Notes under the pieces: model-generated | Databases searched by the model: none | The model's input: the letters and a program-made list of their open reading frames with translations, nothing else | What the model was told of the DNA's origin: nothing | Translations under genes and position numbers: made by a program | Shown: positions 1-33,081 of the stretch, piece by piece | How the letters are laid out: each line of letters begins with the position of its first letter | Numbering within the stretch: the first letter of the stretch is position 1 | Assembly (NCBI GenBank): GCA_005116815.1 | Contig: SWDR01000003.1 | Location: 147,461 to 180,541 of the forward strand | From: Nitrospira sp. | GTDB taxonomy: Bacteria; Nitrospirota; Nitrospiria; Nitrospirales; Nitrospiraceae | Direction of reading: 5' to 3' | DNA: 33,081 nucleotides

Positions 1-1178
1 TCATGGGCCGTGCAGGCCTCTCCCACATGCTGGAACATATGATGTTCAAGGGTACCGTCAAATACCCGAAAGGCACCTTCTCCCGTCTCATTCGCAAGAA
101 CGGAGGCATGGATAACGCCTTCACGAGCCAGGACTTCACCGCCTATTTCGAGAATCTCGCAGCCGACCGCGTCGAACTGGCCCTGGAGCTTGAAGCTGAT
201 CGCATGCAGGGGCTCGTACTCGAAATGAGCGAGTTGAAAACGGAGCGGGAGGTGGTGAAGGAAGAACGGCGTCTTCGCTCAGAAGACGATCCCCAAGGTG
301 CACTCGTCGAAGCGCTCTTTGCCCAGGCCTATCTCAGCCATCCCTACCATTGGCCGGTCATCGGCTGGTTCGGCGATCTGGATGCGATGACCCTGGACGA
401 CCTGCAACGACATTACGACACCTACTACTCGCCCAACAATGCGACCCTCGTCGTCGTGGGCGACATCAAGGCCGACAGCCTACTCCCTATCATCAAACAG
501 CTGTTCGAGCCGATTCCACGAGGGCCGGAACCCAAACCCATCGCTACGATGGAATCGGAGCAAAAAGGTGAACGCCGCTTTCTGCTCAAGCGAGATGCCC
601 AAGTCCCCTTCGTCATGATGGGTTATCGCGTGCCGAATTTTACGAGCGAAGACTCGTATGCCCTCGACATTCTCGACTCGATTCTCTCGCATGGAAAAAG
701 TTCACGCCTCTACCAAAGCCTCGTATACGAACAGAAGTCATCGCTGGCCGTCGGGGCAGAATACAGCCTGCTCCAGACCGATCCAGGCCTTTTCTATTTT
801 TACGCCCTCGTGAGCCCTGGCCAGAAACCTGAGATCGTCGAAGAAGCCCTTCATCGGGAGATCAAACGCCTCCAGACCGATCCACCGACAGAACTGGAAC
901 TCCAACGAGCCAAGAATCAGGTTGAAGCCACCCATGTCTTCGAACAGGACTCCAACTTCCGGCATGCCATGCTGCTGGGGCAAGCGGAGTCCGTCGGCGC
1001 CGGCTGGCGAAAGATCGATCAATTTGTGGAACGGATCCGGGCTGTGACGGTGAAAGACATCCAACGTGTCGCCCGCCAGTACTTGACGGAAGATAATCGG
1101 ACCGTCGGCACGTTGATTCCGGTGCCGCCCAAACAACCAGAGGCGCCCACCACCGCCGCACAACAGGGACGACCCTAA
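1..1178 (+). CDS. M16 family zinc metallopeptidase, catalytic subunit (5' end outside window)
   Basis: This is the C-terminal part of an M16B (pitrilysin/processing-peptidase-like) zinc protease, which cleaves peptides inside a clam-shaped chamber, probably in the periplasm. The inverted zinc motif HMLEH lies at visible residues 8-12, so the ATG at position 3 is internal and the N-terminus, with any signal peptide, is upstream. The third zinc ligand is expected in the glutamate cluster at about residues 81-88. The C-terminal M16 domain carries the usual SSRLYQSLVYE segment. The stop codon directly abuts the ATG of the next M16 gene, so the two are almost certainly co-translated and probably form a heterodimer. 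The family call is secure; the substrate is unknown. Confidence 0.93.
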   Translation, partial: MGRAGLSHMLEHMMFKGTVKYPKGTFSRLIRKNGGMDNAFTSQDFTAYFENLAADRVELALELEADRMQGLVLEMSELKTEREVVKEERRLRSEDDPQGALVEALFAQAYLSHPYHWPVIGWFGDLDAMTLDDLQRHYDTYYSPNNATLVVVGDIKADSLLPIIKQLFEPIPRGPEPKPIATMESEQKGERRFLLKRDAQVPFVMMGYRVPNFTSEDSYALDILDSILSHGKSSRLYQSLVYEQKSSLAVGAEYSLLQTDPGLFYFYALVSPGQKPEIVEEALHREIKRLQTDPPTELELQRAKNQVEATHVFEQDSNFRHAMLLGQAESVGAGWRKIDQFVERIRAVTVKDIQRVARQYLTEDNRTVGTLIPVPPKQPEAPTTAAQQGRP

Positions 1179-2549
1179 ATGACGTCGATGATCAGACAAC
1201 GGGCGACTGCGCTGTGGCGCCAGACAACTCTGATTCTTGGGATGGGATGCTGCGCCGTGCTCTGGGCATCGGGCGTCTCCGTCGCGGCTGAGATCGTCCC
1301 GACAAAGTTTGTGACCTCGAACGGGATCACCGTGCTGGTTCTGGAACAGCATTTTCTCCCTATCATTGAGATCCATGCATTGATCAAAGCCGGCTCTGCG
1401 CAGGACCCTCCCGACAAAGCAGGACTCGCAAACCTCGTCGCCAGCCTTCTGGACGAAGGAACGACGACCCGGACATCAAAACAGCAGGCAGAACAAATCG
1501 ATTTTGTCGGAGGAGCGCTGGAAGCCAAGGCCGCTGAGGACTTCACGACCGCCTCTGCCCGCGTCCTCAAAAAAGACGTCGACCTCGGCTTTACCCTGCT
1601 CGCCGACATGCTGCAACATCCCGCGTTCCATAAACAGGAGTTCGAACGGATTCGCACTCAACTCCTGGGCGAGATGGCCAGCGACAACGACGACCCAGGC
1701 CATATCGCCATGAAGGCCTTCAACCAGCTGGTCTTCCATGGACACCCCTATCGCTGGCCCGTCACCGGCACGGAAGAGACACTCAGCAAGATCACCCTCG
1801 CAGACGTACAGAGCTTTTATGGGCGGGAATATTCTCCCTCCCAAGTCATCGTAACGGTCGTGGGCGACATCACCCTTGAACAAGCCACGGCATTAGTCCA
1901 GACCCACTTTAGCGCCTGGAAAAAAGTGGCCTCGACGGCACGAAATACGAAGAAGCCCTCCCCGGTCGAGCGCAGAACGGTTCAACTCATCGAGAAAGAC
2001 CTCACCCAATCCACCATCGTACTTGGGCATGGAGGTCTGTCGCGCGCTCACCCGGACTTCTATTCTGTGACGGTCATGAATTACATCCTGGGAGCCGGGG
2101 GATTTTCCTCCCGCCTGATGGATTCGATTCGCGACAAGCAGGGGCTGGCCTATGGGATCATGAGCCACTTCGACGCCCGACTGATGCCCGGTTCGTTCTG
2201 GGTCAACCTTCAAACCAAAACAGAGACGACCAACCAAGCCATTACCGGCGTCCTGTCCGAAATCAAATCGATTCGTGACACGCCGGTGTCGGACCAGGAA
2301 TTGGCTGAAGCCAAATCGTTCTTGGTCGGCAGCTTCCCGCTCCGGCTCGATTCCACGGCAAAACTTGCGCAGGTGCTCGCTCAAGTGGAGTTCTATGGCC
2401 TGGGATTCGAATATTTTTCGGACTACCCGAAGTGGATAGAACGGGTCACGAAGGAAGACGTGCAGCGCGTCGCCAAACAGTATCTGGACCCCAAGCGCTA
2501 CGCCTTAGTCGTGGTGGGGAATCTCGCCAAAGCAAAAGTCAAAAACTAG
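1179..2549 (+). CDS. M16 family peptidase-like protein, non-catalytic partner subunit
   Basis: This 456-residue exported protein is of M16B type. Residues 1-37 form a signal peptide with a basic start, a hydrophobic core and a likely cleavage after VSVAA. Where the HxxEH zinc motif should stand, residues 85-89 read NLVAS, so it cannot bind catalytic zinc. The C-terminal half keeps the RDKQGLAYG segment, which carries the Arg/Tyr pair that contacts substrate in this family. Paired M16B genes commonly work as one zinc-bearing and one zinc-less subunit, and this gene starts at the base right after the upstream stop codon. It is therefore best read as the non-catalytic half of a periplasmic protease heterodimer. 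Confidence 0.92.
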   Translation: MTSMIRQRATALWRQTTLILGMGCCAVLWASGVSVAAEIVPTKFVTSNGITVLVLEQHFLPIIEIHALIKAGSAQDPPDKAGLANLVASLLDEGTTTRTSKQQAEQIDFVGGALEAKAAEDFTTASARVLKKDVDLGFTLLADMLQHPAFHKQEFERIRTQLLGEMASDNDDPGHIAMKAFNQLVFHGHPYRWPVTGTEETLSKITLADVQSFYGREYSPSQVIVTVVGDITLEQATALVQTHFSAWKKVASTARNTKKPSPVERRTVQLIEKDLTQSTIVLGHGGLSRAHPDFYSVTVMNYILGAGGFSSRLMDSIRDKQGLAYGIMSHFDARLMPGSFWVNLQTKTETTNQAITGVLSEIKSIRDTPVSDQELAEAKSFLVGSFPLRLDSTAKLAQVLAQVEFYGLGFEYFSDYPKWIERVTKEDVQRVAKQYLDPKRYALVVVGNLAKAKVKN

Positions 2550-2583
2550 TCGACCCTACATCGACTCCAAAGGCCAGGCATCC

Positions 2584-3393
2584 ATGGCGACCGAACCCCT
2601 CCAAGGCAAACTCGACAGACTCCGCCAGGTGATCTCGGACATGCAGTCCGTCCTGGTCGCGTACTCCGGCGGGATCGACAGCACCATCGTCCTGAAAATC
2701 GCCCATGAGCAGCTCGGCGCACGCGCGCTAGGGATCACCGCCGTCTCGCCAACATTTCCCGAGATCGAACTCAACGGTGCGAGGCAGATGGCCTCAGAGA
2801 TTGGGGCGCGGCATGAGCTCGTCCACACCGATCAACTCAAGATTCCAGCCTTCGTACAGAACGATGCCACCCGCTGCTTCCATTGCAAAACAGACCTCTA
2901 TCAATTGATGGAGGGGCTGCGTGAACCACGTCAAAGCAAGTGGATTGCGGATGGAACGAATCTCGACGATCTCGGGGACGATCGGCCAGGCATCACAGCC
3001 GCACGCGAGTGGGGAGTTCGCAGTCCGCTGGTCGAGGCGGCCTTTTCAAAGGCGGATGTACGGGCGCTTGCCAGGCTCCTGGGACTCTCGAATTGGGATA
3101 AACCGGCCGCTGCCTGTCTCTCATCCAGAGTTCCTCGCGGCACCCCGATCACGATCGACAAACTCCGCCGAGTCGAACAGGCTGAAGAAATTTTACAGGT
3201 TGAGGGATTTCGCCATGTACGCGTGCGGGAACATGGCGAGGTGGCGCGAATCGAAGTCGGCCCAGAGGAGTTCTCCAGGCTGAATCAACCGGACCTGCGA
3301 GCACGAATCAGCGACAGGCTGCGCCAGGCTGGATTCCGCTTCGTCTGTGTGGATTTGGATGGATACAGACCGGGCGGGACCAGCCTAGGCTGA
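2584..3393 (+). CDS. larE: LarE-type ATP-dependent sulfur transferase (PP-loop), three-cysteine type
   Basis: The 269-residue protein has an N-terminal PP-loop ATP-pyrophosphatase domain with SGGIDS at residues 28-33, and the LarE segment AAACLSSR with Cys178. LarE adenylates the carboxylates of the nickel-pincer nucleotide precursor and turns them into thiocarboxylates for the NPN cofactor of lactate racemase and other LarA-family enzymes. Besides Cys178 there is a CxxC pair (Cys98, Cys101). Three-cysteine LarE proteins are reported to hold an iron-sulfur cluster that carries the sulfur, instead of sacrificing a single cysteine. No larA, larB or larC lies in this window. The gene starts 34 bp after the M16 pair, so it may be co-transcribed, and it is convergent with the atp genes. 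Confidence 0.88.
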   Translation: MATEPLQGKLDRLRQVISDMQSVLVAYSGGIDSTIVLKIAHEQLGARALGITAVSPTFPEIELNGARQMASEIGARHELVHTDQLKIPAFVQNDATRCFHCKTDLYQLMEGLREPRQSKWIADGTNLDDLGDDRPGITAAREWGVRSPLVEAAFSKADVRALARLLGLSNWDKPAAACLSSRVPRGTPITIDKLRRVEQAEEILQVEGFRHVRVREHGEVARIEVGPEEFSRLNQPDLRARISDRLRQAGFRFVCVDLDGYRPGGTSLG

Positions 3394-3400
3394 CCCCGCC
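3373..3400. terminator. GC-rich hairpin between convergent larE and atpF
   Basis: The 12-base palindrome CAGCCTAGGCTG (3381-3392) is enclosed by GGCGGG (3373-3378) and CCCGCC (3395-3400). The hairpin spans the larE stop codon and lies just beyond the atpF stop on the other strand. There is no clear T-run on the + side, and only GTTTTG precedes the hairpin on the - strand. It could block read-through from both sides, but it is not a textbook intrinsic terminator. Confidence 0.45.
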
Positions 3401-3410
3401 TGATCAAAAC

Positions 3411-3917
3411 TTACCGCTGGTAGGATTTCGACAGGGCCTCGAGCGCCTCGTCTGCGAATTTCCGATGGTCGGCATCCGTCAAACTGCGCTGCACCACCTT
3501 CTCCGCCACCATCAAGGCCAAGTCCGTCGTTTGAGCCCGAATATCCTGAATCGCCTTACGGCGCTCATGATCGATCTCGCGCGTCGCATCACCCTTGATC
3601 CGCTCGGCTTCGGTCGTCAACCGCTGCTCATTTTCTTCCATCAGCCGCTGTGCCCGCTCTTTCGCGGCAGCGAGAATAGCTTCTGCTTCTTTCGCCGCAG
3701 TATTGAGCTTGGCCTCATACTCCTTGAGCTTCCGTTCGGCCTCTGACCGGTGACGCTCGGCTTGATCGAGACTGTCCTTAATTTTCTTTTCCCGCTCTTC
3801 CAGCACGCCCAAGATGCCGGGAAAGGCAAACTTGTAGAGCACGAAAAAGAGAATCCCGAACGACAGGACTTCCCAGAAAATCAGGGAAGAAAAAAAGTGA
3901 GATTCAAACTGCGGCAT
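3411..3917 (-). CDS. atpF: F-type ATP synthase subunit b
   Basis: Subunit b is the peripheral stalk that holds F1 against rotation. The 168-residue protein has one N-terminal membrane helix (about residues 11-30, followed by FAFPGILGVLEEREKKI), then a long charged coiled coil rich in Glu, Lys, Arg and Ala. This is the usual size and build of bacterial b. It is the last gene of the minus-strand unit atpI-atpB-atpE-atpF. No delta, alpha, gamma, beta or epsilon gene follows: the next gene is larE on the opposite strand. The F1 genes must therefore be elsewhere in the genome. Only one b-type gene is present, so no b/b' pair is encoded here. Confidence 0.95.
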   Translation of the reverse strand: MPQFESHFFSSLIFWEVLSFGILFFVLYKFAFPGILGVLEEREKKIKDSLDQAERHRSEAERKLKEYEAKLNTAAKEAEAILAAAKERAQRLMEENEQRLTTEAERIKGDATREIDHERRKAIQDIRAQTTDLALMVAEKVVQRSLTDADHRKFADEALEALSKSYQR

Positions 3918-3943
3918 ATCAACTCCCTGGGGTAGAAGGGTAC

Positions 3944-3990
3944 GGGTATAAGGGGTAGCAGGTTCTGCTATCCCCTTGATCCCTATACCC
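3944..3990 (-). promoter_or_regulatory. Large dyad between atpE and atpF
   Basis: The 84-bp gap between atpE and atpF holds a two-tier hairpin. The outer arms GGGTATA (3944-3950) and TATACCC (3984-3990) are perfect. The inner arms GGGGTAGCA (3952-3960) and TGCTATCCCC (3966-3975) pair with one bulged T around a 5-base loop. In the transcript the hairpin would lie 3' of atpE and 5' of atpF. Because c subunits are needed in many more copies than b, it may stabilise the atpE end or reduce expression of atpF. The structure is visible; the role is inferred. Confidence 0.5.
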
Positions 3991-4001
3991 CTGTAGCCCG
4001 T

Positions 4002-4232
4002 TTATTTCCGGAGGCCCATGATGATGAACGCGATGACCAGGCCGTACAGCGCGATGGCTTCCACCAGCGCAAACCCGATCCACATATACTTTCCGACACG
4101 GGCTTCCGCTTCCGGCTGGCGCGCCACCGCTTCGATCATCTTCCCGAAGATGTAGCCGATACCCACGCCGGCTCCGGCAAACCCTGCCGCCGCCAACCCC
4201 ATGCCCAACAATGCTGCTGCTGCTGAATCCAT
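4002..4232 (-). CDS. atpE: F-type ATP synthase subunit c (proton type)
   Basis: This 76-residue hairpin protein forms the rotor ring. Helix 1 has the glycine repeat GAGVGIG (about residues 20-26), the polar loop is RQPE (38-41), and helix 2 carries the ion-binding carboxylate Glu58. The position that is Gln in sodium-binding c subunits is Ile26 here, and the residue after the Glu is Ala, not Ser. The ring is therefore predicted to carry protons. A good ribosome binding site, AGGAG, lies 10 bases before the ATG. It is transcribed after atpB and before atpF. Confidence 0.96.
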   Translation of the reverse strand: MDSAAAALLGMGLAAAGFAGAGVGIGYIFGKMIEAVARQPEAEARVGKYMWIGFALVEAIALYGLVIAFIIMGLRK

Positions 4233-4268
4233 TGTGTCCTACTCCTCCCTTGTCTGAACTAACACGCG

Positions 4269-5018
4269 CTAGTGCGCGTGCTCATCGTGGCCGTGTAAGT
4301 GGAATGCGTCTCCCAAATAGACGCAGGTCAACACGGTAAAAATATAGGCTTGAATGAACGCGATACCGACTTCCAACCCGTTCATCGCGATCGTAAACGC
4401 AAAGGGCAACCATCCGATCAACAACCCGCCACTGATGGCCAAGCCGAACAGAACCCCGAGAATCACGTGGCCAGCCGTCATATTCGCAAACAACCGAACG
4501 GCCAACGAAATGGGCCGCGCCAATTGACTGATCAACTCAATCGGAATCATCAACGGCAGCAACCAGGCCGGCGTGCCGGGCGGAACGAGAATGCCCAGGA
4601 ACTTCACCCCGTGCAACAAAAATCCCATGACGAGGCTGAGTCCATAGACCAGGCAGGCAAATACGGCGGTCACGACAATCTGACTCGTCACCGTGTAACT
4701 GCCGGGGATCAAGCCGATGAGATTACAGAAGAGAATGAAGAGGAAGAGAGTGGCGATGAGGGGGAAAAATCGCATGCCCTCTTTGCCCATCGTATCCATG
4801 ATGATGCCGCGGATGAAATCCACCATCATCTCCGCCATGCTCTGTAACTTACCTGGTACCAGCTTGCGCGCCGATCCCGCCATGACCATGAGCACCGCCA
4901 CCAGCGAGACGACCACCCACATGATGACCACGGCTTTATTGATGGAAATATCCAATCCGCCTAGCGAAATCGGTATCCAGTTGTGCAGCTCGAACGGATG
5001 AAGCGGACTTTCTTCCAT
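4269..5018 (-). CDS. atpB: F-type ATP synthase subunit a
   Basis: Subunit a forms the proton half-channels beside the c ring. The 249-residue form starts MEESPLHPFELHNWIPI, the normal start of bacterial a subunits. The frame is open upstream to 5192, but that extra stretch overlaps atpI and is not a-like. Several membrane helices are clear, and the essential arginine lies in the conserved segment SLAVRLFANMTAGH. A histidine-rich tail (HLHGHDEHAH) ends the protein. The ATG at 5018 lies 31 bp after the atpI stop, and atpE follows after 36 bp. Confidence 0.95.
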   Translation of the reverse strand: MEESPLHPFELHNWIPISLGGLDISINKAVVIMWVVVSLVAVLMVMAGSARKLVPGKLQSMAEMMVDFIRGIIMDTMGKEGMRFFPLIATLFLFILFCNLIGLIPGSYTVTSQIVVTAVFACLVYGLSLVMGFLLHGVKFLGILVPPGTPAWLLPLMIPIELISQLARPISLAVRLFANMTAGHVILGVLFGLAISGGLLIGWLPFAFTIAMNGLEVGIAFIQAYIFTVLTCVYLGDAFHLHGHDEHAH

Positions 5019-5049
5019 GGCGCTTTCGTACTTTCCTATTACACAGTCG

Positions 5050-5271
5050 TTATGTCTTCGGCCACTGCTGCGCCGACCGGTACGCATTCCTGATCCCGGC
5101 CACGACGCCCAGCACGAGCCCCACGACCATTCCCCAGGGGGTGGAACCGAAGAGGTAGGTGTCAGCCACCCAACCCAATCCTCCCCCGACAATCAGCGAC
5201 GCGAGCAGATCGGTTCCGATCCGGACCGCTTGGCCAAGCCCCGCGTACAATGGATCTTGTGAAGGAGGCAT
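5050..5271 (-). CDS. atpI: AtpI/AtpZ-like ATP synthase accessory membrane protein
   Basis: This small protein of 73 residues has two hydrophobic segments (about residues 18-34 and 43-60) separated by a short turn. It ends in a basic tail (RNAYRSAQQWPKT). This is the build of AtpI/AtpZ proteins, which lie first in atp operons and help assemble the c ring or admit magnesium or calcium. It is the first gene of the minus-strand unit and is followed by atpB. Size, topology and position support the call. The sequence of this family is weakly conserved, so the exact subfamily is open. Confidence 0.8.
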   Translation of the reverse strand: MPPSQDPLYAGLGQAVRIGTDLLASLIVGGGLGWVADTYLFGSTPWGMVVGLVLGVVAGIRNAYRSAQQWPKT

Positions 5272-5293
5272 GTCGTACCCACGGAGGAGAGTT

Positions 5294-5312
5294 CGTTATG
5301 CGATCCATAACG
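5294..5312. promoter_or_regulatory. Perfect 7-bp dyad upstream of atpI
   Basis: CGTTATG (5294-5300) and CATAACG (5306-5312) form a perfect inverted repeat around CGATC. It lies 23 bp before the atpI start, in the divergent region between atpI and the pabB-like gene. It has the size of a repressor operator and, on the atpI transcript, could also form a small leader hairpin. No regulator gene is adjacent. Confidence 0.35.
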
Positions 5313-5340
5313 CAAGGACTCTGCCGATGGCGGGCGCGCA

Positions 5341-5370
5341 ATTCAAGCAGAATCATCCTAAATTTGTCAA
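5341..5370 (-). promoter_or_regulatory. Possible sigma70 promoter for the atpI-B-E-F unit
   Basis: On the minus strand TTGACA (5370-5365) is a perfect -35 box. TTGAAT (5346-5341, four of six matches) follows after 18 bp. Transcription would start near 5334, leaving a leader of about 60 bases that contains the 5294-5312 dyad. The -10 box is weak, so this is tentative. Confidence 0.35.
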
Positions 5371-5384
5371 GCCGACCCCGCGCC

Positions 5385-5413
5385 ATGACACAGCAGGGAC
5401 AGTCGGGTATAGT
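5385..5413 (+). promoter_or_regulatory. Sigma70 promoter for the pabB-like gene
   Basis: ATGACA (5385-5390) and TATAGT (5408-5413) are separated by 17 bp. Both boxes match the consensus at five of six positions. The predicted start of transcription is near 5420, about 30 bases before the ATG at 5452. Confidence 0.55.
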
Positions 5414-5451
5414 GGGTGGCGCCCGATTTGTAAAGCGATATATCGTCACCC

Positions 5452-6936
5452 ATGACTCGTTTCTCCCAACCATCGTTCCTGATCGGTCCTCCGCAGCCCC
5501 TCATCCTCACGCTGGAGAACCACGGAAGGACAGCCTTCGATCTGTACCGGTCGATTGCATCGTCCTCACAGCCCTCATTTCTGCTCGATAGCGGAAAAGG
5601 GACGGACAGAGAAAACCACTATTCATTTCTAGGAAGCAACCCCTTCTCGGTGCTGACCGGCCAACAAGGGCAGGCCCACCTTCGAACCGAGGAAGCTATC
5701 GAATATGTATCGAACAACCCTTTCGATGGCCTTCGTCGACTGTTCGATGGCCCCCAGATCGCACCTCCTCCAGGTCTGCCCTCATTTCTTGGTGGAGCCA
5801 TCGGCTACTTCAGTTACGACCTGGTGCGCGACTTTGAAGTGCTTCCCTCCATGGCCAAAGAGGATCTACCGATCCCCTACCTACAGTTCGGTCTATACGA
5901 CCTCGTCACCGCGGTAGATCACCAGACTGCCCGTCTGCACATTATCTTCTGTCCGCCCATGGAACGATTTTTAGGGGAATCACGAGAGACCCTCTATCGC
6001 GAGGGCTTAGACCGGCTAGCCGAATGGGAAGTCAGATTGAGTGGACAACCCGCTCCTCTCGCGGATCTCCCATCATTCGATCAGATGGCCTTTCATCCGG
6101 ACCAAACGCGAGATGCTTACCTCAATCGAGTCCGGCACTGCCAAGCATATATTTCCTCGGGAGATATCTACCAGGCCAACCTGTCGCATCGATTTACCCT
6201 GCAACCTCCCAACACCTACAACGATGGCACCGACCGACAGGCCTACGAGCAGGAACTCTATCGACGGCTGCAAGCCGTCAACCCCTCGCCGTTCTCAGGG
6301 CTCATACACTTCGATGACGTTACCTTGATCAGCTCCTCGCCCGAACGGCTGGTCCGGCTCCACAACCGGCAGGCCGATACGCGTCCGATTGCCGGAACCA
6401 GACCGCGTGGACTCGACGATCGTGACGATCAACGACTCATCGACGAATTACTCGCGAATGAGAAGGAACGTGCGGAACATCTCATGCTCGTCGATCTCGA
6501 GCGCAACGATCTGGGCCGCGTCTGCCAATTCGGCAGCGTGCAGGTCGATGAATTCATGGCGATTGAGCAGTACTCCCACGTCAGCCACATCGTGTCCAAC
6601 GTCAGCGGCACCTTGCGGTCTGACGCCACACCCTTCGATCTCATTCAAGCGCTATTCCCCGGGGGTACAATCACGGGCGTGCCGAAGATCCGCTGCATGG
6701 AGATTATCGAGGAGCTGGAACCGGTACGCCGCGGCCCCTATACCGGATCCTTCGGCTATATCGGCTGGAACGGCGATCTCGACCTCAACATCATCATTCG
6801 AACTTTGGTATGGTGCGAGGGAAAGGGCTATTTACAAGTCGGTGCCGGGATTGTCGCCGATTCCGATCCGGCCAAAGAATACGAGGAAACGATTCAGAAG
6901 GCTCAGGCCTTTTTCAAAGCATTGCAACGGACCTAA
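5452..6936 (+). CDS. pabB: Aminodeoxychorismate synthase component I (PabB-like; anthranilate synthase I family)
   Basis: The 494-residue chorismate-binding enzyme carries family motifs including NEKERAEHLMLVDLERNDLG and FPGGTITGVPKIRCMEII (FPGG at residues 402-405). It would aminate chorismate with ammonia from a glutamine amidotransferase partner, which is not encoded here. The next gene, 2 bp downstream, is a class IV aminotransferase/lyase of PabC type, which points to 4-aminobenzoate and folate synthesis. One feature argues the other way: the motif at 312-316 is PIAGT, as in TrpE, where E. coli-type PabB has lysine at the position of Ala314. TrpE activity or dual function cannot be excluded. 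A good promoter lies at 5385-5413. Confidence 0.82.
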   Translation: MTRFSQPSFLIGPPQPLILTLENHGRTAFDLYRSIASSSQPSFLLDSGKGTDRENHYSFLGSNPFSVLTGQQGQAHLRTEEAIEYVSNNPFDGLRRLFDGPQIAPPPGLPSFLGGAIGYFSYDLVRDFEVLPSMAKEDLPIPYLQFGLYDLVTAVDHQTARLHIIFCPPMERFLGESRETLYREGLDRLAEWEVRLSGQPAPLADLPSFDQMAFHPDQTRDAYLNRVRHCQAYISSGDIYQANLSHRFTLQPPNTYNDGTDRQAYEQELYRRLQAVNPSPFSGLIHFDDVTLISSSPERLVRLHNRQADTRPIAGTRPRGLDDRDDQRLIDELLANEKERAEHLMLVDLERNDLGRVCQFGSVQVDEFMAIEQYSHVSHIVSNVSGTLRSDATPFDLIQALFPGGTITGVPKIRCMEIIEELEPVRRGPYTGSFGYIGWNGDLDLNIIIRTLVWCEGKGYLQVGAGIVADSDPAKEYEETIQKAQAFFKALQRT

Positions 6937-6938
6937 CT

Positions 6939-7814
6939 ATGTGGATTTACCTGAACGATCGGTTCGTGACAGAACAGGAAGCCGTCGTCTCCGTCTTCGA
7001 CCATGGTTTCCTCTACGGTGATGGCGTCTATGAAACAATTCGCTCCTACGGGAGCAAGATCTTCATGCGGGATCAACATCTCGCCCGGCTTCGCCGCTCG
7101 GCAGACGCGATCGGCCTGACGATTCCAATACCTGATCACAAGTGGCCAACGCTCCTCCACGAGGCCATGACGCGGAATGACGTCGGACATGAACGCACCG
7201 ATGCATACCTTCGCATCACCATCTCACGAGGTCCCGGTGACATCGGTCTCGATCCGGCCCTTTGTCCAACTCCCACCGTGGTCATCATGACAAAGCCGCT
7301 TCACCCTCCCCAGACAGAACAATACCGAACCGGCGTGAGCCTGATCGTCGCCCAAACGAGGCGAAACTTGCCCAGCGCGCTTTCGCCCCAGATCAAAGCC
7401 ACAAACTTTCTGAACAATATTTTGGCCAAGCGGGAAGCCATCGCGGCCGGCGCCTTCGACAGTATTCTGCTCAATTGGGAATCACACTTGACGGAATGTA
7501 CCGTCAGCAATCTCTTTTTCGTCCGGGCAGGTCGGCTCTGCACCCCGGCACTCGACTGTGGCCTACTGGACGGCATTACGCGCGACATGTTGCTCGGCCT
7601 CGCGCGAGAAGCCCAGATCCCCATCGACGAGGGGCATTTTGGAATCGAGACGCTCACCCAGGCAGACGAGTGTTTTCTCACCAACACAACCATGGAGGTG
7701 ATGCCGGTCACGACGGTGGACCGGCATCCGATTGGAAATGGAACCCCAGGACCTCTCACCCAACAACTCCACAGACAATTTATTGCTAGCCGAGCGCGTT
7801 TTTTAGAACCGTAG
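6939..7814 (+). CDS. pabC: Class IV PLP enzyme: aminodeoxychorismate lyase or branched-chain aminotransferase
   Basis: The 291-residue fold-type IV PLP enzyme starts MWIYLNDRFVTEQEAVVSVF. The hallmark DHGFLYGDGVYETIRSY lies at residues 21-37, the Schiff-base lysine is Lys153 (QIKATNFLNN), and Glu186 lies in LTECTVSN. The start chosen is the ATG 2 bp after the pabB stop; the frame is open further upstream but only inside pabB. Placement after pabB supports aminodeoxychorismate lyase, which releases 4-aminobenzoate and pyruvate. The N-terminal motif is equally common in branched-chain (IlvE) and D-amino-acid aminotransferases, so the substrate is uncertain. Confidence 0.8.
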   Translation: MWIYLNDRFVTEQEAVVSVFDHGFLYGDGVYETIRSYGSKIFMRDQHLARLRRSADAIGLTIPIPDHKWPTLLHEAMTRNDVGHERTDAYLRITISRGPGDIGLDPALCPTPTVVIMTKPLHPPQTEQYRTGVSLIVAQTRRNLPSALSPQIKATNFLNNILAKREAIAAGAFDSILLNWESHLTECTVSNLFFVRAGRLCTPALDCGLLDGITRDMLLGLAREAQIPIDEGHFGIETLTQADECFLTNTTMEVMPVTTVDRHPIGNGTPGPLTQQLHRQFIASRARFLEP

Positions 7815-7892
7815 CCATTCGCCCCTCGCACAGACCCCGTTGTTTTCCTACAGTATTTGCGCTTCGCCTCCGGGCACAAGATCTGCATTTTC

Positions 7893-7920
7893 TTGACAGC
7901 CAGGAGCGGACTGATATCGT
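7893..7920 (+). promoter_or_regulatory. Sigma70-like promoter close to the transglycosylase start
   Basis: TTGACA (7893-7898) is a perfect -35 box. TATCGT (7915-7920) follows after 16 bp. The expected start of transcription, near 7927, almost coincides with the ATG at 7928. The mRNA would then be leaderless, or translation begins at the second in-frame ATG at 7952. Confidence 0.4.
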
Positions 7921-7927
7921 TGCAACC

Positions 7928-8647
7928 ATGCACAACACATTTTCTCGACTCATGACATCTCTCGGACGCCACGCGGCTATTGGCCTCACCACGACGGCTA
8001 TCGCGGGAATCGGCTCGCTGACCTGCTCCGTACCGGTTGCCACGGCAGAAATTTATCAATATGTCGGACGGGACGGCTCGATCTCGCTCACCAATGTCCC
8101 CTCCGATGCTCGCTACCGGAAGATTGAGATCGAATCCAAATCCAACCGCTTCCACGACATCTTGTCCGAACGAGAGCTCGAACCAGTCATCCGCCGCTAC
8201 TCCTCACAACATCAACTCCATCCCGCGCTGATCCGAGCCGTCATCAAAGCCGAGTCAAATTTTGATCCACGGGCTGTGTCTCGCGCCGGGGCCATCGGCC
8301 TCATGCAACTGATGCCACAGACCGCCCTGCGACTGGATGTGCGAGATATGTATGACCCTGATGATAATGTGGGCGGAGGAACGAAATACTTACGCCAGCT
8401 GCTCGACCGCTTTCATGGAAATTTACCGCTGGCCCTGGCTGCCTACAATGCAGGAGAGCATGCCGTCGAGCACTACCAGGCACTGCCCCCGTATGATGAA
8501 ACCAGGCGATATGTCAGGAAGGTGCTTGGGTACTACCGCACATTTCTTGTGCGTGATGGTGTGATCCTGGAACGTCCGGTCAGCCGATACGCCCCCGCAG
8601 AGACAATAGCAGCCCCCGCGACTTCTTCTGAAGAGTCTTCCCGCTGA
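7928..8647 (+). CDS. Exported lytic murein transglycosylase (SLT domain, DUF4124-like N-terminus)
   Basis: This 239-residue protein cleaves glycan strands of peptidoglycan in the periplasm. A signal peptide ends near residue 40 (VPVATA). A short segment like DUF4124 follows (EIYQYVGRDGSISLTNVPSD). Then comes a Slt70-type catalytic domain, with the acid Glu109 in IKAESNFDP, followed by SRAGAIGLMQLMPQTA and AAYNAGEHAV. No ribosome binding site is visible before 7928; Met9 (7952) is an alternative start that keeps the signal peptide. The 3' end overlaps the 3' end of nadB by 68 bp in the opposite direction. Confidence 0.93.
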   Translation: MHNTFSRLMTSLGRHAAIGLTTTAIAGIGSLTCSVPVATAEIYQYVGRDGSISLTNVPSDARYRKIEIESKSNRFHDILSERELEPVIRRYSSQHQLHPALIRAVIKAESNFDPRAVSRAGAIGLMQLMPQTALRLDVRDMYDPDDNVGGGTKYLRQLLDRFHGNLPLALAAYNAGEHAVEHYQALPPYDETRRYVRKVLGYYRTFLVRDGVILERPVSRYAPAETIAAPATSSEESSR

Positions 8648-10226
8648 CCACTTCCCCGCTGGAGAGGCGACTGTGTTGCTGCCAACCGGCCCGCTTGGCC
8701 TCCGGACAATCTGACCGGTAATGGGCCCCGACGCTGTTCTCGCGCCACAGCGCCGCTTCCGCGACGCATTGCGCCACCTGCACCATGTTCTTCACTTCTA
8801 ACGCAGCCCGGCTGGCAAACGGCTGAGCCACAAGTTGGGCCCACCTCGACAATTGCGCACAGGCCCGGATGAGCGACTCGCCAGAGCGAATCACACCGAC
8901 TTGGCCCCACATCGTTCGCCGCAATGAGCTTCGCAACTTTTCCGCATCATCCAATGTGCCAAATTGGCCCGCTCGAATCGCGGCTTCCTGAGACGAGAGT
9001 TTGGGAATATCATGTCCGCCTGCAAAGGCCACGGCTGCCGTGGCCGCGCGCGCACCAAACACCAATCCTTCGAGCAAGGAATTACTCGCAAGACGATTCG
9101 CTCCGTGCACACCGCTACAAGCCACCTCTCCGGCGGCGAAGAGCCCCGGAACCGTCGTCGCACCGTTCAGATCGGTCCAGACTCCGCCCATCATGTAATG
9201 CGCGCTGGGAGATACCGGGATCCATTCCTCCGTGATATCGATATCGTAGCGCAGGCAAGTCGCATAGATCGTCGGGAAGCGCCGCTTCACGAACTCTGCA
9301 CCCAAATGAGTGACATCAAGATAGACATGGCGCGCTTTCGTCGCGGCCATCTCTGCCAGGATCGCCCGCGATACGATATCTCTCGGCGCCAAGGCCCCCA
9401 TCGGGTGGTAGCGTTGCATAAACAGTGCACCCTTATTATTGCGAAGCTGCGCGCCCTCGCCTCGCATCGCTTCCGACAGCAAAAATGGCGGGCTCGACGG
9501 CAAATACAGGGCCGTGGGATGGAATTGCACGAACTCCATATCTTGCAGCACCGCGCCAGCACGCAACGCCATGGCCATGCCATCACCGGTGGCATTGGCA
9601 GGATTGGTCGTCCGCGCATAGATCTGCCCGGCCCCGCCGGTGGTCAACACAATCGCACGGGCCGGCAACACAAACTGACGGCCAGATCCTTCATCCAGCA
9701 CCACCGCCCCGCAACAGCGCCCACCGTCGACCACGAGATCTACGGTAAAGTGATGGTCCAACCGCTGGATCTGCTTCTGCCGATTCACCTCGGCAATCAA
9801 CACGCGCACCATCTCATTCCCTGTCGCGTCCCCCCGCGCACGCAGGATGCGGCTTCGGCTGTGGGCTGCCTCACGAGCGAAGGCGAACTTCCCACCCACC
9901 TTGTCGAACTTAGCCCCCCACCCGATCAACTCTTGAATCCGCGCAGGGCCTTCTTCGACGAGGACCCGCACCGCTTCTTTTCGGCAGAGCCCATGCCCAG
10001 CTTTGAGCGTGTCGGTCAAATGGATCGCCACATCGTCCTCTTCGCTCATCGCCACCGCCACCCCGCCCTGCGCGTGGATCGAACTGCTCTGCAGCGGATG
10101 GCCCTTCGTCAGCACCATGACACGGCCGGAACGGCTGAGCTCCAATGCCGCGCGGAGACCGGCCACACCGCTCCCGATGACCAGGAAATCGGCCTCCACT
10201 GGCGCACGCGATCGACGAGATGTCAT
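8580..10226 (-). CDS. nadB: L-aspartate oxidase (de novo NAD synthesis)
   Basis: NadB oxidises L-aspartate to iminoaspartate, which NadA condenses into quinolinate for NAD. The 548-residue flavoprotein begins with the dinucleotide fold VIGSGVAGLRAALEL (FAD contact GSGVAG at 18-23), then SSSIHAQGGVAVA. It carries HSRSRILRARGDATG, QFHPTALY, RGEGAQLRN, RDIVSRAI and SAHYMMGGV. The segment GEVACSGVHGANRLASNSLLEG is typical of NadB rather than of fumarate reductase or succinate dehydrogenase. It starts 3 bp after the stop of an upstream lipoprotein gene on the same strand. Its last 68 bp overlap the transglycosylase tail to tail. nadA and nadC are not in the window. Confidence 0.95.
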   Translation of the reverse strand: MTSRRSRAPVEADFLVIGSGVAGLRAALELSRSGRVMVLTKGHPLQSSSIHAQGGVAVAMSEEDDVAIHLTDTLKAGHGLCRKEAVRVLVEEGPARIQELIGWGAKFDKVGGKFAFAREAAHSRSRILRARGDATGNEMVRVLIAEVNRQKQIQRLDHHFTVDLVVDGGRCCGAVVLDEGSGRQFVLPARAIVLTTGGAGQIYARTTNPANATGDGMAMALRAGAVLQDMEFVQFHPTALYLPSSPPFLLSEAMRGEGAQLRNNKGALFMQRYHPMGALAPRDIVSRAILAEMAATKARHVYLDVTHLGAEFVKRRFPTIYATCLRYDIDITEEWIPVSPSAHYMMGGVWTDLNGATTVPGLFAAGEVACSGVHGANRLASNSLLEGLVFGARAATAAVAFAGGHDIPKLSSQEAAIRAGQFGTLDDAEKLRSSLRRTMWGQVGVIRSGESLIRACAQLSRWAQLVAQPFASRAALEVKNMVQVAQCVAEAALWRENSVGAHYRSDCPEAKRAGWQQHSRLSSGEVVSGKTLQKKSRGLLLSLRGRIG

Positions 10227-10229
10227 AGA

Positions 10230-10739
10230 TTATTTCTTCTTGGGAGTATGAGTGGAATCGGTCGTGGCCTGTCGCGCTTTCATCCCGAAGGGAGAATCGC
10301 CTTGAACTCCACGTAACAGAACCGACTTCGTCCCGACCCACTGCAATCGCGTGTGGCCTCGCTGCCGGAGGCCGGGATCGTCCGCATCTTTCTTCCACAG
10401 GCCCTGCCAATGCACGAAGACGTCGATGTCGTCCCCTTCAATCATGATGCGTTCGAGCGAGAAGTCCAACGTCATGGCACTATACGTCTCGAAATCACCT
10501 CGAGCCTCTTCCTGTAGCCGCTCGAGCTGTTCGAGCGGCATCATGACTGCCGCCAATCCCGACGCATCTTTCTTCACATAGGCTTGGCGAAGCGATTCCA
10601 CCGCCCGATCGATCAGGAGGTACCGTTCGTGATCTTCCGGATATTGAATGGTCTTGCCGCTACAGCCGACGCCGACCAAGACGATCAAACCGATTAAGAG
10701 CAATACGGGGAGCAGTGAAAATTTGTGTGGGTACATCAT
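10230..10739 (-). CDS. Predicted lipoprotein of unknown function
   Basis: The 169-residue protein has a hydrophobic signal segment ending in LVGVGC with Cys26, followed by SGK. This fits a lipoprotein signal, although the residue at -3 is Gly rather than the usual Leu. The mature part (RAVESLRQAYVKKDASGLAAVMM and following, then FVHWQGLW) has the helix-then-sheet pattern of small NTF2-like domains, but I do not recognise a family. It ends in a lysine-rich tail. The stop lies 3 bp before the nadB start, so the two are co-transcribed, though no functional link to NAD synthesis is evident. Confidence 0.78.
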   Translation of the reverse strand: MMYPHKFSLLPVLLLIGLIVLVGVGCSGKTIQYPEDHERYLLIDRAVESLRQAYVKKDASGLAAVMMPLEQLERLQEEARGDFETYSAMTLDFSLERIMIEGDDIDVFVHWQGLWKKDADDPGLRQRGHTRLQWVGTKSVLLRGVQGDSPFGMKARQATTDSTHTPKKK

Positions 10740-10829
10740 GCGTGCAGTATAGGAATGGGTATCAGGCAGGTCAAGCGGCCCCTACAGTGCCTCCGCCGCG
10801 ATCATGATCAATTAAATCCGCTCATGGCC

Positions 10830-10858
10830 TTGCAATTTGAGACGGAAACTTCTACACT
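10830..10858 (+). promoter_or_regulatory. Sigma70 promoter for the bS22-like gene
   Basis: TTGCAA (10830-10835) and TACACT (10853-10858) are separated by exactly 17 bp. The predicted start, near 10865, gives a leader of about 17 bases that contains the AGGAG ribosome binding site (10870-10874). Spacing and boxes together make this the clearest promoter in the window. Confidence 0.6.
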
Positions 10859-10881
10859 CCCCCCTTCGCAGGAGAGAACGC

Positions 10882-10977
10882 ATGTCCAGTGTTTTGAAAA
10901 AACGCCGTAAGAAAATGCGCAAGCACAAGTACAAGAAGCTTCGCCGGCGTCAAAAATTCGAACGTCGTAAGAGCTAG
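10882..10977 (+). CDS. bS22-like mini ribosomal protein (AURKAIP1/COX24 domain), 31 residues
   Basis: This very short gene encodes MSSVLKKRRKKMRKHKYKKL and then a basic tail ending FERRKS; about two thirds of the residues are Lys or Arg. The pattern matches the AURKAIP1/COX24 domain family, whose members are bacterial small-subunit protein bS22 (seen in mycobacteria) and mitochondrial mS38. It would bind 16S rRNA in the small subunit. AGGAG lies 7 bases before the ATG, and a good promoter lies at 10830-10858. The gene is short enough to be missed by ordinary gene callers. A small gene follows 29 bp downstream and probably shares the transcript. Confidence 0.88.
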   Translation: MSSVLKKRRKKMRKHKYKKLRRRQKFERRKS

Positions 10978-11006
10978 GCTCACCCGAGAACGGGGAGGAG
11001 GGGTCG

Positions 11007-11225
11007 GTGCCCGAAGGCAAGAAGGTTCGCATCCGCGTCCGGACTGTGAACTGCGTCTACGTTGGCGACTTCCTCATTCCTCCCATGAGACATCGTGTGT
11101 CCGATGCGATCAACGAAGAGCAACGCCTCTTTATCAGCCTCACCGACGTGGTGATCGATGATAAGGATCGCTCGGAGTTCGTGGCCGTCAATAAGAACCT
11201 GATCGAGTCGATCGCACAGCTGTAG
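11007..11225 (+). CDS. Small conserved-looking protein of unknown function
   Basis: The 72-residue protein starts at GTG, preceded by a strong ribosome binding site (AGGAGGGG, 10996-11003). The sequence alternates short strands (VRIRVRTVNCVYVGDFLI, RLFISLTDVVI, EFVAVNKNLI) and should fold as a compact beta domain. It has no signal peptide or membrane segment. I do not recognise the family with confidence. It lies 29 bp behind the bS22-like gene in the same direction and so probably shares its promoter. Confidence 0.75.
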   Translation: MPEGKKVRIRVRTVNCVYVGDFLIPPMRHRVSDAINEEQRLFISLTDVVIDDKDRSEFVAVNKNLIESIAQL

Positions 11226-11314
11226 CGATCGACTCTTCCAGGGACCTTAAGACGTCACCTCTGCCGTTCTTTCGTGATGTATTCGCAGCCGCCCCTCTAC
11301 CATCGTCCCTCAAC

Positions 11315-13045
11315 ATGTCCACCTTCTCACGATTTCTCCCGTTCCTGAAGCCCTACCTCTCCCGTATGGCCATCGCAGGCCTGCTGGTCATGGTGGTCGC
11401 CGCGATCAATCTGGCCTTGCTGCGGTTAGCCGGCACGTTATGGGACGTCATTACCGTCCAGCACGACCAGTCTAGAATGACGGAGCTGATCTCCCTCTTT
11501 CTCGGGCTCGTCCTCCTGCAAGGCCTCTGCTCGATGGGCCACAGCTATCTGACCGCCTGGATTTCCCAACGCATCGTCGCCAACTTCCGCCAACACCTCT
11601 TTAAACATCTGCACACCCTCTCCGTCAGCTTCTTTGCCCGTCGGCGCACCGGCGAACTTCTGTCACGACTCATGAACGACGTCACGGTCATCCAATCCGT
11701 CGTCACGGAAACGCCAATCGACAGCGCAAAACAGCTCGTGACCTTCATTGGAGGCATCACGTTCTTACTGATGATGAACTGGAGGCTGTGCCTGTTGATC
11801 CTGGTCCTGCTCCCATTACTCGTCCTCGTGGCGAAATTTTTCGGCCGCAGACTGAAATCCCTCTCGACCTCGATTCAAGACCAGACTGCAGCCTTGAGCA
11901 CCTTGATCGAAGAAGTGATCTCCGGCATTCGCATCGTAAAGTCCTTCGTGCAAACAGAACGAGAAGAAGCCAGGTTTTCCACACAAGTCGAACAGACCTT
12001 ATCGTTGACGATGCAACGGGCAAACATCATGGCGGTATTCGTCCCCGTCATCAGCCTCCTCACCTTCTCCGCCGCCGCCGCGGTCTTATGGTATGGGGGA
12101 CTCCAAGTCATCGACGGAACCGTATCTCCTGGCGATCTCTTCGCCTTCGTCCTCTTTGCCGGCATCCTGATCGGTCCGTTCAGTTCCGCCGCCCGTGTGT
12201 TCGCACAGATCAGGGAAGCGCAGGGCGCCACACAACGGGTATTCGAAATTCTGGACACTCATTCTGAAGTGAGCGACTCCCCCACGGCCACGTCGCTGTC
12301 CTCCGTCTCAGGACATATCCGGGCGGAGCACATCGGCTTTGCCTACGACCCACGGCAACCGGTCTTAACGGATATTTCGTTCGAGGCCAAGCCGGGCGAA
12401 CTCGTTGCCATCGTCGGTCCCACCGGCGCAGGGAAAACGACCGTGATGAACTTGCTCCACCGCTTCTACGATCCCACGGAAGGGCGCATCACGATCGACG
12501 GACAGGATCTTCGCCAAGTCACCATGGATAGCTGGTATCGACAGATCGCGCTGGTTCCGCAAGAGACGATCCTGTTCGGCGGGACGATTCTCGATAATAT
12601 TCGCTATGGCAACAGGGAGGCGACTGAAGAGGAAGTCATCGCGGCGAGTCGTGCGGCCCATGCCCACGACTTCATCATGAGTTTCCCGGATCAGTATCAG
12701 ACCGTCGTGGGAGAAAAAGGGATCAATGTCTCAGGCGGACAGCGGCAACGCATCGCCATCGCCAGGGCCATTGTGAAAAATCCACGGATTTTGTTGCTAG
12801 ATGAAGCGACCTCCGCCCTCGACAGTGAGTCGGAGCGGCTTGTCCAGGAAGCGCTGGAGCAACTCATGAAAGGCCGAACGACCTTTGTGATCGCCCATCG
12901 CTTGACGACCATCCAGCGAGCCGACCGCATCCTCGTGCTCAATAAGGGTCACCTCGTTGAGACCGGCACCCATGCCGAGCTCATCGACCGTAAAGGGCTC
13001 TACCAGTACCTCTACACCCTGCGGTTGACAGAACTCCCCTCGTAA
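11315..13045 (+). CDS. msbA: ABC exporter half-transporter, MsbA-like (fused membrane and ATPase domains)
   Basis: The 576-residue protein has an N-terminal six-helix exporter domain (about 15-310) and a C-terminal ABC ATPase. The ATPase is complete: Walker A GPTGAGKT (368-375), Q-loop VPQE, signature VSGGQRQR (472-479), Walker B ILLLDE (492-497), D-loop SALD and switch His528. It would work as a homodimer in the inner membrane. The arrangement and sequence fit the MsbA family, which flips lipid A-core to the periplasmic face. No LPS gene is adjacent, so a related lipid or drug export role is possible. There is no clear operon partner downstream. Confidence 0.88.
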   Translation: MSTFSRFLPFLKPYLSRMAIAGLLVMVVAAINLALLRLAGTLWDVITVQHDQSRMTELISLFLGLVLLQGLCSMGHSYLTAWISQRIVANFRQHLFKHLHTLSVSFFARRRTGELLSRLMNDVTVIQSVVTETPIDSAKQLVTFIGGITFLLMMNWRLCLLILVLLPLLVLVAKFFGRRLKSLSTSIQDQTAALSTLIEEVISGIRIVKSFVQTEREEARFSTQVEQTLSLTMQRANIMAVFVPVISLLTFSAAAAVLWYGGLQVIDGTVSPGDLFAFVLFAGILIGPFSSAARVFAQIREAQGATQRVFEILDTHSEVSDSPTATSLSSVSGHIRAEHIGFAYDPRQPVLTDISFEAKPGELVAIVGPTGAGKTTVMNLLHRFYDPTEGRITIDGQDLRQVTMDSWYRQIALVPQETILFGGTILDNIRYGNREATEEEVIAASRAAHAHDFIMSFPDQYQTVVGEKGINVSGGQRQRIAIARAIVKNPRILLLDEATSALDSESERLVQEALEQLMKGRTTFVIAHRLTTIQRADRILVLNKGHLVETGTHAELIDRKGLYQYLYTLRLTELPS

Positions 13046-13054
13046 GCCTCGCGT

Positions 13055-13894
13055 TTACATCCCAATCGTTTCGATCACCTGCATATCTTCGCCCGTCAAG
13101 GTGAACTGTTCAGCTTGCAGGTCTTCTTTCATATGCTGCGGATTCGTGGTGCCCGTCAACGGGAGCATCCCGACCTGCATCGCAAACCGAAAGATCACCT
13201 GGGCCAGCCCAGCCCCTAACCGTCTGGCGATAGCCCGGATGGCTGGTTCGGCAAAAATGCCTTGGTTTGCGGTCAACAACGAAAACCCTTGATAGATGAT
13301 GTTCTGGGACCGGCAGATCTCCCGCACCTCCTTGTCCCATCCGAGCGCGGCATAACAGCGGTTCTGCACCATCATTGGCTTCACGGCAGCCTCGGCACAG
13401 AGCTGAGCAAGTTGCTCAGCCGTGACATTGCTGATGCCGATCATTTTCGTTTTCCCCGACCGATAGAGCCCTTCGATGGCAGCCCAGACCTCACGGTCCG
13501 CCGCGCCCAAACCCTGCCGCTGATACGGCCCATGCAAGACATAGGAGTCGAGATAGTCGGTGTGTAGGTGAGCCAATGAGCTGTCGAAAGACTGCATCAC
13601 TTGAGTCGTGAGATCAGCTGAGGCATCGTAGGGAGTCCGATGATCCTGACCATTCGTCGAGGTAAACTTGGTCTGGAGAAAGAGACGGTCTCGCGCAACC
13701 CCTTGCTGCGCGAGAGCCAACAACGCCTCTCCCACCAGGGCTTCCTGATAATGAATCAGTTGATTGGCCGTGTCGATGGCCGTGAAACCAGCCGCCACGG
13801 CGAGCTGCACCAATTGCGTCGTGGCCTCTTTTTTCCACGCCGTGCCATACATGAACGAAGGAACCGACACATTATTATAGGTGGTCAAAGACAT
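13055..13894 (-). CDS. Aldo/keto reductase
   Basis: This NAD(P)H-dependent oxidoreductase of 279 residues has the (beta/alpha)8 fold. The catalytic set can be placed as Asp41 (AIDTAN), Tyr49, Lys76 (LQTKFTS) and His121 (VLHGP). Between Asp41 and the tyrosine there are seven residues, against four in common aldo/keto reductases. The protein therefore belongs to a subgroup with an enlarged active-site loop (NQLIHYQEA). The cofactor region GISNVTAEQLAQL is normal. It lies 59 bp downstream of the lipocalin gene on the same strand. The substrate cannot be inferred. Confidence 0.9.
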   Translation of the reverse strand: MSLTTYNNVSVPSFMYGTAWKKEATTQLVQLAVAAGFTAIDTANQLIHYQEALVGEALLALAQQGVARDRLFLQTKFTSTNGQDHRTPYDASADLTTQVMQSFDSSLAHLHTDYLDSYVLHGPYQRQGLGAADREVWAAIEGLYRSGKTKMIGISNVTAEQLAQLCAEAAVKPMMVQNRCYAALGWDKEVREICRSQNIIYQGFSLLTANQGIFAEPAIRAIARRLGAGLAQVIFRFAMQVGMLPLTGTTNPQHMKEDLQAEQFTLTGEDMQVIETIGM

Positions 13895-13953
13895 ACGTGA
13901 TTCTCCATGATGACCAGGCTCCTGATGCCTGCCAGATCTATGATTTCAAGTTA

Positions 13954-14550
13954 TCACGAAGAAGCGGGACGACGAGCTGCGATGAGATCCGACACAGGGT
14001 AACCCAACTGTTGAGCCCGTTCGACCAGGCGTCGATAGCTGGCCTCGTCTAGCTGAGGAGCCCGGGATAGAATCCAGAGGTATCGACGATCCGGAGTGCC
14101 CACCAGCGCGGCCCAATACTCCTGATCGAGATCCAGAATCCAATAATTCCCGTCACGTGATGGACCGAACAGCCGTGCGAACCAGTTGTCGAATACCACC
14201 GTGAGTCGCGCGTTCGTCTTGGGATCAACCACCGTCGCGACTCCCTCTGCCTGCTCGAATCCGCCGGTATCCGTCACACATTCATTATGCACACCGACTA
14301 CCCCATCCGGACGGATGGAGTAGACCGCCTTGGAGTCTACGCAGTGACGCTGAAACCACATCGGGAGCCGCGCAATTTCATACCAAGTGCCCGCATAGCG
14401 AGAGAGGTCCACCGATGCGACCGTCGGCAGATCACCGTTCACATTCACTCCCGTACAGGCCCCCAGCATGAGGGACAAGACCGTTATCGCGAGACTGTGC
14501 CTCACAAAGCCAGAACGGTTGGCGCGACAACTTAAGGGAACTGTCCTCAT
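13954..14550 (-). CDS. blc: Outer-membrane lipoprotein of the lipocalin family (Blc-like)
   Basis: The 198-residue form starts MRTVPLSCRANRSGFVRHSL and has a lipobox LGAC, so it is a lipoprotein. The lipocalin signature YAGTWYEIARLPMWFQ follows, and later DNWFARLFGPSRDGNYWILD. This is the Blc group, which binds fatty acids or lysophospholipids at the outer membrane. The frame is open to 14706 and contains earlier ATGs, but that extension is not signal-like. The ATG at 14550 has AGGAG upstream at rather long spacing (12 bases), so the start is uncertain by a few codons. It is probably co-transcribed with the aldo/keto reductase. Confidence 0.87.
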   Translation of the reverse strand: MRTVPLSCRANRSGFVRHSLAITVLSLMLGACTGVNVNGDLPTVASVDLSRYAGTWYEIARLPMWFQRHCVDSKAVYSIRPDGVVGVHNECVTDTGGFEQAEGVATVVDPKTNARLTVVFDNWFARLFGPSRDGNYWILDLDQEYWAALVGTPDRRYLWILSRAPQLDEASYRRLVERAQQLGYPVSDLIAARRPASS

Positions 14551-14784
14551 CGGCAGCAGCATCTCCTGCACCATCACGTTCTCATCTTTCATTATTGCAG
14601 AGCCATCCTTCCAGCGACAAAGAATAGGGGGAAGAGGATCGGGATAAGAGAGCAAAGACATGACGGAGACAGGGAAGGGAAAGAGGAGCACTGGAACATG
14701 CGTCAAATCGTTAGAGCCTCCAGCGAGGTCGCGCGCTAGGAGACGACCGTCCAGCCGCCTCCCAGCGCCACGATCTGAACTGAC

Positions 14785-15045
14785 TTATCGCCGAGCGGCT
14801 TGATCGCGACGGCAGCTTTCTTCCGCCAACATCTTCTGGCCTGCGCTTGCATCATTGGGGATACGCGCCATACAGGCATTCGACGTATCTTCCACCGCGC
14901 CAGAGGCAACACGTCCGATGCCCGTCGTCGGAGCAGATGACGCCGTCGTACCCGTGGACCCCATCGTCCCCTCGCTTGCACAACCGCCAACCATCATCCC
15001 CAACAAGGCGATGACACCAAACACATTCATTGACCGATCTGCCAT
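14785..15045 (-). CDS. Small predicted lipoprotein, possibly frameshifted at its 3' end
   Basis: This 86-residue protein starts MADRSMNVFGVIALLGMMVG, with a lipobox-like MVGGC (Cys22). A Ser/Thr/Gly-rich linker follows, then a short conserved-looking module (NACMARIPNDASAGQKMLAE, then ESCRRDQAARR) with two cysteines that may form a disulfide. A GGGGGAT ribosome binding site lies 8 bases upstream. I do not recognise a family. The frame at -1 stays open past the stop codon to 14736 and ends in a protein-like tail (VQIVALGGGWTVVS), so a one-base frameshift that shortened the protein is possible. Confidence 0.65.
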   Translation of the reverse strand: MADRSMNVFGVIALLGMMVGGCASEGTMGSTGTTASSAPTTGIGRVASGAVEDTSNACMARIPNDASAGQKMLAEESCRRDQAARR

Positions 15046-15380
15046 GGTGCGATCCCCCTATACATGAAAACTATTGATTTACAGCTGAGCCGATCCTACT
15101 CCTCACAGTAAGAGAAGAACAAGCCTAGCAGGCGGGCGTCTTAGGGACGATACGACCGTTGGTCATTACGATTGATCGACAGACTCTGCTGCTTATGGAC
15201 GTCGTGGAATGCCGATGCCTAGGCCAACGATTGCTCTCCCGTCGCATTGGGTCTGCCCAGGATCGTTCGCGAGCACTAGTTTAGAGGGTGCCTCCGCTTG
15301 CGACCACGTCAGGAAGATGGGGAGTCGGCCCTGCAAGCGGCCGAGACCAGGAAACCGGAAATGCACGGGATCGCAAGTGG
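15046..15380. other. 335-bp stretch without a recognisable gene
   Basis: No reading frame here looks like a protein, and I see no tRNA, long hairpin or repeat shared with other parts of the window. It separates two minus-strand genes for exported proteins. It probably holds the promoter of the downstream lipoprotein gene on the minus strand, but no convincing -35/-10 pair was found. Confidence 0.5.
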
Positions 15381-16358
15381 TCAGAAGCCGAGCTCTTTCT
15401 CGAGGTCGGCTTTCTTATCCTTGAACTTCTTCTGATCCTTTTCGCTCTGTTGCGTGATGGAGTTTTTCAGTTTCTCGCCTGACTTCTCCGCAGCACGCCC
15501 AGACGCGTCCATCTTCTTGTCGAGCTGTGCGGCCTTCTCCTTCGCCTTCACAGAGTCCGCGAAGTCGTAATACACCTTGGCATTCATCTGGGTGAACATC
15601 GGGTCAGGCCGCGCCATGACGGTATCCCCTCGTTGCTCGGCCCTGACCTTGGCTGGCTTGTCGCCGTTCGGCAAAAACTTCATCCAGTCGGCAGCCTTTC
15701 TCAAATTCTCAAGCGAACCCATGGTCGCCTTCGCAACCTCCGCCGCCCCACCAGACAGTCCCTGGGCATCCTTTTCCTCGGCCTTCATGAACCGGTCGGC
15801 ATTGGCCGAAGCAATTTTTTCAAGCTCCTGACGATAGGCCGAAGGCAAGACATAGGGTTGTCGCTCGCCCGACTTGGGATCACGGGGACCATAGCGGCCA
15901 TTGTCGACAGTCCAAGCCGCCTTGAATACCGCCATATCGTCCGGTTTGACCTGCGCGGCCTTCAGCATCACCCGGTTGGCCTCGGGGTATTCTCCCATGG
16001 CCTCAAAATACCGGAAGGCCGATGTCCGCCCGTCGGCCCGCACCGGCTCACTGGAATAGAATAGCCCCTTCGCCTCGGCCGCCTTGGCCAAATCCCGACC
16101 CAGTTTCGGAAGGTTCGCCTTCGCCCTGACCTGAGCATTCTTATCGTATCGATCGATACAGTCGTTGCCAGCAAGAGCCTGATACGCCACAAACAGTTCA
16201 GCCGGGGAACCCGTCTTTTCAACTTTATTCAGGGCGGCGACCTGCGCCTTGGCAGCCTTCTCTTCGTCATCGCCCACACAGATATCGTCCGCACGGACGG
16301 AGGGAGCCGTCAGAGCGAGAAGCAGCAATGCACCGCAGAACAGTCTGAGCAGAATCAT
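15381..16358 (-). CDS. Exported Ala/Lys-rich protein of unknown function
   Basis: The 325-residue protein has a clear signal peptide (MILLRLFCGALLLLALTAPS, cleavage likely after VRADD). The mature part is mostly helical. There are two cysteines in the first 50 mature residues (ICVGDD and NDCIDR), which may pair. A middle section (FRYFEAMGEYPEANRVMLKA) has the rhythm of a helical repeat. The last 60 residues are a highly charged Lys/Glu/Asp-rich stretch, probably a coiled coil. I do not recognise a family. It is 14 bp downstream of the DUF4412-like gene on the same strand. Confidence 0.8.
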   Translation of the reverse strand: MILLRLFCGALLLLALTAPSVRADDICVGDDEEKAAKAQVAALNKVEKTGSPAELFVAYQALAGNDCIDRYDKNAQVRAKANLPKLGRDLAKAAEAKGLFYSSEPVRADGRTSAFRYFEAMGEYPEANRVMLKAAQVKPDDMAVFKAAWTVDNGRYGPRDPKSGERQPYVLPSAYRQELEKIASANADRFMKAEEKDAQGLSGGAAEVAKATMGSLENLRKAADWMKFLPNGDKPAKVRAEQRGDTVMARPDPMFTQMNAKVYYDFADSVKAKEKAAQLDKKMDASGRAAEKSGEKLKNSITQQSEKDQKKFKDKKADLEKELGF

Positions 16359-16372
16359 CGTACGATCCTCCG

Positions 16373-17032
16373 TTATCGGCCCAACAGGCCTTTCAGCATC
16401 TTGTTCACATCGATCGTCTCTTCGCTTTCCGCGCTCTTGCTCTTAGCTTTGTCTCTGCTCCGACTTTGGCCTTTCGCCGGCTCCTGCTCCGCGCCTTTCA
16501 TCATCTCTTGCATGTTCGGCATGCCGCCCTGCCCCATCATGGCTCCCATGTCGTTCTTGGTATAGCCGGCGGGAATCTCGAACAGCGCCGGATCCTGCTT
16601 CTCGATCTTCAGGTTGGTCAATTCGCTCGCCATGCGCATTTTCTTGTCACCTTCCTTGGACAGGAGATCCATCTTCACCGTGATGCCATCCTTGGTCGTC
16701 CAAAAAAATCCACCGAACTTCGACCCGTCCTTCTTCGTCGCAATGACCTTGGATTTGGTGGTCTTGATCCCGTTGATCGTTTCTTCCCCGACGGTCGTCT
16801 GTTCCACATCCATCGCGCTAAGATCGGACGCATTCGACTGATCCAGGGGCATCTCCATATACATATCCCCCATCAGCTGCCACATCACCTTCTTATCCTT
16901 GCGGATAATGGTGACACTGCCGCCCGCCCCGCCCATTTCCATGCGCTCCTTGCCCAACGTATGGGAGACATGAGACTTCATCGTCATACCCCCGTCCATC
17001 TCCCGGATGAGTCCCCCACTGCGCGCGTCCAA
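16373..17032 (-). pseudogene. DUF4412-like protein gene that has lost its 5' end and signal peptide
   Basis: The readable frame gives about 219 residues from a TTG at 17032, or about 204 from an ATG at 16987. The core resembles DUF4412 proteins, which are normally exported: KERMEMGG, TIIRKDKKVMWQLMGDMYME, then a beta-rich part ending FEIPAGYTKND. A Met/Gly segment and a Lys/Ser/Arg-rich tail follow. No signal peptide exists in this frame. Upstream codons run through a copy of the dispersed repeat (17016-17069) to a stop at 17075-17077, and only about 40 bp remain before the next gene. I infer that the original start was lost. If translated, the product would be cytoplasmic. Confidence 0.65.
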
Positions 17033-17069
17033 CGTGGGTCTTCTGAGACCGCGCGTTGCGCGAGCACAG
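17016..17069 (+). repeat. Dispersed repeat, short copy (copy C)
   Basis: This copy begins CCACTGCGCGCGT and ends with CGCGCGTTGCGCGAGCACAG. These are the same start and end modules as in the longer copies at 22501-22620 and 24191-24317. The middle (AACGTGGGTCTTCTGAGAC) differs. It covers the point where the DUF4412-like gene loses homology. Confidence 0.7.
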
Positions 17070-17119
17070 GGGACTTACCGGGTCATCCCTCTCCTTCTGG
17101 CAGATGTTTCAGCATCCTG

Positions 17120-17698
17120 CTAGAAGAGCGGATGGTGAGGGCTAGACGTGAAAGGCGCTGTGCTCGGCGCAGCGCCCGCGTTCCCGAGAAAGCGCCACGC
17201 CCCGTCCTCATGCACCAGATAGTGGACCTCGCGAAACCAACTATCCAACGTGATCCGCGTGCCGCCCTTCTCCTCCATACCGTAGAGGCCTCCGGTGCAG
17301 GTGATTTCCGCACGCAACTGAGATCCTGACCGGAACAGCTTCACCTCTGAAAAAAGATGGGTGGAGGACAATTCGCGATAATGGGTGAACACCTCGCCCC
17401 AGATCCGGCGCACATCCACCGGTTTCAAGCCATGGTAGTTGTAGCCCTTGGCGTAGAATTGCAGCAGCGGCGCCATATCCTCTTTCTGCACGGCGGCTTC
17501 GGCACGGTCGAACGCCGCCAGAATCTCTTTCACGGTGGGATCTGAGACGACGGATGCATGATCGTGAACAGCCCGGCCATCGACCGTGAGTGACACCTCC
17601 GGAAGAATCTGCACCACCGCATGGCTCTCCGGCGAGAGCGCCAGCCAGAGGACCGTGAGTATCGTAAGAATGAGACGCTGTCTGAATTGACGGTCCAT
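17120..17698 (-). CDS. Exported NTF2-like (SnoaL/DUF4440-type) domain protein
   Basis: The 192-residue protein starts MDRQFRQRLILTILTVLWLA. It has a signal peptide cleaved near SHA, and a perfect AGGAGG lies 7 bases before the ATG. The mature part has the NTF2-like pattern of a long helix (EILAAFDRAEAAVQKEDMAP) followed by strands (EVKLFRSGSQLRAEITCTG and the last DGAWRFLGN). Such domains bind small ligands or act as adaptors; no function can be assigned. The frame is open further upstream to 17869 but overlaps ylqF there and lacks a ribosome binding site. It heads a minus-strand group of exported proteins. Confidence 0.83.
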   Translation of the reverse strand: MDRQFRQRLILTILTVLWLALSPESHAVVQILPEVSLTVDGRAVHDHASVVSDPTVKEILAAFDRAEAAVQKEDMAPLLQFYAKGYNYHGLKPVDVRRIWGEVFTHYRELSSTHLFSEVKLFRSGSQLRAEITCTGGLYGMEEKGGTRITLDSWFREVHYLVHEDGAWRFLGNAGAAPSTAPFTSSPHHPLF

Positions 17699-17861
17699 AA
17701 CATGACCTCCTAAAGAACAAGTGCCTGGATAGACTCCAACCCGATAGTGATCGCGACGAAAGCCCCGATCGTCACATTTCTCTCTTACCCCAGCAGGGTC
17801 ATCACATATATGATAGTCCACGCGACATAGTCTGTATCTTTTATCAGAAAGCCCGCTATCC

Positions 17862-18725
17862 ATGTCCATACAATGGTTCCCCGGTCACATGAATGCCGCG
17901 CGCAAAGAAGCGGCCAAGACGATGGAGGTGATCGATGTCATCGTCGAGGTGCTGGACGCGCGAATACCGGACGCCAGCGTCAACCCGCTGATCGAAGAAC
18001 TGCGCCTGGTCCGCCAGCGTCCCTGCCTGAAAGTTCTCAACAAAGCCGACCTTGCCGATCCCGCCGTCACACAGGCCTGGCTCAACCTCTATAACCGGCA
18101 ACCGGATGTCAGCGCCGTGGCCCTCTCGTGCAGTCAGGCGGGCGACGCGGCCAAGATCCCCCAGCTCTGTCAGACGCTCGCGCCCCATCGCAACAGCAGC
18201 GTCAAGCCCCTCCGTATGCTGATCATGGGAATCCCCAACGTCGGAAAATCGACCCTGATGAACCGGCTCCTCAATCGCCGTATCGCTCGCGTAGGCGACG
18301 AACCGGCAGTGACCAAAGTGCAACAGCGTCACAAACTGAACGACCATATGGCCATCACCGATTCACCGGGCCTGTTGTGGGGCACGATCAAAGATCCGAA
18401 CGTCGGCCTGCTGCTCGCGACGGTCAACGCCGTGGGACACAAGGTCGTTGACGACGAAGCCGTCGCCGGATTCCTCGCGACCATCCTGCTGGCGCGTTAT
18501 CCCGCCAGGCTCACGGCTCGCTACGGCTTTACGACAGAGGGGCTGACGAGTTCTGACGTCATCGACGCCATCGCCAAAAAGCGCGGCTGCCTGCTGACCA
18601 GGAGCGGCGGCGGGCTGGACCGGGACAAGGCGGCGAGGATTCTCCTGTTGGACTACCGCAACGGCACATTGGGCCGCACCAGCCTTGAGACGCCGGAGCC
18701 GTCGCCGGACGCGCCGCCCCAATAG
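17862..18725 (+). CDS. ylqF: Ribosome biogenesis GTPase YlqF/RbgA (circularly permuted)
   Basis: This GTPase of 287 residues assists late assembly of the large ribosomal subunit. Motifs come in the permuted order: G4 NKAD at 60-63, then G1 GIPNVGKST at 123-131, G2 Thr151, and G3 DSPG at 167-170. The N-terminal MSIQWFPGHMNAARKE is typical of the family. A C-terminal domain of about 100 residues is where RNA binding occurs in RbgA. The tail is Pro-rich. It is divergent from the NTF2-like gene, with a 163-bp region between them. Confidence 0.95.
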   Translation: MSIQWFPGHMNAARKEAAKTMEVIDVIVEVLDARIPDASVNPLIEELRLVRQRPCLKVLNKADLADPAVTQAWLNLYNRQPDVSAVALSCSQAGDAAKIPQLCQTLAPHRNSSVKPLRMLIMGIPNVGKSTLMNRLLNRRIARVGDEPAVTKVQQRHKLNDHMAITDSPGLLWGTIKDPNVGLLLATVNAVGHKVVDDEAVAGFLATILLARYPARLTARYGFTTEGLTSSDVIDAIAKKRGCLLTRSGGGLDRDKAARILLLDYRNGTLGRTSLETPEPSPDAPPQ

Positions 18726-18968
18726 CGACTGTGCGGCCTGAAGACCGGCTCATTTCCTCTGATCTCTATCGTTCTCGTCTATTTCGTTGGACCAGGCAGC
18801 CTTGTTCGGCCAGATCCCCTGCTACGTACCGCAAAATGACGCAACAACCATTTTCTCGTTATAAGACATTTTTTTGCTTCCTCAGCCGATGCGAATCGCG
18901 TAGAATGGTCCCGCTTCTTGCAAACCACGATTGAGTTCGAGGATGAAGATCAACGATGAGCTCTCTGT

Positions 18969-19850
18969 ATGAATAGACTGTCGTGCGACTCCGTCGGTTC
19001 CCTCGATCAGGATGTGACCGCGAAACAGCTCCAATGGAAGGGTGCCATCCCCTTCCTCACCATCCACCTGATGTGCCTCTGGGTCATTCAGACCGGAGTC
19101 AGCGTGGAGTGGGTCGCGCTGGCCCTGGGAAGCTACTATCTGAGAATGGTCGCCATCACGGCAGGGTATCACCGCTATTTCTCGCACCGCTCCTACAAGA
19201 CCAGCCGGGCCTTCCAGTTTCTCCTGGCATTTTTGGCCATGACCTCTGCACAGAAAGGTGTGCTCTGGTGGGCCTCACACCATCGGCACCACCATAAACA
19301 CTCGGACCGTGCAGAAGATCGCCATTCCCCGTTGCAACGAGGGTTCTGGTATTCCCATGTCGGATGGCTGTTGTCCGACGAATATGTCGAGACCGACTTC
19401 ACGGTCGTGAGGGACTTGGCAAAATATCCTGAACTGCGTTTCCTCAACCGTTTTCACGTCATTCCGCCAACGTTGTACGCGCTGGCGATGTATGCGCTGT
19501 GGGGGTTCCCGGGCCTGGTCTGGGGCTTCTTCGTGTCCACCACCATCCTCTATCATTGCACATTCTTTATCAATTCCCTGACGCACATCGTCGGCCGGGT
19601 TCGATACAACTCCCGCGATGGGAGCAAGAACAGTTTCATCCTGGCGGTGCTCTGCTGTGGAGAAGGCTGGCACAATAACCACCATTACTACCAATCGTCG
19701 GTCAATCAGGGCTGGCTATGGTGGGAAGTGGACTTCTCCTATTACGTCTTGAGAGTCCTCTCCTGGTTCGGGATCGTCTGGGACCTGCGAACGCCGCCGG
19801 CACACATCAAAGCCGCCATCCTCGCGACGGAACATCCCTCCATCTTGTAG
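18969..19850 (+). CDS. Membrane acyl-CoA/acyl-lipid desaturase (delta-9 family)
   Basis: The 293-residue integral membrane di-iron enzyme inserts a cis double bond into a saturated acyl chain. All three histidine boxes are present: HRYFSH (68-73), HRHHH (105-109) and HNNHH (235-239). About four membrane segments alternate with the boxes, as in the stearoyl-CoA desaturase group. It is the first gene of a same-strand group with a Cfa-family enzyme (119 bp later) and a flavoprotein. The desaturated chain is therefore the likely substrate of the next enzyme. The position of the double bond cannot be read from sequence. A 243-bp non-coding region precedes it, with no firm promoter. Confidence 0.93.
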   Translation: MNRLSCDSVGSLDQDVTAKQLQWKGAIPFLTIHLMCLWVIQTGVSVEWVALALGSYYLRMVAITAGYHRYFSHRSYKTSRAFQFLLAFLAMTSAQKGVLWWASHHRHHHKHSDRAEDRHSPLQRGFWYSHVGWLLSDEYVETDFTVVRDLAKYPELRFLNRFHVIPPTLYALAMYALWGFPGLVWGFFVSTTILYHCTFFINSLTHIVGRVRYNSRDGSKNSFILAVLCCGEGWHNNHHYYQSSVNQGWLWWEVDFSYYVLRVLSWFGIVWDLRTPPAHIKAAILATEHPSIL

Positions 19851-19969
19851 CGAGACTCCTCGCGGCAACAACGCCTGTTGTGTCGTCCCCCATCCTGGCC
19901 CATACTACGCACGAGCCGCGATCTGCCCGAATCAACTCACTCACTTGTGGGGGAAAGAGGGTCCACTCC

Positions 19970-21079
19970 ATGAATCGACAGCACGTTGTTCAAGCGTTGC
20001 TCGAGAAAGCCCATGTGCACGTGAATGGGTCTCAACCGGGAGATATCCAGGTACACCACGATCGATTCTACGACCGCATCCTGACCGAAGGTTCGCTGGG
20101 ACTCGGCGAGTCCTACATAGAGGGCTGGTGGGATGCCAACCAGCTCGACGAGTTCTTCTTCAAATTCCACCTGGCCCAGCTCGACAAGGCCGTACGCGAT
20201 AAGCGCCTCATCCTGAACGCCCTCAAAGCTCGTCTGTTCAACATGCAGAATCAGCGGCGCTCAACCAGAGTGGCCCACCAGCACTACGACCTCAGCAACG
20301 AGTTCTATGAACAGATGCTGGGCCCCCACATGCAATATACCTGTGCCTACTGGAGGGGGACGAAGGACCTAGCAGAGGCACAGGAGCACAAGTTAGATCT
20401 CATCTGCCGGAAGCTGCAGCTCAAGAAAGGTGAACGTATCTTAGAGCTGGGATGCGGCTGGGGAGGCTTTGCCCATTTCGCGGCCTCCAACTATGGGTGC
20501 TCGGTCGTCGCCTATAACATTTCCGAGCAGCAAGTCGCCTACGCGCGGCGCTGGTGTGCGGGACTTCCCGTGGACATCAGACTCATGGACTACCGTGAAG
20601 CGACGGGGGAGTTCGACAAGGTTGCCGCCATCGGGATCTGCGAACATGTGGGATATAAAAATTACCGCACCCTCATGGAAGTGGCCCACAGGACCGTCAA
20701 ACCGCATGGCCTATTTTTGCTCCACAGCATCGGAAACAATGCCTCCGTCACCACCGGCGATCCCTGGTTCGACAAATACATCTTCCCAGGCGGCATGCTC
20801 CCCTCCGTCGCGCAGCTGAGCGCCGCAATGGACGGACTCTTCGTCATGGAGGACTGGCATAATTTCGGGCCTGACTATGACCGCACCCTCCTGGCATGGC
20901 AGAGCAATGTCGACGAGCATCGGCGGCAATGGCAATCCACATTCGATGAGCGCTTCTCCCGTATGTGGCGCTACTATCTGCTCTCCCTCGCGGGAGCATT
21001 CCGCGCCAGGACCATCCACCTCTGGCAAATCGTGATGTCGAAGCGCGGGCTGATCGGCGGCTACGAAACCGTGCGGTAA
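19970..21079 (+). CDS. Cfa-family SAM-dependent fatty acid methylating enzyme (cyclopropane synthase or TmsB-like)
   Basis: The 369-residue protein starts MNRQHVVQALLEKAHVHVNG; the frame is open further upstream but without family similarity. The SAM site is LELGCGWGGFAHF (158-170). Residues that bind bicarbonate in E. coli Cfa are all present: Cys125 (YTCAYW), Glu225 (ICEHVG), His252 and Ile254 (LLHSIG), Tyr303 (FGPDYDRTLLAW). It would add a one-carbon unit to the double bond of a phospholipid acyl chain. The chemistry may stop at a cyclopropane, or give a methylene group. The overlapping flavoprotein gene (TAATG junction) favours the second, as in the actinobacterial TmsB/TmsA pair. The desaturase lies upstream. 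Confidence 0.9.
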   Translation: MNRQHVVQALLEKAHVHVNGSQPGDIQVHHDRFYDRILTEGSLGLGESYIEGWWDANQLDEFFFKFHLAQLDKAVRDKRLILNALKARLFNMQNQRRSTRVAHQHYDLSNEFYEQMLGPHMQYTCAYWRGTKDLAEAQEHKLDLICRKLQLKKGERILELGCGWGGFAHFAASNYGCSVVAYNISEQQVAYARRWCAGLPVDIRLMDYREATGEFDKVAAIGICEHVGYKNYRTLMEVAHRTVKPHGLFLLHSIGNNASVTTGDPWFDKYIFPGGMLPSVAQLSAAMDGLFVMEDWHNFGPDYDRTLLAWQSNVDEHRRQWQSTFDERFSRMWRYYLLSLAGAFRARTIHLWQIVMSKRGLIGGYETVR

Positions 21080-22428
21080 TGGCCATGATCTCGCATGAAG
21101 ACCATGTCCGCAAACGGGAGTCGTTGATCAAGACTCTTCGCGCGTCGAACAGGACTGAATCCCTCGCCCTCGAAAAGTCCACATCGAATCTGTTCCGGCA
21201 GCGTACCGCTGAGCCGCGGCACAGGCTGGATCTGCGCCACTTCAATCACGTCATCCATATTGACGAGAAAGAACGCTGCGCAGAAGTCGAAGGCATGACG
21301 ACCTACGAGGACCTCGTCCGTGAAACCCTGCCGTTCCAGCTCATGCCCGCCGTCGTCCCTCAACTGAAATCGATTACCATCGGCGGAGCGACGGCAGGGA
21401 TCGGCATCGAATCCTCCTCGTTCAAGTATGGGTTTGTCCACGAAACGATTCTGGAAATTGACGTGCTCCTGCCCGATGGGACAGTCGCAGTGGCCACCAA
21501 AGACAACGAGCACAGGGATTTGTTCTTCGGCTTCGCTAATTCCTATGGCACGCTGGGCTATGCGCTCACAGTGAAGGTGCAGCTCGTACCTGTCAGAAAA
21601 TTCGTCACACTACGGCACGAGCGCTACTCGAACCTCGACACCTATTTCCAGGCGCTGGGGCGGGCTTGCAAGGACAGGCAAGTTGATTTTGTCGATGGCA
21701 TGCTGTTCGATGAACAGGAGTTCTATATCACGACCGGTACGTTCGTCGACCAAGCCGAATGGCTCAGCGATTACACCGATCGGCACATCTACTATCGATC
21801 GATCCCCCGCAAACCGGTCGACTACCTTACGACGCACGACTATCTCTGGCGATGGGACACCGATTGGTTTTGGTGCTCAAAACATTTCCTCGCACAGCAT
21901 CCGCTCGTGCGCTGGTTATGGGGGAAAAAGCACCTGAACTCCACGACCTATTGGAAACTGCGCAAACGGTTCAATCACTCACGCATCGCGCAGTTCGTGG
22001 CCAGAATCATTACAGGTCGGCAAGAAGCCGTGATTCAGGACGTGGAGATTCCGATTGAGCATGCACCGGCCTTTGCGCGGTTCTTCAATCAAGAGATCGG
22101 GATCAAGCCTGTGTGGGTCTGTCCGGTCGCGGCCTACGATCCGGCGGTTTCATATCCGTTGTATCCCATGAACCAAAAAACACTGTACGTCAACTTCGGG
22201 TTCTGGGACGCAGTCAGAAGCGACCACGAGGAAGGCTACTTCAACAGGAAAATCGAATCCAAGGTTCGCGAATTGGGAGGCAAGAAATCTCTCTACTCAA
22301 ACTCGTTCTATTCGCGTGAAGAATTTTGGCAGTTGTACCACGAACCCACCTACCGCCAGCTCAAAACTCGTTACGATCCAACGGGCAAGCTGAAAGATCT
22401 CTACGAGAAATGCGTCCTCGCGAAGTGA
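21079..22428 (+). CDS. FAD-binding oxidoreductase, DHCR24/TmsA-like
   Basis: The 449-residue flavoprotein starts at an ATG overlapping the Cfa stop (TAATG), so translation is coupled; an ATG at 21085 is an alternative start. The PCMH/FAD_binding_4 domain spans about 55-190, with the motif SITIGGATAGIGIESSSFKY (98-117). This is very close to the GIESSSxKYG motif of sterol reductase DHCR24. No histidine or cysteine for covalent FAD is apparent. TmsA/BfaA enzymes of this group reduce a 10-methylene acyl chain to the 10-methyl form. That role is inferred from the fused-like pairing with a Cfa-family enzyme; another double-bond reduction is possible. Confidence 0.87.
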   Translation: MAMISHEDHVRKRESLIKTLRASNRTESLALEKSTSNLFRQRTAEPRHRLDLRHFNHVIHIDEKERCAEVEGMTTYEDLVRETLPFQLMPAVVPQLKSITIGGATAGIGIESSSFKYGFVHETILEIDVLLPDGTVAVATKDNEHRDLFFGFANSYGTLGYALTVKVQLVPVRKFVTLRHERYSNLDTYFQALGRACKDRQVDFVDGMLFDEQEFYITTGTFVDQAEWLSDYTDRHIYYRSIPRKPVDYLTTHDYLWRWDTDWFWCSKHFLAQHPLVRWLWGKKHLNSTTYWKLRKRFNHSRIAQFVARIITGRQEAVIQDVEIPIEHAPAFARFFNQEIGIKPVWVCPVAAYDPAVSYPLYPMNQKTLYVNFGFWDAVRSDHEEGYFNRKIESKVRELGGKKSLYSNSFYSREEFWQLYHEPTYRQLKTRYDPTGKLKDLYEKCVLAK

Positions 22429-22500
22429 GGACTCGGCCCCATCTAATGGCTCCCTCCAAGCTCGCTCGTTACCTTTTCAATGATGGGGGCTGATTGATCT

Positions 22501-22620
22501 TCCACTGCGCGCGTTTTCCTGAGTCTCGTGAAACGTCCCTCGTGAAGCGTATCTCGTTTCGGATTCGGACGCTTCACGAAAGACGAACGACGGTGAAGGC
22601 CGCGCGTTGCGCGAGCACAG
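22501..22620 (+). repeat. Dispersed repeat, long copy A
   Basis: This 120-bp unit is nearly identical to 24191-24317 and has the same orientation. It starts TCCACTGCGCGCGTTTTCCT and ends CGCGCGTTGCGCGAGCACAG. Inside, CTCGTGAAACGT and CTCGTGAAGCGT repeat each other. TCGTGAAGCGT (22540-22550) pairs perfectly with ACGCTTCACGA (22569-22579). Compared with copy B it lacks ATTTCAC and has a few base changes. It lies just beyond the 3' end of the RNB gene. Confidence 0.85.
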
Positions 22621-22644
22621 AAGATCATCAGCCCCCGCCCCCCC

Positions 22645-24102
22645 TCAGACCCTGACGAAGTCGATATAGCCCCGTTCGACATCCGTGCTGATGAGTTCTA
22701 CTCGCACCTTGTCTCCGACGTCGAGGCCGCTCGTGCCGGTCACGACTCTTCCTTCGACCGGCGGCTCAAGGAGCCGAACCCACGTGCCGCTCTCTGAGGC
22801 GCCCGTGACAATGGCATCGAAGCGCTGCCCGATCCGTGATTCGAGCAAGAGGGCGGCGGCAGATTTGCGAAGCCGCCGCTCGACTTTTTCTGCATCGTCT
22901 TCTTTCTCGGTACAATGGCCGGCCAGATACTTCAATTCTTCCAGCTTGTAGGGCGTTGGCGCGCCGGCCAGCGCCGCTTTGACCAACCGTTGGGTGATGA
23001 GATCGGGGAAGCGTCGGTTAGGAGCCGTGGAATGGGTATAGCCCCTCACCGCAAGCCCAAAATGTTCCGGCGCACCATCCTTCGACTGATCCAACACATA
23101 TTCGCCTCGACCAATGAGTTTCACGATGGCCAGGGAGAGATCGGGAAAGGTGAGGGGATCGGCCTTTCGTCGCTTCACGAGAAACCCTTCCAGCGCACTC
23201 GCGTCCGGCTCAGGAGGTAACGGCTCACCCCAGCGGGCCGCAACCTCGACAATTCTCAGCCACCGTTCTGGAGAGCGCAGAATCCGGCGGAAAGAAGGCA
23301 CGCCCTTTCCCCTGAGATAGGACACCGTCGCCTGATTCGCGGCGATCATAAAGTCTTCGATCAGTTCTTTTGCGCGATTCTTCTGCTCAACCCTGAGATC
23401 GGTCAACAGCTCACCATCGAACACGGCTCGGGCCTCAATCGTTTCAAGACTCAAGGCTCCCTGCTGATGCCGCCGCACTTTCAGCCGCTGCGCGACCTGA
23501 TCCTGGAGCCGAAGTTGCGCGTCGAGACCGGAAACAGCCGTGACCCGCTCAGGTGCTGGGGCCTCCCCTGCGAGCCAAGCAGCAACGCCGTTATAAGCTA
23601 GCTTCGCGTGATTGTGGACCAGGGCTCGAAAGAGAGTCGAACTGCGAACCACTCCATCTTCCGCAATCGTCATTTCCACAACGATCGCCAAGCGGTCTTG
23701 CCCTTCACCGAGAGAGGTGAGGTCGGTCGACAGCTTTTCCGGCAGCATGGGGAACATGTCGCCGGACGTATAGACTGAGGTCGTATTGTGCTTGGCATGA
23801 CCGTCCAGGGCGGAGTCCTTCTTGACCAGCGCATCCACGTCGGCAATCGCAACCAGGATCTTCACAGACCGATCCGCACGCAGTTCGGCTACGGTCAGTT
23901 GATCGAGATCCCGGGAATCGTCGTTGTCGATCGAGGCCCAGAGCAGTCCCGTTAAATCACGCAGGTTCGCATGCGAGTCGGTAGCGGCAGTCTGTATGCG
24001 GGACAGCTCAGCCATCGCCGCGGAAGAAAAATCAGGCAAGAGGTCGCGTTCGACCATGGCACGACGAGCGATACTCCTCAAATCTGTCCGATGGCTCTTC
24101 AT
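22645..24102 (-). CDS. RNB-domain 3'-5' exoribonuclease (RNase II/R family, short form)
   Basis: This 485-residue exoribonuclease has an RNB catalytic domain (about 50-400) and a C-terminal S1-like domain (about 410-485). The N-terminal cold-shock domains of E. coli RNase II/R are absent. The metal site reads SIDNDDSRDLDQ (58-68). Asp59, Asp65 and Asp67 match three of the four canonical aspartates, but the fourth is Gln68. The second signature is YTHSTAPNRRFPDLITQR, against YTHFTSPIRRYPDL in RNase R. AAGGGG precedes the ATG. The gene sits exactly between two direct copies of the dispersed repeat. The call is firm; the RNA substrate is unknown. Confidence 0.9.
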   Translation of the reverse strand: MKSHRTDLRSIARRAMVERDLLPDFSSAAMAELSRIQTAATDSHANLRDLTGLLWASIDNDDSRDLDQLTVAELRADRSVKILVAIADVDALVKKDSALDGHAKHNTTSVYTSGDMFPMLPEKLSTDLTSLGEGQDRLAIVVEMTIAEDGVVRSSTLFRALVHNHAKLAYNGVAAWLAGEAPAPERVTAVSGLDAQLRLQDQVAQRLKVRRHQQGALSLETIEARAVFDGELLTDLRVEQKNRAKELIEDFMIAANQATVSYLRGKGVPSFRRILRSPERWLRIVEVAARWGEPLPPEPDASALEGFLVKRRKADPLTFPDLSLAIVKLIGRGEYVLDQSKDGAPEHFGLAVRGYTHSTAPNRRFPDLITQRLVKAALAGAPTPYKLEELKYLAGHCTEKEDDAEKVERRLRKSAAALLLESRIGQRFDAIVTGASESGTWVRLLEPPVEGRVVTGTSGLDVGDKVRVELISTDVERGYIDFVRV

Positions 24103-24190
24103 GTCCCCTTCAATCTGGGATAAAACTCAGTTGAGTCCCGGCTAGAAATGGAATGGCTATAGACCCTGATGGGAGACGACTGGCGAGAAC

Positions 24191-24317
24191 TCCACTGCGC
24201 GCGTTTTCCTGAGTCTCGTGAAACGTTCCTCGTGAAGCGTATCTCGTTTCGGATTCGGACATTTCACGCTTCACGAAAGACGAACGACGGTGACGAGCGC
24301 GCGTTGCGCGAGCACAG
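24191..24317 (+). repeat. Dispersed repeat, long copy B
   Basis: This 127-bp unit matches 22501-22620 almost base for base, with one extra 7-bp segment (ATTTCAC at 24261-24267) and scattered changes. The 11-bp arms TCGTGAAGCGT (24230-24240) and ACGCTTCACGA (24266-24276) are perfect. The end module CGCGCGTTGCGCGAGCACAG (24298-24317) is the same as in copies A and C. It lies upstream of the RNB start codon. Confidence 0.85.
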
Positions 24318-24370
24318 AAGCATGGTCTGGCCCCCTCTTCTCTTTCACGTTTGCTTGGGTCGCCTCTCTT

Positions 24371-24466
24371 GGAAGGGCACCCATGTTGGGCTAAGTGCGC
24401 CCGTCGAACGAGGCCCTTCTCAGGGCGCGCGTTCCGGGAGCACAGGACCAACGTGGGTGTCCTTCC
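24371..24466. repeat. Stem-loop element with a degenerate repeat end (copy D)
   Basis: The 19-base arms GGAAGGGCACCCATGTTGG (24371-24389) and CCAACGTGGGTGTCCTTCC (24448-24466) pair at all but two positions. The loop contains GCGCGCGTTCCGGGAGCACAG (24425-24445), a diverged form of the end module of copies A-C. The right arm contains CCAACGTGGGT, which also occurs inside copy C. The element ends 3 bp from the stop codon of the AAA-like gene and could act as its transcription terminator. Confidence 0.6.
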
Positions 24467-24468
24467 TC

Positions 24469-24999
24469 CTACTTCTTTTTTGTCCCCTCGGCCTTCGTCG
24501 TGGCCACCATGACGACCACCGGAGTCTGAGGTGAGAAGGCCTCCTCGATGCGCTTCTTTCCATTGCTGGTGAGGATCACGATTCCGGTGTGGTTCTCGAT
24601 ACGCAGGAGGAGGTGGGCCGTCTCCGCGTTCGCATAGCGATCATGGGAATCTTTGACCTTGGTGCGTGACCCAAACAGCGCGTCCGCCTCATCGAAAAAG
24701 AGGATCGAGCCACTCGCGGCGGCTTTATCGAATACATTGTTCAGATTCTTCTCGGTTTCGCCAATGTATTTGCTGACCACCGCCGACAGATCCACCCGGA
24801 ACAAATCGACCTTGAGGGTTTCGGCCAAGGTTTCGGCTGCCTTCCTCCGACGGAGCGGCGTGGAACCGGACAAAATCAAAACTGCGGAGGATGCCGCCTT
24901 GGACTTCTTCGCCCGGCGAACCGGCGTGGCCTTCTTCTTTCCCACTGTCTTCTTCACCGCGGCCTTCACTTTTTTCTTTTTAATGATCTTGGCTGCCAT
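24469..24999 (-). CDS. AAA-like protein without Walker A, with lysine-rich N-terminal tail
   Basis: The 176-residue protein has two parts. Residues 1-36 are a Lys/Ala/Val/Arg-rich, histone H1-like tail (KKKKVKAAVKKTVGKKKATP). Residues 38-156 resemble a AAA+ domain: Walker B ILFFDEADALFG (99-110), the following KVKDSHDRYANAE typical of one AAA subgroup, and sensor 1 ILTSN (142-146). The Walker A loop is lost; residues 45-52 read GSTPLRRR with no GK[ST]. The chain ends soon after EEAF, before the arginine finger and the small lid domain. It cannot be a normal ATPase. It may be a DNA- or RNA-binding regulator or partner of a real AAA protein. Confidence 0.75.
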   Translation of the reverse strand: MAAKIIKKKKVKAAVKKTVGKKKATPVRRAKKSKAASSAVLILSGSTPLRRRKAAETLAETLKVDLFRVDLSAVVSKYIGETEKNLNNVFDKAAASGSILFFDEADALFGSRTKVKDSHDRYANAETAHLLLRIENHTGIVILTSNGKKRIEEAFSPQTPVVVMVATTKAEGTKKK

Positions 25000-25046
25000 T
25001 TTTCATGCTCCTCTTAATACGTTAAGCCGAGTGGTTGCTCTCGTTA

Positions 25047-25098
25047 GTTTGTCTCGTGTATGTGATTGGACCGAATAAACCAGATGAGCCAGACAAAC
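25047..25098. repeat. Inverted repeat in divergent intergenic region
   Basis: GTTTGTCT (25047-25054) and AGACAAAC (25091-25098) are perfect inverted arms separated by 36 bp. They lie between the AAA-like gene (minus) and the small gene at 25212 (plus). The dyad could be a regulator site for both, or the remains of a repeat. Confidence 0.35.
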
Positions 25099-25211
25099 CG
25101 CCCACGAACCCTCCCGAGTATACGATGACGGCTTGCGGATCATATCTGCAATTGCTCACAATGGCCAGCGGGTCTTTGCACAGGATGTCAGCCATCGGAG
25201 GATCTTGCCTA

Positions 25212-25550
25212 ATGACACCAGCAGCACTCATTGAACAGGAACTTGCGGCAGCCGAGGCTGCTCAGCAGGACCGCAACGACGGAAAGGTGCGCGTCTGCGC
25301 CAGACGAGCCGTGGCCCTCGCCACTACCGCCTGGCTAGCCAGACTTCCTCGTCCACGATGGCGCGGGGATGCGATGGCACATCTCCTCCACATTCAGCAG
25401 GACGAATCTTTCCCGCTCCCCATTCGCCAGGCAGCTGAGCGATTAAGCACCCCTGTCACCCGGCAACACCAAGCCCCCTTCACCACAGACCCGATCGCCG
25501 ACGCAAGACTCATCATCGCCCATCTCAGCAGCACCGACGGTGGCGTGTGA
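25212..25550 (+). CDS. Small helical protein of unknown function
   Basis: The 112-residue protein starts MTPAALIEQELAAAEAAQQD, with GGAGGA placed well before the ATG (25196-25201). The frame is open to 25035, but the upstream part is not protein-like. The protein is mainly helical, and the segment GKVRVCARRAVALATTAWLA is the most distinctive. The build loosely recalls HEPN-type helical bundles, but the HEPN RNase motif is absent, so this is only a hint. It has no signal peptide or membrane segment. It stands alone between divergent and convergent neighbours. Confidence 0.68.
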   Translation: MTPAALIEQELAAAEAAQQDRNDGKVRVCARRAVALATTAWLARLPRPRWRGDAMAHLLHIQQDESFPLPIRQAAERLSTPVTRQHQAPFTTDPIADARLIIAHLSSTDGGV

Positions 25551-25621
25551 AACGCGAGGTGAAGTGTGTGGTTCGAAGTTCCGGGTTCTAAGCTCCGAAA
25601 CCCTCGACCCTCCCTCCCCCG

Positions 25622-27085
25622 CTACCAACCCAAAGCCCACCGATGCCCATTCTTCTCCAGCAACGCATCCGCTTCCCTCGGACCCCAGCTACCGGCGCTG
25701 TAGAAATGGACGGATTTCTCGCCGGTCAACAGCGGGTCATAGAGGCGCCAGGCCGTTTCGGTGAAGTCCGCGCTGACAAAGAGGGTCTGGTCGCCGATCA
25801 TCACGTCGCGAAGGAGCGTCTCATAGGCTTCAGGCAACTGGCCGAACGCTTGTTGGTAGTCGAACTGCAGCGCATGGTCGCTCAGTTGGAACGGCCTCCC
25901 GGGACTCTTCACGGAAAAGCAGAGTGAGAATCCTTCACTGGGCTGAAGCGTGATCAGCAGCATATTGGGGGCAATGCTCCCTGGATCGAGGGACCGGAAT
26001 ACTTGGGTGGGGGCTTCACGAAAGGTCACCGCGATCTGGGTCATTTTGCGCGGGAAGCGTTTGCCCGTCCTCAGATAGAACGGCACGCCCTTCCATCGCC
26101 AGTTGTGAATCTCCGCTTTCAGCGCCACATAGGTCTCCGTGGTCGAATCCTTCGGGACCCCTCGTTCCTCGCGATAGCCAGGAATCGTCTGGTCGGCAAT
26201 CTGCCAGGACGTGTATTGGCCAAAGACGACATCCTGCTGCGTGATCGGCGCAATGGAATGGAGCACTTTCAGTTTTTCGTTCTGGATCGCCGCGGCATCG
26301 AACGAGACCGGCACTTCCATCGCGACAACCGTCATCAGTTGAGTCAAATGGTTCTGCACCATATCGCGGAACGCCCCGGCTTGCTGGTAGTAGGCCCCGC
26401 GATGCTCGACGCCGAGATCTTCGGCCACGGTAATCTGTACGTTCTCAATGGTGTCGCGTTTCCAGAGCGATTCAAAAATCGGATTCGCAAAGCGGAAGGC
26501 CAGGAGATTCTGCACTGTCTCTTTGCCGAGATAATGATCGATGCGGTAGATCTGGGATTCCTCGATATATTGATGCAGGGTCGTATTCAGTTTCCGGGCT
26601 GAGAGAAAGTCGTGGCCAAATGGTTTTTCGAACACGACGCGGACCCACCCGTGACTCTTGAGCAATCCCGCCTGGTCCAGCCGTTCCATGGCGATAGGCA
26701 CGGTGTCCGGTGGCAACGCGAGGTAAAACACCCGGTTCTCCGGCATCGTGTGCTGACGCTCCAACCCTCGAATGTATACGGCCAAGGCCTCATAATCTTG
26801 AGCGCTTCCTTCATGCACAGTCTGGTAATGCAGACATTCTTCGCACCAGGCGCGTAACTCCGTTTCATTACGCCAGCCTGCTTGCTGCAGGCCTTCGAAG
26901 GCCCAGAGCCGAAACCCCTCCTCCCCCATCTCTGGCAAAGCCGCGCCAACGATCAGCGTATTCCGAGTTTCCAGAATTCCTTGATCCCGCAGATGATACA
27001 GCGCCGGCAGGAGCTTCCGGCGTGTCAGATCGCCAGTGCCACCGATAATGACAAAAACATGAGGTTCAACCTGCTGTTCCGACAT
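25622..27085 (-). CDS. zwf: Glucose-6-phosphate 1-dehydrogenase
   Basis: Zwf oxidises glucose 6-phosphate to 6-phosphogluconolactone with NAD(P)+, opening the oxidative pentose phosphate pathway. The 487-residue protein has the nucleotide motif IIGGTGDLTRRKL (13-25), FEKPFGHD (152-159), and the substrate signature RIDHYLGKE (181-189) with Asp183, His184 and Lys188. The proton-accepting histidine lies in MVQNHLTQ. Length is normal. It is the last gene of a minus-strand row (pfk, universal stress protein, P-ATPase, zwf), though a 102-bp gap with a dyad precedes it. No pgl or gnd follows in the window. Confidence 0.96.
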   Translation of the reverse strand: MSEQQVEPHVFVIIGGTGDLTRRKLLPALYHLRDQGILETRNTLIVGAALPEMGEEGFRLWAFEGLQQAGWRNETELRAWCEECLHYQTVHEGSAQDYEALAVYIRGLERQHTMPENRVFYLALPPDTVPIAMERLDQAGLLKSHGWVRVVFEKPFGHDFLSARKLNTTLHQYIEESQIYRIDHYLGKETVQNLLAFRFANPIFESLWKRDTIENVQITVAEDLGVEHRGAYYQQAGAFRDMVQNHLTQLMTVVAMEVPVSFDAAAIQNEKLKVLHSIAPITQQDVVFGQYTSWQIADQTIPGYREERGVPKDSTTETYVALKAEIHNWRWKGVPFYLRTGKRFPRKMTQIAVTFREAPTQVFRSLDPGSIAPNMLLITLQPSEGFSLCFSVKSPGRPFQLSDHALQFDYQQAFGQLPEAYETLLRDVMIGDQTLFVSADFTETAWRLYDPLLTGEKSVHFYSAGSWGPREADALLEKNGHRWALGW

Positions 27086-27135
27086 GCGCCACGTTCTCCC
27101 TGTAAAAAATCAACCGCCACGTAAGCTGGAAAGCG

Positions 27136-27198
27136 CTGAACGGTGATCGATAAACGATGAGCAAGGATATCTTGATCCCTTCTGCGTTCATCGTTCAG
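27136..27198. repeat. Imperfect dyad between P-ATPase and zwf
   Basis: CTGAACGGTGAT (27136-27147) and TTCATCGTTCAG (27187-27198) are inverted arms with two mismatches. The right arm covers the stop codon of the P-ATPase gene. It may end or weaken transcription before zwf. Confidence 0.35.
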
Positions 27199-29884
27199 AG
27201 CTCAGCATTCCGTTGCTCGCTCGATCTTTTGAATTCCACCGCAACCAGCCCCGCCGGATGCACCACTTTTCGATCTCCACCGCGATGAATACGATCGACG
27301 AGAGTGCCAGGCACAGCAGCAGCTCTTCGAAATCGAGCGGCTCCGTCTTGAAGATCGGATTCAAGGCCGGGATATAGATCGTCGCCATCTGCAGCACAAA
27401 AGTCAGCGCCACCGCGCCCAGCAGCGGGAGATTGCTCCAAGGGCCTAGCTGGAAGAACGACGCACGCTCCGATCGAAGGGCGAGCACGTTGCCCATCTGC
27501 GACAACGTCAGGACCGTGAAGACCATCGTCTGCCAATGGGCATGTCCCGTGCGATAGGCCCAGGCCTGGGTGACAAGTGTCACGCCCCCCATGAGCAGGC
27601 CGATCCACAGAATGTCCTGCCACATCCCATCCGCGAAGAGGCTTTCGCGCGGAGGTCTGGGCGGCCGCTTCATGAGACCTTGTTCTTCCGGCTCCACCGC
27701 CAGAGCCAACCCCGGCAACCCGTCGGTGACGAGGTTGATCCAGAGAATGTGGATCGGCAGCAGGGGAATCGGCATGCCCAGAAACGGCGCGAGAAAGATC
27801 GTCCAGACCTCTGCGGTGTTACACGACAGCGCGTACTTGATGAACTTGCGGATGTTGTCGAAAATCCGCCGTCCTTCCTCCACGGCCGTCACGATCGTGG
27901 CAAAATTATCATCGAGCAAGATCATATGCGCCGATTCGCGCGCCACATCGGTGCCGGTCAGCCCCATGGCAATCCCAATGTCGGCGCGCTGAAGCGCGGG
28001 AGCATCGTTCACGCCATCGCCCGTCATCGCGACGAACTCACCCTGATCTTGGAGTCCCTTCACAATCGTGATCTTCTGCTCCGGCGACACCCGCGCATAG
28101 ACCCGGATACCCTCCACTCGCGCCTCGTACTCATCCAGCGGCAACTTCGCCAGCTCCTGCCCCGTCAACACCGCATCGTGGTTCTCGATGATACCGAGGC
28201 GCAAGGCAATGGCGCGGGCCGTCGCGGGGTGATCGCCGGTAATCATCACCGGTGTAATGCCCGCCGATTTGCACAGGGCCACCGCGGACCTCGCTTCCTC
28301 CCGTGGAGGATCCATCAATCCAACCAGACCGAGAAAGGTCAGCCCTCGCTCGACGCTGTCAGGTGCAAGCGCCTCCGGCACATCCGGCCAGATCCGGTAG
28401 GCCAGGGCCAAGACACGCAAGCCCTCCGCCGCCATCTGTTCGGCTTGCGCTAAGATTGCCGCCGTATCGAGTGCGGTTCTAGCATCGCCGGTCAACTGCC
28501 CATCGCACAAGGCCACGATCTGCTCGGGCGCCCCCTTGGTGAAGGCCACGACCTCCGAGCCCTCCCGATGCAGAGTCGTCATGCATTTGCGGTCTGAATC
28601 GAACGGCAGCTCCGCCACCCGCGGCGCCTGCACCAATAGCTCGGCCTTCCCGTAGCCCCTCTCTTCTGCGCCTTGAAAGAGCGCCACTTCCGTCGGATCA
28701 CCGATCAGATGGCCATCGTCGTGTCTGGTTGCATCGTTACTGAGCGCCATGGCCTTCATCAACCAGCGCCAGGATTGCTCCCCGCCCTCGGAACCGCTTT
28801 TCGGCTGGCCGCTCACAAAAAGTTGCTCCACATGCATCTTGTTCTGAGTGAGGGTGCCCGTCTTGTCCGAACAGATGTAGGTAACGGACCCCAGCGTCTC
28901 CACTGCCGGCAATCTGCGAATCAGCGCATGTTTCTGCACCAACCGACGAGCGCCTAACGCCAGCGACACCGTCACCACGGCTGGGAGCGCTTCAGGAATC
29001 GCCGCGACCGCCAGACTCACCGCCGTTAAAAACATCAACACCATCGACTCCCCGCGCAACACGCCGACAGCAAACACGATGGCACAGATCGCCAGTGCGA
29101 CGAGGGCCAGCCGCTGCCCGAATTGTGCCAGCCGTTTCTGGAGCGGCGTCTTCACGACCTCTTCACTCCCCAGCATCGACGCGATCCTGCCTAACTCGGT
29201 CTGCATGCCGGTTGCGACCACCAGGCCGGTGCCACGGCCATAGGTCACGCTGGTCCCTTTGTAGGCGAGGTTCACCCGGTCGCCAAGCGATGTCTCGGCT
29301 TCTTCCAACGAAGCCGTCCGTTTTTCAACCGGGACCGACTCCCCGGTCAGCGGCGACTCATCCACTTTCAGTTGGACCGTTTCGATCAGTCGGATATCGG
29401 CAGGCATCACGTTGCCGGCCTCCAGCAACACGACATCGCCGGGCACAAGCCGCAAGGCGGAAATCTCTGTCACCTGGCCGCCCCGCCTGACCAACGCCGT
29501 AGCAGCCGCGAGCAATTTCAGCGCCGCGACCGCTCGCTCCGCCCGATATTCCTGAACAAAACCGATCACCCCGTTCAGCAGCACGATCACGACGATGGCG
29601 ATCGCATCGGGGGGTTCGCCGATGATTCCGGAGATGATCGCCGCCCCGATCAAGACGAGGATCATGAAGTCGGTGAATTGATCGAGGAACATGCGCCAGA
29701 GCGGGCGTGGAGGTCGTTCACGGATGTCGTTCGGACCATACTGAACGATCCGACGCGCAGCCTCCTCACTGGTGAGACCGGCGTCAGGATCGACCGAGAG
29801 ATGTGTGGCCACTTCACCTGGCGAGAGCAAGTGCCAGAGCATAGGTGTAAGTGGAGACGGAGGAATGGCCTTTAGGGAACTCAT
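27188..29884 (-). CDS. Calcium-type P-type ATPase (P2A, SERCA/PacL-like)
   Basis: The 898-residue cation pump has TGES in the actuator domain, the phosphorylated Asp340 in CSDKTGTLT and the hinge MTGDGVNDAPAL. Calcium ligands of SERCA have counterparts: PEALP in M4 (Glu309), the Asn and Glu of SCNTAEVW in M5 (Asn768, Glu771), and NLVTDG in M6 (Asn796, Thr799, Asp800). Calcium export is therefore the best reading; a proton or manganese role is less likely. The start chosen is the ATG at 29884, with GGGAG 8 bases upstream; a GTG at 29893 is possible. It follows the universal stress protein gene after 47 bp. Confidence 0.92.
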   Translation of the reverse strand: MSSLKAIPPSPLTPMLWHLLSPGEVATHLSVDPDAGLTSEEAARRIVQYGPNDIRERPPRPLWRMFLDQFTDFMILVLIGAAIISGIIGEPPDAIAIVVIVLLNGVIGFVQEYRAERAVAALKLLAAATALVRRGGQVTEISALRLVPGDVVLLEAGNVMPADIRLIETVQLKVDESPLTGESVPVEKRTASLEEAETSLGDRVNLAYKGTSVTYGRGTGLVVATGMQTELGRIASMLGSEEVVKTPLQKRLAQFGQRLALVALAICAIVFAVGVLRGESMVLMFLTAVSLAVAAIPEALPAVVTVSLALGARRLVQKHALIRRLPAVETLGSVTYICSDKTGTLTQNKMHVEQLFVSGQPKSGSEGGEQSWRWLMKAMALSNDATRHDDGHLIGDPTEVALFQGAEERGYGKAELLVQAPRVAELPFDSDRKCMTTLHREGSEVVAFTKGAPEQIVALCDGQLTGDARTALDTAAILAQAEQMAAEGLRVLALAYRIWPDVPEALAPDSVERGLTFLGLVGLMDPPREEARSAVALCKSAGITPVMITGDHPATARAIALRLGIIENHDAVLTGQELAKLPLDEYEARVEGIRVYARVSPEQKITIVKGLQDQGEFVAMTGDGVNDAPALQRADIGIAMGLTGTDVARESAHMILLDDNFATIVTAVEEGRRIFDNIRKFIKYALSCNTAEVWTIFLAPFLGMPIPLLPIHILWINLVTDGLPGLALAVEPEEQGLMKRPPRPPRESLFADGMWQDILWIGLLMGGVTLVTQAWAYRTGHAHWQTMVFTVLTLSQMGNVLALRSERASFFQLGPWSNLPLLGAVALTFVLQMATIYIPALNPIFKTEPLDFEELLLCLALSSIVFIAVEIEKWCIRRGWLRWNSKDRASNGMLSSER

Positions 29885-29931
29885 GCCGACCACTCCCTCA
29901 CCTGACGAGATACACGAGTAGCGCTGCGAGA

Positions 29932-30795
29932 CTATCTGACGACAAGAACCGAACAGGAACTATGTTGGACCACCCTGGTCGAGACACTGCCCAACAGGAA
30001 GCGCGCGATGGCGCCCAACCCTTTGGCCCCCATCACGATCAGATCGGCCTGATGCTTGGATGCCACCTTCATAATCTCTTCTGCCGGCTTCCCGAGCTGA
30101 TAGACCGCCTCAGCCGTAAACCCAGCCTTGACCAGCTTCCGCACGTTCTGCTCGACCAGATGGCGGCCTGCCGTCTTCAGCTCCGGGTACTTGATGAAGG
30201 GCATCGCATGGATCACGGTCACGTGAATCGGCACATGACCGCCCTTGCCGGTCGACGTATCCGGTTGAAAGTTCTTCACCACAAACGCGAGGGCTTTGGC
30301 CGATGCGGCCGATCCATCGGTCGCCAAGGTAATCCGACGCAGCGGTACCGCTGCGTCTTTCACGACGAGCACGGGACAGGTCGCATGATGGATGAGATTC
30401 GTCGACACGCTGCCGAGCATAAAACGGTCGAGGGCATCGAGGCCCTGGCTGCCCACGACCAGGAGGCCGTCCCGTTTGGGGGCGCGCTTCAAAATCGTCT
30501 GGGCGATCGCTCCTTGTTCCTTGCGCACCGCGCCCTTGAGCTTCAGCGTCGCCAACTGCAGTTTGGCCTCCTTGAGGGCTTTTGCCGAGCGCGCGTCCAT
30601 GCGCTGAGCTTCTTCCTGGATGTACCGCTCCATTCCCGCCATGACCGGCTGCGAAAGAAACGGCGCACGGAGCGAGGCGATATCCACCACATGCAGCGCC
30701 GTGACTTTCGGCGGCACCACGAACGGGAGCTTGGCCACCCAGTTCAATCCCCATGTCCCAAACTTCGATCCATCCGTCGCCACGAGCACATTCAT
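29932..30795 (-). CDS. Tandem-domain universal stress protein
   Basis: The 287-residue protein has two UspA domains in tandem (about 1-140 and 145-287). Each has the ATP-binding glycine pattern: GSQGLDALDRFMLGSVS and GAKGLGAIARFLLGSVS. Both domains start with LVATDGS or LATDGS. Such proteins bind ATP and support survival under energy or redox stress. It lies between the truncated pfk (35 bp upstream) and the calcium-type P-ATPase (47 bp downstream), all on one strand. This suggests a shared stress or energy-state regulation. Confidence 0.94.
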   Translation of the reverse strand: MNVLVATDGSKFGTWGLNWVAKLPFVVPPKVTALHVVDIASLRAPFLSQPVMAGMERYIQEEAQRMDARSAKALKEAKLQLATLKLKGAVRKEQGAIAQTILKRAPKRDGLLVVGSQGLDALDRFMLGSVSTNLIHHATCPVLVVKDAAVPLRRITLATDGSAASAKALAFVVKNFQPDTSTGKGGHVPIHVTVIHAMPFIKYPELKTAGRHLVEQNVRKLVKAGFTAEAVYQLGKPAEEIMKVASKHQADLIVMGAKGLGAIARFLLGSVSTRVVQHSSCSVLVVR

Positions 30796-30830
30796 GGTGC
30801 CTATCCTTTCAATTGACTGTTGGTTGCATG

Positions 30831-32003
30831 TCAGACAACAGGCTGAAACCGGCGTTGAAAGACTTCCGGCGACAGCCCCGCGAGGCCCGCGTAGCAGCCC
30901 AGCGTGACCGGATCCTTGAGGTCCTTGTCGGACAGACGGATCATATACTGGCGCGCAATCTGATACGACTGCGCCGTGATATCCACCATCCGCACTTTCG
31001 CCCTACCACTCACGGGATCGAGCATCTGATTGAACAGGATCGGCGTAAACCGCCCATCCTGAATCGAGACCATGGCCGCCGTGCCTCCGTCGAGCAGGAA
31101 CTGCGCCGCACAATAGCCGAGATCGCGGGTGTATTCCATATCGAACGGAATCGGGTCCGCGCAGCGCAACTCATACCCGACATTCTTGGCGACGATCGTC
31201 GTGGCCAGGCCCAAGGCCTTCATGCCCTTGGCCACTTCACGCCGAAGCACATCGCCGATATCCACGTCGGCCAATCGCAGGTGGCCATGTTCATCCCGCT
31301 CGACATGATCCAACCCACCCAGGTCTTGCGGGTCGAGCATCTCGATCAGCCCTTCCGCCAGCACGACCACCCCGTCTGAGCGCCCTCCGCTCAGACGCTT
31401 GATCATCGTCCCGATCACGAGATCCACCAGGCGCTGAAGCCTCACAGGCCGTTCCGTAAATTCCTCAGGGATGACAGTGAGGGTGGCGCCGGCCGCCTTG
31501 CCGATTCCAAGCGCCAAATGACCGGCTTTGCGCCCCATGGTCACGGCGAAATACCAGCGCGCCGTGGTATGAGCATCCACCATGAGATTCTTGACGATCT
31601 CGACAGCAACGTGCCGGGCTGTTTGAAAGCCGAACGTCGGAATGCCGGCGGGAAGATCGAGATCGTTGTCGATGGTCTTCGGCACATGCACAATTTGCAC
31701 ATGCCCTGCCGCCTGTTCTTCCAACTTGAGCGATGAAAAGGCCGTATCGTCTCCGCCGATCGTCACCAATCGCGTGATGCCAAGTTTCGTTAAGCAAGAC
31801 AAGACGGTGGCAAGCGATTCTGCCTTCTTCGTTGGATTCGCCCGTGAGGTGCCCAGATACGACCCGCCTCGAAAATGAATGCGACTGACTTCTTCGATGG
31901 AAAGGGGGCGCACCCGACTCGTGTTCCCCTCCATGAGCCACTTGAATCCGTCGATGATCCCGACGACATCGCAGCCGCCGAGGATACTGCGGATCGTGAC
32001 AGA
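30831..32003 (-). pseudogene. pfkA: 6-phosphofructokinase (pyrophosphate-signature type) lacking its 5' end
   Basis: The body is a clear phosphofructokinase: IGGDDT, PKTIDNDL, TMGRKAGHLAL and a normal C-terminus. Asp after GGD and Lys in PKTIDND are the two residues that mark pyrophosphate-dependent enzymes; ATP enzymes have Gly at both. Family similarity continues upstream of the only ATG (31934) through GGCDVVGIIDGFKWL to SVTIR, ending near 32003. The expected first 20-25 residues, with the glycine-rich phosphate loop, are missing in all three frames. Upstream sequence is AT-rich and reaches a stop near 32050, without ATG, GTG or TTG. I infer an inactive remnant, unless a shortened protein from 31934 has another use. 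Confidence 0.75.
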
Positions 32004-32072
32004 AAACCAAAAAATGAGATCAGCCCAAATGTCAGAAATATGCTCAAGGGGTCAGATTTTTAAGTAACCTCT

Positions 32073-32483
32073 ATGCTGCACATCTCATCACACGTCATCA
32101 TCCCCGATTCTGAAATCGACATCCATGCGATGCGATCGCAGGGCGCCGGCGGCCAGAACGTCAATAAGGTTTCTTCCGCGATTCATTTGCAGTTCGATAT
32201 TGCGGCCTCCTCACTGCCCCCCTTCTACAAAGAAGAACTGCTGAAGCTCAGAGACAATCGGATTTCAGCTGATGGAGTGATTACGATCAAAGCCCAGCAG
32301 CATCGGAGTCAAGAGCAGAATCGAGAGGATGCACTTGCTCGGCTACTCGAACTTATTCAGAGCGTGGCGATTCCGCGAAAAAAGCGCAGAGCGACGAAGC
32401 CAACGAAGGGATCGAAGCAGCGGCGGTTGGAGAGTAAGACGAAACGAGGGAAGCTGAAAACACTCAGGCGGACGCTGGAGTAA
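32073..32483 (+). CDS. arfB: Alternative ribosome-rescue factor ArfB (YaeJ-type peptidyl-tRNA hydrolase)
   Basis: The 136-residue protein releases nascent chains from ribosomes stalled without a stop codon. The GGQ motif lies at 26-28 within RSQGAGGQNVNKV, and the domain matches a release-factor domain 3. The C-terminal tail is long and basic (KKRRATKPTKGSKQRRLESK and on), as needed to enter the empty mRNA channel. The codon-recognition domains of normal release factors are absent. It begins about 70 bp from the break point of the truncated pfk and is convergent with fabI. Confidence 0.93.
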   Translation: MLHISSHVIIPDSEIDIHAMRSQGAGGQNVNKVSSAIHLQFDIAASSLPPFYKEELLKLRDNRISADGVITIKAQQHRSQEQNREDALARLLELIQSVAIPRKKRRATKPTKGSKQRRLESKTKRGKLKTLRRTLE

Positions 32484-32493
32484 CCGCAGTGAA

Positions 32494-32578
32494 AGCCGTG
32501 AAGCGTACCTCGTGAAGCGTGAACCGCGGGCCATGAAAGCGAGAGACGATATACGAATGCCCCTTCACGCTAACGGCT
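32494..32578. repeat. Hairpin related to the dispersed repeat (copy E)
   Basis: AGCCGT (32494-32499) pairs with ACGGCT (32573-32578), and AGCGTGAA pairs with TTCACGCT inside. The left part contains GTGAAGCGTACCTCGTGAAG, related to the CTCGTGAAGCGT tandem of copies A and B. The CGCGCGTT end module is absent, so this is at most a partial or diverged member. It lies just behind arfB. Confidence 0.45.
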
Positions 32579-32695
32579 GTTCAAACAGGCTGTCCAGCAA
32601 GGCCGCAGCGAGTGAAGGGCCGAGGCGTACCCTTTGGGTACGTTGAGGGCCTTTACGATGTGAGAACGCCGCTGGAAGCCTTTTTCAACAGCCGT
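32573..32695. repeat. 123-bp imperfect palindrome between arfB and fabI
   Basis: The ends ACGGCTGTT (32573-32581) and AACAGCCGT (32687-32695) are perfect inverted arms. AGGCT and CCAGC follow inward on both sides. The centre is the perfect hairpin CGTACCC-TTT-GGGTACG (32626-32642). The axis of the ends and of the core coincide at 32634. The last base is the first base of the fabI stop codon on the other strand. The element could end transcription from both converging genes, or be a non-autonomous mobile or repetitive unit. Confidence 0.6.
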
Positions 32696-33081
32696 CAGTC
32701 CGGTGACGCGAGTGACCCCAAGATATGATACCCGCCATCGACGTAGATCACTTCTCCGGTAATTCCACGCCCTAGCGGGCTAACCAGGAACAATGCTGTA
32801 TCGCCGACTTCGCCTTGCTCGGTTGCACGGCGTAGCGGGGCAAATTCTTTGTGGTGATCGACCATCTTGCTGATGCCGGAGACTCCGCGAGCCGCAAGCG
32901 TCTTGATCGGACCGGCGGAGATGGCGTTCACCCGAATGTTCTTGGGGCCGAGGTCGTGGGCCAGATACCGGACAGTGGCTTCAAGGGCGGCCTTGGCGAC
33001 ACCCATCACATTGTAATGGGGCACGACCCGTTCCGCGCCAAGATAGGTGAGCGTGACGACGGAACCACCGTCGGTCATGAG
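32695..33081 (-). CDS. fabI: Enoyl-[acyl-carrier-protein] reductase, C-terminal part (5' end outside window)
   Basis: This is the C-terminal 129 residues of FabI, which reduces enoyl-ACP with NADH in each round of fatty acid elongation. The YX6K catalytic pair lies in [12 protein letters not shown]. The segments [19 protein letters not shown] and [20 protein letters not shown] are typical of FabI. The frame runs off the window end (codon CTC before the internal ATG at 33078), so the N-terminal NADH-binding half lies outside. It converges on arfB across the palindrome at 32573-32695. Confidence 0.94.

Follow-up and report, generated by a model that had tools for sequence, protein, structure and literature searches.

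A Nitrospira gene cluster pairing an E. coli-type cyclopropane synthase homologue with a BfaA-family flavoprotein: a candidate hybrid pathway for mid-chain methyl-branched fatty acids

We conclude that a three-gene cluster, found in some nitrite-oxidizing Nitrospira-type bacteria, probably encodes a hybrid pathway that makes, in two steps, a membrane fatty acid with a mid-chain methyl branch. The cluster was analysed in a 33,081-nt stretch of Nitrospira sp. DNA, which we refer to as the window. In the proposed scheme, a monounsaturated acyl chain, supplied by the cluster desaturase or by another desaturase of the cell, would be methylated by a SAM-dependent Cfa of the E. coli type, and a flavoprotein of the BfaA family would reduce the product to a saturated methyl branch. 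Gene identities, families, tree placement, arrangement and co-occurrence were computed here; the chemistry, substrate, chain length, methyl position and cofactor are what we infer for the pathway.

All three genes lie on the forward strand where a first-pass annotation had placed them: a membrane fatty-acid desaturase gene (18969..19850; 293 aa; PF00487), a gene for an E. coli-type Cfa, the predicted SAM-dependent acyl-chain methyltransferase (19970..21079; 369 aa; PF02353), and a gene for a BfaA/TmsA-family FAD flavoprotein, the predicted methylene reductase (21079..22428; 449 aa; PF01565). The desaturase does carry the three histidine boxes ascribed to it, HRYFSH at residue 68, HHRHHH at 104 and HNNHH at 235 (near 19170, 19278 and 19671). 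The TAATG overlap reported between the Cfa stop and the flavoprotein start is present in the window sequence, but it is kept in just 5 of the 17 compared junctions, window included. What all 17 share is a flavoprotein start at the following in-frame ATG (21085), 5 bases past the Cfa stop, which gives a protein of 447 aa. The desaturase-Cfa-flavoprotein block recurs in further genomes, three of which (64–76% identity) have it without the genes that flank it in the window, indicating that the block is more than a chance arrangement.

By family assignment, the flavoprotein is a member of the BfaA/TmsA reductase family, as had been proposed. It is 43–52% identical to actinobacterial-type and Variovorax-type members, and 46–52% identical over 93–98% of the query to members from Tsukamurella, Nocardia, Nonomuraea, Prescottella and Variovorax. 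Identity to a Tsukamurella gene that stands beside a BfaB-type methyltransferase is 47% over 449 aligned residues. The neighbours of this Tsukamurella gene (RecR, YbaB, an amidase, an SRPBCC/cyclase protein, a SAM methyltransferase and DNA polymerase III) agree with the genes named in the legend to the published figure of the bfaAB neighbourhood; the tie to published BfaA runs through gene neighbourhood and family, not direct sequence comparison. The sole Pfam match of the window flavoprotein is FAD_binding_4 (PF01565; 57 bits, cut-off 26.4), which is also the single Pfam domain of the Tsukamurella protein. The closest NCBIfam model, DprE1, scores far under its cut-off (54 versus 500 bits). 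Of its 449 positions, 108 are near-invariant across 36 aligned rows. In IMG/VR, a single locus with a flavoprotein relative was found (L245, of BfaA/BfaB type) and no relatives of the Cfa. We infer that the flavoprotein would carry out an NADPH-dependent reduction of methylene acyl chains, the cofactor being suggested by analogy to BfaA.

The flavoprotein and the Cfa are coupled by adjacency and by co-occurrence. A gene for a methyltransferase of the CMAS family adjoins the flavoprotein gene in all 42 readable loci, a set that leaves aside the remnant L040 as well as L035, a split gene's other half, and a BfaA-family reductase stands beside the Cfa in 19/19 Nitrospira-type loci. Among 25 same-genus genomes, the same 12 have both the Cfa (at least 75% identity) and the flavoprotein (67–90%); in the other 13, the closest Cfa match reaches no more than 40% identity. 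Desaturase orthologues (at least 74%) are present in 14 of the 25, namely the 12 with the cluster and two more. In one of these two (G020), the desaturase is kept in place and both downstream genes are gone; in the other (G015), the desaturase is in place, the Cfa is lost and the flavoprotein is reduced to ~100 C-terminal residues. Pairwise distances of the Cfa correlate with those of the flavoprotein (r 0.93, 16 rows) and of the desaturase (r 0.94, 14 rows), an agreement also expected under plain vertical descent. The desaturase is not adjacent in 2 of the 19 Nitrospira-type loci, which counts against the hybrid pathway. Given the family of the flavoprotein, and its adjacency and co-occurrence with the SAM enzyme, methylation followed by reduction is the best reading; since a BfaA-family flavoprotein is coupled to an E. 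coli-type Cfa, and both occur in the same 12 of 25 genomes, we describe the cluster as a hybrid operon.

The first-pass annotation had proposed a special case of this pathway, in which the cluster makes 11-methyl-hexadecanoate by placing the methyl on the proximal carbon of 16:1 cis-11. Consistent with this, Nitrospira lineages have 11-methyl-16:0 and 16:1 cis-11 among their marker lipids, and 11-methyl-16:0 makes up >20% of the fatty acids in “Ca. N. bockiana” and N. calida (PMC3660363). Moreover, UfaM methylates C11 of a cis-11 chain, converting cis-vaccenate to 11Me-12t-18:1 (PMC7380195). However, 11-methyl-16:0 has also been identified in N. moscoviensis, again at >20% of fatty acids (PMC3660363), and the complete genome of this species, the one producer compared, encodes neither the flavoprotein nor a Cfa of the E. 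coli type, nor an orthologue of the desaturase. The comparison of cluster presence with fatty acid profiles thus yields a producer without the cluster, and because the cluster orthologues are absent from its complete genome, the 11-methyl-16:0 of N. moscoviensis must come from other genes. The genome has three strong CMAS-family matches (>100 bits), two of which adjoin a desaturase. The flavoprotein was not found in a MAG named N. defluvii NOB1; for “Ca. N. defluvii”, whose strain may differ from that of the MAG, 11-methyl-16:0 is not among the markers listed (PMC3660363). Furthermore, BfaB and TmpB, taken together, use chains with the double bond at position 9, 10 or 11 (PMC7791843), so that the methyl position cannot be read from sequence. 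We therefore consider it unlikely that 11-methyl-hexadecanoate is the product. In the open-licence library searched, no paper joining Nitrospira with a cyclopropane fatty acid and a desaturase was found, and among the related papers listed there no title or abstract opening tied Nitrospira to the pathway.

By family model and tree placement, the SAM enzyme is an E. coli-type Cfa and not a BfaB/TmsB. It passes the NCBIfam model PRK11705 (546 bits, cut-off 400), as does a second cluster Cfa (535 bits), whereas BfaB (237), the Variovorax enzyme of L074 (232), a tmpB-like enzyme (307) and two N. moscoviensis enzymes (238 and 250) score below the cut-off. In our trees, which are quick trees with long branches included, the cluster Cfas are nested among E. 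coli-type enzymes, on a branch labelled 99 (starred) that unites 35 rows of the E. coli type with 17 from the cluster. A clade with BfaB was rejected (p-AU 0.000123, 33 rows), ruling out orthology to TmsB/BfaB; the kinship to TmsB/BfaB that had been suggested does not extend beyond the superfamily. Two enzymes with very long branches, the 301-aa N. moscoviensis enzyme and L027:6312-7391 of the source genome, were in one earlier tree and were left out of the residue-count alignments. Outside all alignment counts are L075, whose Prescottella copies are frame-broken; L034, in which the Cfa is divided between two frames; L036, where the contig ends within the flavoprotein; and L189 and L191, with over-long frames. 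Family and tree alone would label the Cfa a plain cyclopropane synthase, an observation that counts against the hybrid pathway.

The Cfa could instead be an ordinary cyclopropane synthase, with the flavoprotein acting separately, for example on another lipid or on a cyclopropane product. Tree placement and the NCBIfam equivalog fit such an enzyme, and so does the bicarbonate site, which is complete, as had been noted. C125, E225, H252, I254 and Y303 are all present (5/5) and align with E. coli C139, E239, H266, I268 and Y317, which we take to be the bicarbonate-site residues; C125 is the last residue of an L-G-P-H-M-Q-Y-T-C motif (residues 117–125; 20318..20344). The same five residues are found in 17/17 actinobacterial-type BfaB rows of the alignment as well as in the E. 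coli-type rows. Because both groups have them, these residues cannot separate cyclopropane from methylene enzymes, and we rejected them as a sign of methylene chemistry. In addition, the BfaA tests described in the available parts of PMC5660069 and PMC7791843 are confined to BfaB products. Against an ordinary synthase, no readable locus shows the flavoprotein family without a CMAS enzyme next to it, and among the 25 same-genus genomes the Cfa is found only together with the flavoprotein. At six positions, the first 9 E. coli-type rows never vary and 17/17 cluster Cfas differ from them, although some of the six vary in a second set of rows too. A further, weak point against it is that in a Nitrospira fatty acid table, all of marine sublineage IV (PMC3660363), a cyclopropane acid appears in two of the seven columns (3.1% and 0.6%); the cultures are not known carriers of the cluster. 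Taken together, we regard an ordinary cyclopropane synthase with an unconnected flavoprotein as improbable.

Residues near the active site are consistent with the hybrid pathway. G118, T124 and N183 of the window Cfa correspond to E. coli D132, S138 and T197. We scored as linked any methyltransferase beside a BfaA-type or tmpA-like flavoprotein. Thr at position 138 occurs in 40/40 linked and 4/47 unlinked enzymes, Thr138 together with Gly132 in 33/40 and 0/47, and Asn197 in 22/40 (Nitrospira, Variovorax-type and tmpB-like rows, no BfaB) and 0/47. The two tmpB-like rows were labelled linked only once their residues had been seen; without them, Thr138 is found in 38/38 and Asn197 in 20/38 linked rows. 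Rows near other oxidoreductases, counted as unlinked (Streptomyces, Leptolyngbya, the genome's own C21 enzyme and N. defluvii), have Ser138 and Thr197; in the remaining unlinked rows, neighbours were checked for the BfaA type only. Gly132 alone was weakened as a signature: in a first set of 72 distinct sequences fitting a search pattern it was present in 37/42 linked and 0/30 unlinked rows, but it occurs in 7/27 unlinked rows of the second set, for a final count of 33/40 versus 7/47. In the UmaA chain of structure 7l9u, position 138 is also occupied by Thr; synthesis of 10-methylstearate by UmaA has been reported in vitro, but its expression in E. coli yielded none (PMC5660069). As marks of reductase-linked methyltransferases, Thr138, Asn197 and Thr138 with Gly132 are suggestive only, resting on 3–4 independent linked lineages, a number with which an independent-pairs test cannot reach 0.05.

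We tentatively suggest, at slightly less than even chances, that in Nitrospira-type bacteria an E. coli-type Cfa, once paired with a BfaA-family reductase, was turned into a methylene synthase through a few substitutions near the bicarbonate and SAM sites (S138T, T197N and usually D132G, E. coli numbering). The change would have been independent of BfaB and TmpB and would make the cluster a third route, reached by convergence, to lipids with a mid-chain methyl branch. It is very improbable that the flavoprotein is instead a dehydrogenase and that the end product is a methylated chain of the UfaM/furan-acid type, either unsaturated or oxidised further: a Rhodobacter SAM methyltransferase and flavoprotein do make 11Me-10t,12t-18:2, but the flavoprotein there, UfaD, is described as related to phytoene dehydrogenases/desaturases (PMC7380195), and the window flavoprotein has FAD_binding_4 only and BfaA as its relatives.

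If the hybrid pathway is correct, the cluster would be a third gene recipe for methyl-branched lipids, besides bfa and tmp, built on the textbook cyclopropane synthase, and a natural comparison for the decision between cyclopropane ring and methyl branch. If the conversion also took place, it would offer a natural guide to the switch from cyclopropane closure to methylene release. The earlier lead is corrected in that the cluster is not the N. moscoviensis recipe; the three CMAS-family matches of that species form a short list of candidates for 11-methyl-16:0. The candidate genes there are a desaturase with CMAS genes of 301 and 432 aa (L138) and a CMAS gene of 436 aa (L139).

What sets the proposed pathway apart from the actinobacterial bfa and published tmp pathways is the use of a Cfa of the E. 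coli type. The window cluster resembles bfaAB (formerly tms), the 10-methylstearate pathway of actinobacteria (PMC5660069, PMC7791843), in having a reductase of the same family (43–50% identity) and an adjacent CMAS-family methyltransferase, with genes overlapping or almost touching. It differs in that its methyltransferase belongs to another branch (34–39% identity to Tsukamurella BfaB over ~266–283 residues), its flavoprotein gene is second rather than first as in all actinobacterial-type loci compared, and it has an upstream desaturase and comes from another phylum. For tmpBA, the 10-methylpalmitate pathway (PMC7791843), the comparison was with two tmpBA-like loci and not the published TmpB/TmpA sequences. 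These loci share the order of methyltransferase first and flavoprotein second, with Thr138 and Asn197, but their flavoprotein is similar to the geranylgeranyl-reductase family (156 bits against a cut-off of 158.8) and not to BfaA, and their methyltransferase lies on a different branch from the window Cfa. With E. coli Cfa (PRK11705), the window enzyme shares family, length, bicarbonate residues and 49% identity to the K-12 protein; in contrast to E. coli-type enzymes, cluster Cfas carry T197N and S234A (17/17 versus 0/35 rows), have Thr138 (17/17 versus 4/35) and sit beside a BfaA-family reductase. Loci from Variovorax (L073, L074) and L176 (phylum of a Haliea MAG) have the same order, methyltransferase then flavoprotein. 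Their flavoproteins are the closest relatives of the window flavoprotein in a midpoint-rooted tree and their methyltransferases carry Thr138 and Asn197 like the window Cfa, yet these are distant CMAS methyltransferases and not of the E. coli type, that of L074 staying below the PRK11705 cut-off.

The window derives from a draft genome of 1.97 Mb in 81 contigs (72% complete), and we regard the organism as a relative of Nitrospira because orthologues occur in the genus of N. moscoviensis (74–78% identity) and in a MAG named Nitrospiraceae (L092), and because its genome shares a syntenic block with an N. defluvii MAG (identity up to 77%). Three genes on the forward strand (18969–22428) encode a membrane desaturase (18969–19850), a Cfa-family SAM enzyme (19970–21079; here Cfa) and an FAD flavoprotein (21079–22428). 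A ribosome-biogenesis GTPase gene precedes them and an RNase R-like gene follows, neither with an evident lipid link. The three histidine boxes of the desaturase and the five bicarbonate residues of Cfa reported in the first-pass annotation are present in the sequence. The overlap of the Cfa stop with the flavoprotein ATG (TAATG) is likewise present in the window, but is kept in only 5 of the 17 junctions compared, whereas an ATG at 21085, 5 bases past the Cfa stop, is conserved in all 17. Given this conservation, the ATG at 21085 is more likely to be the true flavoprotein start than the overlapping one.

When 72,556 plasmid-type records were searched in translation, eight matched the flavoprotein, and six of these align over 80% or more of the query with 46–52% identity: Variovorax (two), Prescottella, Tsukamurella, Nocardia and Nonomuraea. 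The genes around the Tsukamurella homologue agree with the names in the legend of a published figure of bfaAB neighbourhoods in 10-methylstearate producers. At an E-value of 1e-30 or better, the flavoprotein was found in 16 of 296 genomes sampled from the phylum to which an Actinobacteria-labelled MAG belongs, and in 1 of 398 sampled from that of a Haliea MAG. A CMAS-family methyltransferase adjoins it in all 42 readable loci (19 Nitrospira-type and 23 others). This partner is an E. coli-type Cfa in Nitrospira-type loci, a BfaB-type enzyme in actinobacterial-type loci (56–77% identity to Tsukamurella BfaB), and a distant CMAS enzyme in two Variovorax records and one genome from the Haliea MAG phylum. 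Homologues and neighbouring methyltransferases thus bear out the earlier assignment of the flavoprotein to the BfaA/TmsA family. At L073, L074 and L176 (loci of Variovorax and another genome), the BfaA-family flavoprotein lies downstream of the distant CMAS enzyme, a third pairing, whereas actinobacterial-type loci have the reverse gene order. On a Prescottella sp. plasmid (L075), the flavoprotein and methyltransferase region is present in two opposed copies, with frames broken in places.

The SAM enzyme had been linked to TmsB/BfaB. However, the window Cfa scores 546 bits against the NCBIfam cut-off of 400 for the E. coli Cfa equivalog, and a second cluster Cfa also exceeds it (535 bits), while a BfaB and Variovorax, tmpB-like and two N. 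moscoviensis enzymes fall below (232–307 bits). Trees were built by a quick method, with SH-aLRT values as support, and contain some long branches. In an 87-row methyltransferase tree, from which six columns of interest had been removed beforehand, a single clade (support 100) unites the 17 cluster Cfas; it lies within a 52-row group (99) that includes 35 E. coli-type enzymes, and 18 BfaB rows group separately (100). Constraining cluster Cfas and BfaB to one clade cost 77.5 log-likelihood units (p-AU 0.000123; 33-row set). We conclude from score and placement that this enzyme is a Cfa of E. coli type; a common clade with BfaB is rejected. The row closest to the Nitrospira Cfas (support 94, long branch) is a Cfa from a Streptomyces virginiae plasmid, which carries Ser138 and Thr197 (E. 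coli Cfa numbering throughout). The gene of this E. coli-type Cfa forms a tight run (L197:1428–4125) with those of a desaturase and an F420H2-quinone-reductase-family protein, possibly another desaturase-reductase-Cfa combination.

Cfa and flavoprotein occur in the identical 12 of 25 same-genus genomes, counting as present two (G002 and G010) in which they are cut or split across contig ends or frames; a remnant in G015 excepted, neither is found alone. No flavoprotein orthologue was found in 16 genomes from other families of the order. Sampling of 59 genomes from the N. moscoviensis genus turned up the flavoprotein in 6, in each case beside Cfa. The desaturase accompanies both genes in 17 of the 19 Nitrospira-type loci, and three same-genus loci (64–76% identity) carry the trio without the window's neighbouring genes. 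Pairwise distances of the trio genes are concordant, which fits co-inheritance but plain vertical descent as well. Two small genomes retain the desaturase in place: G015 (L040:6584–7724) has lost Cfa and keeps a C-terminal remnant of the flavoprotein, and G020 (L213:6821–7693) has lost both; a single loss may account for both genomes. Of 38 genomes tested for the desaturase, 19 have an orthologue of at least 74% identity, and 23, among them N. moscoviensis, have a relative at about 50%.

We compared active-site residues of methyltransferases encoded beside a BfaA-type or tmpA-like flavoprotein (linked) with those of unlinked enzymes, most of which, apart from rows near other oxidoreductases, were examined for a BfaA-type neighbour alone. 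Position 138, which adjoins the bicarbonate cysteine, is Thr in 40/40 linked and 4/47 unlinked rows, and Gly132 is found in 33/40 and 7/47; the two occur together in 33/40 linked (18 BfaB, 15 Nitrospira) but 0/47 unlinked rows. Asn197 (22/40 versus 0/47) is carried by every Nitrospira, Variovorax-type and tmpB-like row and by no BfaB. Two tmpB-like rows were labelled linked, from a geranylgeranyl-reductase-like neighbour, after their residues had been seen; without them, the linked counts are 38/38 for Thr138 and 20/38 for Asn197. Ser138 and Thr197 are found in those unlinked rows that have another oxidoreductase nearby (Streptomyces, Leptolyngbya, contig C21 of the window's own genome, N. defluvii). 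Since the linked rows make up four lineages in the tree, and an independent-pairs test cannot reach significance, the pattern is a lead and not proof. Positions 138 and 197 are presumably equivalent to SAM contacts of mycobacterial CmaA1. In two genomes that belong to the same phylum as a Haliea MAG (L246:3034–5495 and L247:4160–6612), a Cfa-like methyltransferase with Thr138 and Asn197 overlaps a geranylgeranyl-reductase-like flavoprotein, an arrangement of the kind described for tmpBA, the 10-methylpalmitate pathway. The C21 locus (L027) is a cluster of an amine-oxidase-like flavoprotein, DUF1365, two further CMAS enzymes, a weak lipocalin-like match and, judged by eye, a photolyase-like gene; it is largely common to the N. 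defluvii MAG.

The trio had been proposed to make 11-methyl-hexadecanoate (11-methyl-16:0), a Nitrospira marker lipid. Table 3 of PMC3660363 gives this lipid at >20% in N. moscoviensis, Ca. N. bockiana and N. calida; it is not among the markers given there for Ca. N. defluvii or N. marina, and Table 1 has 0.8% for N. marina. According to PMC5516240, too, it was in N. moscoviensis that this lipid was identified. The complete N. moscoviensis NSP M-1 genome (4,589,485 bases; located by 16S probe) gave no match to the flavoprotein in a search that found it in six other genomes of the genus, and that therefore works; the N. defluvii MAG also has none. The three strong CMAS matches of N. moscoviensis all fall below the Cfa cut-off (84–250 bits), none being E. 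coli-type, and two are placed elsewhere than E. coli-type Cfa in the 87-row tree. Its sole relative of the window's desaturase has 50% identity. Because N. moscoviensis has no flavoprotein, no E. coli-type Cfa and a desaturase of just 50% identity, the trio cannot be the source of its 11-methyl-16:0, and the proposal fails for the one producer tested. Better candidates than the trio are encoded in a run on the minus strand of the same genome (L138:7674–11029): a PF00487 desaturase (354 aa) of another type than the window's, a CMAS-family methyltransferase of 301 aa and a Cfa-like enzyme of 432 aa, the last two being among the three CMAS enzymes. No reductase is apparent beside this run.

The families, arrangement and distribution of the trio are observed directly. 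In the bfa pathway, as outlined in PMC5660069 and PMC7791843, BfaB makes a 10-methylene chain that BfaA then reduces with NADPH. Because the reductase of the Nitrospira-type operon is homologous to BfaA and constantly paired with a CMAS enzyme, this operon most likely performs these two steps with an E. coli-type Cfa: Cfa would convert a presumed acyl substrate to a methylene chain, which the BfaA-family flavoprotein would reduce. On this reading, the operon is a variant of the known bfa kind that differs in using a Cfa of E. coli type.
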